Source of the DNA: Kordia aestuariivivens
Lineage (GTDB): Bacteria; Bacteroidota; Bacteroidia; Flavobacteriales; Flavobacteriaceae
Assembly: GCF_014397005.1 (NCBI RefSeq)
Contig: NZ_JACGWS010000008.1
Location: 62,001 to 126,000 of the forward strand
Direction of reading: 5' to 3'
Length of the DNA: 64,000 nt
Shown: positions 1-64,000 of the stretch, one piece after another
Layout: every line of letters begins with the position of its first letter
Position numbering within the stretch: the stretch's first letter is position 1
Program-made: the position numbers and the translations under genes
Notes under the pieces: model-generated
The model's database searches: none
The model's input: only the letters and a program-made list of their open reading frames with translations
What the model was told of the DNA's origin: nothing

Positions 1-1
1 A

Positions 2-136
2 AAAATAATTTTACTAGAAATGGACAAACAAAAATTGATAAAAATAGTACAACTAACTAAGAACGAGTTAGTTTTAGAAATGAACTTAGGAGAAAATATG
101 GGGAGAGAAAAACAATTCGTTTTTAAGCGTGAATAA
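2..136 (+). CDS. C-terminal end of a lipocalin-like protein (5' end outside window)
   Basis: An open frame runs from the left edge (base 2) to a TAA at 134-136 and encodes 44 residues. The pattern of a short hydrophobic strand, LTKNELVLEM, a glycine turn and a final FVFKRE strand resembles the last beta-strands of small lipocalin-like domain proteins common in Bacteroidota. That assignment is a guess from strand pattern only. The frame converges on the mlaF-like gene, and 137-174 holds only a weak AT-rich hairpin. It could also be a chance open frame at the edge. Confidence 0.5.
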   Translation, partial: KIILLEMDKQKLIKIVQLTKNELVLEMNLGENMGREKQFVFKRE

Positions 137-174
137 AGTATCAGAAAAACTAAGTAAGATTGTTTTTAAAAATC

Positions 175-951
175 TTAAGATTCTTCTTCCAATTCTTTTA
201 AATACACTTCTCTTACCTTTTTGAATAAATCAGAAGAATACACAAAATCAGTTACCGCTTTGTTATCGGTTTTGAAGATTTCTTTGTTCGTGCCTTCCCA
301 AGCTTTGACACCATTTTTTAAGAAGACAATCTTCTCGCCAATTTCCATCACAGAATTCATATCGTGTGTGTTCACAACGGTTGTAATATTGTATTCGTCT
401 GTAATTTCTTGAATCAAATTATCAATAACGATCGCCGTTTTTGGATCGAGTCCAGAATTGGGTTCATCACAAAATAAATATTTCGGATTCATGACAATGG
501 CTCTAGCAATCGCAACACGTTTTTGCATTCCTCCAGAAGTTTCCGCAGGGAATTTATGATGCGCATCAATTAAGTCTACACGCTTCAATACAAAATCGAC
601 ACGATCTTGCATTTCACTCAAAGGTTGATTGGCAAACATGCGCAACGGAAACATTACATTCTCCGAAACCGTCATGGAATCAAACAAAGCACTTCCTTGG
701 AAAACCATTCCGATTTCAGTACGCAGTTCTCTCTTTTCTTTGGTGGAAAGTGAATTGTAATCTCTTCCATCAAATATAATGGCGCCTTCTTCTGGTGTAA
801 ATAAACCTAGCAACGATTTTAAAAACACAGTTTTCCCTGAACCACTTTGACCAATAATCAAGTTGGTTTTTCCTTTCTCGAAAGTTGTTGAAATTCCTTT
901 TAAAATTTCAACGCCATCAAAAGATTTCTTTATGTTTTTTACTTCGATCAT
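175..951 (-). CDS. MlaF-type ABC transporter ATP-binding protein
   Basis: ATPase subunit (258 aa) of a putative lipid/phospholipid ABC transporter of the Mla (MlaFEDB-like) family at the inner membrane. Seen directly: Walker A GQSGSGKT at residues 34-41, ABC signature SGGMQKR, Walker B YLFCDEP followed by the D-loop SGLDP and the switch histidine in NTHD. I start it at MIEVKNIKKSF (951) because the family begins there and because its ATG shares one base with the TAA of the permease gene upstream, a classic coupled junction; an upstream in-frame start would add 20 unrelated residues. Transcribed with the MlaE-like permease. The MCE-domain partner (MlaD) is not in this window. Family assignment is firm, the substrate is inferred. 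Confidence 0.93.
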   Translation of the reverse strand: MIEVKNIKKSFDGVEILKGISTTFEKGKTNLIIGQSGSGKTVFLKSLLGLFTPEEGAIIFDGRDYNSLSTKEKRELRTEIGMVFQGSALFDSMTVSENVMFPLRMFANQPLSEMQDRVDFVLKRVDLIDAHHKFPAETSGGMQKRVAIARAIVMNPKYLFCDEPNSGLDPKTAIVIDNLIQEITDEYNITTVVNTHDMNSVMEIGEKIVFLKNGVKAWEGTNKEIFKTDNKAVTDFVYSSDLFKKVREVYLKELEEES

Positions 952-1688
952 TAGGTCAGTAATAATTGCGTGATGAGGTAATTTATCAAAATAATAACAA
1001 CACTCGTCCAAACGAATGAAGTGGTACTTGCTTTTCCAACTTCCAATGCGCCACCTTTCATATAATATCCATAAAAAGAAGGAATCGTTGCCAATACAAA
1101 CGAAAATAAGAATGTTTTAATAAAAGCATAGGTCACATGGAATGGAATAAATTCGATCTGTAATCCTTGAATAAAATCGGCACTTGTGGAAAAACCTCCA
1201 TAAATAGACGCTAACCAACCGCCCAAAATTCCTAAAAACATAGCAATTGTAATTACAAAAGGGTATAAAGATAACGCTACAATTTTTGGAAAAACTAAAT
1301 AGTTGAGTGAGTTTACACCCATAACTTCCAACGCGTCAATTTGCTCTGTAACTCGCATTGTTCCGATGCTTGAGGTAATAAACGAACCTACTTTTCCTGC
1401 CATAATAATAGAAATAAACGTAGGCGCAAATTCTAAAATTACAGATTGTCGTGTCGCAAAGCCAACTAAGTACTTTGGAATTAAAGGATTATTGATGTTC
1501 AGGGCAGTTTGTATCGCAACAACACCACCAACAAAAAAGGAAATGAAACATACAATTCCCATCGAACCAATGATTAAATCATCAATCTCTTTAAAAATAA
1601 GATTTCTTAGCATTGACCATTTTGTCATTTTGCTAAATACGCTTTTCAACATCAAAAAATAGCGTCCTATATTTTCTAGGTAAATCAT
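951..1688 (-). CDS. MlaE-type ABC transporter permease
   Basis: Permease subunit (245 aa) of the same putative lipid transporter as the ATPase directly downstream. It shows the MlaE/YrbE layout: an amphipathic N-terminal stretch, then about five hydrophobic segments (around residues 45-65, 90-115, 140-165, 195-215, 222-243), a glycine-rich FFVGGVVAIQTA region and the conserved coupling stretch MRVTEQIDALEVMGVN. The final codon overlaps the ATG of the ATPase gene by one base. The gene is divergent from the PafA-like phosphatase at 1837. In well-studied Mla systems the permease dimer shuttles phospholipids between the membranes; direction and cargo here are unknown. Confidence 0.92.
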   Translation of the reverse strand: MIYLENIGRYFLMLKSVFSKMTKWSMLRNLIFKEIDDLIIGSMGIVCFISFFVGGVVAIQTALNINNPLIPKYLVGFATRQSVILEFAPTFISIIMAGKVGSFITSSIGTMRVTEQIDALEVMGVNSLNYLVFPKIVALSLYPFVITIAMFLGILGGWLASIYGGFSTSADFIQGLQIEFIPFHVTYAFIKTFLFSFVLATIPSFYGYYMKGGALEVGKASTTSFVWTSVVIILINYLITQLLLT

Positions 1689-1836
1689 GGGCTAAAAATA
1701 CATTATTCGGGGAAGCTAATAAAATAATTCATGTATTTAATGTTTAGTTAAATGCTATTTGATTAAAAACGATTATTTTTGATCCGATTTTAAGATCAAG
1801 TATGATCTATTCTCATAAAAATAAGAAAGCCTCGTC

Positions 1837-3525
1837 ATGAAAAAAGTTATCTTTTTTAGCTTCCTGTCTTTGCTCTTTATACAATGTATATCTGTAAAAC
1901 AGAAAGTAAAACCAACGCCAAAAACGGTCAGTACAACTAGTACAACTTCAAAAACAATTACGAAACCAAAATTAGTTATTGGTATTGTAGTTGATCAAAT
2001 GCGATATGATTACTTAACGCAGTTTGAAGATAAGTATAGTGAAGGCGGATTTAAGCGAATGATGGATGAAGGATTCAACTGTAAAAACAATCACTACAAT
2101 TATATTCCAACCTATACAGGTCCTGGACATGCATCTGTATATACAGGAACCACGCCAGACAATCATGGAATTATAGCAAATGATTGGTATGATAAAAACA
2201 TCAAAGATGATGTATACTGTGTTTCCGATGCAAACTACGCTTCTGTTGGAGTAGAAGGAAAGTGGGAAGGCAAAATGTCGCCATACCGAATGCAAACGAC
2301 GACAGTAACGGATCAATTGCGTTTGGCAACACAACAACGCGGAAAAGTAATTGGAATTGCAATTAAAGACAGAGGCGCAATTTTACCAGCAGGTCATGCA
2401 GCAAATGGTGCGTATTGGTTTTATGGAAAGGATAAAGGAAACTGGATTACAAGTACGTATTATCGAAACACTTTACCAACTTGGGTACAAGAATTTAATG
2501 CTGCAGATGAAGCTGAAAAATACTTGAAACCTTGGAACACATTATATGACATTAACACGTATACAGAAAGTGGTTCTGATGCAAGTGCTTTTGAAGGAAC
2601 TTTTAAAGGAAAAACAAATGCAGTTTTCCCGTATGATTTAGCAGCATTGAAAGACGAAAATGGCGGATTTGATATATTAAAAGCAACAGCGTATGGAAAC
2701 AATTTAACAACTGATTTCGCTATTGCAGCCATTAATGGAGAACAATTAGGACAAGATAATGATACAGATTTCTTAGCAGTAAGTTATTCGAGTACGGATT
2801 ATGTTGGTCATAGATTTGGAGTAAATTCTAAAGAAATTGAAGATACTTACATTCGTTTAGATAAAGATATAGAGCGTTTGTTTGCTGTGTTAGATCAACA
2901 AGTTGGAAAAGGAAACTATACAATTTTCTTAACGGCAGATCATGCAGCAGTGCATGTACCATCATACTTGCAAAGCATGAAGATTCCTGCGGGTTATTTT
3001 GACAACAGTGCGTTGAAAACACATTTAGTTGATTTCTTAAATACAACCTACGGAAGCGAAGAATTGATTGAGAATATTTCTAGTGGACAAATCTTTTTGA
3101 ACCATGCAGAAGTAAAACGATTGAATCTTTCCGCAACAGCAATAGAAAACGCTTTGCAGCGTGAATTATTAGCATACGATCAAATTACAAAAGTATATAC
3201 GCGTACTGCTTTAATGAATAGCGAATTTACTTCTGGAATTGCTGCTGCTTTGCAAAAAGGGTTCAGTCAAAAACGTTCGGGAGATGTTTGTTTTGTATTA
3301 GACATAGCTACGATTTCTTACTCTCGAACAGGTTCAACACATGGTTCAGGATTTAACTATGATACACACGTTCCGTTATTGTTCTATGGAAATGGAATTC
3401 AGCAAGGAGCAACTTTTGAACGAACGGTAATTTCAGACATTGCACCAACAATTTCGGCATTATTACAAATTTCGTTTCCTAATGGTGCTACAGGGAACCC
3501 AATACAAAGTGTTTTAAAAAAATAG
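1837..3525 (+). CDS. pafA: PafA-like alkaline phosphatase (lipoprotein)
   Basis: Phosphate monoesterase of the alkaline phosphatase superfamily (562 aa), predicted to sit in the periplasm as a lipoprotein: the N-terminus ends in LLFIQC, giving a lipid-modified Cys17. Visible active-site residues are Thr94 in YTGPGH (nucleophile), Asn115 in GIIAND, and Lys177/Arg179 in IAIKDRG. These line up with T79, N100, K162 and R164 of Elizabethkingia PafA at a constant offset of 15. Metal ligands are visible as DQMR (N-terminal Asp), TADHA and STHGSG. PafA enzymes are phosphate-irrepressible, Ca-activated and supply phosphate from organic esters. A threonine-rich linker follows the lipobox. The gene is convergent with the LytTR regulator gene, three bases away. 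Confidence 0.9.
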   Translation: MKKVIFFSFLSLLFIQCISVKQKVKPTPKTVSTTSTTSKTITKPKLVIGIVVDQMRYDYLTQFEDKYSEGGFKRMMDEGFNCKNNHYNYIPTYTGPGHASVYTGTTPDNHGIIANDWYDKNIKDDVYCVSDANYASVGVEGKWEGKMSPYRMQTTTVTDQLRLATQQRGKVIGIAIKDRGAILPAGHAANGAYWFYGKDKGNWITSTYYRNTLPTWVQEFNAADEAEKYLKPWNTLYDINTYTESGSDASAFEGTFKGKTNAVFPYDLAALKDENGGFDILKATAYGNNLTTDFAIAAINGEQLGQDNDTDFLAVSYSSTDYVGHRFGVNSKEIEDTYIRLDKDIERLFAVLDQQVGKGNYTIFLTADHAAVHVPSYLQSMKIPAGYFDNSALKTHLVDFLNTTYGSEELIENISSGQIFLNHAEVKRLNLSATAIENALQRELLAYDQITKVYTRTALMNSEFTSGIAAALQKGFSQKRSGDVCFVLDIATISYSRTGSTHGSGFNYDTHVPLLFYGNGIQQGATFERTVISDIAPTISALLQISFPNGATGNPIQSVLKK

Positions 3526-3528
3526 ACT

Positions 3529-4272
3529 TTATTTTTCCATGTAATCGGTTAGAAAATCAACTACTTTTTTGCGATTTCGTATGGAAATTATGATTTCATT
3601 ACCGTCAGACATCACCAATAGACCGTCTCTCGTAAACTCTTTGACATGCGTCAAATTCACCAAAAACGAACGATGGACTCTGTAAAAGTCAGTACTATCA
3701 ATGATATCTTCAATCTTTTTTAAATGTTTTGAGCTAAGCAAGCTTTTCCCTTTCGTGTTGTAAATATGGGTGTAATTTCCACCAGCTTCACAATAAATAA
3801 TATCTGAGAACTTCAACGAAATATATTCGTTTCTCTCAAAAATAGTAATCGTATGATTTTTAGATTCGAGCTGATTTTTAAACGCTTGATATTTTCGCAT
3901 GTCAAAAGCAGAACGCTTCAGTTCGTACATGTTCAATACTTTTTTGATTTCGTCTTCTTGTACAGGTTTGTTGAGGTAATAAAACGCAAAATAATCCATA
4001 GCGCGTTCCTTGTAATCTAGAAAACCTGTGGTAAAAATCACTTCAAAAGGCATGCTGCTTTCCAAACGATCCAACACATCAAAACCACTTCCGTCATTCA
4101 ATTGAATATCTAAAAAGACAATATCTGGATCTTTTGAGGTAATCAGCGCCACAGCAGCGTCTACATCTGATGCCCAACCGCAAATAGTAATGTTTGGATG
4201 ATTTTTCTTTAAAATAGATAGTAAATATTCCATAGAAGATTTTTCATCTTCAATGATAATTGCATTAATCAT
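3529..4272 (-). CDS. LytTR-family response regulator
   Basis: Two-component response regulator (247 aa). The receiver domain covers about residues 1-120, with acidic residues in IIIEDE, the phospho-acceptor Asp55 in IVFLDIQ, and a conserved threonine and lysine in FTTGF and LNKPV. The LytTR DNA-binding domain is about residues 140-245, with the family pattern IIYCEAGGNYTHIY and FYRVHRSFLVNL. No sensor kinase lies beside it, so it is an orphan in this window; flavobacterial LytTR regulators are often paired with 7TM or LytS-like kinases elsewhere. Target genes cannot be read from the sequence. Confidence 0.9.
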   Translation of the reverse strand: MINAIIIEDEKSSMEYLLSILKKNHPNITICGWASDVDAAVALITSKDPDIVFLDIQLNDGSGFDVLDRLESSMPFEVIFTTGFLDYKERAMDYFAFYYLNKPVQEDEIKKVLNMYELKRSAFDMRKYQAFKNQLESKNHTITIFERNEYISLKFSDIIYCEAGGNYTHIYNTKGKSLLSSKHLKKIEDIIDSTDFYRVHRSFLVNLTHVKEFTRDGLLVMSDGNEIIISIRNRKKVVDFLTDYMEK

Positions 4273-4390
4273 GAATGTACTTTTTTCTTGATAGGGTTTT
4301 TTTGAAGGGTACTATTGACAGCAAAATACGGTTAATTTATGAAAGATTGTAATTTTTTAGATAAATAGGAGACAATACCCGCTAATTTTC

Positions 4391-5260
4391 TTACGATCTA
4401 AATAAGAAGAATTGTTTAATTTTATTAAGCATTTGCGATCTTCTATAGGATCTAATAAAACGTTCTTGTTTCGAAGTCACCATTTTGGGTGTTTGTGCTT
4501 TTTTTGCAGCAAAGAAACCTTTCATATAGCCCGAAAATACAGCGATGCTTTTCTTTTTGAGTGCAATTTTAACGGAAGAAATCAACGAAATCCAAAACCC
4601 GTATCCCAATTTATAAAAAACGGCTCCATGATTGCGATGTACTTTTTGTTTGTAAGCGTTTCCAGTAGGTTTTAAATGCTTTACCTCTAATGTTTCATCT
4701 ACAAATACCTTCCAGTTGTGAAAACGCGCTAACAGCACATCTGCGGTATCCCAACCGAGTGATTTTTGCAATCCGCCAATCTGTTCAAAACATTCTTTCC
4801 GATAGGCTTTAAAAGGACCGCGAACATGATTTTTATCGGCAATAGTTTCATAAACCCATTGTCCGTTTTTTTCAATGTATGCCAAACCACCAGCAATACC
4901 AATCGTTGCATCATTTTTAAAATGATCGCAAATGGTTTCAAAGTAGTTTTTGGGTAAAATAATATCTGCGTCCAACTTTACAATGATATCAAAATGAGCA
5001 TCCAAAGTTTCAAAACCTTTGTAAAATGCATTGATGACTTTGCTTCCAGGCAAATGTTCGTCTGATGAATTGCTGTTTACTTTTGTGATAAAATCATACT
5101 GATTTGCAAAATTGTCAATGATGGTTTCTGTTCCATCCGAAGAATTATCATTCACGACAACTACCTTTTTTGGAAGTAGGGTTTGTTCCACAATAGAAGT
5201 GAGCGTCAATTGAATAAACGCCGCTTCATTATGCGCAGGAATGACAATGTAGTAGTTCAT
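4391..5260 (-). CDS. Family 2 glycosyltransferase
   Basis: GT-A fold glycosyltransferase (289 aa). The N-terminus YYIVIPAHNEAAFI and the VVVNDNSSDGT motif are typical of family GT2, with the DXD-like metal site in IVKLDADIIL near residue 95 and a further VRGPFKAYRKECF acceptor-side stretch. It probably transfers a sugar to a glycan or lipid carrier in the cytoplasm; donor and acceptor are not predictable. It lies three bases downstream of a methyltransferase gene and close to a flippase gene on the other strand at 6073, which together suggests a small surface-polysaccharide locus. That link is inference from proximity. Confidence 0.88.
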   Translation of the reverse strand: MNYYIVIPAHNEAAFIQLTLTSIVEQTLLPKKVVVVNDNSSDGTETIIDNFANQYDFITKVNSNSSDEHLPGSKVINAFYKGFETLDAHFDIIVKLDADIILPKNYFETICDHFKNDATIGIAGGLAYIEKNGQWVYETIADKNHVRGPFKAYRKECFEQIGGLQKSLGWDTADVLLARFHNWKVFVDETLEVKHLKPTGNAYKQKVHRNHGAVFYKLGYGFWISLISSVKIALKKKSIAVFSGYMKGFFAAKKAQTPKMVTSKQERFIRSYRRSQMLNKIKQFFLFRS

Positions 5261-5263
5261 ATA

Positions 5264-5791
5264 CTATGCTTTGCGTTCCGCGTATACAGCGTAATAACGT
5301 GGAATTAAATGACGTAATAATGGACGTTGCGTAATGGGCAAAAGTGATGGATTTGTCCATTTTTTTGTTTTCTTAATTTCCCAACCCGATTTTTCCAACA
5401 ACCAATCAAGCTGCCAATCTTCAAACTCATGATAATTTCTGTCTGTCGGATCTGTTTTACTGCGATACGCTTTAGCAAACCACAAACGCAACGGAACGGT
5501 GACCACTAATTTTTTAGCTTTAATTTCTTTTAAGACATTAAAAGGTGCGAGCAAATGTTCAAAAATTTCAAAAGCAGTTACGACTTCTGCATCGCTTTCT
5601 TGTACCGAAGAAAAATCTTCGTCCAAATCTTCTCCTTTAGTATTTTCAACGATATATCCTTCTGTCTCCATAATTTCAGAAAAAGGATTTGAAACACCTA
5701 AATCTAAAATTTTGGCACCTTTAGGAACCACTTCTTGTAAAAAATCGAGTGTGTGTTTATAACGTTTATGCGGGTAAAATTTACTGTGCAT
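5264..5791 (-). CDS. Small SAM-dependent methyltransferase
   Basis: Class I methyltransferase-like protein (175 aa). Motif I is visible as AKILDLGVSNPFSE near residues 23-36, a variant of the glycine loop, and the motif IV region is VVTAFEIFEHLL, as in SAM-binding methyltransferases of the Methyltransf_11/23 type. It has no membrane segment. It is transcribed with the GT2 gene three bases downstream, so a role in modifying a sugar or lipid intermediate is reasonable, but the substrate is unknown. Confidence 0.8.
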   Translation of the reverse strand: MHSKFYPHKRYKHTLDFLQEVVPKGAKILDLGVSNPFSEIMETEGYIVENTKGEDLDEDFSSVQESDAEVVTAFEIFEHLLAPFNVLKEIKAKKLVVTVPLRLWFAKAYRSKTDPTDRNYHEFEDWQLDWLLEKSGWEIKKTKKWTNPSLLPITQRPLLRHLIPRYYAVYAERKA

Positions 5792-5900
5792 CTATTGAAA
5801 ATCAAAGTCTATACAAATATATATAAAAGACTTGTTAGATTGTTAGACTTGTTGGATTATTAGAATTTGGACTTGTTAATTTGAAAATAAATTAGTTTTA

Positions 5901-5980
5901 CATACCAACATACCAACATACCAACATACCAACATACCAACATACCAACATACCAACATACCAACATACCAACATACCAA
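5901..5980. repeat. Tandem repeat, 10 copies of an 8-bp unit
   Basis: Ten perfect head-to-tail copies of CATACCAA fill the spacer between the methyltransferase and the flippase genes, followed by degenerate CAACCAAC copies. Just upstream (5830-5880) is a looser run of GACTTGTTAG-like units. It has no spacers and so is not a CRISPR array. A perfect octanucleotide array is prone to slipped-strand length change and lies about 90 bp upstream of a start codon. Confidence 0.97.
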
Positions 5981-6072
5981 CAACCAACAACGAATAATTC
6001 TTCAATCTTTTCATCATTTAAGCCAACAATACATTCATTTATGTAAATTTGTGATTATTAGAACTTATTCGA

Positions 6073-7572
6073 TTGGAAAAACACCAAAAAGAAGTATCGT
6101 CACAAGCGCTGAAATTTAGTGTCATCAATTACATTGGTGCGGCTATTGGAATTGTGTCTACACTTTTTATCTATCCAAACGATAAAGAATTTTTAGGAAT
6201 CATGCGCTATATTTTTGATGGTTCGCAAATTCTCATGGCGTTTTTTGTATTTGGAACTTCGCAATCGTTGGTGAATTATTTTCCGCGTTTTAAAGATTCA
6301 GCTGAAAAACGAAACATATTTTTTTCTACTACGGTAGGAATTGTGTTAATCAACAGTATCTTATTCTCCATCATCTTTTTATTATTGGCGAATTCACTAT
6401 CAAGTGTATTGCCCGATTTTCATGCGTTCGATTATATCGGATATTCCATTATTGTGGGTTTTGCTTTCGCGATGATGGATGTAAGCAAGCGACAAGCATC
6501 AAACTATCAAAAAATAGCGATTCCGACCGTATTGGAACGCTTCTCTATTAAACTATTTTTCCCAGTTATATTTTTACTTTTATTGGGCGGAGTCATCACG
6601 GTAGAAACTGGCAAAATCATTTATACGATTTGCTTTGTTATTCTTTTTATAATCGCGTTGTTGTATGTAAAGAAAGTTGCGAACATTCAATTCAATTTTA
6701 AGTATAAAAAAGTATTTGATCGTCCATTTCGGAAAGAATACCTAAAGTATAGCATCTTTGCTTTTTTTAGTATTTTGGGTTCACTATTAGCGTTTAAGAT
6801 TGATGGAATTATGGTTCCAAATTTGATTGAAGGCGCAAGTGCCATGACCGCAAACGGAACCTATAGTATTGGCGTGGTTCTGGCAGCAACTTTGGCAATT
6901 CCGGCAATTGGTTTGTATACCATTTACAGTCCGATAATCACAGAATATATTGCCAAAGATGATATTGCTTCGCTTGGAAAAAAGTATAAAGAAGTTTCGA
7001 TGTTGTTATTTGCGCTTGGCGGATTTCTATTGTGCTGTATCTTTTTAGGTGTGGATGATTTGTTTTCGATTTTACCAACGCGTGAAAATTTAATTGATAC
7101 GATTCCGATCATTTTAATTCTGAGTTTTAATGTCGTGATTGATATGAGTACCGGATTCAATTCGCACATTTTACTCTATTCAAAATACTATCGTTTCAAT
7201 ATGTTTGCGATCGCTATTTTGGTCGTGTTAAACGTTTCCCTGAATGTTTACTTCATCAAATATCTCAATTGGGGAATTGAAGGTGCAGCGTATGCAACCT
7301 TGATTTCAATGACGTTGTACAACAGTGTGAAGTTAATTTTTATCTATTCAAAATATAAAATTCAACCATTTACAAAAAAACATTTTCTGCTATTACTCGC
7401 GTTTATAGGAAGTGTGAGTTTGCTTCATAACATTCCAACAACAAATTCTGTGATCTTAAATATCATTCTAAAAGTTGGAAGCTGTATGTTGTTTAATGGT
7501 TTTGTTATTTATAAACTTCGAATGATTCCAATGCTAAACGATTGGATTTCCAAGAAAATAGGAGCGAAGTAG
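6073..7572 (+). CDS. Polysaccharide/oligosaccharide flippase-like membrane protein
   Basis: Polytopic inner-membrane protein (499 aa) of the MATE/PST (Wzx-like) flippase superfamily. About 14 hydrophobic segments are spread over the whole length, starting with VINYIGAAIGIVSTLFIYP at residues 14-32, with the fold's typical early FGTSQSLVNYFPR stretch. Such proteins flip lipid-linked glycans across the membrane. The only in-frame start is TTG at 6073, since a stop precedes at 6052-6054 and the next ATG would cut off the first helix. The nearby glycosyltransferase and methyltransferase support a surface-glycan role by context. The substrate is not predictable. Confidence 0.88.
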   Translation: MEKHQKEVSSQALKFSVINYIGAAIGIVSTLFIYPNDKEFLGIMRYIFDGSQILMAFFVFGTSQSLVNYFPRFKDSAEKRNIFFSTTVGIVLINSILFSIIFLLLANSLSSVLPDFHAFDYIGYSIIVGFAFAMMDVSKRQASNYQKIAIPTVLERFSIKLFFPVIFLLLLGGVITVETGKIIYTICFVILFIIALLYVKKVANIQFNFKYKKVFDRPFRKEYLKYSIFAFFSILGSLLAFKIDGIMVPNLIEGASAMTANGTYSIGVVLAATLAIPAIGLYTIYSPIITEYIAKDDIASLGKKYKEVSMLLFALGGFLLCCIFLGVDDLFSILPTRENLIDTIPIILILSFNVVIDMSTGFNSHILLYSKYYRFNMFAIAILVVLNVSLNVYFIKYLNWGIEGAAYATLISMTLYNSVKLIFIYSKYKIQPFTKKHFLLLLAFIGSVSLLHNIPTTNSVILNIILKVGSCMLFNGFVIYKLRMIPMLNDWISKKIGAK

Positions 7573-7646
7573 GTTTGTTTTTTAGTTGCATCAACCTAAA
7601 AAAACTGCTCATTAATGAAGAATTTTCTATAAATTAAGTTCCAGAC

Positions 7647-7680
7647 GTAACCTTTTGTGTCTTTGAAGTATCTTATCTAT
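7647..7680 (+). promoter_or_regulatory. Candidate ECF-sigma-dependent promoter
   Basis: GTAACC at 7647-7652 followed after about 15 bases by GTATCTTA resembles autoregulated ECF promoters (AAC-type -35 and GTC/TCT-like -10) and differs from the housekeeping TAnnTTTG form. It lies 20-55 bp before the operon that carries an ECF sigma factor. Autoregulation is inferred. Confidence 0.35.
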
Positions 7681-7700
7681 GTAACTTAAAAAAATATATT

Positions 7701-8060
7701 ATGATAGACGCAGGAATACGAATGGATAACCTAGCTATTTTTATGGCAATGCTATTCATGATTATCATTTATTTAGCTTGGATGGTAAAATACAAAGCAA
7801 AAGCAAAAGAACGCTTATTGATGATTGAAAAGGATTTTGATGAAAATAAGTTGCTTAAAAATAAAAAAAACTCCTTTAATCTATTGAAAACGGGCATCAT
7901 TCTTTTGGCAAGTTCTATTGGTGCTATTATTGGTCTTTTATTAGACGTAAATTTTCCTTCAGAAATTGATGAGAATATGATCTTTGTTATAGCTGTATTT
8001 ATGTTTGCAGGCATAGGAATGATCATTGCAAATAAAGTAGATAAACCTAAGGAAGACTAA
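7701..8060 (+). CDS. Small membrane protein, first gene of an ECF sigma operon
   Basis: Uncharacterised 119-aa inner-membrane protein. It has an N-terminal transmembrane helix (about residues 10-28), a basic and acidic middle (KAKAKERLLMIEKDFDENKLLKN) and two further helices (about 62-82 and 92-110). It resembles the DUF6249-type proteins that often precede ECF sigma genes in flavobacteria, a recollection not tested by search. The sigma gene follows after three bases, so the two are probably co-transcribed. A signalling or anti-sigma accessory role is inferred only from this position. Confidence 0.75.
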   Translation: MIDAGIRMDNLAIFMAMLFMIIIYLAWMVKYKAKAKERLLMIEKDFDENKLLKNKKNSFNLLKTGIILLASSIGAIIGLLLDVNFPSEIDENMIFVIAVFMFAGIGMIIANKVDKPKED

Positions 8061-8063
8061 TAT

Positions 8064-8633
8064 ATGGACGACATCTACATACAAAAAGTACTAGATGGTA
8101 ACCAAGATGCTTTTCGTTTTTTAATTAAAAAATACAAAGATCTATCTTATTCGTATGCAATGTCCATTGTGAAAGATGAATTTATTGCACAAGAAGTTTT
8201 ACAGACTTCATTTATTAAAGCCTACACGAAACTCAATACTTTTAAAAAGAATTCAAAATTTAGTACTTGGTTGTATAGAATTGTGGTTAATGAAGCTTTT
8301 AAAGTTTTAAACAAGCGTAAAAAAGACTTTTTAGTGTATGAAGAAAACACAGAAAGTAATGAGGTAGGAATTGATGATATGATCTTTAAAACAGATGTAG
8401 AATATCAGCAATACTACATTAATGAAGCCTTAAAAAAGTTGGGAGCGAAAGAGAGTTTAGCGCTGCGCTTATTCTATCTGGAAGAACACACTATTAATGA
8501 AATTACAGATATTACAGGTTGGAATAAAACGAATATTAAAGTGTTGCTTCATCGCGGAAGAAACAATATGAAGAAAATACTAACAATGCATGATAAAAAT
8601 AATAAACAAACATTTGGCGAATGGATGAATTAG
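8064..8633 (+). CDS. ECF-type RNA polymerase sigma factor
   Basis: Extracytoplasmic-function sigma-70 factor (189 aa). Region 2 is visible around residues 10-75 (FRFLIKKYKDLSYSYAMSI, QEVLQTSFIKAYTKL, FSTWLYRIVVNEA) and region 4 around 115-170, with the helix-turn-helix HTINEITDITGWNKTNIKVLLHRGR. It redirects RNA polymerase to a small regulon. It sits between two small membrane proteins; the downstream gene overlaps its 3' end by 13 bases and is a likely membrane-anchored partner. The operon is probably self-activated through the non-canonical promoter at 7647. Confidence 0.94.
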   Translation: MDDIYIQKVLDGNQDAFRFLIKKYKDLSYSYAMSIVKDEFIAQEVLQTSFIKAYTKLNTFKKNSKFSTWLYRIVVNEAFKVLNKRKKDFLVYEENTESNEVGIDDMIFKTDVEYQQYYINEALKKLGAKESLALRLFYLEEHTINEITDITGWNKTNIKVLLHRGRNNMKKILTMHDKNNKQTFGEWMN

Positions 8634-8953
8634 ATAAAAAAGATGCTTTTGGGGATTTAATGACAAAAAGTACATTAGAGATGCCTTTTTCTGATTTTGA
8701 AGATACAGTGATGCAACTCATTGAAGAAAAAGCTGCTCAAAAAAGTAAAATTAATAGAGAATTAAGGCTTTCAAGGTTTTTCTTTATCGTAGGAAGTATA
8801 TTTGGATTTGTAATATCGATACTATTATCAGCAATCAAAGAACCGCTTTTTGGAATCGATCAAAACATAATAGCACTTAGCTTTCAAATCCTATTTGCAA
8901 CATTATTTTTTACACATGTAGAAGCGTTTTTGAATGTAAAAAAGAGCAACTAA
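8621..8953 (+). CDS. Putative anti-sigma-like membrane protein
   Basis: 110-aa protein with a soluble N-terminus (about residues 1-45, containing FSDFEDTVMQLIEEKAAQKSKI) and two transmembrane helices (about 50-70 and 82-100). Overlap of its start with the end of the ECF sigma gene implies translational coupling. An N-terminal cytoplasmic segment plus membrane anchor beside an ECF factor is the usual layout of a membrane-bound anti-sigma factor, but no zinc-binding or FecR domain is present. The role is therefore inferred from context. I do not recognise a named family. Confidence 0.75.
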   Translation: MDELDKKDAFGDLMTKSTLEMPFSDFEDTVMQLIEEKAAQKSKINRELRLSRFFFIVGSIFGFVISILLSAIKEPLFGIDQNIIALSFQILFATLFFTHVEAFLNVKKSN

Positions 8954-8991
8954 TCATTTTAAAAGTCGGAAGTTGTTTGATGGTTTTTCAA

Positions 8992-9417
8992 CTATTTTTC
9001 ATTTTTAATAACCGTAATCGGCGTTTTTTCAACGCCAGCATAAAAAACGATAATTTCCGCAGGTTCATTGCTTTCGTTTTTTCCGTAATGCCATTTATTT
9101 ACTAACTCTACAATGGGTTCGCCAGCTTTCAGATATAAAGTATCATTGGTTTCACTAATTACGGTGAGTTCACCTTTTATTAAAACGCCTGCGTTAATTA
9201 CAGGATGTTTATGTCGTTTCAATTCGGTTTTTGGTGGAATTACAATTTTTAAAATCGTGATTTCAGGAGTGCCTTCTGGATAGTTTGGAAGCGAATCACC
9301 ATTCCAACTTTTAGTGGTTTTGACTAAGGTAGTTACTTCTGTTTTTGTGCTATTATTTGAGTTGCAAGCAATGAGTAGTATTGCGCTAAGCGAACATAAA
9401 GTCAATAGTTTTTTCAT
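8992..9417 (-). CDS. Cupin-domain lipoprotein
   Basis: 141-aa exported protein with a lipobox ending in LLIACNS (lipidated Cys18). The body is a cupin barrel: motif 1 is seen as LKRHKHPVINAGVLIKGEL (His ligands near residues 65-75) and motif 2 as LKAGEPIVELVNKWHYGKN. Cupins bind a metal or small molecule; whether this one is catalytic is unclear. A single-gene unit on the minus strand, convergent with the ECF operon. Confidence 0.85.
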   Translation of the reverse strand: MKKLLTLCSLSAILLIACNSNNSTKTEVTTLVKTTKSWNGDSLPNYPEGTPEITILKIVIPPKTELKRHKHPVINAGVLIKGELTVISETNDTLYLKAGEPIVELVNKWHYGKNESNEPAEIIVFYAGVEKTPITVIKNEK

Positions 9418-9460
9418 GGGTATTCATTAGTATTTCCAGTTTCGTATGATGCATTGAATT

Positions 9461-9494
9461 CAAAGATCAAGCATTTTTCTTATATATGCCAAAA
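9461..9494 (-). promoter_or_regulatory. Candidate promoter of the cupin lipoprotein gene
   Basis: On the minus strand TTTTG (9494-9490) is followed after 21 bases by GATCTTTG (9468-9461), one base from the Bacteroidota -7 consensus TAnnTTTG. It is about 45 bp upstream of the start codon. Confidence 0.3.
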
Positions 9495-9537
9495 TCTGTG
9501 TGCAAAAGGAATTTGTACTATAATTGTGTTGAGGAGT

Positions 9538-10329
9538 TTACTTCTGAATGGTTTCAATCGATGTTTTAATTCCTTTGATAAGAGAAGAACTAAATCCTTG
9601 ATGTTCCATTTCGTTGAGTCCAGCAATCGTACAACCTTTTGGAGTCGTTACTTTATCAATTTCTTCTTCCGGATGATTTCCGTTTTGAAGTAATAATTCA
9701 CTCGCACCTTTTACGGTTTGCGAAGCAATTTTTGTAGCGGTTTTTGCATCAAATCCAATTTCTATTCCACCTTGAATCATCGCTCTGATAAAACGCAAAG
9801 CATACGCAATTCCACACGCGCCTAAAACGGTTGCTGCATCCATGAGACTTTCGTCAATCTCAATAGTTTCGCCTAGTGCGTCAAAGATAAATTTGGTTTT
9901 TGCAATGTTTTCTGCGGAAGCATTTTTAGAAGCCAAACACGTCATTGATTCACCAATAGCTGCTGCCGTATTTGGCATAGCGCGTACAATTTGAATAGTT
10001 GGAGCTAAAGACTTTGTGAATTGTTCAATAGAGAAATCGCTAATCACAGAAATCACCAAATGATCTGGTGTTATGTGTGAAGTAAGTTGTTTTAAAACAG
10101 CTTCAATTCGATACGGTTTTAATGCGAAAATCAAGATTTTAGCTTCTTTTACGGCTAATACATTGTCAGAAGTTGTCTGTACATTTTCAGCTTTTAAATC
10201 GGCTAAAAGTTCAACTTTTGTACGTGTAACGTAAATCTGCTCAGGATTGTAGTTTTGTTTCAATAATCCTTGCGCAATTGATTTTCCTAAATTTCCGCCA
10301 CCAATAATGGCAATCGTATCTTGATTCAT
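9538..10329 (-). CDS. proC: Pyrroline-5-carboxylate reductase
   Basis: NAD(P)H-dependent reduction of 1-pyrroline-5-carboxylate to proline, last step of proline synthesis, cytoplasmic (263 aa). The Rossmann motif IAIIGGGNLGKSIAQGL is at the N-terminus, RAMPNTAAAIGESMT is the conserved central stretch, and the C-terminal dimerisation region carries the ProC signature around KVTTPKGCTIAGLNEME. I start at MNQDTIAIIGGG (10329); a longer in-frame start would add eight residues inside the preceding gene. Its ATG is one base after the stop of the KASIII-like gene, so the two are co-transcribed even though their functions look unrelated. Confidence 0.95.
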   Translation of the reverse strand: MNQDTIAIIGGGNLGKSIAQGLLKQNYNPEQIYVTRTKVELLADLKAENVQTTSDNVLAVKEAKILIFALKPYRIEAVLKQLTSHITPDHLVISVISDFSIEQFTKSLAPTIQIVRAMPNTAAAIGESMTCLASKNASAENIAKTKFIFDALGETIEIDESLMDAATVLGACGIAYALRFIRAMIQGGIEIGFDAKTATKIASQTVKGASELLLQNGNHPEEEIDKVTTPKGCTIAGLNEMEHQGFSSSLIKGIKTSIETIQK

Positions 10330-10330
10330 G

Positions 10331-11389
10331 TTAATATTTATAGACAATGGCATTAATGTTCATTCCAGCACCAACGCTCGCGAACATAATAATGTCTCCT
10401 TTTTGAATTTCTTGATTTTCTACTTTTCCTTTGATGACCATGTCAAATAAGGTTGGGATTGTGGCAACAGAACTGTTACCTAAATTATGAATCGTCATTG
10501 GCATTACTCCTTCAGGAACTTCCTTATCGTATAATTTATAAAAACGTTCTACAATGGCTTCATCCATCTTTTCATTTGCTTGATGAATGAATATTTTCTT
10601 TAAATCTTGAATTGCTACACCACTTTTATCCAAACATACTTTCATTGCCATTGGTACGTGTGTCAACGCAAACTCATATATTTTACGCCCGTACATTTTA
10701 ATGTAACGTGTGTCTTCTGATAACTCCTGATTGTAAGATTTTCCAAAGAATAAAAAATGCGCTTCGTCATAGGAATACGTAGCGGTTTCGTGCGAAATGA
10801 TTCCGCTGTCAGAATCCGTAACTTCAATAACTGTGGCACCAGCACCATCAGAATAAATCATGGAATCTCGGTCGTGTTTATCAATCACTCTTGAAAGTGT
10901 TTCAGAACCTATGATTAAACACTTTTTAGCCATACCAGCTTTGATAAATGCGTATCCTTGGATTACGCCTTCTAGCCAACCTGGGCAACCAAAAACAACA
11001 TCATACGCTACACATTTTGGGTTTTTGATTCGCAAGCTGTGCTTTACTCTACTTGCTAAACTTGGTACGGCATCACTTTGAATTGCACCTTTTTTAACAT
11101 CACCGAAATTTTGTGCAAAGATGATGTAATCCAATTCTTCTGGATCAATATTGGCATCTGCAATGGCTTTTTCAGCTGCAAAAAAACCTAAGTCTGATGA
11201 ACTGTGATGCGCTTCTGCATATCTGCGTTCGTCAATTCCAGTAATGGATTGAAACTTTTTTATAATAATATCCGTATTATGTTTAATAGGACTTCCGTCA
11301 GCATTTAAGAATTCGTGCTGATGAAAATCTTCATTCGTTTCAACACCAGAGGGAATATAGCATCCTGTCCCAGTTATTTTGACATTCAT
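10331..11389 (-). CDS. 3-oxoacyl-ACP synthase III (KASIII/FabH-like)
   Basis: Thiolase-fold condensing enzyme (352 aa). The catalytic triad is visible: Cys135 in VFGCPGW, His269 in FIHQAN and Asn305 in HNLGNSS. It is longer than the housekeeping FabH (about 315-330 aa), has an N-terminal insertion around FLNADGSPIKHNTD and lacks a nearby acpP or plsX. I therefore read it as an accessory KASIII that may prime a branched or specialised fatty-acid or polyene pathway rather than the main FabH. That is inference. Operon with proC. Confidence 0.85.
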   Translation of the reverse strand: MNVKITGTGCYIPSGVETNEDFHQHEFLNADGSPIKHNTDIIIKKFQSITGIDERRYAEAHHSSSDLGFFAAEKAIADANIDPEELDYIIFAQNFGDVKKGAIQSDAVPSLASRVKHSLRIKNPKCVAYDVVFGCPGWLEGVIQGYAFIKAGMAKKCLIIGSETLSRVIDKHDRDSMIYSDGAGATVIEVTDSDSGIISHETATYSYDEAHFLFFGKSYNQELSEDTRYIKMYGRKIYEFALTHVPMAMKVCLDKSGVAIQDLKKIFIHQANEKMDEAIVERFYKLYDKEVPEGVMPMTIHNLGNSSVATIPTLFDMVIKGKVENQEIQKGDIIMFASVGAGMNINAIVYKY

Positions 11390-11571
11390 ACCAATATCAG
11401 TTTTTAAGATTTAAGACAACTAAATTAATCATTATAAAGGTTGATTATTTCAGTTGCGAAGTGGAAATTATAATTTTTGCGGATAATGCACTCAAATGTT
11501 AAGGTTTTAGAGAATATTCAAAATAAAACCTTAAAAAATGATAATAGTTCAATGAAAAATAGAAACAAATT

Positions 11572-11600
11572 AAAAAAAGGAGCATTCTTTTGAACGCTCC
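11572..11600 (-). terminator. Intrinsic terminator after gcvP
   Basis: Read on the minus strand: a 9-bp stem GGAGCGTTC/GAATGCTCC (with one G-U pair), a four-base loop and a run of seven T. It lies just beyond the gcvP stop codon. Confidence 0.85.
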
Positions 11601-11610
11601 TTACTTGTTT

Positions 11611-14457
11611 TTATGCTTCTTCGTATGCCTCAATTGGCGCACATGTACAGATTAAGTTTCGATCTCCGTAAGCATCATCAACTCTTCGAACTGATGGCCA
11701 GAATTTATTTTCTGAAACATACGGCAATGGAAATGCTGCTTTTTGACGTGAATATGGAAGCTTCCATTCGTCAGTCGTTAACATGTCTAATGTATGTGGA
11801 GCGTTTTTTAATACGTTGTTGGTGTCGCTTGCGTCAGCTTCTGAAATTTCTCCATAAATAGCTAATAACGCATCACAGAAAGTATCTAATTCTGATAAGC
11901 TTTCACTTTCCGTTGGTTCAATCATCACCGTTCCTGCAACTGGAAATGATACTGTTGGCGCGTGAAAACCGTAGTCCATCAAGCGTTTTGCAATATCAGT
12001 TACTTCAATACCATGTTGTTTAAAAGGTCTGCAATCAATAATCATTTCATGCGCACATCTTCCGCGCTCATTGGTATATAAAATATTGAATTCGCTTTCC
12101 AATCTTGCTTTGATATAGTTTGCATTCAAGATGGCATATTCCGTAGCTTCTGTTAAACCTCTAGAACCTAACATCGCAATGTATCCGTAAGAGATTAAAC
12201 AAACTAAAGCACTTCCCCAAGGTGCAGAAGAAATCGCTGTAATAGCTTTTTCTCCACCTGTTTTAATAACTGGATTGCTAGGTAAGAAAGGAGTTAAATG
12301 TGCCGCAACACAAATAGGTCCAACACCAGGTCCACCGCCACCATGTGGAATGGCAAATGTTTTGTGTAAATTTAAGTGACAAACATCAGCACCAATTGTA
12401 GCCGGATTTGTTAATCCAACTTGCGCATTCATGTTTGCACCATCCATATATACTTGTCCGCCATTATCGTGGATAATTTTGGTAATGTCTTTAATGGTAG
12501 CTTCAAAAACTCCGTGTGTTGATGGATAGGTAACCATCAATGCAGCTAAATTATCTTTGTGTAACAAAGCTTTTTCGCGTAAATCGGCTACATCAATATT
12601 TCCATCTTCGGTCGTTTTAGTAACCACAACTTTCATTCCTGCCATCACTGCACTTGCAGGATTTGTTCCGTGTGCAGAAGCAGGAATTAAACAGATGTTT
12701 CTGTGTGTATCACCATTTGATTCATGAAATGCTCTAATGACCATTAATCCGGCAAATTCTCCTTGCGCTCCAGAGTTTGGTTGCAATGAAGTTCCAGCGA
12801 ATCCAGTAATCACATTTAATTGATGTTCTAATTCTTTTAATAAGATTTGATAACCTTCTGCTTGATCCACAGGAACAAAAGGATGAATATTATTCCATTG
12901 AGCTGAACTTAACGATAACATTTCTGCTGCAGCGTTTAACTTCATAGTACATGAACCTAACGCAATCATAGAATGGTTTAAGGATAAATCTTTACGCTCT
13001 AATTTTTTGATATAACGCATCATTTCTGTTTCAGAATGATAGCTATTGAAAACCGCTTCTTCCATGAATGTAGTTTTTCTAACTACCGATGGCAATAATT
13101 TTGAAGCGTTCGTTTGTTCAATTTTGATAGTTTCTTTTTCAATTGCAGCAGCAAAAATAAACGCAATGTCATTTAGATCGCGATCCGTAGTTGCTTCGTT
13201 GATAGAAATACCAATAGTATCTTCATCAATGTATAAAAAGTTGACCTCGTTTTGCTCTGCGATTTCTCTAACAGTTGCAGCATTTGCTTTGACAACAATG
13301 GTATCGAAGAAAGCTGTATTTGTTTGTTGAAAGCCTAATTTTTCAAGTGTATTTGATAAGTCAACTGCTTTTGAATGTACTTTATTCGCAATGTATTTCA
13401 AGCCATTTGGTCCGTGATATACTGCGTACATTCCTGCCATAACTGCTAGTAATACTTGCGCAGTACAGATGTTTGAAGTTGCTTTGTCTCTTTTGATGTG
13501 TTGCTCGCGCGTTTGTAACGCCATACGTAATGCACGATTACCATCTGTATCTTTCGTAACACCAATGATACGCCCTGGAATGTGACGTTTATATTCTTCT
13601 TTAGTTGCAAAAAATCCAGCGTGTGGACCTCCATATCCTAATGGAATTCCAAAACGTTGTGTCGTTCCAACCACTACATCAACACCAAAATTCCCTGGTG
13701 ATTCTAACACAACTAAACTTAAAATATCTGCTGCGACAGCAACTTTAATTTCGTTTGCGTTTGCTTTTTCTGTGAATGCACGGTAATCAAAAACTTGTCC
13801 GTGTTTCCCTGGATATTGTAATAAAGCACCAAAGTAATCCGTTGAGAAATCAAAGGTTTCATGATTTCCAAAAACCAATTCAATTTCAAGTGGAATGGCT
13901 CTCGTTTTTAGTAAAGAAATTGTTTGTGGTAACACTTCATTAGATACAAAGAATTTTAAAACATTATTCTTTTTTTGTGCTCTTGATCGAACAGAAAATA
14001 ACATTCCCATTGCTTCAGCCGCAGCGGTACTTTCATCTAATAGAGAAGCGTTTGCCAATTCCATACCTGTAAGTTGTGTAACTACAGTTTGGAAATTTAA
14101 TAATGCTTCCAATCTTCCTTGTGCAATTTCAGCTTGGTAAGGCGTGTATGCAGTATACCAACCCGGATTTTCAAAAATATTACGTTGTATAACGGCTGGC
14201 GTTACAGGTTCGTGATACCCCAATCCAATATACGTTTTGAATATTTTATTATGACCTGCTAAATGTTGCATGTGCGATAAAAACTCATTTTCGCTCAGTC
14301 CTGCTGGAAGATCTAATGGTTCTCTTAAACGAATTTCATCTGGAATAGTTTCGTCAATAAGTTGTTCTAATGAATCAACTCCGATGGTTTGTAACATTTG
14401 AGGAACATCTTTTGCACGTGTTCCGTTATGTCTTAATGAAAAAGAATCAGTTTTCAT
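11611..14457 (-). CDS. gcvP: Glycine dehydrogenase (decarboxylating), P protein
   Basis: PLP-dependent P protein of the glycine cleavage system (948 aa), which decarboxylates glycine and passes the aminomethyl group to lipoyl-GcvH. This is the single-chain form with both halves fused, the usual length for the family. The PLP lysine is in LNLHKTFAIPHGGGGPG around residue 698, and the conserved stretches LGSCTMKLNAAAEM and PNSGAQGEFAGL precede it. No gcvT or gcvH is adjacent, so the system is dispersed. It has its own terminator downstream and a candidate -7 box upstream. Confidence 0.97.
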   Translation of the reverse strand: MKTDSFSLRHNGTRAKDVPQMLQTIGVDSLEQLIDETIPDEIRLREPLDLPAGLSENEFLSHMQHLAGHNKIFKTYIGLGYHEPVTPAVIQRNIFENPGWYTAYTPYQAEIAQGRLEALLNFQTVVTQLTGMELANASLLDESTAAAEAMGMLFSVRSRAQKKNNVLKFFVSNEVLPQTISLLKTRAIPLEIELVFGNHETFDFSTDYFGALLQYPGKHGQVFDYRAFTEKANANEIKVAVAADILSLVVLESPGNFGVDVVVGTTQRFGIPLGYGGPHAGFFATKEEYKRHIPGRIIGVTKDTDGNRALRMALQTREQHIKRDKATSNICTAQVLLAVMAGMYAVYHGPNGLKYIANKVHSKAVDLSNTLEKLGFQQTNTAFFDTIVVKANAATVREIAEQNEVNFLYIDEDTIGISINEATTDRDLNDIAFIFAAAIEKETIKIEQTNASKLLPSVVRKTTFMEEAVFNSYHSETEMMRYIKKLERKDLSLNHSMIALGSCTMKLNAAAEMLSLSSAQWNNIHPFVPVDQAEGYQILLKELEHQLNVITGFAGTSLQPNSGAQGEFAGLMVIRAFHESNGDTHRNICLIPASAHGTNPASAVMAGMKVVVTKTTEDGNIDVADLREKALLHKDNLAALMVTYPSTHGVFEATIKDITKIIHDNGGQVYMDGANMNAQVGLTNPATIGADVCHLNLHKTFAIPHGGGGPGVGPICVAAHLTPFLPSNPVIKTGGEKAITAISSAPWGSALVCLISYGYIAMLGSRGLTEATEYAILNANYIKARLESEFNILYTNERGRCAHEMIIDCRPFKQHGIEVTDIAKRLMDYGFHAPTVSFPVAGTVMIEPTESESLSELDTFCDALLAIYGEISEADASDTNNVLKNAPHTLDMLTTDEWKLPYSRQKAAFPLPYVSENKFWPSVRRVDDAYGDRNLICTCAPIEAYEEA

Positions 14458-14498
14458 CGGCTATAATTTTGTCTTTTTTATAGTTGTGTTTATGGCTG

Positions 14499-14506
14499 CA
14501 AAAGTA
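14499..14506 (-). promoter_or_regulatory. -7 box of the gcvP promoter
   Basis: TACTTTTG on the minus strand matches the Bacteroidota TAnnTTTG element exactly, 42 bp before the gcvP ATG. No clear TTG lies at the -33 position. Confidence 0.45.
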
Positions 14507-14605
14507 CAACTAAAAAATTACATTTTATTAACTTTACAAAGTGCTACACAAGGAAAGTTTTTAACGAAAAAGGTGGGTTATGAACAGTTTGGCTATTTTT
14601 GCGTA

Positions 14606-15424
14606 ATGAATGTTTTAAAGAAACTTTTCAATTTTTATTTAGATAGTAGTATTCATATAGGATTGAGCGTGTATTCGCTAACTTATAGTACGCTGTTGTT
14701 GTTTGGGTTACCGTATGATGAAGCTGTTTTATATTTTACATTTTATGGCACAATTGTGACCTATAATTTTATAAAATATGGGAGTTCGGCAAAGCAATAT
14801 TTTTTTGTGACTTCAAAATATAAAAAAAGAATTCAGTTGTTTAGTTTTTTATGTTTTGTGTTGGCAGTATTTTATGCGTATCAAATGCAAGTCAAAACAC
14901 TATTGTTCGCTATTGGATTTAGTGTGTTATCTTCTTTATATATTATTCCATTTTTACCAAACAGGAAAAATTTTAGAACACTTTTAGGATTTAAAATTTC
15001 AATTGTGGCTTTGTGTTGGACAGGCGTTACGGTATTGTTGCCTATTGTAAATGCAGATTTACCAATTGCAGAAACGAAAGTTGTGTTCACCTGTTTGCAA
15101 CGTTTTCTATTAGTATTAATTTTGATGATTCCTTTTGAAATTAGCGATTTGTCGTATGATGCAGAAGGTTTAGGTACTTTGCCACAACGTTTGGGAATTT
15201 CGCGAACAAAGTTACTCGCTTTTGTGTGGATTTTACTTTTTATAGGATTTGACTATTTGATTCGACAAGAAATGTCAAAAGAATTTTTTATCACGCTTGG
15301 ATTGAGTTTCGGATTGGCTTTCGTGATTTGGAAATCGGGCATAAAAAAATCGAAATACTTCACTTCTTTTTGGGTGGAAAGTATTCCGATTGTATGGTTG
15401 CTGTTATTGCTACTTATACGCTAG
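14606..15424 (+). CDS. UbiA-like integral membrane protein
   Basis: 272-aa protein with about eight or nine hydrophobic helices. A conserved acidic stretch FEISDLSYDAEGLGTLPQRLG matches the second Asp-rich motif of UbiA prenyltransferases. The first Asp-rich motif is not obvious: the expected place reads TYNFIKYG, with Asn but no second Asp. It could be a divergent prenyltransferase or a non-catalytic relative. I use the ATG at 14606 (MNVLKKLFNFYLD) because upstream in-frame starts would reach into the gcvP promoter and add unconserved sequence. Its stop overlaps the stop of the opposite-strand gene at the palindrome CTAG. Confidence 0.7.
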   Translation: MNVLKKLFNFYLDSSIHIGLSVYSLTYSTLLLFGLPYDEAVLYFTFYGTIVTYNFIKYGSSAKQYFFVTSKYKKRIQLFSFLCFVLAVFYAYQMQVKTLLFAIGFSVLSSLYIIPFLPNRKNFRTLLGFKISIVALCWTGVTVLLPIVNADLPIAETKVVFTCLQRFLLVLILMIPFEISDLSYDAEGLGTLPQRLGISRTKLLAFVWILLFIGFDYLIRQEMSKEFFITLGLSFGLAFVIWKSGIKKSKYFTSFWVESIPIVWLLLLLLIR

Positions 15425-15678
15425 TATTTACTCATTTCTTCTTGTAGCTTGCGTTGCATTTCTTCTTTTTTATCTTTTTCGATCGCTTCAATTTTCGATT
15501 TTCGGATAAGTTTTGTCAACTTATTATTTCCGCTAGAATATCCTCTTGTAATGTGACACCAAGACAATCTTACGTTTAGTTTTATCTTCTCCCAAAGTGT
15601 TGCTTCTCCATATTGCGACTTGTCGCAGATATGTTTTGCTTCCTCACAGGAAATGAAAAATTTATTTTTTGTACTCAT
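15421..15678 (-). CDS. Small cytoplasmic protein downstream of an ECF sigma gene
   Basis: 85-aa protein with an N-terminal SCEEAKHICDKSQYGEA motif followed by WEKIKLNVRLSWCHIT and a charged coiled tail. This pattern (Cys, His-x-x-Cys and a later Cys-His) is common in short flavobacterial proteins encoded just after ECF sigma factors and resembles a reduced zinc-type anti-sigma domain. It is co-transcribed with the sigma gene ten bases upstream. The anti-sigma role is inferred; no membrane segment is visible. Confidence 0.75.
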   Translation of the reverse strand: MSTKNKFFISCEEAKHICDKSQYGEATLWEKIKLNVRLSWCHITRGYSSGNNKLTKLIRKSKIEAIEKDKKEEMQRKLQEEMSKY

Positions 15679-15688
15679 TTACTTAATT

Positions 15689-16243
15689 TTAATACCAATT
15701 CTTTTCGAGACATCCAGAAAGCGCAGTTCTCGCCCTATGAATAATAACCCAAAGGTTAGACGCGGTTATATTTAGTTCATTACAAATTGTTTCGGTGTCG
15801 TATCCTAAAATGGTTTTCATTTTAAAAATAGTCGCTTGTTTTTCAGGAAGTTTGTCCAAACAATCTTCTATGGCAAGCCCGAGTTCTTCATTTTGTATTT
15901 GGTCTTCAGCATTTTTTTCATAGCCGTCGGCAACGCGTTCTTCTAGCCAATCTCCTTCAGATTCTGTGTCGGAATTGTAATTGATTCTAACTTCGGCTTG
16001 GCCTTTTTTAGAATTTATTTTACGATAGTGATCAATGATTTTACGTTTCAATATAGAGATGAGCCATGTACGTTCAGACGCTTCTCCTTTGAAATTTGCC
16101 ATTGATTTTAATCCTGCAAAAAAAGTCTCTTGGACTAAATCTTGCGCAGTCTCTCTATCTTTTACCCTAACAATTGTGTAATTGAAGAGATAATCCGCAT
16201 AGAGGGAAATCCAGGTATTCGGATCTAGTTGATTATTTGGCAT
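15689..16243 (-). CDS. ECF-type RNA polymerase sigma factor (second)
   Basis: 184-aa ECF sigma factor. Region 2 covers about residues 10-80 (WISLYADYLFNYTIVRVKD, AQDLVQETFFAGLKSM, RTWLISILKRKIIDHYRK), an acidic linker follows (DTESEGDWLEERVADGYEKNAEDQ) and region 4 is at 115-175 (LPEKQATIFKMKTILGYDTETICNEL, SNLWVIIHRAR). It differs clearly from the ECF factor at 8064, which lacks such an acidic linker. Paired with a small Cys/His protein downstream instead of membrane proteins. Confidence 0.93.
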   Translation of the reverse strand: MPNNQLDPNTWISLYADYLFNYTIVRVKDRETAQDLVQETFFAGLKSMANFKGEASERTWLISILKRKIIDHYRKINSKKGQAEVRINYNSDTESEGDWLEERVADGYEKNAEDQIQNEELGLAIEDCLDKLPEKQATIFKMKTILGYDTETICNELNITASNLWVIIHRARTALSGCLEKNWY

Positions 16244-16319
16244 TTGCGAGCTAATTATTTCTTCAAAAATAAACGATAATTGTTGAAATAAAAAATAATT
16301 ACTCAGTTAGAAAAATCCT

Positions 16320-16784
16320 TCAATCTTTTAATGCCAAAAATTCTGCTTTTTGTTTGATGTGTTTGTTTCGTTCGAAGAGAAATTTTGTGAGGTATGATTT
16401 TAAAATAAAGTAGTTGAAAAGCTTTCCGAAAATACTGTATGGAACTTCATATTTAAAAATGTCAATCATTTCCGTAACACCATCAGCTTCTTTAAAAATA
16501 TGTTCGTGATGGAGACTCTTAAAAACACCTTTCGTCATTTCATCTACAAAATAAGTTGGCGATTCAAAGGCAGTAATAAGACTTGTATGTGTTAAGTAGA
16601 AACCAAAATGTTTTGCGCGCCATGTAACCGTTTCTCCTAAGCTTATTTTACCAGAAGTTACACCTGCAATTGCTTTTTCGCGCGAGTTCTTGGTAGAAGC
16701 TTCATGTTCCGAAATATCTCTGGAAAGGTCAAAAACCGTCAGAATTGGCGCTTTTATGTGGGTTGATAGCTTGATTGTGGTCAT
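16320..16784 (-). CDS. SRPBCC-family protein
   Basis: 154-aa START/SRPBCC-fold protein, the family often annotated as cell division inhibitor-like. The N-terminal strand KLSTHIKAPILTVFDLSRDIS and the central TWRAKHFGFYLTHTSLI and MTKGVFKSLHHEH stretches fit the helix-grip fold, which binds hydrophobic ligands. Last gene of the operon that begins with the GbsR-type regulator. In other bacteria this subtype travels with TIGR01777 epimerases and DUF2071 proteins, as here. The ligand is unknown. Confidence 0.85.
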   Translation of the reverse strand: MTTIKLSTHIKAPILTVFDLSRDISEHEASTKNSREKAIAGVTSGKISLGETVTWRAKHFGFYLTHTSLITAFESPTYFVDEMTKGVFKSLHHEHIFKEADGVTEMIDIFKYEVPYSIFGKLFNYFILKSYLTKFLFERNKHIKQKAEFLALKD

Positions 16785-16790
16785 GTGGAA

Positions 16791-17507
16791 TTAAAATTTC
16801 GTCAATGATTTTTTCGGTTCAACCGTGATTTTAGAACCTTCCATTAAAAATACGGAATATGGTTTTGTGTTTGTTAAATGTGCAAACTTTTCTCCGTAAT
16901 TCAATTCAAAATCTAAGTTTAATTTGTAATCATCTGCTTTATAATATAACCATTTTGGATGTGTCACTTCGTACTCAAACGTTTTAGAATTGCTGTATTT
17001 GGTGTAGCCAAAATAATGTTCTGAGATGAATTCTATTTCTGAATTTTCAGGAAATGGCACAGGATTATTTTTTGTGGTTACTGCAATTGATTGCGTTTGT
17101 TGTTTGTTTTTCCAAGCATAAGAAATAGCAACAGTTTCGGACGTAATATTCCATTCGTGCGACATTGGACGCGTGATGTAATGTTCATGATACACTGTGT
17201 TTGCAACAAAACTCAACAAACGTTTCGGGACAATTTCTTGAATAAAAACGGCACCTCTTTTCCAAACTCCATTTTCTTCTCGCTTCACATAAAATCGTAA
17301 ATTGACTTCTTCAAACGTATGTAAAGCGGGCATTTTACAGCCTAAAACTTTGGTGTTTTTAAACATAAATCCAATCACACTCACAAAACATTTTCCGTCA
17401 TAACTATCTAGAAAAGTTCCTTTTGGCACATATTCTTGTAATATTTCAGGAGCAACCGTGTAATTTATAAAGACTAATTTTCGCCATTCGGCAGTTAAAA
17501 AACTCAT
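16791..17507 (-). CDS. DUF2071 (YqjF-like) protein
   Basis: 238-aa protein with the DUF2071 pattern: N-terminal AEWRKLVFINYTVAPEILQEYVPKGT, SYDGKCFVSVIGFMFKNTKVLG, and NLRFYVKREENGVWKRGAVFIQE. The family is acetoacetate-decarboxylase-like in fold and has no agreed function. It sits between the SRPBCC gene (six bases) and the epimerase gene (ten bases). Its repeated co-occurrence with these two families suggests one pathway, probably lipid or pigment related. That is inference. Confidence 0.88.
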   Translation of the reverse strand: MSFLTAEWRKLVFINYTVAPEILQEYVPKGTFLDSYDGKCFVSVIGFMFKNTKVLGCKMPALHTFEEVNLRFYVKREENGVWKRGAVFIQEIVPKRLLSFVANTVYHEHYITRPMSHEWNITSETVAISYAWKNKQQTQSIAVTTKNNPVPFPENSEIEFISEHYFGYTKYSNSKTFEYEVTHPKWLYYKADDYKLNLDFELNYGEKFAHLTNTKPYSVFLMEGSKITVEPKKSLTKF

Positions 17508-17517
17508 GATTTTTTTG

Positions 17518-18432
17518 TTATCTGTTTATAATTTCGTGAATCGCTTTTTCCACGGTTGGATATTGAAATTGAAATCCAGCAGCGACTAATTTTTCTGGAA
17601 TGACAAACCTGCTTTTTAAGATGAGTTCTGCTTCTGTGCCAATGAATCGTGCGCCGAATCGAAGTAACCATTTCGGTTGAAATATTCCAACGGAGATTTT
17701 TAAAACCTTACGCAACGTTTTCATGAATTCTTTATTCGGAATCGGATTTGGCGAAGTTACATTGAACGTTCCCAATTTATTTTTTTCTAATAGGAATTCA
17801 ACAACGCGACAGAAATCGTGTTCGTGAATCCAACTTACTTTTTGATTTCCATTTCCTTGCGTTCCGCCCAAACCAAGTTTTGTTAAACTTTTTAATGGAA
17901 CAAAAGCACCGCCATTTTTCCCTAATACAATAGAAGTTCGCAATACAATTTTAAAGGTTTTTGGGGTTTGCATGTCATGAAATGCTTTTTCCCAAGATTT
18001 CGCAACATTCATAGAAAAATCGTCACCAATACTTCCAGTTGCTTCGGTCATTTTTGTATCAAGCGAATGCTTATAAATCGTTGCCGTAGACGAATTCATC
18101 CAAACTTTTGGCGGAACTGCGCATGCCTGAATTGCTTTACCTAATACTTCCGTAGATTGTACTCTGGAGTTTAAAATTTCAGTTTTATTTTTTTCGTTGT
18201 AACGACAATCGACCGATTTCCCTGTAAGATTGATCAACACATCAACACCTTCTAATTCCATGATCCAAATGTCGAGCGTTTTTGCGTCCCATTCTACATA
18301 GCGCAACGCATCATTTCCCGTTTCCTTGTTGCTTCTTGATAAGATTACAATTTCATAATTCTTCGGAAGAAAATATTCAATTAACGCTTTTCCTAAAAAA
18401 CCGCTTCCGCCTGCAATGACCATTTTTTTCAT
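17518..18432 (-). CDS. TIGR01777 family NAD(P)-dependent epimerase
   Basis: 304-aa extended short-chain dehydrogenase of the YfcH/TIGR01777 type. The Rossmann motif MVIAGGSGFLGKALIEYF is at the N-terminus, followed by LINLTGKSVDCRYNEKNK, the family signature, and a C-terminal DUF1731-like part (FQPKWLLRFGARFIGTEAELILKS). Cytoplasmic and NAD(P)-binding; substrate unknown. Its ATG overlaps the stop of the upstream gene by four bases, so translation is coupled. Confidence 0.92.
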   Translation of the reverse strand: MKKMVIAGGSGFLGKALIEYFLPKNYEIVILSRSNKETGNDALRYVEWDAKTLDIWIMELEGVDVLINLTGKSVDCRYNEKNKTEILNSRVQSTEVLGKAIQACAVPPKVWMNSSTATIYKHSLDTKMTEATGSIGDDFSMNVAKSWEKAFHDMQTPKTFKIVLRTSIVLGKNGGAFVPLKSLTKLGLGGTQGNGNQKVSWIHEHDFCRVVEFLLEKNKLGTFNVTSPNPIPNKEFMKTLRKVLKISVGIFQPKWLLRFGARFIGTEAELILKSRFVIPEKLVAAGFQFQYPTVEKAIHEIINR

Positions 18433-19403
18433 GATTGTATTTTTAAAGGATTGCTTTTATTTTCGCATGTTGTTTTGATATGATTCAACACACGATCGTG
18501 AATTTTGTGAATGATATACGTACTCCAAATTTTCCAATATGTTTCTGGTTTAATTTTATTGTAATACCACGTTGTTCCTTCAACCAATGTTTTGCCATTG
18601 GCTAATTTTGTCAGTTTGAATTGCCCTTTTTTCGACACAAAATATTCATGAAGATGCGCAGGATTTATTTCATACATACTAATTTCTTTCATTGGAATTG
18701 GTTGTTTTTCTACCGAAAATGCTAATAAATTTGGTTCATTCCATGCCGTAATTGGTTCTACAAAACTTCCGGTAGAGAAGTTGCAATATCGAATAGCGCC
18801 AACGCCTTTTCCTTCAATTTTTGCGTTGATCGGATAGGCAATTCCTGTTTTGAATAAAAATTCTGTCGGTTCCTCCATTTGTGGAAATTCAATCACTTGT
18901 TTCCAAACTTCTTCAATGGGCGCGTCAATTTCTATACTAGACGTAATTGGGAAAATTGTTGGTTCATAATCTGTATGATTTTCAAACGCTAATAATGATG
19001 GAACGACTAAAACATATAAAATCATCATTTTTACGCCACTCGATTTTTTATGTTGAATCTGATAACCGACAAACGCACCGATAATCACAAACGGAATTGC
19101 AATTGGAGCCGCCATTAAAATACAAATAATACCTTCTATCGCGAATAGCAATAAACAAGCGCAACACGCAAAAAATACGAGTAATGAACTTTTGAAAGCA
19201 TTTGCAAACGTAATGGGTTCGTAATAACTGATGAGTAATGTTGTTGTAAAGCCTGAAAAGAATGGAATGATGGCGAAAACTGTCCAACCGTAATCTTCAA
19301 AAGTGTTCACGCCGAGATATATAAATAATGTTGAAAGAGCTGCTGTAACAATGCATGCAATGACAAAATTGAGGCTTTTATTTTTTTTTAAAATTGAGAT
19401 CAT
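18429..19403 (-). CDS. Membrane protein with C-terminal SRPBCC-like domain
   Basis: 324-aa protein in two parts. Residues 1-125 form four transmembrane helices and residues about 145-310 form a soluble domain whose first strand IEIDAPIEEVWKQVIEFPQ is typical of polyketide-cyclase/SRPBCC folds. The membrane half is clearly related to the next gene upstream, a stand-alone copy (shared LNFVIACI near the start and PFFSGFTTTLLISYYEP against PILSGFTTTIITSYHRS). This looks like a fusion or domain duplication within the operon. Ligand and role are unknown. Confidence 0.78.
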   Translation of the reverse strand: MISILKKNKSLNFVIACIVTAALSTLFIYLGVNTFEDYGWTVFAIIPFFSGFTTTLLISYYEPITFANAFKSSLLVFFACCACLLLFAIEGIICILMAAPIAIPFVIIGAFVGYQIQHKKSSGVKMMILYVLVVPSLLAFENHTDYEPTIFPITSSIEIDAPIEEVWKQVIEFPQMEEPTEFLFKTGIAYPINAKIEGKGVGAIRYCNFSTGSFVEPITAWNEPNLLAFSVEKQPIPMKEISMYEINPAHLHEYFVSKKGQFKLTKLANGKTLVEGTTWYYNKIKPETYWKIWSTYIIHKIHDRVLNHIKTTCENKSNPLKIQS

Positions 19404-19423
19404 GCTATTATTTTTTTGAATGG

Positions 19424-19807
19424 TTATTGGTTTAAAGCTTCTATTTTTTTTATCTGATATTCTCTAGTTTCATAACCGACAGCGGAACCGAAAACAACCA
19501 GGGCTATTCCAGGTGGTATTAGAAGAATGATCCCAAATATAGGGACAGTAAGTATTATAATTACACAGAAAAGAAGGAATACTGCCAAAGAGTTACAAAC
19601 GGCAAATCCGTAAGAGAATGAACGATGATAACTCGTAATTATAGTGGTCGTAAAACCTGATAATATGGGAAGTAGTATTGAAATGAACGAACCTTCTTCT
19701 GGAAAAAACATACCTGCCACAGGCGGTACAAGAACAATGAGTAACACCGTAGCTATGCAAGCAATGACAAAATTGAGGGTTTTACTTTTCTTTAAAATTG
19801 TTTTCAT
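19424..19807 (-). CDS. Small four-helix membrane protein, paralogue of the neighbour's N-terminus
   Basis: 127 aa with four hydrophobic segments (about 12-32, 40-58, 68-90, 92-112) and a short basic tail. It matches the membrane half of the protein encoded just downstream almost from end to end but lacks the SRPBCC-like domain. Twenty bases separate the two genes. It could form a complex with the fused version. No named family recognised. Confidence 0.75.
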   Translation of the reverse strand: MKTILKKSKTLNFVIACIATVLLIVLVPPVAGMFFPEEGSFISILLPILSGFTTTIITSYHRSFSYGFAVCNSLAVFLLFCVIIILTVPIFGIILLIPPGIALVVFGSAVGYETREYQIKKIEALNQ

Positions 19808-19811
19808 GATG

Positions 19812-20699
19812 TTACTTTTTAGCGGTGATCATATAATATCCAAAATTTGTCAAACTTAAGCTTGAAAGTAATGCTAAGAATGAACCTTTTAAGTTTTTGA
19901 TACTTTCTGGCTTGAGTGTTTCTTTCCTGAATAATTTCTTTAAGATAAAACCCGAAACCGTAAATGGGACATGCAATACCGACGGTGCCACTCTGTACCA
20001 AATATTCTGTACTTTGACATCTTTGAAACCTAATTTCTTTAAATCGGATTTTACACGATTGATATTTCCTAAACTTTGTAAACTCCATGAATCACACAAA
20101 CCTTTATAGGTGTATTTTGCTAATGGATTCATTTCTGAAATGTCTTTTTTTACGAATGCATCTGCAATCACAAAAGTTGATTCAGGTTTTAAAATTCGAT
20201 AGGTTTCAGCTAAAGCTTCTGTGCTACAACCTGAATGGCACAAACTTTCAATTGCCATTGCACCATCAAAAGTGTTTTCTTTAAAAAATGTATTTCTGTA
20301 ATCTCTGTTGAGAATTGTTCCGCGTTCTGAGTGAAGCATTTCGTTTCCTTTTGCTACCTGAAAAGGAGAAATTGTCAAACCTGTAATTGCCAATTTTGGA
20401 TAGGTTGAAATTCCGTGACGAATAGAAGCGCCCATTCCGCAACCTAAATCGACAATATGTTTTTTCTGATCGGATACATTCAAACGTTTAAATACTTCTG
20501 AATTCATTTGATTCAACATCACATCACGTGTAAATACACATGTTTTGAAAGGAACAAAATAGCCAAAGTGCATGTTTAAATCTTTACTCCAAAAACGATA
20601 GTCTTCAGTTGCTTCATTATAAAAATCAATGATTTGTTCTTTATTAGAAGACGTTTGTAGTTCCTTTTTTAAATAGGAGTGGAGACAGAGATTTTTCAT
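19812..20699 (-). CDS. SAM-dependent methyltransferase
   Basis: 295-aa class I methyltransferase. Motif I is HIVDLGCGMGASIRHG around residue 90, followed by TGLTISPFQVAKGNEML, which resembles the sterol/tocopherol and cyclopropane-type methyltransferases that act on lipophilic substrates. A long C-terminal extension (about residues 215-295) contains hydrophobic stretches. The operon context, with membrane and SRPBCC proteins, supports a membrane-lipid or isoprenoid substrate, but none can be named. Confidence 0.85.
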   Translation of the reverse strand: MKNLCLHSYLKKELQTSSNKEQIIDFYNEATEDYRFWSKDLNMHFGYFVPFKTCVFTRDVMLNQMNSEVFKRLNVSDQKKHIVDLGCGMGASIRHGISTYPKLAITGLTISPFQVAKGNEMLHSERGTILNRDYRNTFFKENTFDGAMAIESLCHSGCSTEALAETYRILKPESTFVIADAFVKKDISEMNPLAKYTYKGLCDSWSLQSLGNINRVKSDLKKLGFKDVKVQNIWYRVAPSVLHVPFTVSGFILKKLFRKETLKPESIKNLKGSFLALLSSLSLTNFGYYMITAKK

Positions 20700-20711
20700 A
20701 GTTAGATAATT

Positions 20712-21152
20712 TTAATTGAAATAAATTCCAATGAGATTGTAAATAAATAATAGTGTGTAAACCGTTGCAAACAGAACAAATAAAGTATTCATGCAATACG
20801 AGCCAATTTTAAAAAGTGGTTCTTGTGGAATGGTGTACATTGGGTAATAAGCAATTTGTGTCGCAACTTTTCCAACCCAATACATTGCAATTAATCCTGT
20901 AATTGCTAACGCTAATAATGTTTGATTCTTTAAATCATTAGGCAAGAGAATTGCAATGACACCAAAAGAAAAATTTAATCCTTGAATGTATCTTCCGTAG
21001 GTTTTTGCTATTTCTTGGTTTAATGGTTTTAATTTTTTAACATCTGTATACCAATCAAACACGCGGTGACGGATATACGGATAAATAAGTGCTGTAAATA
21101 TTTGGCCGATTCCCCCAAGAATTATGAGCCAATTTGGAATAAAATCAATCAT
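20712..21152 (-). CDS. Four-helix membrane protein
   Basis: 146-aa uncharacterised inner-membrane protein with hydrophobic segments near residues 8-26, 52-70, 76-96 and 120-143. Motifs such as FTALIYPYIRHRVFDWYTDV and IAKTYGRYIQGLNFSFG do not identify a family to me. Its start overlaps the end of the upstream gene by four bases. Confidence 0.72.
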   Translation of the reverse strand: MIDFIPNWLIILGGIGQIFTALIYPYIRHRVFDWYTDVKKLKPLNQEIAKTYGRYIQGLNFSFGVIAILLPNDLKNQTLLALAITGLIAMYWVGKVATQIAYYPMYTIPQEPLFKIGSYCMNTLFVLFATVYTLLFIYNLIGIYFN

Positions 21153-21478
21153 AATACTTTTTGGTTGAGTTGATATACGATGTATGTGAAATAGGTAGCG
21201 ATGAGCATTGGTGCTATCATTATGAACAAAATTGTGATTCCTAACGTGTGATTATTTAAGAAAAACCATAGCAGAAAAAAACTTGTTAGTATGCCGTAAG
21301 TAGTTAAATGCTCTTTGATTCTCTGAGAAAATTTGTGGTAATTAAACAATAATACGATGAAGAATAGTAATTGAATACAGCCTAAAAGTATTTGTAGATA
21401 CATTCCGTAAATAATTGTTAGATATCCTAAAAGTGTCAATCCGAAGAAGATGTTATTGATGTAATAAATAAATTTCAT
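21149..21478 (-). CDS. Small membrane protein, first structural gene of the GbsR operon
   Basis: 109-aa protein with three or four hydrophobic segments, unrecognised. I choose the ATG at 21478 (MKFIYYINNIFF). A longer in-frame version would start inside the regulator gene and would translate straight through the palindrome at 21496-21517, which matches the regulator's own operator; that makes the short form more likely. It is coupled to the next gene by a four-base overlap. Confidence 0.65.
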   Translation of the reverse strand: MKFIYYINNIFFGLTLLGYLTIIYGMYLQILLGCIQLLFFIVLLFNYHKFSQRIKEHLTTYGILTSFFLLWFFLNNHTLGITILFIMIAPMLIATYFTYIVYQLNQKVL

Positions 21479-21495
21479 AACTATTGTATTTTTTA

Positions 21496-21517
21496 AACTT
21501 TCAATAAATATTGAAAC
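21496..21517. promoter_or_regulatory. Second putative GbsR operator
   Basis: AAACTTTCAA, six bases, then TTGAAACAT: eight of ten positions of the right half match the perfect palindrome in front of the regulator, with identical spacing. It lies 18 bp upstream of the first structural gene, so the regulator probably controls that gene separately from its own promoter. Confidence 0.6.
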
Positions 21518-21558
21518 ATAAGTTGAAATAAAAAAGGAAAATGAATTCCTTTTGTGCG

Positions 21559-22062
21559 TTACTTTATGAGTTTCATGAATGTTTTTGTTATCCAATTAGA
21601 CTCTTGATTTACGAGTCGATTCATAATGGAATCGGCGGTTTCTGCTAACTCGTGAAGTGCTTTGGTTTGCTTGATGAGTTCTTTTGTTTTTGCCGAACCA
21701 TCTTCATCAATACTACTTACTTCTTTTAGTATTTTTAGTGTGGGCTGAATTTCTCTTCGGCTGCGTTCGCGAGCAATCTGTTTTGTGAGCTCATGTACGT
21801 CTTTCTCTGATGCGAAGTACTCTTTTCGCTCGCCAGCTTTTGAAGTTTTATATACAATTCCCCAATCGATTAACTGTCGCAAGTTCATGCTTGTGTTTCC
21901 TCTTGAAATGTGTAATTCTTCCATCACATCTTCCATTGATAATGGTTCGGGAGAAATTAAAAGTAATGCATGAATTTGTGCCATTGCTTTATTAATTCCC
22001 CATAAGGTTCCTAATGAACCCCAAGTTTGTATAAACTTATCTTTTGCTTCTGTGTAATTCAT
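21559..22062 (-). CDS. GbsR/MarR-family transcriptional regulator
   Basis: 167-aa winged-helix regulator of the GbsR type. The typical N-terminus FIQTWGSLGTLWGINKAMAQIHALLLISPEPLS leads into the HTH (MEDVMEELHISRGNTSMNLRQLIDWGIVYK), and a coiled C-terminal part (about 100-160) probably dimerises. It heads the nine-gene minus-strand operon. Autoregulation is supported by a perfect inverted repeat overlapping the -33 element of its own promoter. The effector is unknown. Confidence 0.92.
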   Translation of the reverse strand: MNYTEAKDKFIQTWGSLGTLWGINKAMAQIHALLLISPEPLSMEDVMEELHISRGNTSMNLRQLIDWGIVYKTSKAGERKEYFASEKDVHELTKQIARERSRREIQPTLKILKEVSSIDEDGSAKTKELIKQTKALHELAETADSIMNRLVNQESNWITKTFMKLIK

Positions 22063-22066
22063 GAGA

Positions 22067-22111
22067 CAAATATATAATAATTTTTAAACTTTCAAAAATT
22101 ATTGAAAGTTT
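22067..22111 (-). promoter_or_regulatory. gbsR-type promoter with overlapping perfect palindromic operator
   Basis: On the minus strand TTG (22095-22093), 18 bases, then TATATTTG (22074-22067) fits the Bacteroidota promoter consensus. The inverted repeat AAACTTTCAA-N6-TTGAAAGTTT (22086-22111) covers the -33 element, the expected place for a repressor. A further TTGAAAGG half-site lies near 22123-22131. Confidence 0.72.
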
Positions 22112-22156
22112 ATTTTGTTTTTATTGAAAGGACAATGGTTTGAAACAACTAGAAAC

Positions 22157-22195
22157 AAAAAACCATTTCAATCATATAACTACAATTGAAATGGT
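22157..22195 (-). terminator. Intrinsic terminator of the M3 peptidase gene
   Basis: On the minus strand a perfect 11-bp stem (ACCATTTCAAT/ATTGAAATGGT, 22185-22195 with 22162-22172) with a 12-base loop runs into TTTTTT. It lies about 50 bp after the peptidase stop codon. Confidence 0.8.
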
Positions 22196-22205
22196 CTTTA
22201 TTTTT

Positions 22206-22254
22206 GCTAACTGCTAACTGCTAACTGCTAACTGCTAACTGCTAACTGCTAACT
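22206..22254. repeat. Tandem repeat, 7 copies of a 7-bp unit, overlapping the end of the M3 peptidase gene
   Basis: Seven perfect copies of GCTAACT. The M3 peptidase stop codon at 22242-22244 and its last codons lie inside the array, so the final residues VSS come from repeat sequence. Related degenerate TTAGC runs occur at about 35899-35935 after the peptidase E gene. Confidence 0.95.
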
Positions 22255-24278
22255 AGCAAACCCGCACGTTTCAATAATGCATCAGGTTTTGGAGCTGCTC
22301 CACGGAAACGTTTATATAAAGTCATTGGATGTTCTGTACCACCTTTTGATAATACATGCGTTGCGAATTTTGAAGCAATTTCTTTGCTAAAGATGTCGTT
22401 TTCTTTGAAATATTCAAAAGCATCTGCATCCAATACTTCTGCCCATTTGTAACTGTAATAACCAGAAGAATACCCACCTTGAAAGATGTGCGAAAACGCA
22501 GTACTCATTGCAGTTTTTGGATTTTCTGGGAACAAACGTGTATTTTCAAATGCGGCTTTTTCATGTGTTTTTAAATCTTCAATTCCTGTCGGATTGATTC
22601 CGTGCCAACTCATATCGAGCAATCCAAAACTGATTTGACGTAAAGTTGCCATTCCTTCTAAAAAGGTGGATGAAGCTTTTATTTTTTCTATAAATTCCAT
22701 CGGAATCACTTCGTCAGTTTCGTAATGTCTTGCAAAAATAGCCAAGGCTTCTGCCTCGTAACACCAGTTTTCGAGTATTTGACTTGGCAATTCTACAAAA
22801 TCCCAATATACAGATGTTCCGCTTAAACTTGGATAGGTTGTATCGGCTAACATTCCGTGCAACGCATGACCAAATTCATGGAAAAGCGTTGTCACTTCAT
22901 TAAAAGTTAATAAAGAAGGTTTTGATTCGGTTGGTTTTGTAAAATTACACACAATAGATACATGCGGGCGTTCTACGTTTCCATCTTTTCGCTGTTGTGA
23001 TTTGTAAGAAGTCATCCAAGCGCCGTTTCGTTTTCCTTTTCGCGGATGGAAATCTGCATAAAATACAGCGACGAAGTTATTTTTCCCGTCGTATACCTCA
23101 TAAGTTTTTACATCTTCGTGATAGGTGTCAATATCAAAAACTTGCTCAAAACGTAAATCAAATAATTTATCGGCTACGGTAAACGCACCATCAATTACGT
23201 TTTCAAGTTTAAAATATGGTTTTAGCTTTTCATCGTCCAAGTTGAACAATTCTTGCTTTAATTTTTCTGAATAATACGAACTGTCCCAACTTTGAAGATC
23301 TTCGATTCCATCTAACTTTTTGGCAAAATTTGCTAATTGTTGAAATTCACGTTCGGCAGCAGGTTTTGCTTTTTCCAAGAGTTCATTCAAAAATGAAATT
23401 ACCTTTTCAGGCGTTTCAGCCATGCGTTCTTCCAATACAAAATGTGCATGTGTTTTGTAGCCTAATAAATTTGCACGTTGGTGACGTAATTTTGCAATTT
23501 CCAATACATTTGCTTGGTTGTCTAATTCGTCATTTTTAAAACATTTTGAACCGCCAGCAATTGCCATTTGTTGGCGTAATTCACGGTTATCAGCATATTT
23601 CATGAATGGAATATAGCTTGGATAATCGAGTGTGAAAATCCAACCTTCTTTGTTTTCGCTTTTCGCGATTGCTTTTGCGGCTTCTAACGCACCATTTGGA
23701 ATTCCTGAAATAGCTGTTTCTTCTGTTAAGTGCAATTGAAATTTGTTCGTTTCAGCGAGAACATTTTCACCAAAAGTCAAGCTTAATTTTGAAAGTTTTT
23801 TATCAATCTCGCGCAATTTTTCTTTTTTATCTTCCGATAGATTTGCACCATTTCGTGAGAAACTTTTAAATTTCTTATCGAGTAATGTTTTTTGCTCTAC
23901 TGTCAAACTGAGTGTTTCTCTAGCTTCATAAACAGTTTTCACTCTTTCAAACAAGGCTTCATTCAGTGTAATATCATTTGATAATTCAGTTAATTTAGGC
24001 GAAACTTCTTGTGCTATTTTTTGAATAGTATCGTTGGTTTCTGCTGAATTCAAATTAAAAAAGATACTTGTCACACGATCTAATTGTTGTCCAGAATATT
24101 CTAACGCTTCAATGGTGTTCTCAAAAGTAGGAGCATTCTTACTATGAACGATGGCGTTAATTTCTTCTTTTGTTCGCTTAATTTCTATGTCAATCGCACT
24201 AGCAAAGTCGTTTTCGTTGATTTTAGAAAAAGGTGCTGTTGTATGTTTTGTAGGAAATGTTTTGTTTAAAACTGTCAT
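22242..24278 (-). CDS. M3-family metallopeptidase (oligopeptidase A / Dcp-like)
   Basis: 678-aa zinc oligopeptidase of the thimet/Dcp family that degrades short peptides. The zinc site LFHEFGHALHGML (HExxH) and the third-ligand region ELPSQILENWCYE follow the family layout, as does the C-terminal GGYSSGYYSYKWAEVLDADAFEYF. There is no signal peptide if started at MTVLNKTFPTKH (24278), which I prefer; the longer in-frame start adds 12 residues without support. Probably cytoplasmic. Its 3' end runs into a heptanucleotide repeat array before a strong terminator. Confidence 0.94.
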   Translation of the reverse strand: MTVLNKTFPTKHTTAPFSKINENDFASAIDIEIKRTKEEINAIVHSKNAPTFENTIEALEYSGQQLDRVTSIFFNLNSAETNDTIQKIAQEVSPKLTELSNDITLNEALFERVKTVYEARETLSLTVEQKTLLDKKFKSFSRNGANLSEDKKEKLREIDKKLSKLSLTFGENVLAETNKFQLHLTEETAISGIPNGALEAAKAIAKSENKEGWIFTLDYPSYIPFMKYADNRELRQQMAIAGGSKCFKNDELDNQANVLEIAKLRHQRANLLGYKTHAHFVLEERMAETPEKVISFLNELLEKAKPAAEREFQQLANFAKKLDGIEDLQSWDSSYYSEKLKQELFNLDDEKLKPYFKLENVIDGAFTVADKLFDLRFEQVFDIDTYHEDVKTYEVYDGKNNFVAVFYADFHPRKGKRNGAWMTSYKSQQRKDGNVERPHVSIVCNFTKPTESKPSLLTFNEVTTLFHEFGHALHGMLADTTYPSLSGTSVYWDFVELPSQILENWCYEAEALAIFARHYETDEVIPMEFIEKIKASSTFLEGMATLRQISFGLLDMSWHGINPTGIEDLKTHEKAAFENTRLFPENPKTAMSTAFSHIFQGGYSSGYYSYKWAEVLDADAFEYFKENDIFSKEIASKFATHVLSKGGTEHPMTLYKRFRGAAPKPDALLKRAGLLVSS

Positions 24279-24440
24279 TTTATCGGTCGATTTATGTGTT
24301 TGATCGAAATACAATATTTATAGTTGTAAGAAAAAGTTATCTTTAATAAGAGTGCATAAATTTATAGTAAATCGTTTTCTCTTAATTTTTGAAAGCCAAA
24401 GGTAAAGAATTTACGTATATAATTAAAAATTGCCCTAACA

Positions 24441-26885
24441 ATGAAAAAGTTATTTTTATTAATCTTAGTCCTACTTAATATTTCTGTTGCAACTGCGCAA
24501 CCACCTAATGATGGTTACTACTTAGATGGAGTCGATGATTTTATTGAATTAACCGATTCAGATAATATAAACACAACAACTGTCAATAACAGAACAATAG
24601 AAGGTTACTTTAAAGTTGATGATGCTACAAGTAGACAAGTAGTTTACAAAGAGGGTGGTGGTTCTCGTGGAATTGCTATTTATGTTGAAAATGACTATGT
24701 AGTTGTTGGTGGATACAATAGAGCCAATAACGATTATACACCGCGTTGGAATGGAACGTACTTTAGAGAGCCTATAAGTGATGATACTTGGTATCATGTG
24801 GCGTTGGTGTTTGATAATGTTTCTACACCAGTAAATGATCCAATAGCAGCTTCCGATAACACAAATTTGAAATGGTACTTGGATGGAACTTTAATGGATT
24901 CTAGAGCTGGTTTTGAAATTAGAAGTCATTCTGGAGATATTAACTTAGGTCGCTCAGATTCTAATGTGCGTTATCCAAATTGTGGAACTTGGACTTCTGG
25001 CGGAACTTCAGAATATTGTTTTGATAGCAATTCACAATCCAATTCAAATAATTACTTTGCTGGAAATGTTTGGGGATTTAGAGTTTGGGATGATGTGCGT
25101 ACAGCAACTGAAATAGATGATAATAAAGATGTATTAATACTAACGGTAGGAACAAACAATTTAGTGGCTGCCTTAGATGGTGATACAATTTCATATTTAG
25201 ACGATGATGATGATGTAGTTACTGATTCTGCAAGTAATAAAACGACCATTACTTGGTCAGCAACAGCAACAACTACAAGTTGGACCACAGGAACCAATTG
25301 GGTTGGCGGAACAGCACCTGATGCTACAAAGTTAGAATCAGTCGTGATTCCTTCCTCTACAAATTATCCTGTATTAACTGCGCATACCGTAGTTGGTGAA
25401 CTTACAGTAAACGCAACTGCTTCTATTACTGTAAATGCAGATGCTACTTTGGATGTTTATTATGATCTGACAAATAATGGAACAATTACCATAGAAAATG
25501 ATGGTGCGTTACTTTCTAGAGAGAACATTCCTGTAAAAGGGACAGGTGATTATGTGGTAAAGCGTGATTCTCCAAATTATACAAACAGATATTTCTATTC
25601 ATATTGGTCAACGCCAATAGATGAAAGCAATAGTACAATTGCAACAATTTTTCCTAACGTTGCTGGATATAGCTACTATTGGAATGCATCTACTACAAAT
25701 GCAGCTTGGAGTAGTAGTCATACGGATATGGAAGTTGGAAGAGGCTATGCATTGAGAGCAAATCATTATAATGTAGAAACAGCAATATATACTGGAACCG
25801 TAAATAATGGTGATATTAGTGAACCCGTATATTACACAGTTGATCCTAGTACCTCAGAATCTGGATACAACATCATCGGAAATCCGTATCCATCCGCAAT
25901 TGATTGGGAAACATTTCAAAGTGATAACTCAGCTGCAATTCAAGGAACCGTTTATTATTGGAGACAAACAGATGCGCCAATTGGCGATAATTTATCTTCA
26001 GATTATATAGAATACAACAGTACAGGTTCAAACCCATTAGGCGCTGCCGACGGAAACATTGGAACGGCGCAAGGATTTGCTGTGCAAGCGAAAAGTGGCG
26101 GTACTGGAACAGTTACGTTTAAAAACACACACAGAGTTATTGCCAATAACGATCAATTTTTTAGACCAAACGGATCAATTGGTGCTTTTACTCCAGAATC
26201 AACAAATTCTAGCAATAGTCAAACAGATGGACGATTATCATTGCGTTTGTCAGGTAGCGGATTGTACGCAACACAATTACTAGGTTTTATCCCACAAGGA
26301 AACGTAAATTTTGACGATCAATATGATGGAGCTTTTATCAATGAAGGTGCTGGGATAGAGTTTTATTCATTTTTAGTAACTGATAAACTGGCTATTCAAG
26401 CATTGCCAACATTGACAAATTTGGATGTTGAAATTGCGCTAGGATACCAAGTATTATCAAGTGGAACGTATACATTAGAAATTGATGCTGAATATTTAAG
26501 TCAAGACTTTGATATTCTTTTAGAAGATAGATATCAAGGAACATTTACCGATTTAAGACAAACTTCGTACACATTTACCACAAGTCCAACAGAAGAAAAT
26601 GATCGTTTCTTCTTAAACATTCAATATAAAAACACATTAAGTATAGAAGATATTGAAGTTGTAGGACAGCAAACAAATGTATTGTTTAAAAATAATGACT
26701 TAAGAACGATTACGAATCGCACAGATTTTGAAACAATTGTATTGTATGATATTTCTGGAAAGCAAATCATGCAACGTGAGTATTCTGAAACTGTAGCAAT
26801 TCCACAAATATCTAGCGGAGTTTACATTGTAAAGTTTACAACGGAAAGTGGCATTGTTGTTTCCAAAAAAGTCTTAAAGTTTTAA
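24441..26885 (+). CDS. LamG-like, T9SS-sorted secreted protein
   Basis: 814-aa exported protein. The signal peptide (about residues 1-20, ending ATAQ) is followed by a concanavalin/laminin-G-like domain (about 25-230, with YYLDGVDDFIEL, TWYHVALVFDN, GFRVWDDVRT), a G-T-rich middle (TTTSWTTGTNWVGGTAPDATK) typical of cell-surface proteins, a module at about 590-735 shared with the next gene, and a type A T9SS sorting tail ending SGVYIVKFTTESGIVVSKKV. It should cross the outer membrane by T9SS and be attached or released. LamG domains bind glycans or proteins; the target is unknown. Confidence 0.88.
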   Translation: MKKLFLLILVLLNISVATAQPPNDGYYLDGVDDFIELTDSDNINTTTVNNRTIEGYFKVDDATSRQVVYKEGGGSRGIAIYVENDYVVVGGYNRANNDYTPRWNGTYFREPISDDTWYHVALVFDNVSTPVNDPIAASDNTNLKWYLDGTLMDSRAGFEIRSHSGDINLGRSDSNVRYPNCGTWTSGGTSEYCFDSNSQSNSNNYFAGNVWGFRVWDDVRTATEIDDNKDVLILTVGTNNLVAALDGDTISYLDDDDDVVTDSASNKTTITWSATATTTSWTTGTNWVGGTAPDATKLESVVIPSSTNYPVLTAHTVVGELTVNATASITVNADATLDVYYDLTNNGTITIENDGALLSRENIPVKGTGDYVVKRDSPNYTNRYFYSYWSTPIDESNSTIATIFPNVAGYSYYWNASTTNAAWSSSHTDMEVGRGYALRANHYNVETAIYTGTVNNGDISEPVYYTVDPSTSESGYNIIGNPYPSAIDWETFQSDNSAAIQGTVYYWRQTDAPIGDNLSSDYIEYNSTGSNPLGAADGNIGTAQGFAVQAKSGGTGTVTFKNTHRVIANNDQFFRPNGSIGAFTPESTNSSNSQTDGRLSLRLSGSGLYATQLLGFIPQGNVNFDDQYDGAFINEGAGIEFYSFLVTDKLAIQALPTLTNLDVEIALGYQVLSSGTYTLEIDAEYLSQDFDILLEDRYQGTFTDLRQTSYTFTTSPTEENDRFFLNIQYKNTLSIEDIEVVGQQTNVLFKNNDLRTITNRTDFETIVLYDISGKQIMQREYSETVAIPQISSGVYIVKFTTESGIVVSKKVLKF

Positions 26886-26961
26886 AAGAATTCGTCTGTT
26901 AAAGTGAATTTTTCTATTATTGTAGTAGAGATTACAGAAAGTACCCTAAACCATCTCTTTT

Positions 26962-27729
26962 ATGAAGATAAAATTACTGCTAATAATTTTATTTATTAGT
27001 TTGACGGCAATAGCCTACGGACAAGATTTTGGAACTCAAACAACTGGCCATACTTCTGAAAGTGACACAGACGGGCGTATTTCATTGCGATTGGCTGGTA
27101 ATGGCTCTTTTTTAACACTTCTCATAGGATTCATTCCAGAAGGAACAGTTGGTCATGATAATGGATTTGATGGAAATTTTATCAATGATGGTGCTCCAAT
27201 AGAATTTTACTCGTTTTTAGGCACTACACGACTTTCCATTCAGGCATTACCAGAATTAACAAATACAAACGTTCAAGTGGCTTTAGGATATGAACTCACG
27301 GCTGCTGCATCGTATACACTATCAATTGATGCAGAATTTCTAAGTACAGATTTTGATATCATTCTAGAAGATACCTCGCAAGGAACATTTACGGACTTAC
27401 GACAAACTGGATATACATTTTCGGGTGTTATTGGTGAAGTAAATGATCGTTTCTTTTTGAACTTAAATTACCGCAGTGGTACACTAAGCATAGAAGACCT
27501 AGAAGAAACTAATACGGACGTACATGCCTATTTTATAAACGATATACTTTCGTTTCAAACTACACATACCGATTTAAAAACGGTAGAACTTTTCAATATA
27601 GCGGGCAAACGTATTTTTTCTGCGGACTATAAAAACAAAATTACGGCGCAAGGTCTCACCGATGGCTTCTACATTGTGCGTTGTACAACTGCTTCAGGCG
27701 CAAGAATTATCAAGAAAATAGTAAAATAA
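26962..27729 (+). CDS. T9SS-sorted secreted protein, short paralogue
   Basis: 255-aa exported protein: signal peptide (about 1-20), then a module of some 140 residues closely matching the C-terminal part of the preceding protein (TDGRISLRLAGNG, PIEFYSFLG, LSIQALPELTN, FTDLRQTGYTF, NDRFFLNLNYR), then a type A T9SS tail ending YIVRCTTASGARIIKKIVK. It looks like a stand-alone copy of the larger neighbour's last third, 76 bases downstream and probably co-transcribed. Likely product of tandem duplication with loss of the LamG part. The module has no known activity that I can name. Confidence 0.87.
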   Translation: MKIKLLLIILFISLTAIAYGQDFGTQTTGHTSESDTDGRISLRLAGNGSFLTLLIGFIPEGTVGHDNGFDGNFINDGAPIEFYSFLGTTRLSIQALPELTNTNVQVALGYELTAAASYTLSIDAEFLSTDFDIILEDTSQGTFTDLRQTGYTFSGVIGEVNDRFFLNLNYRSGTLSIEDLEETNTDVHAYFINDILSFQTTHTDLKTVELFNIAGKRIFSADYKNKITAQGLTDGFYIVRCTTASGARIIKKIVK

Positions 27730-27954
27730 GCCTACTAAAACACACTTTGTCGATTATTTGTGTATTTCATCGATTCGTCGTGAAAACACTTTTTGCTATT
27801 GTTCAAACTACTAGATAATTAAGACTTTTGTCATGTTGATTTAGTAGAGATAATTTTTTTCATGATATAAAAATATATGTAACCTACTTGACACATTTTA
27901 CAATGTTGATAGCCCCTATTAACTGTATTATAATTAAAATGGATTGGTTGATGT

Positions 27955-27987
27955 AAACCCTTTGAGCAAATGCTTGAAGGGTTTTTT
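27955..27987 (+). terminator. Intrinsic terminator
   Basis: AAACCCTT pairs with AAGGGTTT around a short AT-containing loop and is followed by TTTTTT. It lies 225 bp after the T9SS gene, so it ends that transcript or an unseen small RNA. Confidence 0.75.
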
Positions 27988-28220
27988 AATGGCTCACTAT
28001 GTAGTTAAAGTATGTGTAAAACAGTAGAAATACCTTTCATCGAATAGTTGATGCATTTAAACGAGAAAACGTATTTTAAATACTTTCAAAAGTTGGAAAC
28101 AGTAGCAAAACAATACTTTTGAACCATCAATACAAACTACTATTTCCAAATTTAGTTTTGGGTAAAAAATGATTAATAATATGGTAGGTTAGTTTTATTT
28201 TTGAATGGTTTGTAAAGATA

Positions 28221-28246
28221 AAAAGCCGCTTCTCGAAGCGGCTTTT
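28221..28246. terminator. Bidirectional-looking terminator
   Basis: Perfect 11-bp stem AAAAGCCGCTT/AAGCGGCTTTT with a CTCG loop, and TTTT on both strands. No gene ends next to it on either side; a TATTTTTG box precedes it by only 17 bases. Confidence 0.75.
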
Positions 28247-28420
28247 CTTATTTAAATTATGTTTGATTTAATAAGGTTTTTTCCGCGACGGATTCTTTTT
28301 CCGCAGTGTAGCAATTATTTTCCGTTAAGAATTTTTGAAGCCTTGAAAATCGCAGATTCATGAACTCATTAATTTGAAATAGAAAATTGTGAGCTAAAAA
28401 ATTTAGGAAAATTATTGCGG

Positions 28421-28448
28421 TTTTAGCTTTCAGAATAGAAAGCTAAAA
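28421..28448. repeat. Perfect inverted repeat
   Basis: TTTTAGCTTTC, six-base loop, GAAAGCTAAAA. No T-run follows in the C-rich flank, so it is probably not a plain terminator. Confidence 0.8.
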
Positions 28449-28481
28449 ACACCTCTGGAAAAAGCGCACTTTCTTTTTTTC

Positions 28482-28505
28482 TTTTCTTTGTGCGAGCAAA
28501 GAAAA
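28482..28505. repeat. Palindromic intergenic element
   Basis: TTTTCTTTG, TGCGAG, CAAAGAAAA: a nine-bp stem with a six-base loop. Similar pyrimidine-rich palindromes with a GCGAG loop recur between genes in many Bacteroidota genomes (from memory). Confidence 0.65.
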
Positions 28506-28614
28506 CGAAAATTCATGAATTTTTTAATTTAAACTAAAAATGAACTATTCAATTCGAAATTTAAAAATAATAATAATTAAGCTTTTATCTTTTGTAAGTT
28601 ATATAGAAATTAAT

Positions 28615-29100
28615 TTATTTTGAAATTTCCTTAGCAGAAGTAATTACTTTCTGTTTTAATCCTTCTTTATACACTAAAATCTTATCGAGTACACATTTGT
28701 CGGAAGTTCCAATAATTTGTGCCGCCAAAATTCCGGCATTCTTTGCGCCATCCAGTGCAACAGTTGCTACAGGAACGCCACCTGGCATTTGTAAAATTGA
28801 CAAAATAGAATCCCAACCATCAATAGAATTTCTCGATTTCACAGGAACACCAATCACAGGTAATGGAGACAATGAAGCAACCATTCCGGGTAAATGTGCC
28901 GCGCCGCCAGCACCAGCGATAATTACAGTAATTCCTCTTGTATGCGCGTTTTTTCCATAATCGAATAACTTCTCAGGAGTTCTATGCGCTGAAACAATAT
29001 CAACTTCAATCTCAATATCAAAACCCTTCAAAATATCAATTGCTTCTTGCATTACAGGAAGATCACTCGTGCTTCCCATAATAATTCCCACTTTTGCCAT
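28615..29100 (-). CDS. purE: N5-carboxyaminoimidazole ribonucleotide mutase
   Basis: 161-aa class I PurE, which converts N5-CAIR to CAIR in purine synthesis. Seen: the N-terminal phosphate-binding IIMGSTSDLPVMQEA, the SAHRTPE motif with the catalytic His, the GAGGAAHLPGMVAS loop and VPVKSRNSIDGWDSILSILQMPGGVPV. Located one base after purK in the same operon, the usual pairing because PurK makes its substrate. Confidence 0.97.
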   Translation of the reverse strand: MAKVGIIMGSTSDLPVMQEAIDILKGFDIEIEVDIVSAHRTPEKLFDYGKNAHTRGITVIIAGAGGAAHLPGMVASLSPLPVIGVPVKSRNSIDGWDSILSILQMPGGVPVATVALDGAKNAGILAAQIIGTSDKCVLDKILVYKEGLKQKVITSAKEISK

Positions 29101-29101
29101 A

Positions 29102-30256
29102 TTATTTACTAATTACGTTAATTGTCTTTTTAACTTCTGCGGCAACTTTTCGTGCTGCTGCAACATCCTCGTTTACAATCGTTACATGTCCCATTTTACG
29201 AAAAGGGCGTGTTTGCTTCTTTCCATAAATATGTGGTGTCACGCCTTCCATTTGCATGATTTTTTCAATATTTTCATACACAACATCGCCAGTATGACCT
29301 TCGGCACCAACCAAGTTCACCATAATTCCGGCAACTTTACTTGCTGTATTTCCTAACGGAAGATTCAAAATAGCGCGAATGTGTTGTTCAAACTGATCGG
29401 TATAACTTGCTTCAATACTGTAATGTCCACTATTATGCGGTCTTGGCGCAACTTCGTTTACCAAAATTTCATCATTTTGTGTTTGAAATAGCTCTACAGC
29501 TAAAATTCCTGTATGTTGTAATGCTTCCGAAACTTGCAATGCTACTTTTTTCGCTTTCGCTTGAATATCCTCAGAGATTCTTGCTGGGCAAATTACATAT
29601 TCAACCTGATTCGCTTCTGGATGAAATTCCATTTCTACCACAGGATATGTTTTAATTTCACCTGAAACATTTCGGGCAACAATGACAGCGAGTTCGTTTT
29701 TAAAATTGACCAATTCTTCACACATACATTCCACATTTGGCAAATTGTGCAAATCATCTAAGGTACGAACTACTTTTACGCCAGTTCCATCATAGCCAAA
29801 CTGCGTACTTTTCCAAACAAAAGGAATTGAAATCACGTCATTTTGCACGCCATGCATCAATTCTTCCAGCGACATATAAATAGAAAAAGGAGCTGTCGGA
29901 ATTTCATGTTTCTGATAAAAAAGCTTCTGAATTCCTTTATTCTGAATCGTTCGCAATGTTTTTGCTGATGGATAAACCTGTACGCCTTCATCTTCAAGCT
30001 TTTGTAAAGCATCGACATTTACATGTTCTATTTCAAACGTAAGTACATCTACGTTTTTACCAAAATTATACACCGTATCAAAATCCATCAAGTCGCCTTC
30101 ATGAAACTCATTGCACGCTATTTTGCAAGGTGCTTCGGCACTTGGATCTAAAACCGTTGTATAAATATCAAACTTTCGGGTTGTATACAGTAGCATTTTA
30201 CCTAATTGGCCGCCACCTAAAATTCCCAACTTAAAATTGGAGGAAAAATAATTCAT
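29102..30256 (-). CDS. purK: 5-(carboxyamino)imidazole ribonucleotide synthase
   Basis: 384-aa ATP-grasp enzyme that carboxylates AIR to N5-CAIR with ATP and bicarbonate. The N-terminal LGILGGGQLGKMLL, the ATP-grasp core (FVWKSTQFGYDGTGVKVV) and the catalytic NEVAPRPHNSGHYSIEA are visible. I use the ATG at 30256 (MNYFSSNFKLGILGG) over an in-frame GTG three codons upstream. The first gene of purKE, with a candidate -7 box 18 bases upstream, divergent from hpt-adk. Confidence 0.96.
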   Translation of the reverse strand: MNYFSSNFKLGILGGGQLGKMLLYTTRKFDIYTTVLDPSAEAPCKIACNEFHEGDLMDFDTVYNFGKNVDVLTFEIEHVNVDALQKLEDEGVQVYPSAKTLRTIQNKGIQKLFYQKHEIPTAPFSIYMSLEELMHGVQNDVISIPFVWKSTQFGYDGTGVKVVRTLDDLHNLPNVECMCEELVNFKNELAVIVARNVSGEIKTYPVVEMEFHPEANQVEYVICPARISEDIQAKAKKVALQVSEALQHTGILAVELFQTQNDEILVNEVAPRPHNSGHYSIEASYTDQFEQHIRAILNLPLGNTASKVAGIMVNLVGAEGHTGDVVYENIEKIMQMEGVTPHIYGKKQTRPFRKMGHVTIVNEDVAAARKVAAEVKKTINVISK

Positions 30257-30273
30257 GGAATTCACATTTTTAA

Positions 30274-30281
30274 CAAAAGTA
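30274..30281 (-). promoter_or_regulatory. -7 box of the purKE promoter
   Basis: TACTTTTG on the minus strand fits TAnnTTTG exactly, 18 bases before the purK ATG. The -33 element is not clear. Confidence 0.5.
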
Positions 30282-30335
30282 CAAATCTAAAACGGTAAAA
30301 GTAAACTCGTAAAACGTTATTCATAAATCAATTTG

Positions 30336-30343
30336 TATCTTTG
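30336..30343 (+). promoter_or_regulatory. -7 box of the hpt-adk promoter
   Basis: TATCTTTG, the commonest form of the flavobacterial -7 element, 109 bp before the GTG start of hpt-adk and back-to-back with the purK promoter. The long leader (about 100 nt) ends in an A-rich stretch. Confidence 0.55.
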
Positions 30344-30451
30344 CACCTTTAAAATGATAAAATATCATTATTTAAAAGACATCAACGGGTAAAAATCTAC
30401 TTTCTACATCACATAAAAAAAGTAGTTTTATCAAAAAAAAACATAGAAAAC

Positions 30452-31558
30452 GTGATTAAATTACACGATAAATATTTCAAGAAATTCATCTCTGAAGCTA
30501 AAATTCAGGAAGCTGTCGCTAGAATGGCCTCAGAAATAGCGGATGACCTAAAAGATGAACAACCAATTTTCATTGGAATCTTGAACGGCGTATTTATGTT
30601 TTTCGCTGATTTCATGAAAGCGTATCCATTTTCATGCGAAATGAGCTTTATAAAATTGGCTTCTTATCATGGAACTTCTTCTACGGGAGACATCAAGGAA
30701 TTGATTGGATTATCTCAAGACATTGAAGGAAGAACCGTTGTGGTATTGGAAGATATTATTGATACGGGAAATACGCTAGAAGAATTACACAAAATATTCA
30801 AAGCAAAAAAAGTAAAACAGTTCAAAATTGGAACTTTATTTTTTAAGCCTGAAGCATATCTTAAAACATACAAAATAGATTATATCGGGATGGAGATTTC
30901 GAACGAATTCATCGTAGGTTACGGATTGGACTATGACGAATTGGGAAGAAACTTACCCGAAGTTTATCAACTACACACACACAACATGATCAATTTAATT
31001 TTATTTGGAAAACCTGGAGCAGGAAAAGGAACACAAGCAAACTTCTTAAAAGAAAAGTACAACTTAGTACACATTTCTACGGGAGATGTTTTTAGATACA
31101 ATATCAAAAACGGAACAGAATTAGGAAATTTGGCAAAATCATTCATGGACAAAGGCGATTTAGTTCCTGATTCCGTAACGATCAATATGTTGCAAGCGGA
31201 AGTAGAGAAAAATCCGGATGCAAATGGTTTTATCTTTGACGGATTCCCAAGAACAACGGCACAATCAGAAGCATTAGATACTTTCTTAGAAACAAAAAAC
31301 ATGACAATTTCGGCAACGATTGCTTTAGAAGCTGACGACGAAATTTTAATTGAACGTTTGTTAGAACGCGGAAAAGATAGTGGACGACCTGACGATCAAG
31401 ATGAAAATAAAATTAGAAACCGTTTTGACGAATATAATGAAAAAACAGCTCCATTAATCAACTATTACAAAGCGCAAAATAAGTTTTACAGCGTAAATGG
31501 TATTGGATCAATTGAAGAAATAACCACACGATTAAGCACAACAATCGACCAATTATAA
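30452..31558 (+). CDS. Fused hypoxanthine phosphoribosyltransferase - adenylate kinase
   Basis: 368-aa two-domain purine enzyme. Residues 1-175 are a type I phosphoribosyltransferase with the PRPP motif VVVLEDIIDTGNTLEE, which would salvage hypoxanthine/guanine. Residues about 178-368 are a complete adenylate kinase starting at MINLILFGKPGAGKGTQA (P-loop), with DGFPRTTAQ and a short LID around RGKDSGRPDD lacking zinc cysteines. The only sensible start is GTG at 30452 (MIKLHDKYFKK). The internal Met at the domain junction could allow separate Adk translation. Divergent from purKE and upstream of obg. The fusion is known in flavobacteria to my knowledge, not newly formed here. Confidence 0.93.
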   Translation: MIKLHDKYFKKFISEAKIQEAVARMASEIADDLKDEQPIFIGILNGVFMFFADFMKAYPFSCEMSFIKLASYHGTSSTGDIKELIGLSQDIEGRTVVVLEDIIDTGNTLEELHKIFKAKKVKQFKIGTLFFKPEAYLKTYKIDYIGMEISNEFIVGYGLDYDELGRNLPEVYQLHTHNMINLILFGKPGAGKGTQANFLKEKYNLVHISTGDVFRYNIKNGTELGNLAKSFMDKGDLVPDSVTINMLQAEVEKNPDANGFIFDGFPRTTAQSEALDTFLETKNMTISATIALEADDEILIERLLERGKDSGRPDDQDENKIRNRFDEYNEKTAPLINYYKAQNKFYSVNGIGSIEEITTRLSTTIDQL

Positions 31559-31607
31559 TATTTAGAGTAGAAAGAAACCACGTCTCACAATATAAAACGA
31601 CGATACA

Positions 31608-32606
31608 ATGACAGATGGAAATTTTGTAGACTACGTAAAAATGCACGTTACTTCTGGAAACGGAGGAAAAGGCTCAATGCATTTACTACGCGAAAAATAC
31701 AACGCTAAAGGTGGTCCAGATGGTGGCGATGGCGGACGTGGCGGACATGTTATTCTACGAGGAAATAAAAACCTTTGGACACTTTTTCACTATAAACTTA
31801 AAAGACACTTTAAAGCCGAGCATGGTGGAAATGGAAGTTCAAATAGAAGTTCAGGTGCTGATGGACAAGATGTATACTTAGATGTTCCATTAGGAACTGT
31901 TGTAAAAGATTCATTGACCAACGAAGTACTTTTTGAAATTACGGAACACGGCGAAGAACGCATTGTTGCGGAAGGTGGAAAAGGCGGACGCGGAAACTGG
32001 CATTTCAAATCGCCAACAAACCAAACACCACGCTACGCACAACCTGGAATTCCGTGTGAAGAAAAAGATATATTACTTGAATTAAAAGTATTGGCAGATG
32101 TTGGATTGGTAGGATTTCCAAATGCTGGAAAATCAACCTTGCTTTCTGTAATAACTTCGGCAAAACCAAAAATTGGCGATTACGAATTCACAACGTTGAA
32201 ACCAAATTTAGGAATTGTAGAATACAGAGATTACAGATCGTTTGTGATGGCAGATATTCCTGGAATCATTGAAGGTGCTTCCGAAGGAAAAGGATTGGGA
32301 CATTATTTCCTAAGACACATTGAGCGTAACTCAACCTTACTATTTTTAATTCCTGCGGACAGTCCTGATATTTCCAAAGAATACGACATCTTACTCAACG
32401 AATTAAAAAAATACAATCCTGAATTGCTCGATAAAGAGCGTTTCATCGCGATTTCTAAGTCAGACATGTTAGACGATGAACTCATGGAAGAAATGAGCAT
32501 AGAACTCAAAAGAGACTTAGATACTCCGTTTATGTTTATCTCTTCTGTTGCCCAACTGGGTATTGTGGAGTTGAAAGATAAACTTTGGGAAATGTTGAAT
32601 GCCTAA
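31608..32606 (+). CDS. obgE: GTPase Obg
   Basis: 332-aa ribosome-associated GTPase needed for large-subunit assembly and stress control. The glycine-rich Obg fold covers residues 1-158 ([28 protein letters not shown]), and the G domain shows G1 [12 protein letters not shown]3 DIPGIIEGA and a variant G4 ISKSD in place of NKxD. It lacks the long C-terminal OCT domain seen in some phyla, as usual in Bacteroidota. Fifty bases after hpt-adk, probably the same transcript. Confidence 0.96.
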
Positions 32607-32652
32607 TAGTTCATTTGATATAAGACTCAAATAATTTTATAATACGTAAATG

Positions 32653-32692
32653 CACTATTTTAAAAAGGGAAAATTCCCCTCTTGAAATAGTG
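32653..32692. terminator. Long hairpin after obg
   Basis: CACTATTTTAA pairs with TTGAAATAGTG (one G-U), enclosing an inner GGGAA/TTCCC palindrome. There is no long T-run after it, so it may be a structured 3' end instead of a simple terminator. Confidence 0.5.
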
Positions 32693-32724
32693 TATTCACT
32701 GTGTTTATCAATGTTTTATGAATT

Positions 32725-32732
32725 TATATTTG
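32725..32732 (+). promoter_or_regulatory. -7 box before the C39-like peptidase gene
   Basis: TATATTTG matches TAnnTTTG, 48 bp before the ATG at 32781; a weak TTTA stands about 18 bases upstream in place of TTG. Confidence 0.45.
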
Positions 32733-32780
32733 TGGAAAACCTTCAAAGTGAAGGCACATATAATTCATAAAAATTTAACT

Positions 32781-33587
32781 ATGCCAAGAGCAAAACGCCT
32801 TATTTTAACAGGTACTCCTCCTTACGATCAAGATTATATTACAAATCATAAAAACAGACAAGTAATGGCTGGTTGCGGACCTGTGGCAGCGTTAATTATG
32901 ATGTCGTATTATGATAGAAGACACGGATACAGGCGGTTGATTCCTTCTAGGGAAGAAATGACGAGCGGAATGCCAAAAAATATTCTTTTAAAGTTGCGCA
33001 AAAAAATGAAAACGTCTTACTACGGAATCAAAGGGCGTGACAAACAATGGTATGGACTTACCTTGCCAGGCTTCTTTAGGAGTGGATTGCGATCGTATAT
33101 TAAAGATTTTTATGATGTACGAACGTATTCAAAAGCATCTACAGGATTCAATACGTTAAAAGGAGTTTTTGAAAAATCTGTGGAACTATTAGATCAAGGA
33201 AAAGTGCATGTGATGTTGTTAGATTATGGAAAGAAAAAGATGTGGAGAAAAGGCGGAAGAATTATTGATTTCCCAACACATTATGTGGTAGTTGTAGGCT
33301 ATAACAAATCGGGAAGGAAAAACGAATTGGTTGTTAATAATGGATTAGGAGATAACTTTGAAATTATTGACATGAAAGACAAAGGTATCAAACCAGCACG
33401 TATATATTGGATTAGCATGAAAGACGAAGCAGATGGCGCAAGAGATGCACACGATATTGGTCCAGATTGTAATTACAAATGGTCAGGCGGAAACTTAATT
33501 CCTGATGGAATCAATTGGGGGAAATCTGATAAAGCATATTCATATATCAGAAACTCAGAAATAAAAAAATGTATTTGGTACAAGTAA
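32781..33587 (+). CDS. C39-like papain-fold cysteine peptidase, stand-alone
   Basis: 268-aa protein resembling peptidase C39-like domains. A catalytic triad can be proposed from AGCGPVAALIMMSYYD (Cys with the preceding oxyanion Gln in NRQVM), HYVVVVGYNK (His) and VVNNGLGDN (Asn). I start at MPRAKRLILTG (32781), which follows a TATATTTG promoter at a sensible distance; the longer frame overlaps the promoter. No signal peptide and no ABC transporter or double-glycine peptide nearby, so it is not an obvious bacteriocin exporter. The role is unknown; protein-processing activity is inferred from the motif. Confidence 0.68.
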   Translation: MPRAKRLILTGTPPYDQDYITNHKNRQVMAGCGPVAALIMMSYYDRRHGYRRLIPSREEMTSGMPKNILLKLRKKMKTSYYGIKGRDKQWYGLTLPGFFRSGLRSYIKDFYDVRTYSKASTGFNTLKGVFEKSVELLDQGKVHVMLLDYGKKKMWRKGGRIIDFPTHYVVVVGYNKSGRKNELVVNNGLGDNFEIIDMKDKGIKPARIYWISMKDEADGARDAHDIGPDCNYKWSGGNLIPDGINWGKSDKAYSYIRNSEIKKCIWYK

Positions 33588-33614
33588 AAACGATCAAATC
33601 ATAAAATACTTTTT

Positions 33615-33644
33615 AAAAGCGACTTCTCAAAGTCGCTTTTTTTT
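33615..33644 (+). terminator. Intrinsic terminator of the C39-like gene
   Basis: AAAAGCGACTT/AAGTCGCTTTT stem with a short loop followed by eight T. An in-frame TTG at 33643 falls inside it, which argues for the later ATG of the next gene. Confidence 0.9.
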
Positions 33645-33678
33645 GTATCTTTTTTTTAGAAACAAACACTCAGTTAGT

Positions 33679-34119
33679 ATGCGATCCATTAAGTTGAAAT
33701 ATTTAGTAATAGTACTTTTTTTAATTTCGATTCAGTTTTCGTTTTCACAAAAAAGCGAACGGATCTCCACCGTTGATTTCATTCAGATTGTAGATAATAA
33801 TAGGGAAGAAACATTATTTTACTATGAATACAATTGGAAAGCATTACGTGCAATAGCACTAAAGAAAAACTATATTGCTTCTTTTGAAATTATGGAAACA
33901 CCCTATTCTGCGGAAGCACCATTTCACTTGATGTTGATTACAACGTATGCAAACAAAGTGCAATATGAACAACGTGAAAAACACTTTCAAGAACTCATCA
34001 AAGCGAAAGGAAAGTTGCTATTATTAAACGATAAAATACCGAGCGAGTTTAGAATAAATTTATTTCACAAAGAAAATGTAATGCATCAATCGAAAGAAAT
34101 TTTGGTTAGGAAAAATTAA
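33679..34119 (+). CDS. Exported protein of unknown function
   Basis: 146-aa protein with a clear signal peptide (MRSIKLKYLVIVLFLISIQFSFS, cleavage near residue 23). The mature part is a small alpha/beta domain with FIQIVDNNREETLFYYEYNW and PFHLMLITTYANKVQYEQREKHFQEL. I do not recognise the family. The ATG at 33679 is used because upstream starts lie within the terminator of the preceding gene. It is followed after 36 bases by another exported protein. Confidence 0.7.
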   Translation: MRSIKLKYLVIVLFLISIQFSFSQKSERISTVDFIQIVDNNREETLFYYEYNWKALRAIALKKNYIASFEIMETPYSAEAPFHLMLITTYANKVQYEQREKHFQELIKAKGKLLLLNDKIPSEFRINLFHKENVMHQSKEILVRKN

Positions 34120-34155
34120 AGAAATATCTTTCTATCATAAAAAGTAGGTAGTGCC

Positions 34156-35115
34156 ATGAAAAAGTATTTAGCATTGTTGTTCTTCATGTTTTGTGTTCAT
34201 TTCTGTATATCACAAAACATACGTATTGAAAATGAAACTGCTTATGTAGATGACAAAGTATATGTGAAAATTGAAAAACAAAGCAAACGTAAGTATATTA
34301 TTTATGATGTAAAAACGAATGAAAAGCTTCTAAAATTTACTAGAGAATCTAAATTTAATCAAAGAAATCAAAACTATGATGCATTTATAAAGGTTTATTT
34401 TTTTGCGATTAAAAAAGATTTGATCTTTCGTGATATAACCATTCATGATGAAAAAGATATTATTCAGTTTCTACATGAAGAGTATGTGTTTTTGACTCAT
34501 AAAATCGTCACAACAGCGACTATTTTAGAAGATTATAAACGTTTAAGTGCTAGAGCAAAGTGTGATAAAATATTGAAAAATGATTTTACGCAAATCGTTA
34601 ACGATCATTTTATTTCGGTAGCAGGTAAAGACACTATTGTATTGAATGAAATAAAGTATCTATGTGTTTACACTGCATTTTACACTAAAAAAGCCATGTA
34701 TGACCGTTATGGAAAATGGCATAAATCTATTTTACCGTATCCAGGTTCGCATCGTCCGAACTTAGTTTGGAATAATATTAAGTTATTAGATAATGTAGAT
34801 AAAAAATTCACAGTTATAGCTAGAGGTTATGAAGGACAAAGGGCAATGTATGCGTCTATGATGATTTTGGATGAACAAGGAAAAGATATGTTGCATGCAG
34901 ATGCTCCATATAGATTTCAATTGGTAGAACTCTTTGGAAGCTATATCAAAAATAATTCTAGTAATAGAGGTTTTTACAAAGCCTATTGGACAACATTTGA
35001 TCCGGAACGCTGGAAGCAAATACAAGAACATAAAAGAAGAAAAAATACTACACGTGCGCGATCTCCGTTCTATCAAAAACCAAGTCAACCAAGAACTACA
35101 ATACGTGATAACTAA
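34156..35115 (+). CDS. Exported protein of unknown function
   Basis: 319-aa protein with a signal peptide (about residues 1-19, ending CISQ). The body is rich in charged residues and beta-strand patterns (DDKVYVKIEKQSKRKYIIYDVKTNEKLL), and the C-terminus is basic and proline-containing (RRKNTTRARSPFYQKPSQPRTT). No domain recognised and no lipobox or T9SS tail, so it is probably periplasmic. Possibly co-transcribed with the preceding exported protein. Confidence 0.7.
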   Translation: MKKYLALLFFMFCVHFCISQNIRIENETAYVDDKVYVKIEKQSKRKYIIYDVKTNEKLLKFTRESKFNQRNQNYDAFIKVYFFAIKKDLIFRDITIHDEKDIIQFLHEEYVFLTHKIVTTATILEDYKRLSARAKCDKILKNDFTQIVNDHFISVAGKDTIVLNEIKYLCVYTAFYTKKAMYDRYGKWHKSILPYPGSHRPNLVWNNIKLLDNVDKKFTVIARGYEGQRAMYASMMILDEQGKDMLHADAPYRFQLVELFGSYIKNNSSNRGFYKAYWTTFDPERWKQIQEHKRRKNTTRARSPFYQKPSQPRTTIRDN

Positions 35116-35207
35116 CAATAGTTTTTAAGTAAAAAAATAAATTTCAAATATATACTTTGACTCCAGTAATCTAAGGAAGTCCAAGAAGTCTAATAATCTA
35201 AAAAAAA

Positions 35208-35900
35208 ATGAACCCAACACAAACACTATTCGTTTACGGCGGACAAGTCAATCAAGAATTTGTAAAATATACTGCCAAACTCACAGGGAAAAAGAAACCG
35301 CGAATTTGCTTTTTACCAACCGCAACAGGCGATGCACTTTGGTACATAAACTATTGGTACGAGTTGTGTCACGATTTAGAAATAGAACCGCATGTGTTAA
35401 AAGTTTGGATCAATTCGAGCATGCAAGATTGGGATTTTGAAGATTTTCTACTGCAAATGGACGCAATTATTGTTGGAGGCGGAAATACCTTAAACATGAT
35501 GACGTTGTTAAAAGCGCATGAAATTGATTTGGCATTGAAAAAAGCGTACGATCATGGAATTATCTTAGCTGGCGGAAGCGCAGGTTCGTTGTGTTGGTTC
35601 AATGGTGGATTTACAGATTCGCGACCTAAAGAACTCACGTTTGTAGAAGGTTTCAACTTCTTGCCGTTCAGTCACTGTCCGCATTACCATTCGGAGCCGT
35701 CGCGTCGTCCGTTATTTCATAGCAACATTCAAAAAGAAATTCTAACAGACGGTTATGCTTGTGATGACTTATCAGGAATTGTATTTGAAAACGGAAAACC
35801 CGTCAAAGCCATGTCGTTAGACGAAAATAATCATTCGTACTACGTATACAAAAAAGATGGTGAAGTTGTGGAAGAATGCTTGGAATCGGAAATTGTATAG
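35208..35900 (+). CDS. Peptidase E (S51 family) or cyanophycinase-like peptidase
   Basis: 230-aa cytoplasmic serine peptidase of the S51 class I amidotransferase-like fold. The nucleophile elbow is LAGGSAGSLCWF (Ser near residue 125), preceded by IVGGGNTLNMM, and HCPHYHSEPSRR provides the conserved His region. Such enzymes cleave N-terminal Asp-Xaa dipeptides. The length fits PepE. Single gene; degenerate TTAGC repeats follow it. Confidence 0.85.
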   Translation: MNPTQTLFVYGGQVNQEFVKYTAKLTGKKKPRICFLPTATGDALWYINYWYELCHDLEIEPHVLKVWINSSMQDWDFEDFLLQMDAIIVGGGNTLNMMTLLKAHEIDLALKKAYDHGIILAGGSAGSLCWFNGGFTDSRPKELTFVEGFNFLPFSHCPHYHSEPSRRPLFHSNIQKEILTDGYACDDLSGIVFENGKPVKAMSLDENNHSYYVYKKDGEVVEECLESEIV

Positions 35901-35944
35901 CAATTAGCTTCTAGCCTTTAGCTGTTTGCATTTGGCTTTTATTA

Positions 35945-35969
35945 TGTCACATCGAGCGCAGTCGAGATG
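35945..35969. repeat. Flavobacterial intergenic palindrome, copy 1
   Basis: TGTCACATCGAGCGCAGTCG followed by AGATG; CATC pairs with GATG around a GAGCGCAGTCGA core. A second copy lies at 47292-47315 with two compensating changes in the stem. Confidence 0.8.
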
Positions 35970-36104
35970 TAAAGTATTCTCAATACTATTTTTTCATTTC
36001 GGCTAATGCCTACATGAGAAAAATCACTCGAATTGACGGTTTTGAGATAGAATTTCGTTGAGTTCACATTAAAACTTTTTCATTTAAAATTTAGCGTTTT
36101 GAAT

Positions 36105-36767
36105 TTATGATTTCACGGCTTTCTTAGTTTCCAAAATATTCCCATCAACTACGGTGCGAATCAAATAGATTCCTTTTGGTTGTGTTGACAAATCAATTTG
36201 TGGAATTTTTGAAAGTTTCGTGTGCGTTTTGGTTTGAATCAATTGACCATTCATATTAAAAACTTCCACTGTAATTGTATTGTATGTTTTATCCAGCTGT
36301 AGCTGAAATAATCCATTTGCAGAAGGATTTGGGAAGAGAGAAGTTAAACTTTCATTCGTAGAAATTCTTTTGAAATCTTCGCTTACAGTTTCAGATGTCA
36401 TAGTAGTGGGACAACAACACCATTTTGATGAACAAATAGTTCCTCCATACGCTACAATTGTTACAGCTTCTAATTTCTCCCACTCAGAGTTGAGTGTAAT
36501 CGAAAATTCTTTTTGATCACCAATTATAATTTCTTTTGTTTCAAACCCTAAATAGGAAATCACTAAAGTATCTTTTGGATGTGCGTCAAACGCGAATTGT
36601 CCCTTTTTGCCTGTAATTTTTCCTTCTTTTGAATTTTTCACGATTACATTCGCGTCAGCAAGAACATTTTTATCTTCGTCATAGACAGTTCCTGAAATTG
36701 TGTTGCTTTGCGCGAAGCCAAAAAAAGTAATACTGAAAAATAGTGTGAATAGTAAAGTTGATTTCAT
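36105..36767 (-). CDS. Small T9SS protein with carboxypeptidase-regulatory domain and Cys cluster
   Basis: 220-aa exported protein: signal peptide (about 1-19), CarboxypepD_reg-like beta-sandwich (about 22-92; ISGTVYDEDKNVLADANVIV, DTLVISYLGFETKEI), a linker LEAVTIVAYGG followed at once by the cysteine-rich CSSKWCCCPTTM, then a type A T9SS tail (about 140-220, ending YLIRTVVDGNILETKKAV). The linker mimics the start of a SusC plug region (EVTVVAYG in the macroglobulin at 38905), but no plug follows. So it looks like a TonB-receptor N-terminal domain re-used on a T9SS-exported carrier. Function unknown; the CCC cluster could bind metal. Confidence 0.82.
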   Translation of the reverse strand: MKSTLLFTLFFSITFFGFAQSNTISGTVYDEDKNVLADANVIVKNSKEGKITGKKGQFAFDAHPKDTLVISYLGFETKEIIIGDQKEFSITLNSEWEKLEAVTIVAYGGTICSSKWCCCPTTMTSETVSEDFKRISTNESLTSLFPNPSANGLFQLQLDKTYNTITVEVFNMNGQLIQTKTHTKLSKIPQIDLSTQPKGIYLIRTVVDGNILETKKAVKS

Positions 36768-36795
36768 AAAGTTTTTATTTGATTAGAATAATTTT

Positions 36796-36820
36796 GTCAT
36801 TCCTGCGTAGGCAGGAATCT
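36796..36820. repeat. Intergenic palindrome of the GTCATTCCTGC type
   Basis: GTC followed by the perfect palindrome ATTCCTGC-GTAG-GCAGGAAT. Elements of this form are widespread between flavobacterial genes (from memory). It lies directly upstream of the T9SS gene. Confidence 0.75.
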
Positions 36821-36938
36821 ATAATCATGATTCATTGATTTTGAATCAAAACTATTGTATATTTCATTTATATAAAACCAGCAATGCGTGAACAACTCTT
36901 TTGAGTGAGTGAAACGGATTGTTTTTAAAATCATCCGT

Positions 36939-37304
36939 ATGAAGTATAACATAAAATCTATTCGCGCTTTTATTGGCGCAAAAGATTACGAAATTTCACG
37001 ACGTTTTTATCGCGATTTGGGTTTTGAAGAAATCCAGCTACCACATAATATGTCGTATTTCAATTTGGGTAATTTTGGCTTCTATTTGCAAAATGCATAC
37101 GTAAAAGATTGGGTAGACAATACCATGATTTTCATGGAAGTTGAAAACTTGCAAAACCATTTAGAAGCAATTAAAAAGTTAGAACTTCCTGCCAAATATG
37201 AAAAGGTTCGTGTTTCTGAAATCAATTATAACGATTGGGGAAATGTATTTTTTATGCACGATCCGTCAGGCGTTTTGTGGCAGATTGGCGAGTTTTCAAA
37301 GTGA
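36939..37304 (+). CDS. VOC/glyoxalase-superfamily protein
   Basis: 121-aa single-domain protein of the vicinal oxygen chelate fold: SIRAFIGAKDYEISRRFYRDLGFEEI at the N-terminus and MHDPSGVLWQIGEF at the C-terminus, with two beta-alpha-beta-beta-beta halves between. The Glu/His metal pattern is incomplete, as in many bleomycin-resistance-like relatives. I use the ATG at 36939 (MKYNIKSIRAF) over an upstream GTG. Cytoplasmic; substrate unknown. Confidence 0.85.
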   Translation: MKYNIKSIRAFIGAKDYEISRRFYRDLGFEEIQLPHNMSYFNLGNFGFYLQNAYVKDWVDNTMIFMEVENLQNHLEAIKKLELPAKYEKVRVSEINYNDWGNVFFMHDPSGVLWQIGEFSK

Positions 37305-37434
37305 TGTACATTTTGTAAGTAACCTACGTTTTTCTACCTGAATTCAATTCAGTATTCACATTAATTAAATCATTTTTCAATAATTTGTAATCTATATCTT
37401 AACTTTATAAGAATGCTATTTTGGTAATTGTAAA

Positions 37435-38853
37435 ATGATTATGAATTCTTATCAAGAAAAAAAGACAAAGAGGACACGGAAGTCTGTTGCAAATAAAGTC
37501 ATGCAACAACAGACAGCTTCGTCTGTTTTTCAATTTGAAGACAATCGGCCAGAATCAGTTGCGCAATTGAAAATGAAAGAACGATTAGAAGCAACAAATT
37601 CATCAAATCCAATTCAACAAAAGAAAAATGATACAGGATTGCCAGACAAACTAAAATCGGGAATCGAAAATCTTTCGGGTCATAGTATGGACGATGTAAA
37701 AGTTCATTACAATTCGAGTAAACCTGTGCAACTCAATGCACATGCTTATGCACAAGGTTCTAATATTCATATCGCATCAGGACAAGAAAAACATTTACCG
37801 CATGAAGCTTGGCATGTAGTACAGCAAAAACAAGGTCGTGTAAAACCCACAAAACAACTCAAGCAAAAAGTCAATATCAATGATGATGTCGGTTTAGAAA
37901 AAGAAGCAGATGTTATGGGCGCAAAGGCAATGCAATTGAAAGCTCAAGAAAATGTCAGTGTTCATAAGAACGCTTACAAATCTTCAACGGCTCAGTTAGA
38001 AGGAAACAAAGTCAAAAAAACAGTACAATATGGACTCGGAAGTTTACTCGTTGGAGCAGCTTTTGGGCTTTTAATAAATAGTCAGCCTGAATTTTATGGA
38101 CAAGCACTTGCTAGTGCTGCTGCTGTTTTTTTACCAACGTTTCTTGGCGCGGTAACTGGTTTTATGAAAGGAAAAAAGCAAGATGATGATGATGCCGCAG
38201 AATGGGCGAGTTTACAACCAATATTAAAAACTTTTCCAAACAATCAACCTCAGGCTTTAGAAGATGAAGTAGAAACATATAAAGCACAAGTGGCGTTTGA
38301 TGAAGGGCTTTCTTTTTTAGTTAGTTATAGAAATAAAAGAGGATTCGAAAGAGCTCTAAATTCTGGACAGAAATTTATTTGGGTGTATAAGACAGATAAA
38401 GATTTGAGAATTGGTAGTCCAGAAAATAATCAACATTCAGTAGTTGGGGGTGGGCAACCAGTTTACAGTGCAGGAGAAGGAGTGAAACCCTCTAAAGCTG
38501 GTAAAATTGCTGATTTAAGAGGAACAATTAATGTACTCGAATTAAAAGTTAGAAAAGCGTCGGATGGTCGTGGTACTTATGAAGGTATGTTAATGGAAAA
38601 TAAAGCTAAATTAGAACAAGAGTTAAAGAAAATTACTAGACAGCAACAGGCAGCAAGTGATGTTGTTCATATCAATTTGCGAAGTGGTCATTATGCGCCG
38701 ATAATAGATATGGATAGATGGCAAATTTCTGTATATGCATGGAAACAAGCAGGCTACAAAGCACAAAGAATGCCAGGTGGAAGTTTTCTTCCTAAGCAAG
38801 ATGCTCATGGAGGTGAAGAAGAAAAATCTGCAGAACATAAAAAAAATAAATAA
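37435..38853 (+). CDS. DUF4157 (eCIS-core) protein with unidentified C-terminal domain
   Basis: 472-aa protein with no signal peptide. Residues about 67-140 are an eCIS_core/DUF4157 metallopeptidase-like domain: GLPDKLKSGIENLSGHSMDDVKVHYNS, then HEAWH (HExxH, 123-127) in LPHEAWHVVQQ. The upstream RPESVAQLKMKERLE is typical of the N-terminal arm of such proteins. A hydrophobic glycine/alanine stretch lies at about 200-245, an acidic cluster QDDDDAAEW follows, and the C-terminal part (about 280-460) has LRIGSPENNQHSVVGGGQPVY and INLRSGHYAP, which I associate with a domain found at the end of other DUF4157 or polymorphic-toxin proteins. Such proteins are candidate cargo of contractile injection systems. 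No such structural genes are in this window. Confidence 0.83.
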   Translation: MIMNSYQEKKTKRTRKSVANKVMQQQTASSVFQFEDNRPESVAQLKMKERLEATNSSNPIQQKKNDTGLPDKLKSGIENLSGHSMDDVKVHYNSSKPVQLNAHAYAQGSNIHIASGQEKHLPHEAWHVVQQKQGRVKPTKQLKQKVNINDDVGLEKEADVMGAKAMQLKAQENVSVHKNAYKSSTAQLEGNKVKKTVQYGLGSLLVGAAFGLLINSQPEFYGQALASAAAVFLPTFLGAVTGFMKGKKQDDDDAAEWASLQPILKTFPNNQPQALEDEVETYKAQVAFDEGLSFLVSYRNKRGFERALNSGQKFIWVYKTDKDLRIGSPENNQHSVVGGGQPVYSAGEGVKPSKAGKIADLRGTINVLELKVRKASDGRGTYEGMLMENKAKLEQELKKITRQQQAASDVVHINLRSGHYAPIIDMDRWQISVYAWKQAGYKAQRMPGGSFLPKQDAHGGEEEKSAEHKKNK

Positions 38854-38860
38854 TCTGTAT

Positions 38861-38897
38861 AAAAAAAGTCGTTTCCAATTAATTTAGAAACGACCTT
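38861..38897 (-). terminator. Terminator of the first alpha-2-macroglobulin gene
   Basis: Minus strand: AAGGTCGTTTC, a loop, GAAACGAC, then seven T. It also forms a weaker hairpin for the convergent DUF4157 gene. Confidence 0.85.
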
Positions 38898-38904
38898 ATA
38901 TAGC

Positions 38905-41900
38905 TTACTCCACTTTAATCCGAATACCTTTTGTATGACTTCTAAATTCTGGCGCGTACATGCTTTCTATAGTGGTGATTCCATTTGAAAATTCCCCCGA
39001 ATTGTTCACTCGAACTTCATATTCTAAGATAAAAATACCTTTCGGAATTCGGTCAAAAAAGAAATTTGTGCTTGCATCACGCGTGCTTTCATAATATCCA
39101 ATTCCATCTTGCCATTTGTAACGCGATAATACATTTACAGGTTCTAAACCTGCCGCACGCATATCTTTTAAGTGAATAAATTCAGCGTTTTTTGTGTTGG
39201 TAATTGTCAGACGAACGGTAATTAAATCGCCAATAGTCAGTGATTTTTTAGCAAGTGGCACTAAGGCTTCTTCGTTGTTTATATTTTCTTTTACATACAA
39301 CTCTTTGGTAACTTGTAACGAGACATTATCATTTTGTGTGATGTTTTCCAATTCTTCAAAATATTGCCAATATACACCTCCAAAACTAGCTGTTTTACCA
39401 TTGTTTTGAATCTTAATTGTTGCTTTATCTTTTGTAATTGCTGCTTTGTTCCAAGAAGTTTTAAAATAACCTGTACCAGCTTCTTTTTCGGTTTCGTTTA
39501 ATTTTTTTGTGTTGATTTTCTCCGTTCCTACAGTCACGATTGTATTGTCTTTGATAGAAACGAATTCCTTCGGATTCAACAATAATGCATAAATCGCTTT
39601 TGTGGTAGCTTTTGTCGTTGCCCATTGCGAAGTTTGTTTTTGTTGCAACAACCACAATTGCAATTCTTGAACAATCTCATCATTTTTTGTAATTTCTGAA
39701 AAAGCTTCAATCAATAACGCTTGTTTTTCTATCGCGGATGAACTGTAATAACGTGAATTTGTAAACTCTTTCCAATACATGCCAGATTCCGTAGTTTTTA
39801 CGGCAGTTTCTTCTAAAGAATTCATGATTTTCTTTGCGTCGCTGTGTTTGCCCATGCGTTCTAATGAAAGTGCTAACATTGCTTTTTGTTCCAATGACAA
39901 TAAGATCCAATCTTTTTGTAAAACGTCTAGATACCGATTCATTGTTCTTTTTACATCTTTTGAAGTGTTGATGTGATTTTCCAATAGGCTTCGGATATAC
40001 AAATAGCGTAATTGTGAAACGTAATTTTCGTTGCTTGGCGATTTGAGATTCTCTGAATTCATTTTTAAAAATTCCACATCTGCATATTTGCAAGCGTTTT
40101 TCATGATGCTGTACAAGTCTGATTTTTTATCAGTAATCACATTCAATTTTACCAAATGCGCATACGTTTGTAAGATGTGAAGTGTGATGTATCCGTTTTC
40201 GTTTCCACCAGCAAACCATGGAAATCCACCAGAACTTTTTTGTAAATCTTCTAACTTCAACCACATTTCTAATTGTTGTTCTTCTAAAAGTTTTGGATCA
40301 AATAATTGTGCCAAGCGTTGTTTCTTTTCGGTTTCTGAAGCTGCATCGCGAACCCAAGGAGTTTCTGAAATTAACAAGCTTTTCAATTCGGAGTTTTTCT
40401 CTAAATCTGATACCAATTGTCCGTTTGCTTTCCACGATTCAAAGACTTCTTTTATTTTAGGAGAACTTTGCAAAATATGTGTCACAAGTACGTTGGCATA
40501 CAAACGCGAGAAAGTTTGCTCGGCACATTCATACGGATATTCCAATAAATATGGCAACGATTGTATTGCGCTCCACGTTGGATTTGACGTGTATTCTAAA
40601 GTCAATTTGTGTTGCTTCAAGCTTGCACTTGTGTTGTTGGCAAGTTTGCTAAATGTCACTTCTTTTTCTTCACCAGCTTTGACCCAAATTGGTTTTGCTT
40701 CCGTGACAAGAATACTATTTTTTAGTACTGGCAACGCACTTTCTTCTCCATCCGAGAAATTTCCCGATTTAGCGATTACTCTATATTGAATAGCATCAAA
40801 ACCTTCTGGAATATAGAGTTTCCATGATACATTTGTATTGCCTTTCGCATCAATTGTAAAGGATTTGTTTTTTTCTTCTAGATGAATTTTTGCATCTATA
40901 GATTCCATCGTAAGTGCATCAAATAAACGTAATGAAGCAATTCCTTTGGTTGCTTTATTTTGAAGATTGACAATTTTAGACGTAATGACAATTGTATCTT
41001 TTTCACGTAAAAAACGCGGCATATTTGGCACAACCATCAATTCTTTTTGTGTGACTGCATTTTTTTCAATGCTTCCGAATATTCCATCTTTTTGATGTGC
41101 TACTAATTGAAATTTCCAACGCGTTAATGATTCTGGTGCTTCAAATTCGACTAATACATTTCCTTCGGAATCCGTTCGCAAATGCGGATAGAAAAAGGCA
41201 GTTTCGTTTAAGTCTTTTCGCGTTTCAACAGTATCTAAATCTTCTTCTGTTAGCCCGACAATCACTTGCATACCATCAATAGTTTCTGTACGCGTTCCGT
41301 ATTTTGTGGTAATAATAACAACTCCGTTTGCACCTCTAGCTCCATAAAGTGCCGTAGCTCCTGCATCTTTTAAAACACTCATGGAAGTAATATTATTTTG
41401 ATTCAAATTTTTGAAAGCATTTTCATCCACAGGAACACCATCTACCACAAATAATGGAGCGTTATTTTGTTGTAACGAACTAGTCCCTCTAATGATAATA
41501 ACACCATTTGCACCGGGTTGTCCACTTCCCGTAGAAATATTTAATCCGGCAGAAGAACCTTGTAAAATTTGATCTAATCTGCCATCTCGTATCGTACTTA
41601 CAGATTCTCCATTTACGGTAATTAACGCAGCAACCGAGCTAACATGCCTCGTAGAAATTCCATAGGCAACAACCGTTACTTCTTCTAGTTGACTCATATC
41701 ACCTTGTAAGGATACATTGATATTGTTTTTAGCTTCAATAGGTATTTCTTGCGAAGTAAATCCTACGTAGCTAATGACCAATGTATCATCCGCAGAAGCA
41801 TTAATTGTATACAAACCATCAAAATCTGTTATAGTTCCTGTTGAAGTTCCTTTTATAACTACTGCTGCGCCTGGCAATGGCAATCCATCTTCATCAAATA

Positions 41901-44900
41901 TATGTCCCGAAATAGTTCCTGAAGAAGCCTTTGTGTGTTTTGTTTTTTTCTTCTCTTTAAGGCGTTTGATGTGTTTGTAATTAGTACTGAGTAAGTTGTT
42001 AAAGTTTAATCCAAACCAATTAAACCTTAAGTAGTTTCTAAAATTTGGAATGTTTATTTCACTCGTTATATTGTAAAATTTATTAGAATGCGAAACATCA
42101 AAATATGTATCTTCTACACGCGGTGTGGAATAACGACTTCTGTTAAAGTAATAGAAATTAAGATCCCAAGAATGTCGTTTGAATTGATCTAACGATTCAT
42201 CATACATCGAAGCTAATATTTCGGCATTACTACCTTTGTTTTCTACATCGAGAATTTTAAATCGCCATGTTTCTTTTTGTCCCGGTTGGAGTTTGTTGCG
42301 AAACGTTGAGGTTTTGATATCGAGAAATTTATTTTCTTCGTACAGACTGAATGTAAAATCTTCATAATCAAAGCTATTAAATTTTGTATGACTCATCCTA
42401 ATTGTGATGCTTTCCGTAAAGCTTTTATCAACAGGAATTTTTACAATTTTTGAACCTTTGTCAATACTTGTTGCTTGTGACAATACTAATTTTTCTTTGT
42501 GAAATAAATGCAGTTGTACATTCAGCGTATCATCGCGCAAAGCGGTAGAAAGCTTTAGTTTTACATAACCGTCATCTCTGTAATCGGTATTTAATACAGT
42601 ATATTCAAAAAGTTTCTGATCGGGCAAATACGTGTCGTCAATATTGGTAAGTGTAATTTTTTGATCAACAAAAATGGTGTCTTGCACGGTTTCATCAAAA
42701 GTAAAACCTTCAACAATATAACTGCCTGATGTCCAAGAAGTAGCATTAAACGTATGTTTGGTGTTTTTTTCTGTATTGAAATCTACATTGGCAACGAGTG
42801 CTCCTTTTTCCCATTGGTCTTTATTTTCGCTTGCTGTATACGAATCATGCGGAAATTGCTTGACGAATGCTGCTTTGGAAAGCGTTTGAATTTCAGGAAA
42901 ATCCCAAGGACGTTTGCGCACTATACGTTCCGGACTTTTTAGTTTGTATATTTTTAAATTTCCATTGATGGTTACAGGAACACGGTTTACATCTCTCGCA
43001 TTGATGGTAATTTCCAAAGGATTTTTGCGATCAGATTTCCATGGCATTTCCAATCTAAAATCAACTCCTTCCGAATTGACAATGATTGTTTTTTCAGCAG
43101 TTTGCGTTTCTCCGTTAAGGTCAATTACTTCAATAGAAACCTCATAACTGTATGCATATAAATCTTTTATGTCAATTGTTTCATCAATTGTAGTTGCAAA
43201 CGGAATCGTAAAGTTTCCTTTTGCATCCGTTTGAATGGTTTCTTCAGCAATGATGGTTTCTTTTAGATACTCAGGATATTTTTTTCTTTGTTGGTATGCA
43301 ATGTTTGTGCTACGGTTTACGCTGTAGCTTACTTTGGCATTTGTAATTGCGCTTCCTAATAATGCTTTTGCTTTTCCAGTTATTTTTACAGAATCTTTGA
43401 ATTTTATGTTTTTAGTCAATTCGTCGAGTGTTACTTCAAAACGCGGTCGTTTGTATTCTTCTACTTGAAAATAGAATTGCGTAGCATCAAACTCGTCTAA
43501 GTAATCCCAAAACGGATGTTCTTCTTCTTCGTAATCATCATCTTCATCCACTTCAATCAAATATTCGCCCGTAATGCCATTTTTTGGAATTTTGAACGAA
43601 CCACTAAACGAACCATATTCGTTGGTTTTTAAGCGAAATGTTTTTAGCTCACTTTCTTGCGATTCCAGGATCACTTGACAATATACATTTGGAACTACGG
43701 AACTGACACCATTTTTTTGTTGGAGCAAAATTCCTTTAAAATACATTGTTTGTCCGGGTCTGTAAATGCTTCGATCTGTAAAAATAAAAGGCTTGGCTTT
43801 TAACTCTGTATTTTCGTCCGTGTCGCCTTTTTCATAATTATATCCTAAAGATGTATTATTTGTATACAACGTATCATTTTTAAAAGTGATAAACTTTTTG
43901 ATACTTCTTTTTCCTTCACGCTTGCGAATTCGAGCATTTCCTAACCAATCGGTTCTCGCTATTTGATTGATAATTTTTTTCTTATCAAAAACTTTAATTG
44001 TTGCATTGTGGATTGGTTTTCCTGTTTCACGATGTACAATCGTATGCACATTTTCATCATTGAGTTCCGTGATTGTTTCAGATAAATTGGTCTTTTGAAT
44101 GATCGTATACGAAAATATATTCTTCCCTTTTTCGTCGCTTGAAACATCAGAAAATAGAACCAAATATCTCCCCAAAGGAAGTGCGGGAATGCTAAGTTCA
44201 GTAGTGTGTTGGTAATAATCTTTTGGCATTTCCGGAAGGTATAATTGTTCCAAAACTACCTTGTGATTGTTTATGTAATCTCTTATCACAGAATCACGTT
44301 TGTTGAATTGTATATTTTCTAAAAATGTATGTGGAATGCGGTACGTATTTACCAAAATAGAATCTACACTTCTAAGTTTTACTTGTGCAAGCGAAGGTTT
44401 GTTTGGCACACTAAACGATTCCATTTTGAAACTTAAAACGTGTCTTAAAATATTTTTTTTGAGTAATTGACATTTGATGCCGCCTTCCGAAGTTGGATAT
44501 TTTGCAACCATCGCTTCTGTAATCGCCAATGCGTCAACGCGAAGCTGATCAAAATTGGGGATTAAATACGTCCGGTAACTCGTAGAAGAAGTTTTAAAAT
44601 AATGACCCGCAATTTCATACTGAATTAAGGCTTCTACAGGATCATTTTTATACAGTTCAGTCAATTCTTCTAAAGCCTTTACATACAGTTCACGGCCTAG
44701 TTGTTCACTTGTTTTACCACGAACAAACGCCAATCGTTGCAATACAATATCTAGATACGCTTCTTTGTTATTTTTATAGATTTTTTCAAGTTTTTGAAAC
44801 AGTTGCATTGTGTTTGTGCGCGCTATTTCATCAAAATCGGTAGTGTCAAATTTTCGCTTCAGAAACGCATCGCCTAATAAAAAATCATTTGATCCATACG

Positions 44901-45546
44901 TATACGAATCGCCTCTTTTATGATTGTACGGAATCTCATTTTTGTAAAATTCCAACATATTATACACTAAAATATCATACAAGCTAGATCGAAAAATTTT
45001 CGTGTTTTCCTTTCCGTCCAAAAACGCCATATAATCTTCTACAGGAAGTTGTAGTAAGGTTTTTTCTTTCTGTATGGAATGTTGAAAATGTTTGTGGATT
45101 TGTGTGATAAAAATACGCGCATTCCACAAACTAAGATCTGCGGGAATGGTATCGGAAGCGATACTAGAGCGCGAACGAATTTTGTATTGGTATTTTTTAA
45201 AATATTGAAATAAAAATCGGGCGTATATATTTTCTAAAATAGCATTCGTAGGAAATGATTGTTTTGCAATTTCTTTCTGTAAACTTTCTAAAACTGTGAC
45301 CTCTGAAGCTTCTGTAATTAGCAATGAAAACTTAGCACTGTATACAAAACTCTTTACTAGTTGCTCGGCATTTTGTTCCGTAGCTGCTTTTTTATGAATA
45401 CGTTGTAAAATTCTATTGGCAGATGCTAATTTCCCTTTCAATTCAAGGGTTTCCACCTTTTCCCAATTCTTTTCATAATTGTATTGAGCAAGGCTAAACT
45501 GAAAGCAAAAAAACGTAAAAATACTAATGAGGTAAAAATTCTTCAT
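38905..45546 (-). CDS. Alpha-2-macroglobulin with embedded SusC-like carboxypeptidase-regulatory and TonB-plug segment
   Basis: 2213-aa exported protein. Signal peptide about 1-20 (FSLAQ), an N-terminal helical region (about 25-400), MG-type beta-sandwich domains (MG2 stretch RSIYRPGQTMYFKGI near residue 590), and the thioester motif CAEQ (Cys1674-Gln1677) in PYECAEQTFSR, preceding the TED and C-terminal receptor-like domains. Between about residues 1205 and 1440 lies foreign sequence: a CarboxypepD_reg domain (SGTISGHIFDEDGLPLPGA), VTVVAYG, and a SusC-type plug with DGVPVDENAF, SVLKDAGATALYGARGANG and VVIITTKYG. The paralogue at 54344 has only a short linker there. Macroglobulins trap proteases by thioester coupling. 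No lipobox and no PBP1c neighbour. No frameshift seen. Confidence 0.93.
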   Translation of the reverse strand: MKNFYLISIFTFFCFQFSLAQYNYEKNWEKVETLELKGKLASANRILQRIHKKAATEQNAEQLVKSFVYSAKFSLLITEASEVTVLESLQKEIAKQSFPTNAILENIYARFLFQYFKKYQYKIRSRSSIASDTIPADLSLWNARIFITQIHKHFQHSIQKEKTLLQLPVEDYMAFLDGKENTKIFRSSLYDILVYNMLEFYKNEIPYNHKRGDSYTYGSNDFLLGDAFLKRKFDTTDFDEIARTNTMQLFQKLEKIYKNNKEAYLDIVLQRLAFVRGKTSEQLGRELYVKALEELTELYKNDPVEALIQYEIAGHYFKTSSTSYRTYLIPNFDQLRVDALAITEAMVAKYPTSEGGIKCQLLKKNILRHVLSFKMESFSVPNKPSLAQVKLRSVDSILVNTYRIPHTFLENIQFNKRDSVIRDYINNHKVVLEQLYLPEMPKDYYQHTTELSIPALPLGRYLVLFSDVSSDEKGKNIFSYTIIQKTNLSETITELNDENVHTIVHRETGKPIHNATIKVFDKKKIINQIARTDWLGNARIRKREGKRSIKKFITFKNDTLYTNNTSLGYNYEKGDTDENTELKAKPFIFTDRSIYRPGQTMYFKGILLQQKNGVSSVVPNVYCQVILESQESELKTFRLKTNEYGSFSGSFKIPKNGITGEYLIEVDEDDDYEEEEHPFWDYLDEFDATQFYFQVEEYKRPRFEVTLDELTKNIKFKDSVKITGKAKALLGSAITNAKVSYSVNRSTNIAYQQRKKYPEYLKETIIAEETIQTDAKGNFTIPFATTIDETIDIKDLYAYSYEVSIEVIDLNGETQTAEKTIIVNSEGVDFRLEMPWKSDRKNPLEITINARDVNRVPVTINGNLKIYKLKSPERIVRKRPWDFPEIQTLSKAAFVKQFPHDSYTASENKDQWEKGALVANVDFNTEKNTKHTFNATSWTSGSYIVEGFTFDETVQDTIFVDQKITLTNIDDTYLPDQKLFEYTVLNTDYRDDGYVKLKLSTALRDDTLNVQLHLFHKEKLVLSQATSIDKGSKIVKIPVDKSFTESITIRMSHTKFNSFDYEDFTFSLYEENKFLDIKTSTFRNKLQPGQKETWRFKILDVENKGSNAEILASMYDESLDQFKRHSWDLNFYYFNRSRYSTPRVEDTYFDVSHSNKFYNITSEINIPNFRNYLRFNWFGLNFNNLLSTNYKHIKRLKEKKKTKHTKASSGTISGHIFDEDGLPLPGAAVVIKGTSTGTITDFDGLYTINASADDTLVISYVGFTSQEIPIEAKNNINVSLQGDMSQLEEVTVVAYGISTRHVSSVAALITVNGESVSTIRDGRLDQILQGSSAGLNISTGSGQPGANGVIIIRGTSSLQQNNAPLFVVDGVPVDENAFKNLNQNNITSMSVLKDAGATALYGARGANGVVIITTKYGTRTETIDGMQVIVGLTEEDLDTVETRKDLNETAFFYPHLRTDSEGNVLVEFEAPESLTRWKFQLVAHQKDGIFGSIEKNAVTQKELMVVPNMPRFLREKDTIVITSKIVNLQNKATKGIASLRLFDALTMESIDAKIHLEEKNKSFTIDAKGNTNVSWKLYIPEGFDAIQYRVIAKSGNFSDGEESALPVLKNSILVTEAKPIWVKAGEEKEVTFSKLANNTSASLKQHKLTLEYTSNPTWSAIQSLPYLLEYPYECAEQTFSRLYANVLVTHILQSSPKIKEVFESWKANGQLVSDLEKNSELKSLLISETPWVRDAASETEKKQRLAQLFDPKLLEEQQLEMWLKLEDLQKSSGGFPWFAGGNENGYITLHILQTYAHLVKLNVITDKKSDLYSIMKNACKYADVEFLKMNSENLKSPSNENYVSQLRYLYIRSLLENHINTSKDVKRTMNRYLDVLQKDWILLSLEQKAMLALSLERMGKHSDAKKIMNSLEETAVKTTESGMYWKEFTNSRYYSSSAIEKQALLIEAFSEITKNDEIVQELQLWLLQQKQTSQWATTKATTKAIYALLLNPKEFVSIKDNTIVTVGTEKINTKKLNETEKEAGTGYFKTSWNKAAITKDKATIKIQNNGKTASFGGVYWQYFEELENITQNDNVSLQVTKELYVKENINNEEALVPLAKKSLTIGDLITVRLTITNTKNAEFIHLKDMRAAGLEPVNVLSRYKWQDGIGYYESTRDASTNFFFDRIPKGIFILEYEVRVNNSGEFSNGITTIESMYAPEFRSHTKGIRIKVE

Positions 45547-45646
45547 CGGTTTTATATTGGTTGATATGGTAAATAACTACAAACCTGCATAAAGATACAA
45601 TAACCGATTTGGGAACACGTACTATGAATTAGGGAAATGAGTTTTT

Positions 45647-45674
45647 AGTATTGAGAATTCAGTATTGAGAACTT
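45647..45674. repeat. Short direct duplication
   Basis: AGTATTGAGAA occurs twice with a 14-bp period upstream of the exported protein gene at 45737. Confidence 0.85.
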
Positions 45675-45736
45675 AGATTTAATTTCTTTCAATCAACTAC
45701 AATTCTTTTCTGTATCTTAGTTTCCAATACCATTCT

Positions 45737-46873
45737 ATGAAAAACATTCTTTTAAGTTTCTTTTGTATGAGTTTCGCTTTCGCGAATGTACATGCGCAAG
45801 AATTACCAAAACCTGAACTTCCTTCCCCAGAAAACGCTTTTTACACCTATTTGGACAACGAACACATTTCGAATCCTTCTAAATATAAGGGAAATGTAAA
45901 AAAAGTAATCCGAACTCAAAAGGAATATATAGCAGGCATTTCGTCTACAACAGTTCAAAAAACAATATTATATGTTGATGCAAATGGTAATTTGGAAAAA
46001 ACAGAAGTACGCGATTATTTATATGGCATTGAAGATTCAAAAATGGTTACCAATCATTTAGAATCTCCGAAAGCTACGATCAAAAAAGAAGGAAACAAAA
46101 CCATTAAAATTATCAAAAGCGAAATCCTAGAAAATGATTTTGAATACGAACCAGATTTAAAAGGTGACGATCATTATGTATATGAAAATGATCGATTGGT
46201 AGCGTTTTACAACCACAATGATAGTATTTCGTATGTGTATGATGCAAAAGACAGATTGATTGAAATCAAAATGTTTGAAAGTTTAGTGATGGAAGAATAT
46301 AACGATGAAGATGATTCTGTCACCTATCTTCGCAGTGTTTTTGAAGACAAAGCGTTGTTTAAAGTAACTTATAAGAACGGACTTTTGACAACGAAAGAAG
46401 TCTACGACAAATTTGGTGAAGTCATCGATATTTACAAAACAACCTATACGTATACGGATGCTAATTTAATTGAACAGTTTCAAACCGTATACAAACGTTA
46501 TTTATTTGATTATTACGATACTTCTATTCCGATAGAAACACAAAAATATGACGAATTTCCAGAAGTAGAATCGGCGGATAGTATCCGGAAAGCAACTTTT
46601 GAATATTCAGCAAAAAATAAAATAAGCGCTTATGCTAGGGAAGTTGGTAACGAAAAAGAAGCCTATAAAATTACGTTTGATGTGAATAATAGGATGCACA
46701 TTGTGGAAGGTAATTTACAGTTTTATCAAAAAGGAAACCTTCAGAATTTAGAAGTCGAATACGAATACTTATATGAAGAAAAAGGAAATCCAAGCACGAT
46801 AAAATCATATTATTATAGTGGAGACGAAAAAATATTGCACAAGGAAACAACTTTTGAAATTGAGTATTATTAA
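45737..46873 (+). CDS. Exported protein with YD-like beta repeats
   Basis: 378-aa protein with a signal peptide (about 1-21, ending VHAQ). The mature part consists of strand-rich units with Y-x-x-x-x-R-L motifs (HYVYENDRLVAFYNHNDSISYVYDAKDRLIEIKMF, TYTYTDANLIEQFQTVYKR), resembling RHS/YD-type repeats without the RHS cage signature. It ends in EIEYY, like the two lipoproteins at 49274 and 51263 (RALEYY, RVLEYY). Probably periplasmic or surface. Divergent from the macroglobulin gene. Function unknown. Confidence 0.78.
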   Translation: MKNILLSFFCMSFAFANVHAQELPKPELPSPENAFYTYLDNEHISNPSKYKGNVKKVIRTQKEYIAGISSTTVQKTILYVDANGNLEKTEVRDYLYGIEDSKMVTNHLESPKATIKKEGNKTIKIIKSEILENDFEYEPDLKGDDHYVYENDRLVAFYNHNDSISYVYDAKDRLIEIKMFESLVMEEYNDEDDSVTYLRSVFEDKALFKVTYKNGLLTTKEVYDKFGEVIDIYKTTYTYTDANLIEQFQTVYKRYLFDYYDTSIPIETQKYDEFPEVESADSIRKATFEYSAKNKISAYAREVGNEKEAYKITFDVNNRMHIVEGNLQFYQKGNLQNLEVEYEYLYEEKGNPSTIKSYYYSGDEKILHKETTFEIEYY

Positions 46874-46885
46874 TCTTCAATAATA

Positions 46886-46932
46886 AAAACGAACAGCGCC
46901 GAAATAGTCTATATTTCGGCGCTGTTCGTTTT
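46886..46932. terminator. Strong bidirectional terminator
   Basis: A perfect 21-bp stem (AAAACGAACAGCGCCGAAAT plus A) with a five-base loop, TTTT on either strand, between two convergent genes. One of the strongest hairpins in the window. Confidence 0.92.
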
Positions 46933-46945
46933 CTTGTAAAGAAAC

Positions 46946-47191
46946 TTATTTTTTACTCTTCTTTGCTTTTTTCACTTTCTTAGTAGAAGTTTTTGGCGTT
47001 TTATTTCCTTTTTTCGCTTTCTTTTTTCCAGTTCCTTTTTTACCTTCTGCTTTCTTGGTTTTTTTCTTCGCAGCCGCTTTTTTAGCTTTCTTCTTTGCTA
47101 TTTTTTTAGCAATAACTTTCTTAGCATCTGCTTTCTTTACTTTTTTCTTAGAAGCTTTCTTTTTTGCGTCCTTCTTTTTGTCTTTACTCAT
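46946..47191 (-). CDS. Lysine/alanine-rich histone H1-like protein
   Basis: 81-aa protein made almost only of K, A, D, T and G, in short repeats of the KKA/AKK kind, with no hydrophobic core. It resembles the disordered C-terminal tails of histone H1 and the bacterial H1-like proteins (HctA/AlgP-type repeats), which bind DNA through charge. No structured domain. It has its own -7 box and a strong terminator, so it is a real transcription unit. DNA binding is inferred from composition; RNA or polyphosphate binding is equally possible. Confidence 0.8.
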   Translation of the reverse strand: MSKDKKKDAKKKASKKKVKKADAKKVIAKKIAKKKAKKAAAKKKTKKAEGKKGTGKKKAKKGNKTPKTSTKKVKKAKKSKK

Positions 47192-47216
47192 GTCGGTTGT
47201 TTTTACGTTATCATTC

Positions 47217-47224
47217 CAAAGTTA
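47217..47224 (-). promoter_or_regulatory. -7 box of the H1-like gene
   Basis: TAACTTTG on the minus strand fits TAnnTTTG, 25 bases before the ATG. No clear -33. Confidence 0.45.
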
Positions 47225-47291
47225 ATTAATTGATATGTAAATAGTGTTTTAATTAATAAAAAAAGCATTTTATCTTAAACCAACAAACAAA

Positions 47292-47315
47292 TGTCACATT
47301 GAGCGCAGTCGAAAT
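47292..47315. repeat. Flavobacterial intergenic palindrome, copy 2
   Basis: Same element as at 35945-35969; CATT pairs with AATG where copy 1 has CATC with GATG. Confidence 0.8.
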
Positions 47316-47411
47316 GCAAACACAACCAAATTTAAACTAAAAAAATACACGTCCAATTTTCGGTTGCTGTCCAACGATAATCTTTGGTTCTTTGTATAAA
47401 ACAGACAAAGC

Positions 47412-48167
47412 ATGGAATTTAAACAATTACATCAACAAAAAACACCGCTACTCATCTATAATGTTTGGGATGTGCCAAGCGCAAAAGTTGCCGAAAAATT
47501 AAACGCGAAAGCCATCGGAACGTCAAGTTCGGCAATTGCTCAATTATTAGGCTACAATGACGGCGAAGAACTCAGTTTTTCAGAATTGGAATACATCGTA
47601 AAGCGAATTAGTGCAAACACAAAACTTTCATTATCTGTCGATTTAGAAGCAGGCTACAGCCGAAATCCAGCACAAATTGTACAACACATTACAAAACTTC
47701 ACAACTTGGGTGTTGTCGGAATCAACATAGAAGACAGTATTGTAGATGAAGAACGAACATTGCTAGACGCTGCTGAATTTTCAAAAACACTTTCCGAAAT
47801 AACATCACAACTTCAAAAAGACAAGATTGAAATCTTTATCAATGTGCGGACAGATACTTTTTTATTAAATGTTGCCAATGTGTTGGAAGAAACAAAGAAG
47901 CGCATCAAACTATATGAAAACGCTGGCGCATCTGGAATATTCATACCTTGTATTGAAAAAGAAGCAGATATTAAACTGATGACGGAAACTACAAAATTAC
48001 CAATCAATGTACTTTGCATGCCGAAGTTGCCAAATTTTAATATCTTGAAACAAGTAGGTGTACAGCGAATTAGCATGGGGAATTTTCTATTTGATCACAT
48101 GTACAATCAACTTGAAAAAATGAGTAAAGAAATCATTACGCAACAATCATTCAACGCTATTTTTTAA
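47412..48167 (+). CDS. Isocitrate lyase/PEP mutase-family enzyme
   Basis: 251-aa TIM-barrel enzyme of the ICL/PEPM superfamily. LLIYNVWDVPSAKVAEKLNAKAIGTSS at the N-terminus, LSLSVDLEAGYS with the metal-binding Asp, and NIEDS are visible; the catalytic KKRCGH loop of isocitrate lyase is missing. Known relatives are oxaloacetate decarboxylases, methylisocitrate-lyase-like enzymes and phosphonomutases; the reaction here is not certain. Its stop is one base before the ada start codon, so it is made together with a DNA alkylation repair protein, a pairing whose meaning is unclear. Confidence 0.85.
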   Translation: MEFKQLHQQKTPLLIYNVWDVPSAKVAEKLNAKAIGTSSSAIAQLLGYNDGEELSFSELEYIVKRISANTKLSLSVDLEAGYSRNPAQIVQHITKLHNLGVVGINIEDSIVDEERTLLDAAEFSKTLSEITSQLQKDKIEIFINVRTDTFLLNVANVLEETKKRIKLYENAGASGIFIPCIEKEADIKLMTETTKLPINVLCMPKLPNFNILKQVGVQRISMGNFLFDHMYNQLEKMSKEIITQQSFNAIF

Positions 48168-48168
48168 G

Positions 48169-49230
48169 ATGTTAATTACACAAGAAGAAAAAATACACGA
48201 ATACTATCAAGCATTGCTCGAACGGAAAGAAAATTTTGTCGGAATCTTTTTTGTCGGTGTAAAAACGACTTCCATTTTCTGCATCGCGACGTGTAGAGCG
48301 AGAAAGCCAAAACTAAAAAATGTAGAATTTTATACCTCTTTCAAAGAAGCATTAGACAATGGCTATCGTCCGTGTAAAATATGCAAACCCACAGAAAACG
48401 CCAATGAAGCACCTGCACAAGTTGAAAAAGCCATACAACTCATCAAGCAGCATCCAAAAGAAAAAATAACAGATGCCCAACTTCGGGAACAAGATATAAG
48501 TCCAGAAATTGTTAGACGATGGTTTAATAAAAATTACGGAATGACGTTTCAGGCATATCAACGCATGTATCGGATCAACACTGCTTTTCAAGAACTCAAA
48601 AAAGGAAAAAACACCACACATACTGCTTTTGATACGGGTTATGAATCGTTAAGTGGATTTGGATATACGTATAAAAAACTCATTGGGAAATCGCCACAAA
48701 AAAGTATTGGAGATCGTGTAATTCTCATCAATCGATTGACAACGCCATTAGGACCTATGTTTGTCTGTGCAACAGATAAAGGAATTTGTTTGTTAGAATT
48801 TGTCGATAGAGAACTGCTCGAAACGGAATTCAAAGACTTGCAGCGGTTACTAAAAGCAAACATCATTGTTGGTGAAAATGAACACATACAACAAGCCAAA
48901 AAAGAACTTGCGGAATATTTTGAAGGAACGCGAACTCAGTTTGACGTACAACTTGAAACACCCGGAACCGATTTTCAAAATACGGTTTGGAGTGTGTTGC
49001 AAACTATTCCTTATGGAAAAACGACTTCGTATCAACAAGAAGCGGAAAGTATCAATAATCCGAAAGCGGTTAGAGCTGTTGCGTCTGCAAATGGTTGCAA
49101 TAGAATTGCCATCATTATTCCGTGTCATAGAGTCATCGGAAAAAACGGAAACCTTACAGGTTATAGTGGTGGCTTAGAACGGAAACGTTGGTTATTGGAT
49201 CATGAATCTAAACATGAGAATAAAATATAA
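48169..49230 (+). CDS. ada: Bifunctional Ada: methylphosphotriester sensor and O6-methylguanine-DNA methyltransferase
   Basis: 353-aa DNA repair protein and regulator. The N-terminal zinc site has Cys38, Cys42, Cys69 and Cys72, at exactly the numbering of Escherichia coli Ada, so methylphosphotriester sensing is expected through Cys38. An AraC-type HTH follows (about 80-180; VRRWFNKNYGMTFQAYQRM), then the C-terminal alkyltransferase with the acceptor Cys in IIPCHRVIG. Coupled to the PEP-mutase-like gene one base upstream, so it may not have its own promoter. Confidence 0.95.
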   Translation: MLITQEEKIHEYYQALLERKENFVGIFFVGVKTTSIFCIATCRARKPKLKNVEFYTSFKEALDNGYRPCKICKPTENANEAPAQVEKAIQLIKQHPKEKITDAQLREQDISPEIVRRWFNKNYGMTFQAYQRMYRINTAFQELKKGKNTTHTAFDTGYESLSGFGYTYKKLIGKSPQKSIGDRVILINRLTTPLGPMFVCATDKGICLLEFVDRELLETEFKDLQRLLKANIIVGENEHIQQAKKELAEYFEGTRTQFDVQLETPGTDFQNTVWSVLQTIPYGKTTSYQQEAESINNPKAVRAVASANGCNRIAIIIPCHRVIGKNGNLTGYSGGLERKRWLLDHESKHENKI

Positions 49231-49273
49231 ACTATATTTGAGCTCTATAAATTTAAAAGTAATCCATACATCA

Positions 49274-49924
49274 ATGAAATCACTATACTTCCTTTTTTTA
49301 TGTTGTTTCATCAGTTGCACAACAGCAACAAAACCATTAGATCCTTGTTATATGGATGCAGGAATTAAAAAAGCGAAAATTCAGATTAAAACTGAAGCAA
49401 ACGAAATTGATAAAGATGATTTTATGACGATTGAGTATACCCAACAAGGCAATCCGTTAAAAGTATTCAAATCGAAATGGAAATCAACAACAGACTATGT
49501 ATATGTTGAAGATATCTTGAAATATATTGTTACTTCTGGTCCTGATTATTTCTATGAAGGACAACCTGAAGAGGAGATAATTATTAAAGTTGATACGTTA
49601 TTCATTACAAAAAATGATGCTAAAGGTCGCATGTTAGAATCGATCGGAACTGATAAAGTCAACTATAAATATTCGTATGCTAATTGTAATGAAGGCTCAG
49701 TTATAACATATGCTGCTGAAGAAAAACAAAGCACGATGCATTTTTTAAAAGAAAATGGAAACATTATGAAGAAAACGGTAACTTTTTATATTCCTTTTGA
49801 ATCTACAACGGTTTCAAAGTATAGTGAGTATAAATTTGATGAATTTGGTCATTGGATTGAAAGAAGTCTAGAAGCTGAAGATGGAGAAATGTATACGGAA
49901 ATGAGAGCGTTAGAATATTACTAA
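49274..49924 (+). CDS. Lipoprotein of a local paralogous family
   Basis: 216-aa lipoprotein: signal MKSLYFLFLCCFIS with lipidated Cys15 in FISC. The mature domain shows PCYMDAGIKKAKIQIKTEANEIDKDDFMTIEY and a C-terminal YKFDEFGHWIERS followed by RALEYY. It is a paralogue of the lipoprotein at 51263 (same order of motifs, about the same length). I choose the ATG at 49274; the longer frame overlaps the end of ada without support. Function unknown. Confidence 0.78.
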   Translation: MKSLYFLFLCCFISCTTATKPLDPCYMDAGIKKAKIQIKTEANEIDKDDFMTIEYTQQGNPLKVFKSKWKSTTDYVYVEDILKYIVTSGPDYFYEGQPEEEIIIKVDTLFITKNDAKGRMLESIGTDKVNYKYSYANCNEGSVITYAAEEKQSTMHFLKENGNIMKKTVTFYIPFESTTVSKYSEYKFDEFGHWIERSLEAEDGEMYTEMRALEYY

Positions 49925-49932
49925 CTTTTTCA

Positions 49933-49971
49933 GAAAAAAACAAAGGCATTCTTACTTAAAAAAATGCCTTT
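49933..49971 (-). terminator. Terminator of the 88-aa gene
   Basis: Minus strand: AAAGGCATTT stem with AATGCCTTT, then G and seven T. It also lies after the lipoprotein gene on the plus strand. Confidence 0.7.
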
Positions 49972-49986
49972 AGTTCATAAAAATTT

Positions 49987-50253
49987 TCAGGAAATTTCTT
50001 GCCATAAAATTCTTGCTGTACCACTAATTACTTTATAAGATATTAGTAAAGATCCTGTACCAACCGTAACTGATGATTGTCCAGGTTTTATAGGAGTTGT
50101 TGGCATTCCACCGTAAATACTGGAGTATCCATAAAAAGCTTCGGTCTCTCCTTGTGCTTCAAAAACTAGCGTAACGTCCGTAGGATAACTATCTGGAGTA
50201 AACTCTGCTGTTCCATTCGTTCTTGGGTCTAAAATTAAAGTTGATGTACTCAT
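49987..50253 (-). CDS. Small protein of unknown function
   Basis: 88-aa protein with strand-rich sequence (STLILDPRTNGTAEFTP, VTLVFEAQGETEAFYGYSS, SSVTVGTGSLLISYKVISG). No signal peptide, no recognised family. Started at MSTSTLILDPR (50253). Its size and composition suggest a single compact beta domain, such as a carbohydrate-binding or structural unit. It sits between the two paralogous lipoproteins, in the opposite direction. Confidence 0.6.
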   Translation of the reverse strand: MSTSTLILDPRTNGTAEFTPDSYPTDVTLVFEAQGETEAFYGYSSIYGGMPTTPIKPGQSSVTVGTGSLLISYKVISGTARILWQEIS

Positions 50254-50376
50254 AATAAATTGTTTGTTTTGATATGGTAAAATGGCAACTTTAACAAACA
50301 CTGTGTAAGCGTAGTACAGTCCTAAATTAAATACAAGTAGATCAGCAGAATAACTAGGCTATTCTACTTGGTTAGC

Positions 50377-50448
50377 ATGAAAAAGCTTTTGTTTTTACTT
50401 AGGATGTTGATTATTAGTTTCTTGATTGGCTTAATTAACAGACGTTAA
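50377..50448 (+). CDS. Possible 23-codon hydrophobic small ORF
   Basis: ATG-to-TAA frame coding for a peptide that starts MKKLLFLLRMLII and ends LINRR: a single hydrophobic helix with basic residues at both ends. Two alternative hairpins precede it (50334-50370; CAAGTAGA with TCTACTTG, or AGAATA with TATTCT). Size and charge pattern resemble type I toxin peptides or small membrane regulators. It may be chance in AT-rich DNA. Confidence 0.25.
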   Translation: MKKLLFLLRMLIISFLIGLINRR

Positions 50449-50480
50449 CGTTCATTAACCTAGAATGTCTTAATTTCGAA

Positions 50481-50575
50481 TATCTTTGTAACTGAATAAA
50501 ACGAATTCTCTATAAATAATTTAATACACGATTAAATGGTAAAAAAGTTCCTTTCTTGAAAGGGACTTTTTTTTT
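50481..50575 (+). ncRNA. Candidate small RNA transcription unit (about 80 nt)
   Basis: A TATCTTTG -7 box (50481-50488) is followed, with no open frame, by a terminator at 50541-50575 (GTTCCTTTC/GAAAGGGAC stem with flanking A and a run of nine T). The implied RNA starts near 50494 and is about 80 nt. No -33 TTG is evident. It could alternatively be the leader and attenuator of the lipoprotein gene at 50663. Confidence 0.4.
50541..50575 (+). terminator. Intrinsic terminator
   Basis: A-flanked stem of about 12 bp with a CTTG loop, followed by nine T. Nothing codes for protein directly upstream. Confidence 0.85.
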
Positions 50576-50662
50576 ATGCTTTACTTTATCTTTACCCTAG
50601 AATATGATTCGCTTTAATGCGAACAAGTATGTGCCTATTTTGAGAACAATCAACAGAAACCG

Positions 50663-51199
50663 ATGAAATATATAACTAAACTAATACTCGTTTCAATATT
50701 AACTTTTCTGTGTTTACAGAGTTGTAATTCACATATAGAGAAATACACAAAACAAGAAAATAAAATTATATCAGGTGAAGGACTTGAAGCGTTCAAAATT
50801 AAGCAAACTTCCATTGATGAGGTAATCACAACTTTAGGAAAAGACTACGAAGAAATAAACCACAATGAGTACAGTATTGAAATTATATACAAAAAACTAG
50901 GGCTTTCATTTTACTATCTTCTAAAAGATGAAGAAAAGAAGCTTTTTACTATAAAATTTAGTGCGCCATTCAATGGAATTACGGATAAAGGTTTTAAAAT
51001 AGGTGACACTTTACAATCAGTTATAGATATTTATGGAACGCCCAATTGGTACTCCTGTGATGCATGTGATGTTTGGAGAGCAACGTATGAAGATATTGGT
51101 TTAGAGTTTGTTGTAAATCGTGATAAAACATTACCACATTTTCCTTTAAATGAAGAAGTGCATCTTCAAAAAAAAATCACAAGAATCTGTGTTCAATGA
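50663..51199 (+). CDS. Lipoprotein of unknown function
   Basis: 178-aa lipoprotein with lipidated Cys21 in CLQSCNS. The mature part resembles a SmpA/BamE-like layout: GLEAFKIKQTSIDEVITTLGKDYEE, then FKIGDTLQSVIDIYGTPNWY, two copies of the strand-plus-helix motif that in other proteins reads signals for folding. It contains a CDACDVW cysteine pair. No family assigned firmly. Followed after 63 bases by the paralogous lipoprotein gene. Confidence 0.72.
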   Translation: MKYITKLILVSILTFLCLQSCNSHIEKYTKQENKIISGEGLEAFKIKQTSIDEVITTLGKDYEEINHNEYSIEIIYKKLGLSFYYLLKDEEKKLFTIKFSAPFNGITDKGFKIGDTLQSVIDIYGTPNWYSCDACDVWRATYEDIGLEFVVNRDKTLPHFPLNEEVHLQKKITRICVQ

Positions 51200-51262
51200 A
51201 GCAAAAAATGAAAATATACGGATGCCCATAATCAACAATGTTAAAAGAATAAATTCCCAAAA

Positions 51263-51919
51263 ATGAAACTACTTTATATCCTTATTTTAATTAGTTTGAT
51301 AAGTTGTGCAACCGAAACAAAACCTAAAAACGATTGTTTGGTAAATGAAGGTGTCAAAACCGCAAAAGTATTTCTGAAAAATGATGCAACTGGAGTCACT
51401 AAAGAAGACTTTATGCATGTGGAATTTGATAAAATTGGTAATCCGCTAAAAGTTGTCAATACGATACACAAAATAACCTCTACATATAGCTATGAAAATG
51501 AAAAATTGGTGTTTGTGATTGAAGAAAAATCCAGACCAGATTTCTATATGGAATCAGAAAAAGACGTTGTAGAAAAAAGTGTCGATACATTATACATGAC
51601 AAAATACAACAACGATGGACGCGCCATTGAATCCATCGATTCAGACGGAATAAAAACGGTGACAACATTCATAAACTGTGATGAAGAGCAACATAGTACG
51701 TATTACAGCAATGGTAAAAAAATTCAGGATGTAACGGTTCAAAAAGAAAACGGAAATTTAAAAAAAACCATCCGAACTTTATACGAACCAGAAACAGAGA
51801 TAAGAACTTCTACCTATTACGATTACAAATTTGACGAACACGGACATTGGACAGAAAGAAGCTGCCAGCATCAAAATAAAGAGGAAGTTACAGAAGTGCG
51901 TGTGTTGGAGTATTATTGA
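51263..51919 (+). CDS. Lipoprotein, paralogue of the one at 49274
   Basis: 218-aa lipoprotein with lipidated Cys15 in SLISCAT. The mature domain parallels the protein at 49274 throughout: KNDCLVNEGVKTAKVFLKNDATGVTKEDFMHVEF, VDTLYMTKYNNDGRAIESI, YKFDEHGHWTERS, and the ending RVLEYY. The YKFDEHGHW unit looks like a single YD-type repeat. Function unknown; a duplicated pair bracketing two other small genes. Confidence 0.78.
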   Translation: MKLLYILILISLISCATETKPKNDCLVNEGVKTAKVFLKNDATGVTKEDFMHVEFDKIGNPLKVVNTIHKITSTYSYENEKLVFVIEEKSRPDFYMESEKDVVEKSVDTLYMTKYNNDGRAIESIDSDGIKTVTTFINCDEEQHSTYYSNGKKIQDVTVQKENGNLKKTIRTLYEPETEIRTSTYYDYKFDEHGHWTERSCQHQNKEEVTEVRVLEYY

Positions 51920-51974
51920 TCGTACATTTTCTAGTTAAATAGATACTGATACAAATACTTTCGTAAAATAATTA

Positions 51975-52006
51975 TATATTTGATACTATCAAATGATACT
52001 ATCAAA
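51975..52006 (+). promoter_or_regulatory. fic promoter with palindromic tandem operator
   Basis: TATATTTG (51975-51982) fits the -7 consensus. It overlaps the perfect 15-bp palindrome TTTGATACTATCAAA (51979-51993). The 13-mer TGATACTATCAAA is repeated immediately (51994-52006) and touches the ATG. A repressor bound here would block both transcription start and translation start region. Confidence 0.65.
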
Positions 52007-52960
52007 ATGAATCCACCGTATGAAATAACAGTTGAGATTTTACAATTAATTACTTCTATAGCTGAAAAAATCGGTAGAATTAATGCAAATTACCTACATA
52101 AACCTTCTACAAAACTTCGAAAGCAAAACAAAATCAAATCGATTCATTCTTCTTTAAAAATTGAAGGGAATACATTGACTGAAGCACAAATCACGGCACT
52201 GATAGAAAACAAAAGAGTTTTAGGTCCCAAAAAAGATATTATTGAGGTTTTTAACGCCATCGAAATTTATGATCATTTAGATACGTATCAGCCAACAAGT
52301 GAAAAATCATTTTTAAAAGCACATCATGATCTGATGAAAAATTTAGTTGATGATGCTGGAAACTATCGAAAACAAGGAGTAGGAATTGTAAAAGGTGAAA
52401 AGATAGCACATGTAGCACCACCATTTGCGAATGTTCCTTATTTAATGAAAACCCTTTTCACGTATTTAAAAGATTCAAAAGAAATCACATTGATAAAAAG
52501 CTGTGTATTTCATTACGAAATGGAATTTATTCACCCTTTTTCAGATGGAAACGGCAGAATGGGAAGATTGTGGCAAACATTAATTTTAATGGAAACTTAT
52601 CCAGTTTTCGAGTTCTTACCATTTGAAACATTGATTAGTAATGATCAAGAAAAATATTACAATGCATTGGCTGAAAGCGATCGCTTAGGAAAATCGACTG
52701 TGTTTATTGAATATATGTTAACCATTATTAATAGATCGCTCGCAGCACTTTTGGATGTTAATAATCGAAACTTCACTGAAACAGATCGACTTGAATACTT
52801 CACATCTTTACATATTGACAATTTTACAAGAAAAGAGTATATGAATGTGTTCAAAGACATTTCTTCTGCAACAGCAAGTAGAGATTTGAAAAAAGGAATC
52901 GAGCTAAATCTCTTCAACAAACAGGGCGAAAAGAATAAAACAACGTATCGAAAGCTGTAA
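52007..52960 (+). CDS. Fic-domain protein with winged-helix C-terminus
   Basis: 317-aa Fic protein, probably an AMP transferase for a protein target. The Fic core motif HPFSDGNGR is at residues 176-184. An N-terminal inhibitory helix with the (S/T)xxxE(G/N) motif is seen as SLKIEG at 49-54, so it is a class II, self-inhibited enzyme. The C-terminus (about 262-317) reads as a winged helix (FTRKEYMNVFKDISSATASRDLKKGIELNLFNKQG). The start at 52007 follows the tandem operator; an earlier TTG would lie inside it. No separate antitoxin gene is visible. The wHTH plus the palindromes argue for autoregulation. Confidence 0.9.
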   Translation: MNPPYEITVEILQLITSIAEKIGRINANYLHKPSTKLRKQNKIKSIHSSLKIEGNTLTEAQITALIENKRVLGPKKDIIEVFNAIEIYDHLDTYQPTSEKSFLKAHHDLMKNLVDDAGNYRKQGVGIVKGEKIAHVAPPFANVPYLMKTLFTYLKDSKEITLIKSCVFHYEMEFIHPFSDGNGRMGRLWQTLILMETYPVFEFLPFETLISNDQEKYYNALAESDRLGKSTVFIEYMLTIINRSLAALLDVNNRNFTETDRLEYFTSLHIDNFTRKEYMNVFKDISSATASRDLKKGIELNLFNKQGEKNKTTYRKL

Positions 52961-53030
52961 TTTTAGAATAGATTGATGGAAAAGTTATTTCTTTCGCAAA
53001 AAACTAAATAAATGTTAAATCGTTTTCCAT

Positions 53031-53053
53031 TTCTAACCGATTGTTTAGTTTTG
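53031..53053 (+). promoter_or_regulatory. tetR promoter with TetR operator
   Basis: CTAACCGATTGTTTAG (53033-53048) is the operator core; TAGTTTTG (53046-53053) is a consensus -7 box overlapping its right end. The same core recurs before the next gene at 53653-53668. Confidence 0.68.
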
Positions 53054-53070
53054 TATTGAGATAAAACCAA

Positions 53071-53634
53071 ATGGCTAGACAAAAACAATATATAGAAGCT
53101 GAAGTTATTGAAAAAGCAATGGGCTTGTTTTGGCGTAATGGATATGAAAATACATCCATGCAAATGCTAGAAAAGGAAATGGGCATCAATAAATTTTCGA
53201 TCTATGCTAGTTTTGGTAGTAAACACGGTGTTTTTTTGGAAAGCTTAAAAAGTTACAAGAAAAAAATAAGTAGCATTTTTGAGAAACTTCAAAACTCAAC
53301 AAAAGGTGCGGAAGCAATCAAAGAGTTTTTCTACGATTCTGTAGACGTATGTCACAAACCCGGAAATCACAGCGGTTGTCTACTTACCAATACGTACAAC
53401 GAATTCATTGAAAGTAATGATCAAGTTATAAAAGAGCAAATGACAACTTTTATGGCTGACTTGAAAACTATTTTTATCGAAAAATTAAGTGGAAACACTA
53501 ATAAAGACAAACAAACGATACAAAAACAAGCTAATTTCTTATTGCTTGCTAAACATGGTTTGGCAGCAGCCTCACGTGTCAACAATCCAAAAGAAATTGA
53601 AGACTATATAGAAATGACCTTTCAAGTCATCTAA
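53071..53634 (+). CDS. TetR/AcrR-family transcriptional regulator
   Basis: 187-aa TetR regulator. The HTH is near the N-terminus (VIEKAMGLFWRNGYENTSMQMLEKEMGINKFSIYASFGSKHGVFLESL) and the C-terminal ligand domain has the stretch HKPGNHSGCLLTNTYNEF found in many regulators of the TetR_C subfamily that respond to oxidants or small organics. It is followed by a carboxymuconolactone decarboxylase-family gene with a matching operator, so control of both genes by this protein is likely. Confidence 0.93.
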   Translation: MARQKQYIEAEVIEKAMGLFWRNGYENTSMQMLEKEMGINKFSIYASFGSKHGVFLESLKSYKKKISSIFEKLQNSTKGAEAIKEFFYDSVDVCHKPGNHSGCLLTNTYNEFIESNDQVIKEQMTTFMADLKTIFIEKLSGNTNKDKQTIQKQANFLLLAKHGLAAASRVNNPKEIEDYIEMTFQVI

Positions 53635-53650
53635 CATTTTTTTGCACTAT

Positions 53651-53670
53651 AACTAACCGATCGTTTAGTT
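53651..53670. promoter_or_regulatory. TetR operator before the CMD gene
   Basis: AACTAACCGATCGTTTAGTT is palindromic except for one position in each half and matches the operator upstream of tetR at 17 of 20 positions. It lies 47 bp before the CMD start codon. Confidence 0.68.
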
Positions 53671-53716
53671 AATTTTTTAATCAAAGAATCAATACTAATT
53701 TTAAATATATAAAACG

Positions 53717-54265
53717 ATGAGTAACTTAAAAGTTCATACCCTTGAAACTGCTCCAGAAGCTAGCAAGCCATTATTAGAAAACTCGGTAAAAGAATTCGGA
53801 ATGTTGCCAAATTTACACGGCGTATTAGCCGAATCTCCGGGCTTATTAGAAGCGTATAAAATGCTTCACAAATTATTTCAAAATTCATCTTTCAATACTG
53901 AAGAATTGACTGTTGTTTGGCAAACAATCAATGTAGAACACGCTTGTCATTATTGCGTGCCAGCTCATACAGCAATCGCACAGATGATGAAAGTTGATGC
54001 AAAAATAACAGAAGCATTGAGAAACAGCGAAGCGCTTCCAAACGAAAAATTACAAGCTTTACACGACACAACTTTAAGTATCGTTAGAAATAGAGGTGTA
54101 GTTTCTGAGGCGGAATTAGAAACATTTTACGCAGCTGGTTACAACCAACGCCATATATTAGAAATCATACTTGGATTATCGCAAAAATTGATTAGTAATT
54201 ATACAAATCACATTGCAAATACGCCTGTTGATGCACCTTTTGAGAAATTTACTTGGAGTAAATAA
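53717..54265 (+). CDS. Carboxymuconolactone decarboxylase/AhpD-like protein
   Basis: 182-aa alkylhydroperoxidase-like (CMD fold) protein. The redox pair is CHYC in EHACHYCVPAH near residue 78, preceded by a conserved Glu, as in AhpD-type proteins that use cysteines to detoxify peroxides. The C-terminal ILEIILGLSQKLISNYTNHIA is the typical helix. Cytoplasmic. Regulated by the upstream TetR protein through the operator at 53651; a role in oxidant or electrophile defence is inferred from the family. Confidence 0.9.
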   Translation: MSNLKVHTLETAPEASKPLLENSVKEFGMLPNLHGVLAESPGLLEAYKMLHKLFQNSSFNTEELTVVWQTINVEHACHYCVPAHTAIAQMMKVDAKITEALRNSEALPNEKLQALHDTTLSIVRNRGVVSEAELETFYAAGYNQRHILEIILGLSQKLISNYTNHIANTPVDAPFEKFTWSK

Positions 54266-54280
54266 ATCGTAAAAACCTGT

Positions 54281-54326
54281 ATAAACAAAAGCGACGTAAA
54301 TCATAATTCACGTCGCTTTTGTTTAT
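54281..54326. terminator. Bidirectional terminator
   Basis: A perfect 17-bp stem (ATAAACAAAAGCGACGT with its complement) and a 12-base loop between the convergent CMD and macroglobulin genes; an embedded CTTTTGTTT tract gives a U-rich end on the plus strand. Confidence 0.85.
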
Positions 54327-54343
54327 GATATTAAATTTTAAAA

Positions 54344-57300
54344 TCAATCTACAGTAATCCGAACACCTTTACTATGACTGCTAAATTCGGGTGCGTACAT
54401 ACTTTGAATTGTGGTAATTCCGTTAGAGAAATTCCCTTTGTTGTTTACGCGTAAATCGTATTCAAAGACGAAAATTCCTTTTGGTAAATAATCAAAAAAG
54501 AAATTAGTGCTTGCATCTTTCGTGCTTTCATAATATCCCAATCCATCTTGCCATTTATAGCTCGATAATACATTAATCGATTCCAAACCAGCCGCGCGCA
54601 TATCTTTCATGTGCACAAATTCCATTGGTCTGTCGTTGCGTAATTCGATACGAATTCGAATCAAATCGCCAACTTCAAGTTTTGTGTTTTCGTCAATGGC
54701 TGTGATAATTTCTCCAGTATCATTATACGTACGCTTGAATAATTTTTTGTTCAATTTCAACGAAGTTTCCGCTGTGGTAATCTTATCCAAATCTTCAAAA
54801 TATTGCCAGTACAATCCGCCCCAAGCGATTCCAGTTCCTTTCTTCGTCAAGGTTACGTTTGCCATTTCAGGTTTCACTTCGTTTCCGTTCCAAGAGGTTT
54901 TAAAATATCCTGTGCCAGCTTCTACTTTTACAGCTTCCAAATCTGCAGGCGTAATTGCTTTTCCACCAACGGTCACATCTACCATATCGGTTACCGAAAG
55001 CCAATCGCTTCCTTGCAACAATAACGCGTATACAGCATCCGACGTTTCTTTAGTGGTCGACCAGCGATTGGTTTGTTTATGCTTCAACAACCAAATTTTT
55101 AAATTATCTACCGTAGTGACATCCTTAGAAATTTCTGAAAATGCTTCAATTAGTAACGATTGCGTTTCAATGGGTGCTTGATACCAATACCAAGAACTCG
55201 TATTTGCTTTCCAGTACATACCCAATTCGTCACTCGTAATGCTATTTTCTTTCAGTGAACGTAGAATTGAAGTTGCCGTTTTTGGGTTGTCCATTCGGTG
55301 CGAAACCAATGCCATCAACCCTTTTGAATACAAACTGCGTTTCAACCAATACTTGTCAATCTGACCTTTATAATAGTCCATGATTGTTGCCACTTCCGTA
55401 GATTTTTTTAGCTCTGGAAAGAAGCTTCGCATGTATAAATAATGCAATTGCGAATACGACAAATGATCTTTAGAAAGATCTACTTTTTTATTGTACTTGC
55501 GTAAATTTTTATATTCCGTAACAAACTCTTGATCTAAATAGGCAATTGCTTTTTTAATAAGTTGCACACTTTCTGGAGAACCTTTTGGTTCAATTCCAAG
55601 TTTTCTTAAATGCCCAAATCCTGTTACAATATGTTGTGTGATGAATCTGTTTTTGCGTCCGCCAGAAAACCAAGGAAATGCACCTGAAGGCAACTGCATT
55701 TGTTTCAACTGTTGTAACGTTCGGGTTTCTTCATTTTTCATTCGATTGAGATCGAATAATAACGCAATTCGTTTTTTCTGTTCGGTTTCTGATTGTGCAT
55801 CACGTACCCAAGGTGTTTCTTGAATGATCAATGATTTTAATTCCTGATTCTTCTCTAAATTGCTCAGCAATGCATCCGAAGATTTCCACTGATTGAACAC
55901 TTCCTGAATTCTCGGATTGCTATTCGCGATGTGACTCGCCAACGCGTTTGCGTAATAACGTGAAAATGTTTGCTCCGAACATTCATACGGATATTCCATC
56001 AAATATGGCAACGCTTGAACCGCATACCAAGCCGGATTGGACGTTACTTCCAAACTCAATTTATGATGTTGCAACGTGCTTGAATTCGTCGTTGCGAGTT
56101 TATCTAATGTAAATGTTTTTGTTTCGTTGGAACGAATCCACATGGGTAAGGTTTCTGTCACTAACATTCTGTTGGATAACACTGGCAATGCATTTTGTTC
56201 TCCGTCGCTATATTCGCCAGCTTTGGCAATAATTGTATACTGAACTGCTTGAATGTTTTGTGGAATTTCCAAGGTCCAAGAAACTTGCGTGTTTCCATCA
56301 GCGTTTACTGAAAATGATTGTTTTGGTCCGCTTGTACTATCAAAAAGCACATTGTTTAAATCGTTTCCAGTAATTGGATCAACTAATAGTAAACTCGCTT
56401 CTCCAGTTAAATTCTTCTCAGAAAGGTTTGAAATTTTACTACTGATGACAATCTTATCGCCTTCACGTAAAAAACGCGGCGCATTTGGCAATACCATCAA
56501 TTCTTTTTGCGTGACTGTTGTCAGCATTTTTGTTGCCGAATTTAATGTTTTGGTATGTGCTAACAATTGTACTTTCCACTTCGTTAATGCTTCTGGTGTG
56601 GTAAAATTGAACGAAACATTTCCATCTTTATCCGTTTGTAATTGCGGAAAGAAAAATGCAGTTTCTTGCAAGTTTTTCCGAGGAACAACTGTTTCTATTG
56701 TTTCATCAGCATCTTTTGTGTTTAAAGCGTTGTCTGGGGTTTTATCATCTCCTAAACCATCATAATTTAAATAACCAACCTCGCTATTTGCTGAAAGACT
56801 CATTGCTTCAGTTTCAACGTCATCGCTCATTTCTATCACAGCCATCATTTTTTGTGAAGCGGCATCGTTGTTTGCACGCTTATATTTCATAGCACTTCGC
56901 ATACGTCCTTGATTTCCAAAATACAATCCGAATAAATTGAGACGATCAAACGATTGTGTTTTATAATACTTTTTATCTACGACTTGGTAATCTACAAAAC
57001 GAGTAATTCCAAAGCTTTTTTCTCCACTAATATGAATGCTGCTGTAATATCGTGGCGTATGTAGTGGTGAAAACTGCCATTGGTGTGCTCTGAATTCATC
57101 CAAAGAGGCATCGTACATGCTAGATAGTACTTCTGCGGCTACTTTTTCACCTTTTGGACCTTTGATACGGAAACTCCATGTTTCGTCTTGTCCAGGGGTT
57201 AATTTATCTCTGAATGTTGTGGTTTCTATCGTTAATTCCGATGGCGGATATTTCACCAATACAGGAATTTGTTTTACAATAAGGCTATTAAATACCGTTG

Positions 57301-60300
57301 CAGAACAATGAATTTTAAAACCGCCTTCATCTTTTTTATCTACGGGAATTCGGATGGTTTTTTTTCCGTCTTCCATTGAAATCATGTACGAATTAATAAT
57401 GCGTTGCCCTTTTTCAATATCTACCGAAACGGTGATGTTTTTGACTGCCGAATTGAGCGTTAAAACCACTTCTTCATTTGGCAAATACGCGTCCTTATCA
57501 ATTGAAACTTCTAGCAATTTATTATCGGCAGTTATTTTATCAGTTGGATTCCGAACATCTGTGAATACAATATCTTTAATTTCGATTCCATTCGCGTCAA
57601 TAGCTGTCAATTCAATCACATACTTTCCAGATTCCCAACGTTTTATTTTGCCTAATTCGAGTTTGGTTGCGTTTCCAGTATTGAACGATTCACTGAATAC
57701 ATTTTTGCCTTTTTTCCATGTTTTAAAATCTTGTTCTTCTTTCGAGAAGGCTTCATGCGGAAATAACTTTTTAAACTCACTTTCAGGAATACTTACATAA
57801 TCAGGAACTTTGAATGGACGTTTGCGCAACACACGATCGGGTGCTTGTAATTTGTGAATCGTAATGGTTCCTGTTGCGCCAATTTTTTCGCCGTTTAAGT
57901 TTTTTGTGATGATCTCTAAGGTGTGATCTTTCTTTGTTGCATCCAATTTATTGGCAACAACAATATTCGCTTTCAAACTATGATATCCTACATGAACAAT
58001 GGTTGAAGCACTTCGTGTTTCGCCATTGATATCGGTAATGTCTGCGGTAATTTCATAATCAAATACAGGTAATAATTTTTTATCAGCACTTGCATCTGGA
58101 ATTGCTTTAAAGGTAATTTCAAAATTTCCAGAAGCATCTGTCGTCGTTTCTCCACTTGTAATTTGTTGCGAAGCGGAACTTATGTAGGGACTTCTCCAAT
58201 ATGCCCAAACTGGATAACGCGGCGTACGTTTTACCGAATACGTCACTTTTGCATCCGAAATGTTGCTTCCGGCGAAAGCCTTCGCAGTTCCTTTGGCAAC
58301 AACCGAATCGTTTACAGCGAACGTTTCCGTTATAGGTAAAAATTCAGCTTCAAATTTTGGGCGTTTGTATTCTTCCACAGAAAAATTAACGCTTCCAAGA
58401 TTTCTTTTACTCGATTTTGCCATGATGGAAAAACTACCTGTCAAACCATTATTTGGAATGATAAATTCACCTTTGATAGAACCGTATTCGTTGGTGGTCA
58501 AGGTGGCTGTTTTTATTTCTTGATAATTAGCATCACGAAACGTAACGTCTACTTTTTCATTGGCAACAATCGTAGATTTTTTGCCTTCGCGTTCAATTAA
58601 AATTCCTTTAAAATGAACTACTTGTGAAGGTCTGTAAATACTTCTGTCGGTAAAGAAAAAGAGTGTCTTTACAGGGTCACTGTCTTCAATGTAATCACGA
58701 GAATATATAGTAGATCCATTAAAGTGAGCTACATCATTTTCCTTAGAAATTTTTATTTTTATATTACGTATTCTAGAGTTTTTAGGGCTTTCAAAAACCA
58801 CACTTCCCGTAGCATCTGTAGTCAGTGCTTTGGCTCCTTTTATATTTTCATAACCTATTGTATAGTCAAAAATGATATCTTGATTCGGAATAGGTGCTCC
58901 GTTGTTTCTATCTGTAATTTGAAAGATATGATTAGATAATGTTTTTTTGTCTTTAATCGCAATGTCTGTGACTTGTAAGGTGCCAAAAGAATAGAATTTC
59001 TTTTGTAATTTTTCTGTTGGAGAAGCCGTAATGATATGAAAACCATTGCTCAATGGCGGCATGGCAACTTCCGTAGAATGCATTTGATAATCATTTTCGG
59101 TAGGCAAATCTGAATTCCATTGATGCGTTATTGTTGCGTTTTGTAAAAACAAAAATCGCTCATCTTCATCATATATTGTTAGCAGTTTTTGGTATTGTTT
59201 GTATGATAATTTACGCGCGGTAAAATACATACGGCTTATATTTTTATATGCGACAAATACTTTTGAAGCTTGCGCAATTGGAATGACTTTTTCTGTTTTA
59301 ATTTCTATATTGGGTTGTAAAATTCCGTTTTTGATTACGGTACATTTTTCCCCAGGAATGCTTTTTGGAAATTTTGAAATTACACCTTCACACAGTTCCA
59401 ATGCTTTTTTATACTCCCATTGGTATTTCTCGGTACGATCGTCTGCATATTTAGCACCTAATCGTTGATGTAATACTGCCGATTCTGCATCGTACATTCC
59501 CGAATATGGATGCGATTGATAGGTTGTTTTTTCATTCTGAAATGCTTCAATCAGTTTCTCGGTTTCGTCTTCAAACGTTGCTTTTTGCTGTACGAAATAC
59601 AAACGTTCAATATTTACTTTAATTAATGCTTCGGGCGATTTATCTTTTAAGTGAAAACGAATTAATTCTTGATAGGTTTTTAATGCTTTGAATTCTAACG
59701 AAAGTGAATCTTGTGTTGTCAACTTCATCTCAGCAAACAAAGCCGCATCACACAAATATTCTAGTTCATCAATCTCAAATTTATACGAAGGTTTTGTAAT
59801 GGCATTTTCATCGGATTTATAAAATTTGAGTGCATTATGCGCTAAAAAATCATATACCGTTGGGCGATAGATTTTAGAACCTTCTTCTTGTGTTAAGATG
59901 GCATTAAAAGCCGATAAATCTAGTTTTTGTAATTGTGCTGCATTTGCAAGAGACGCATCAAAATGAATGAAAATTTCTTTAAATAATGTATTCAAATCCC
60001 AAGTTCTAAAGTCGGTGGCATCTACTTTTTCGGCAGTTTTAGTTCGATTGTAGAATTGATAGCGATTGCTCGAAAAGTATTGCCAATAAAAACTTCCCAA
60101 AATACTTTCTAGGATATTCTTTGTTGGAAATGATTGGGTGCTGATTTCTGTTTTTAAATCCTTGATAATTGTCAACTGCGCATCTTCTTCTAGTATCAAT
60201 TGATACTTTCCTTTGTGCAAAAATGCTTTGATAATTTGCGGATTGTTTCGATCGCGTTTCGCTATTGCATGAATTTCAGAAACCTTTTCCAAAGCAGATT

Positions 60301-60418
60301 TAGTCAAGCCTTGCTTTTCCAAAGCTGCGACTTCTTTCCATAGATTGGCATATTCTTGTTGCGCGTTTGAGAATTGACTAAATAATACAATCATAAATAT
60401 GGTGAGTATGTTTTTCAT
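54344..60418 (-). CDS. Alpha-2-macroglobulin-like protein
   Basis: 2024-aa exported protein, paralogue of the one at 38905 over nearly its full length. Signal peptide about 1-19 (FSNAQ), helical N-terminal region, MG domains (MG2 stretch DRSIYRPSQVVHFKGI near residue 600), the thioester motif CSEQ at Cys1480-Gln1483 in PYECSEQTFSR, and a C-terminal end SMYAPEFSSHSKGVRITVD. Where the paralogue has the SusC-like insertion, this one has a linker of about 75 residues (1176-1249) rich in M, S and D (SQKMMAVIEMSDDVETEAMSLS). Bacterial macroglobulins act as protease traps. No PBP1c gene is adjacent. Single-gene unit. Confidence 0.94.
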   Translation of the reverse strand: MKNILTIFMIVLFSQFSNAQQEYANLWKEVAALEKQGLTKSALEKVSEIHAIAKRDRNNPQIIKAFLHKGKYQLILEEDAQLTIIKDLKTEISTQSFPTKNILESILGSFYWQYFSSNRYQFYNRTKTAEKVDATDFRTWDLNTLFKEIFIHFDASLANAAQLQKLDLSAFNAILTQEEGSKIYRPTVYDFLAHNALKFYKSDENAITKPSYKFEIDELEYLCDAALFAEMKLTTQDSLSLEFKALKTYQELIRFHLKDKSPEALIKVNIERLYFVQQKATFEDETEKLIEAFQNEKTTYQSHPYSGMYDAESAVLHQRLGAKYADDRTEKYQWEYKKALELCEGVISKFPKSIPGEKCTVIKNGILQPNIEIKTEKVIPIAQASKVFVAYKNISRMYFTARKLSYKQYQKLLTIYDEDERFLFLQNATITHQWNSDLPTENDYQMHSTEVAMPPLSNGFHIITASPTEKLQKKFYSFGTLQVTDIAIKDKKTLSNHIFQITDRNNGAPIPNQDIIFDYTIGYENIKGAKALTTDATGSVVFESPKNSRIRNIKIKISKENDVAHFNGSTIYSRDYIEDSDPVKTLFFFTDRSIYRPSQVVHFKGILIEREGKKSTIVANEKVDVTFRDANYQEIKTATLTTNEYGSIKGEFIIPNNGLTGSFSIMAKSSKRNLGSVNFSVEEYKRPKFEAEFLPITETFAVNDSVVAKGTAKAFAGSNISDAKVTYSVKRTPRYPVWAYWRSPYISSASQQITSGETTTDASGNFEITFKAIPDASADKKLLPVFDYEITADITDINGETRSASTIVHVGYHSLKANIVVANKLDATKKDHTLEIITKNLNGEKIGATGTITIHKLQAPDRVLRKRPFKVPDYVSIPESEFKKLFPHEAFSKEEQDFKTWKKGKNVFSESFNTGNATKLELGKIKRWESGKYVIELTAIDANGIEIKDIVFTDVRNPTDKITADNKLLEVSIDKDAYLPNEEVVLTLNSAVKNITVSVDIEKGQRIINSYMISMEDGKKTIRIPVDKKDEGGFKIHCSATVFNSLIVKQIPVLVKYPPSELTIETTTFRDKLTPGQDETWSFRIKGPKGEKVAAEVLSSMYDASLDEFRAHQWQFSPLHTPRYYSSIHISGEKSFGITRFVDYQVVDKKYYKTQSFDRLNLFGLYFGNQGRMRSAMKYKRANNDAASQKMMAVIEMSDDVETEAMSLSANSEVGYLNYDGLGDDKTPDNALNTKDADETIETVVPRKNLQETAFFFPQLQTDKDGNVSFNFTTPEALTKWKVQLLAHTKTLNSATKMLTTVTQKELMVLPNAPRFLREGDKIVISSKISNLSEKNLTGEASLLLVDPITGNDLNNVLFDSTSGPKQSFSVNADGNTQVSWTLEIPQNIQAVQYTIIAKAGEYSDGEQNALPVLSNRMLVTETLPMWIRSNETKTFTLDKLATTNSSTLQHHKLSLEVTSNPAWYAVQALPYLMEYPYECSEQTFSRYYANALASHIANSNPRIQEVFNQWKSSDALLSNLEKNQELKSLIIQETPWVRDAQSETEQKKRIALLFDLNRMKNEETRTLQQLKQMQLPSGAFPWFSGGRKNRFITQHIVTGFGHLRKLGIEPKGSPESVQLIKKAIAYLDQEFVTEYKNLRKYNKKVDLSKDHLSYSQLHYLYMRSFFPELKKSTEVATIMDYYKGQIDKYWLKRSLYSKGLMALVSHRMDNPKTATSILRSLKENSITSDELGMYWKANTSSWYWYQAPIETQSLLIEAFSEISKDVTTVDNLKIWLLKHKQTNRWSTTKETSDAVYALLLQGSDWLSVTDMVDVTVGGKAITPADLEAVKVEAGTGYFKTSWNGNEVKPEMANVTLTKKGTGIAWGGLYWQYFEDLDKITTAETSLKLNKKLFKRTYNDTGEIITAIDENTKLEVGDLIRIRIELRNDRPMEFVHMKDMRAAGLESINVLSSYKWQDGLGYYESTKDASTNFFFDYLPKGIFVFEYDLRVNNKGNFSNGITTIQSMYAPEFSSHSKGVRITVD

Positions 60419-60472
60419 TATTTTAATAATTTGGTCGCACTATAAAACGTATTTCTTCGTTATTTTTATATC

Positions 60473-60635
60473 ATACCATTTCTACATTGAAAATAACTAT
60501 AATAAAATGCCCTTTTTTCCTTTATACTTCAATATAAAAAGAAACCGTAACTAAGGCTATGCTTTATTTCTCTATTTTGTATAAAGAATAAAATCATCAT
60601 TTTCTTTTATAGCGATTTCAAAATAGAAATGGTAT
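60473..60635. ncRNA. Candidate structured element A (about 163 nt)
   Basis: Ends are complementary: ATACCATTTCTA (60473-60484) pairs with TAGAAATGGTAT (60624-60635), and after two mismatches TTGAAA (60487-60492) pairs with TTTCAA (60616-60621). A central CGTAACTAAGGCTATGC starts 73 nt from the left end. No credible ORF. Strand is unknown; a TATTTTTA box lies just before it on the plus strand. Confidence 0.35.
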
Positions 60636-60801
60636 AAAACTCGACAATACGTTTTTGCGTATGTAAATTAGGTATTTTAATACAAACATGTCTTAATATG
60701 ATGTTATTATTTGTTAAAGTGCAAAGAGTGTTCCAAAACAAAATTTGAATCTTTTTCTTTTTAAGAATAGAAAAAATAATTTCAAAATAAAGATGAAATA
60801 G

Positions 60802-60809
60802 TATCTTTG
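60802..60809 (+). promoter_or_regulatory. -7 box before element B
   Basis: TATCTTTG matches TAnnTTTG; transcription would start at about 60815, exactly where the left arm of element B begins. Confidence 0.5.
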
Positions 60810-60814
60810 GAACA

Positions 60815-60910
60815 ATGAACTCGTTTAAACTTTTTCAATTTGCTAAAAAATTGCTGTTTTCAGCTCTGTTTTTATCTTTTTTTCCTTTCGTAGCTGTGCT
60901 ATGCAACTAA
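60815..60910 (+). CDS. 31-codon hydrophobic small ORF inside element B
   Basis: ATG to TAA with a peptide that begins MNSFKLFQFAKKLL and continues as a hydrophobic stretch with FLSFFPFVAVLCN at its end: two lysines then one membrane-spanning helix. The start codon lies in the left arm of a 20-bp inverted repeat, so it would be base-paired in the RNA. It resembles small toxic or regulatory membrane peptides; coding is unproven. Confidence 0.35.
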   Translation: MNSFKLFQFAKKLLFSALFLSFFPFVAVLCN

Positions 60911-60977
60911 AAAAAGCCTTCAACAGAACTAAAAACCTCTAATTTTCGCTTAAATCCAAAAAGTTTAAACGAGTTCA
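60816..60977 (+). ncRNA. Candidate structured element B (162 nt, 20-bp complementary ends)
   Basis: TGAACTCGTTTAAACTTTTT (60816-60835) is the exact reverse complement of 60958-60977, leaving a loop of 122 nt. The core CGTAGCTGTGCTATGC starts 73 nt from the left end, as in element A. No T-run follows the right arm, so it is not a plain terminator. It could be a leader of the TPR gene at 61010 or an independent RNA. Confidence 0.45.
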
Positions 60978-61009
60978 ATAACTGCTAGTAGAAAAAGAAA
61001 TTGAAACGA

Positions 61010-61963
61010 ATGAAGTATTATTTTTTAGCCCTTTTATGTATTCCGATGTTTTTAATGAGTCAAACAACGGCGGAAACAATTGAACAACTATTTGAAAAGA
61101 AACAATACAGCAAAGCGGAAACTATTCTGAAAACGGAATTGGACACCTCGCCAAACGATCGCATATTGATTGAACTTATGGGCGATTCGTACGGTTATCA
61201 AGAAAAGTGGGATGATGCTATTGAATACTACGAGCAGCTAGTAGAAATAGATGATAATAATGCTAATTATCATTATAAATATGGTGGCGCGATGGGCATG
61301 AAAGCGCTCAAAGTGAATAAGTTTAGAGCTTTAGGTTTGATAGGAGATATTAAACGCTCTTTTAAACGTGCAGCCGAACTCGATCCGAATCATATTGATG
61401 CGCGTTGGGCGTTGGTAGAATTATACATGCAATTGCCAGGCATCGTTGGTGGAAGCAAACGAACGTCTATGAAGTATGCCAATGAACTTGAAAACTTGTC
61501 AAAAGTTGATGGATATTTGGCAAAAGGATACATTTACGAGTATGATGATGAACCCGAATTGGCGGAGCAATTCTACAAAAAAGCCATTGAAGTTGGTGGT
61601 TCGTTGACCTGCTATGAAAAGTTGACCAACTTATACGAAAAGCAAGAACAGCCGTTGAAAGCGATTGAGAATATTGAAAAATCACACAAAAAGCATCAAC
61701 GAAATGCGATGCATTACCAAATTGGGAAAGTTGCTGCAGATTACAATCTACAACTTGAAAAAGGGGAGAAGTGTTTGTATTTATACATTGCGAATTATAC
61801 CACCAAAGATGGCGTTCCTGTATCGTGGGCATATTACCGTTTGGCGCAAATATTCAAGCATAAAGGCGATAAACAAAAAGCTTTGGAATGGATTAATAAA
61901 GCGTTGGCAACACAAGAATTGAAGCCTTTTAAGAAGCAGAAAGAAGTGATTTTGGGGATGTAG
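61010..61963 (+). CDS. Exported TPR protein
   Basis: 317-aa protein with a signal peptide (MKYYFLALLCIPMFLMSQ, about 1-18) and tetratricopeptide-like repeats throughout (AETILKTELDTSPNDRILIELMGDSYGYQ, DAIEYYEQLVEIDDNNANYHYKYGGAMG, AAELDPNHIDARWALVELY, EWINKALATQEL). TPRs mediate protein contacts; probably periplasmic. I use the ATG at 61010; an in-frame TTG three codons earlier is possible. It follows element B by 32 bases. Confidence 0.87.
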   Translation: MKYYFLALLCIPMFLMSQTTAETIEQLFEKKQYSKAETILKTELDTSPNDRILIELMGDSYGYQEKWDDAIEYYEQLVEIDDNNANYHYKYGGAMGMKALKVNKFRALGLIGDIKRSFKRAAELDPNHIDARWALVELYMQLPGIVGGSKRTSMKYANELENLSKVDGYLAKGYIYEYDDEPELAEQFYKKAIEVGGSLTCYEKLTNLYEKQEQPLKAIENIEKSHKKHQRNAMHYQIGKVAADYNLQLEKGEKCLYLYIANYTTKDGVPVSWAYYRLAQIFKHKGDKQKALEWINKALATQELKPFKKQKEVILGM

Positions 61964-61975
61964 TTTGTTGTTATC

Positions 61976-62281
61976 TTAGTTAGACTTTCTACAATACTTT
62001 TCAATTTCAGAAAAAGTGATTGATTCCCATTTAATAATTTGAGTTTGAACTTTTTTATTTAATTGTATTTGTTCTTTAGTTTTATCTTCAGTGCTAAAAG
62101 ATTTAGTGCTTGCCAATCTCGCTTTTAATAAATTAAGTTTGGCAATTTTCACGTTTTCAGCTTTGATTACTAACTTTTCGTTCGAACATTTTTTTTTAAG
62201 ACATTCAAGAAACTCAAATATTTTATAATCTAAAATTTGAGATTTTTTTGTTGGAGAATTTCTTGGTGCGAAACTTGGCAT
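61976..62281 (-). CDS. Small charged protein of unknown function
   Basis: 101-aa cytoplasmic protein, rich in Lys, mostly helical (DYKIFEFLECLKKKCSNEKLVIKAENVKIAKLNLLKARLAS). No domain recognised. It ends 12 bases from the convergent TPR gene and may share a transcript with the cyclase gene upstream (24 bases). Confidence 0.55.
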   Translation of the reverse strand: MPSFAPRNSPTKKSQILDYKIFEFLECLKKKCSNEKLVIKAENVKIAKLNLLKARLASTKSFSTEDKTKEQIQLNKKVQTQIIKWESITFSEIEKYCRKSN

Positions 62282-62305
62282 AAAAGTATATTTTCTTTAA
62301 ATCAT

Positions 62306-63067
62306 TTATTCTAGCATCGCCACAACTCTCGCTGGAGCTGCAGAAGCACCCACAATTTTTAATGGAAATACAGCCACTTTAAAACCTGAATACGGAAGTG
62401 CGTCTAAGTTTACCAATTGTTCCATGTGACAATATTCTTTGCGCTGTCCGACTAAATGTGCTTCCCAAAACAATTCGGAATTTCCAGTTTCTTTTGCTTT
62501 TTTCAACATATATGGCAATGGCAAATCCCAGCCCCAAGAATCAATGCCCATGACTTTGATTCCTTTGTCGATGAGCCATTCAGTCGCTTCCGCGCTCATG
62601 CCTGTGCCAATTTTATGAAAATCTTTTGTGCCGTTATATTTGTCTCTTCCCGTTTTAATTAAGACAATCATTTTGGGTTCAATTGTAAGTTTATTATCTT
62701 CTAAAAAAGTAGTGATATCAGCAACAGTTATCGCATCAAAATCAGCTTTGTGTTTCATATCGATTACAATGCCTTCGCCATAACACCAATCGAGTGGAAC
62801 CTCATCAATCGTTTTAGCTTTCTCGCCATTTACCGTGGGCGAATAGTGCCAAGGCGCATCAATGTGTGTGGTAGAATGCACGCCCATTTTCTGAATCGTA
62901 TCATCTGCCCAACCTGTAAATCCTTTTGGAAATAGTTTAAAAGGCAAGCCTAACACACGAATCAACCATTTGGCTTTTCGATGTGGTTTGTGTTTTATTT
63001 TCACCTTCATAAACCAAGGATCGTTTTTGTTGTATTGAATTGGTTTGGATAAGTCGATGATTTTCAT
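62306..63067 (-). CDS. Cyclase-family hydrolase (kynurenine formamidase-like)
   Basis: 253-aa metal-dependent hydrolase of the cyclase family. The family motif HxxTHxDxPxH is present as VHSTTHIDAPWHY, and IDLSKPIQYNKNDPW is the typical N-terminal strand. Characterised members include kynurenine formamidase and isatin hydrolase. Without other tryptophan-degradation genes here the substrate stays open. It shares the minus strand with the partial gene upstream, 17 bases away. Confidence 0.87.
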   Translation of the reverse strand: MKIIDLSKPIQYNKNDPWFMKVKIKHKPHRKAKWLIRVLGLPFKLFPKGFTGWADDTIQKMGVHSTTHIDAPWHYSPTVNGEKAKTIDEVPLDWCYGEGIVIDMKHKADFDAITVADITTFLEDNKLTIEPKMIVLIKTGRDKYNGTKDFHKIGTGMSAEATEWLIDKGIKVMGIDSWGWDLPLPYMLKKAKETGNSELFWEAHLVGQRKEYCHMEQLVNLDALPYSGFKVAVFPLKIVGASAAPARVVAMLE

Positions 63068-63084
63068 GGTTGGCAGGTTTTTAG

Positions 63085-64000
63085 TTAGTCTGTTTTTATT
63101 TTAATTCCCGAAAGTAAATAATCTGGGTTATCGGTTCCGAAAGTTAAAAATAAATACAGATAATCATCATGAAATATCGGAGAAATAAAACCGCCTAAAT
63201 GATCGGAAGTCCATTCGTATTCAGGATATTTATTGTGAATCGTCATTGGATTTACAATCAATGGACTGCGTTTGTCGTGAATCCATTGCTTGTTTTCAAA
63301 CTTCAATAAACCATATTCCCGATTGAAAGACGTTAGGTATTCAGAAGGCAATTCTTCACTACCCAATACTATATATAATTCCGAATTGAACGTTACATAA
63401 CTTGCATCATCCGCTTTTCCGCGAAGATATCCGCTTTCATTTTTTGCTTTTTGAATAATTTCAGAAGAAAGAATTCCTTTGTTTTTATCAAATGCATTTA
63501 GAATGTTCTTTGTGGTAATTTCATGAACTTCCGCTTCTATAAACTTTGCACTTCTTCGATGAAATAAAACTCTAAATACACCATTGTGTTTTGTAATTGC
63601 TAACGGAAAACTATTTTGATTGGTACCGTGCCATTTGGGAATTTTAATTTCTTGTGGCGCTTGTACAATTTTTAATTCCTTGTTGAGAATCATGTAGGCA
63701 GACGTATAATTTCCGTTGGGTTGTTCTACGCCCAATAAGACTAAAAAAGTGCTGTCTTCCAATTCCAACGGATTTCCTGTGCTAAATACATTTCCTTTTG
63801 CTTTCGCGAATGGAATTTGTTCTGTACCCAATATTTTTTGATCGTGAAACGTCCAATTTTCTAAATCCGAACTTGTCGCGTAGTAAATCGCTCGTTTCTC
63901 ATGTGCGCCAAAAATCACAGGCGTTAATAATACATACTCATTTTCGGCTCTTTTAATAATTCCGCCAGCTTGAATGTAGTTGATATATTCGTCTTGTATG
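63085..64000 (-). CDS. Beta-propeller-like protein, 5' end outside window
   Basis: The frame stays open through the right edge (no stop or convincing start to base 64000), so the gene is cut; at least 304 residues are present. Repeated strand motifs such as RAIYYATSSDLENWTFHDQKIL, TFLVLLGVEQPNGNYTSAYMILN and LYLFLTFGTDNPDYLLSGIKI look like a five-bladed propeller of the GH43/GH32/GH68 furanosidase superfamily, in which YxATSxDLxxW is common. Catalytic acids cannot be assigned. An internal GTG at 63918 would give a false start. Confidence 0.65.
   Translation of the reverse strand, partial: IQDEYINYIQAGGIIKRAENEYVLLTPVIFGAHEKRAIYYATSSDLENWTFHDQKILGTEQIPFAKAKGNVFSTGNPLELEDSTFLVLLGVEQPNGNYTSAYMILNKELKIVQAPQEIKIPKWHGTNQNSFPLAITKHNGVFRVLFHRRSAKFIEAEVHEITTKNILNAFDKNKGILSSEIIQKAKNESGYLRGKADDASYVTFNSELYIVLGSEELPSEYLTSFNREYGLLKFENKQWIHDKRSPLIVNPMTIHNKYPEYEWTSDHLGGFISPIFHDDYLYLFLTFGTDNPDYLLSGIKIKTD

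Follow-up and report, generated by a model that had tools for sequence, protein, structure and literature searches.

What is the N-terminus of a SusC-type receptor doing inside a bacterial alpha-2-macroglobulin? The question is raised by a protein of 2213 residues encoded in the window (the whole stretch of 64,000 nucleotides that was analysed), in which an earlier note had recognised a SusC-like segment with carboxypeptidase-regulatory and plug domains; Pfam, NCBIfam and a solved SusC homologue all agree with this recognition. The answer that we favour, with a probability of roughly 0.6, is that the bait of this protease trap is a decoy copied from the cell's own envelope proteins, namely from parts of them that face the periplasm and lie exposed to proteases. 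The features concerned are collected in Table 1.

Table 1. The two macroglobulin genes and their parts, with positions in the window.
Feature	Position	Strand	Basis
Type I-like bacterial alpha-2-macroglobulin gene with receptor-derived bait, 2213 aa	38905..45546	-	continuous frame, Pfam
MG2 domain, residues 587-674	43525..43788	-	Pfam PF01835, E 1e-15
Captured SusC N-terminus at bait position, residues 1211-1420	41287..41916	-	TIGR04056, E 2.1e-78
NTE domain, CarbopepD_reg_2, residues 1212-1292	41671..41913	-	Pfam, E 2e-19
Ton box LEEVTVVAYG, residues 1287-1296	41659..41688	-	
Plug domain, residues 1307-1409	41320..41628	-	Pfam PF07715, E 9.7e-13
SusC/RagA signature, residues 1386-1415	41302..41391	-	TIGR04057, E 5.7e-16
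Conserved anchor RKDLNETAFFYP, directly behind the bait	41185..41220	-	
A2M domain, residues 1449-1535	40942..41202	-	Pfam PF00207
Thioester motif CAEQ, residues 1674-1677	40516..40527	-	
bMG10 domain, residues 2077-2200	38947..39318	-	Pfam
Paralogous macroglobulin without plug, 2024 aa	54344..60418	-	
Bait region of the paralogue	56678..56917	-	

In its layout the protein resembles Type I macroglobulins such as E. coli ECAM/YfhM and Salmonella SaA2M: MG2, A2M and bMG10 follow one another in that order, the thioester motif is of the CxEQ form present in 108 of 110 family relatives, and the bait region lies between the MG domain and PF00207, although what it contains is unusual. The excerpted text on ECAM describes its bait as a short disordered stretch at 923-942 and reports that residues 947-963 bind the C-terminal domain once the bait is cleaved (PMC4498604), whereas the bait here is a 210-residue SusC N-terminus. 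In a profile alignment the anchor maps near ECAM 961, a placement extrapolated without gaps from a weak 46-column match, and judged by alignment the SusC segment is exactly at the bait-region position. No lipobox is visible by eye, and a Pfam scan of 13 neighbouring genes of the window did not show pbpC. Because of its family and of an N-terminus that, by eye, resembles a signal peptide, it is probably a periplasmic protease trap.

The match of the insert to TIGR04056 (SusC/RagA N-terminus) covers profile positions 2-209 of 981 and reaches 264.7 bits against a cut-off of 368.25; A2M sequence then follows, and the outer-membrane beta-barrel is absent. The closest solved structure is a SusC homologue (E 3e-38 across 208 residues). 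The insert thus shares with SusC/RagA transporters such as Bt1763 and RagA the NTE, the Ton box and the plug over 208 residues, and differs from them in lacking a barrel and in being embedded in a protease trap. Its Ton box stands at the same position as in SusC, for which excerpted text gives DEVVVTG (PMC7782687). The structure model is mediocre (mean pLDDT 60.6, pTM 0.31), with NTE blocks mostly at pLDDT 77-83, the Ton-box block at 23-30 and the first half of the plug at low confidence; the NTE is predicted to be a folded domain. The paralogue aligns on both flanks, as had been noticed (49% over 789 residues downstream), and carries no NTE or plug domain there. No donor was found for its bait, the sole match in its own genome being itself, and it is not part of the set of 110 baits considered below.

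Where do the baits of the family come from? Using a donor panel of SusC, TonB, LptD and GldJ, which is not a blind sample because LptD, GldJ and TonB were first noticed in particular baits, and a threshold of E<0.01, we found a donor in 91 of 137 family baits and in 67 of the 110 of a smaller family set, counts that leave out L219 and L224 (whose sequences end ahead of the bait) and L226. The panel found nothing in controls made of shuffled and neighbouring segments rather than whole proteomes (0/193 shuffled, 0/193 downstream, 0/192 upstream), and outside the family a donor was present in only 6 of 56 baits. TIGR04056 matches 63 of the 110 baits, CarbopepD_reg_2 40, Plug 22 and the GldJ model 3; among the 137, LptD is found in 5, TonB in 4 and GldJ in 3. 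No panel donor at E<0.01 is present in 43 of the 110, including the bait of L103, for which its whole genome held no donor either. The rarer pieces, seen in a few baits each, come from the TonB linker (up to E 2.7e-10, that match being to TonB of another genome), the periplasmic part of LptD (E 7.9e-10 within the bait's own genome) and the lipoprotein GldJ (E 1.6e-9 and 1.8e-5). Six baits mix donors, one of them three, and the order is often rearranged; that of L153 unites SusC, TonB and LptD pieces, and its LptD piece overlaps the barrel model by some 10 residues. All 599 bait matches to full SusC proteins end at or before residue 249, and this search found no piece of the SusC barrel in the baits. 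The donor from the same genome scored highest in 6 of 8 cases, three of them by small margins, and was not the best match in the other two (L080 and L129). This pattern suggests a trap baited with look-alikes of what the bacteria need to protect.

How might such a bait work? The N-terminal module that it holds corresponds, in a SusC-type receptor of the cell's own, to the periplasm-facing part, which is able to leave the barrel and be cut; SusC plugs can indeed be ejected and cleaved, according to excerpted text (PMC7782687). A periplasmic protease, presumably of the kind that would attack receptors, would cut the look-alike, and the cut would free the bait and set off a conformational change by which the protease would be held, the thioester motif being present. 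Baits across the family have undergone repeated rebuilding, for which SusC N-termini were the main source and the three rarer donors an additional one in some species. For the plugs, a single ancient capture, with all macroglobulin plugs in one clade, was rejected (AU p 3.5e-8) on a tree whose bootstrap has not settled and in which one receptor row, L001, is a long branch. A precedent for the trapping step is offered by the Type II macroglobulin MagD of Pseudomonas, in which a bait cut by a specific protease (TEV) leaves TEV stably trapped; MagD differs in having no thioester, and the excerpted text makes no mention of a receptor-derived bait (PMC5764988). For contact between a TonB-dependent receptor and a protease, Oar of Myxococcus interacts directly with PopC and needs its Ton box, although there the receptor serves secretion and no macroglobulin is mentioned in the excerpt (PMC6434023). 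Two points sit less easily with a decoy: full inserts retain whole domains, beyond what a cleavable peptide needs, and the Ton box is the best-retained element of the short baits, which TonB binding would explain too.

We give about even odds to the wider proposal that baits of the family are self-portraits, in which periplasmic, protease-exposed segments of the cell's own envelope machines, those of SusC above all and also of TonB, LptD and GldJ, are reproduced as one stretch or as a mosaic and maintained by protein-level selection. A protease harmful to the cell would thereby betray itself. Such a bait may be likened to the decoys of plant immunity, which imitate what attackers really target. 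The earlier note had offered two roles for the segment, mimicry of the cell's own receptor and docking on the SusD/TonB machinery; the bait position and the SusC N-terminal pieces in related baits, with a few from TonB, LptD and GldJ, favour the former.

The docking role has evidence on its side as well. Binding of TonB by the Ton box in the bait would station the trap at the energised TonB system or let that system pull it. The Ton box of the insert keeps its SusC position, 51 of 73 short family baits yield 56 SusC-profile matches, 42 of which span the Ton box, the part most often covered, and the consensus of the 110 baits includes LxEVVVxGxG. Yet the Ton-box pattern is missing from 43 of the 73 short baits, plug motifs are kept too (in 33 and 34 of the 73), and LptD, GldJ and TonB-linker pieces fill the same site without an evident reason to dock on TonB. 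Motif order is often scrambled: the Ton-box pattern comes last in all 24 short baits that hold another motif as well, unlike the SusC order, so that simple decay of one full insert is also insufficient to account for the short baits. Docking alone fits less well than a decoy bait, and we consider it unlikely.

Could the bait loop simply be a site that tolerates foreign DNA, filled with passing debris of little function from abundant SusC genes? Turnover is fast, with at least 53 changes of bait class on a 184-gene tree, and Plug is matched 37 times in the genome. Inserts are about equally close to SusC of the genus (0.57-0.68) and to each other (0.56-0.71), whereas the similarity among SusC N-termini is 0.94. 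Against debris, synonymous sites look saturated while residues remain donor-like: 48-87% of residues match the donor, and same-codon counts at identical residues are near chance (observed against expected, L062 16 vs 13.0, L154 4 vs 6.7, the window's insert 45 vs 51.4). Recent DNA copying is, on the same ground, not supported in the 13 pairs tested, and as to mobile DNA, the insert only partially matches five plasmid records, four annotated as SusC/TonB receptors and one unannotated. The plug has a mean identity of 62% to that of the window among genus orthologues, compared with 44-55% for upstream segments apart from the linker, which has 33%, and the pair L229-L234 gives dN 0.135 and dS 0.474. 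Moreover, SusC matches are confined to the N-terminus, with none in the barrel, and among 51 window proteins the baits match only the NTE-bearing one. The captured pieces thus appear old yet conserved at the protein level, and we regard mere tolerance of insertions as improbable. Less probable still is that the segment is a folded spacer or a binding module, for instance for an outer-membrane partner, instead of protease bait: the NTE is conserved and its fold is predicted, but in many relatives nothing but short peptides, frequently scrambled, is kept there, and the first half of the plug was modelled without confidence.

In open-licence PMC literature we found no report of receptor pieces in macroglobulin baits in the titles and abstract openings among the matches listed. 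The self-decoy reading bears on what bacterial macroglobulins guard against and on how a bait gains specificity. If it is true, bait sequences would reveal which envelope parts face proteolytic attack, bait swapping would be a direct test, and the trap would be a bacterial immune decoy built from self and renewed via repeated capture.

How widespread is this architecture? Besides the source genome, it is found whole and without internal stops in 7 of 10 further genomes of the genus among the matches listed (8 of 11 in all), and, in the remaining genera of the family, in at least 4 of the 26 genomes with matches listed. These occurrences, together with the continuous frame that the earlier note had read here, rule out an assembly join or a frameshift. 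A search of flavobacterial genomes, as had been proposed, thus recovers the arrangement within and beyond the genus; it is neither a uniform trait of macroglobulins across the Bacteroidota nor unique to the protein described here. A scan of named genomes returned 12 loci, including some in distant Bacteroidota and two in Sulfurovum-labelled MAGs.

The window encodes a bacterial alpha-2-macroglobulin, with the Pfam domains MG2, A2M and bMG10 and the thioester motif CAEQ, in which the start of a SusC/RagA receptor lies after the MG domains and before the anchor RKDLNETAFFYP. NCBIfam recognises residues 1211-1420 as a SusC/RagA N-terminus (E 2.1e-78), and, because this match stops at position 209 of the 981 in the profile, the insert comprises an N-terminal extension (NTE), a Ton box and a plug without the barrel. 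A SusC homologue is also the closest solved chain (E 3e-38, 208 residues), and the predicted structure of the insert is weak, with NTE blocks mostly at 77-83 pLDDT, the Ton box at 23-30 and the first half of the plug below 50. An earlier note had read a receptor N-terminus in a continuous frame rather than a frameshift, and had found no plug in the paralogous macroglobulin; both readings are borne out, the paralogue giving no NTE, plug or SusC N-terminal domain by Pfam, NCBIfam or alignment. The macroglobulin gene is adjoined by one for a protein with an eCIS_core domain (PF13699; 37435-38853, plus strand).

Features of the two macroglobulins (genes in window positions, domains in residues of the macroglobulin with the insert)
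Feature	Position	Strand	Remarks
Macroglobulin with insert	38905-45546	minus	one continuous frame, 2213 residues
NTE (CarbopepD_reg_2)	residues 1212-1292		Pfam
Ton box LEEVTVVAYG	residues 1287-1296		
Plug domain	residues 1307-1409		Pfam
Paralogous macroglobulin	54344-60418		

Where does the insert lie relative to the bait, the stretch whose cleavage springs the protease trap? Passages of PMC4498604 describe E. coli ECAM after cleavage with bait residues 923-942 disordered and 947-963 bound to the C-terminal domain. Profile alignment of the window region with E. coli YfhM covers 46 downstream columns (E 0.00024, probability 43), and ungapped extension of this weak alignment brings the anchor to about ECAM 961. 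PF00207 begins directly after the insert here and directly after the bait in YfhM, at 976 (profile position 8). Since the alignment and the PF00207 starts agree, the insert is, on sequence grounds, at the bait position.

The insert is not uniform among macroglobulins, and relatives with the same insert exist: a query across plug and A2M found the whole architecture, among the matches listed, in at least 8 of 11 genomes of the genus (own included) and at least 4 of 26 from the family's other genera. Of 299 family genomes queried with the A2M tail, 154 contained a relative at E<=1e-30. The first 115 rows of this search supplied 110 family bait regions (L039-L148), once four chimeras already in the set (L017, L018, L022, L023) and the window's paralogue were left out; the CxEQ motif occurs in 108 of these 110 relatives. 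Our own profiles detected a full plug in 17 baits, an NTE in 40 (both in 15), fragments only in 10 and none of these in 58. Public models at E<=0.01 matched as follows: TIGR04056 (SusC) 63, CarbopepD_reg_2 40, Plug 22, TIGR04057 21 and the GldJ model 3; the other models, with 25 of 31 families listed, were TBDT- or NTE-like, beta-sandwich, T9SS PorE (2) or weak singles. The 56 baits from beyond the family gave matches to the public SusC model in 7 cases, to Plug in 1 and to the thrombospondin type 3 repeat in 1 (Pfam E 3e-4), presumably the bait of locus L207, whose D-x-DGDG stretch is possibly of OmpA-like origin. By eye, the baits of L171, L172 and L193 resemble other plugs of TonB-dependent transporters, a likeness that NCBIfam models did not support; those of the distant relatives L173-L175 have an NTE-like stretch and no plug.

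Eight baits were searched against whole genomes, and a donor, that is, an envelope protein with a segment resembling the bait, was obtained for six, weakly for L129. In its own genome, the sole non-self match of the L123 bait was a 944-residue ORF (E 7.9e-10) that is LptD (Pfam 1.8e-169), and the one match of L129, a weak one, was a 931-residue ORF (E 0.041), again LptD (1.5e-173). In their respective own genomes, L064 matched a GldJ ORF of 594 residues (E 1.6e-9; NCBIfam 1.7e-279) and a second ORF of 659 residues (E 0.007), and L122 a GldJ ORF of 598 residues (E 1.8e-5; 1.7e-244) together with macroglobulin paralogues. For L154, a piece of the bait matched multiple ORFs of SusC size, the best at E 3.3e-7 in the bait's own genome, and also a frame of 270 residues (E 0.011) that is TonB (Pfam TonB_C 7e-12, 196-260), the match preceding the TonB_C domain. 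The L067 bait, likewise searched as a piece, matched an ORF of 1020 residues whose start is SusC-like (E 3.3e-6). These searches returned nothing convincing for L103 (best E 0.47, own genome) or the window's paralogue.

LptD, GldJ and TonB had come up in individual baits before being tested, and the panel, which comprised 13 SusC N-termini, 13 SusC barrel stretches, 8 full SusCs, 2 TonB, 4 LptD, 3 GldJ and 51 window proteins, was not a blind choice. At E<0.01 an envelope donor was matched by 91 of 137 family baits (12 of the 137 having been chosen for their plug) and by 6 of 56 others; shuffled (0/193), downstream (0/193) and upstream (0/192) controls gave none. Within the 110 family baits, 43 had no panel donor at this threshold. 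LptD was matched by 5 of the 137, TonB by 4 and GldJ by 3; donors are mixed in six baits, and SusC, TonB and LptD all occur in L153. No bait matched the SusC barrel stretches, and none of the 599 matches to full SusCs reaches beyond residue 249 of about 1040. TonB matches fall at 96-176, ahead of TonB_C, and LptD matches precede the barrel model; the one exception is the piece in L153, which extends about 10 residues into it. Of the 51 window proteins, baits matched at E<0.05 only that at 36105-36767 (minus strand), which has an NTE. This 220-aa, secreted-looking protein also has the stretch VTIVAYG, similar to a Ton box, along with a cluster of cysteines and a T9SS sorting tail; here too the SusC N-terminal module is used without a barrel. 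Together, GldJ, SusC and the T9SS tail suggest a flavobacterial family.

The resemblance extends to short baits (<150 residues), which number 110 among 184 distinct macroglobulin genes. Their mean score against the 13 SusC N-termini was 58.0. Shuffles averaged 37.6 (p 1e-14, Wilcoxon), segments of the same proteins 34.8 downstream and 37.0 upstream, and the short baits themselves 35.3 when scored against SusC barrel stretches (p 3e-17). In the 73 short family baits, the Ton-box pattern was found in 30, a GRVAG-like pattern in 33 and an IRG-like pattern in 34 (shuffled means 1.0, 0.4 and 4.0); the SusC profile reached at least 5 bits in 51, and in none of the 73 shuffled. The Ton box is the most-covered part, in 42 of 56 SusC-profile matches. 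The 38 short baits beyond the family gave 5, 7 and 8 for the three patterns (shuffled means 0.2, 0.4 and 2.8). Where a short bait has the Ton-box pattern together with another motif, which is so in 24, the Ton-box pattern always comes last; in SusC it is first.

What might such segments do in a bait? Parts of PMC7782687 report that the Ton box of SusC (DEVVVTG) and its NTE were probed by mutants, and that the plug is able to exit the barrel and be cleaved. Bait cutting in bacterial macroglobulins is described, in sections of PMC4498604 and PMC5764988, as trapping the protease; in the case of MagD, TEV protease remained trapped after it had cut the bait (PMC5764988). Because a SusC plug outside the barrel is open to cleavage, and bait cutting traps proteases, the insert is probably a decoy: proteases attacking exposed receptor N-termini would, we infer, cut the look-alike insert and then be caught by the macroglobulin. 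The donor parts of SusC, TonB, LptD and GldJ presumably face the periplasm, and the macroglobulin itself, judging by eye from its signal-like N-terminus, is probably periplasmic. Of the two roles proposed in the earlier note, a receptor-mimicking bait is favoured and docking on TonB is less so, since several donors are used at the same place through their periplasm-facing parts.

A single clade of A2M plugs was rejected (AU p 3.5e-8) on a tree built from 37 A2M and 23 TBDT plug rows. In it the inserts of the genus cluster with SusC L019 of that genus (100/99), and L130 with SusC L025 (100/99). The tree of 184 macroglobulins requires no fewer than 53 changes of bait class, against a shuffled mean of 74; for the full plug the minimum is 14 changes, of which starred branches force 10. 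In 13 bait-donor pairs residue identity is 48-87%, and the same codon is used at identical residues about as often as codon usage predicts (45 of 118 for the window's protein, 51.4 expected). Mean identity of seven genus orthologues to the window's protein is 62% for the plug and 57% for the NTE; it is 80% in the A2M segment and 44-55% in upstream segments, except the linker before the NTE (33%). From these codon matches and segment identities, the captures look old and constrained. The own-genome donor scored highest in six of eight cases (L062, L123, L122, L064, L043 and L154; not L080 or L129), with small margins for L064, L043 and L154; the comparison covered no more than two to four orthologues per case (five for L129).

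Between the genus orthologues L229 and L234, dS is at least 0.86 in each segment through the NTE and 0.27-0.47 from the plug on, which suggests recombination with a breakpoint within the insert. The SusC gene nearest the insert in sequence, among the matches listed, lies at about 164005 on contig C45 of genome G000, which also carries the macroglobulin, about 60 kb away; the corresponding distance is 35-45 kb in G002, G003, G005 and G010, about 107 kb in G004 and about 2 Mb in G009, and in G001 the pair is on separate contigs.
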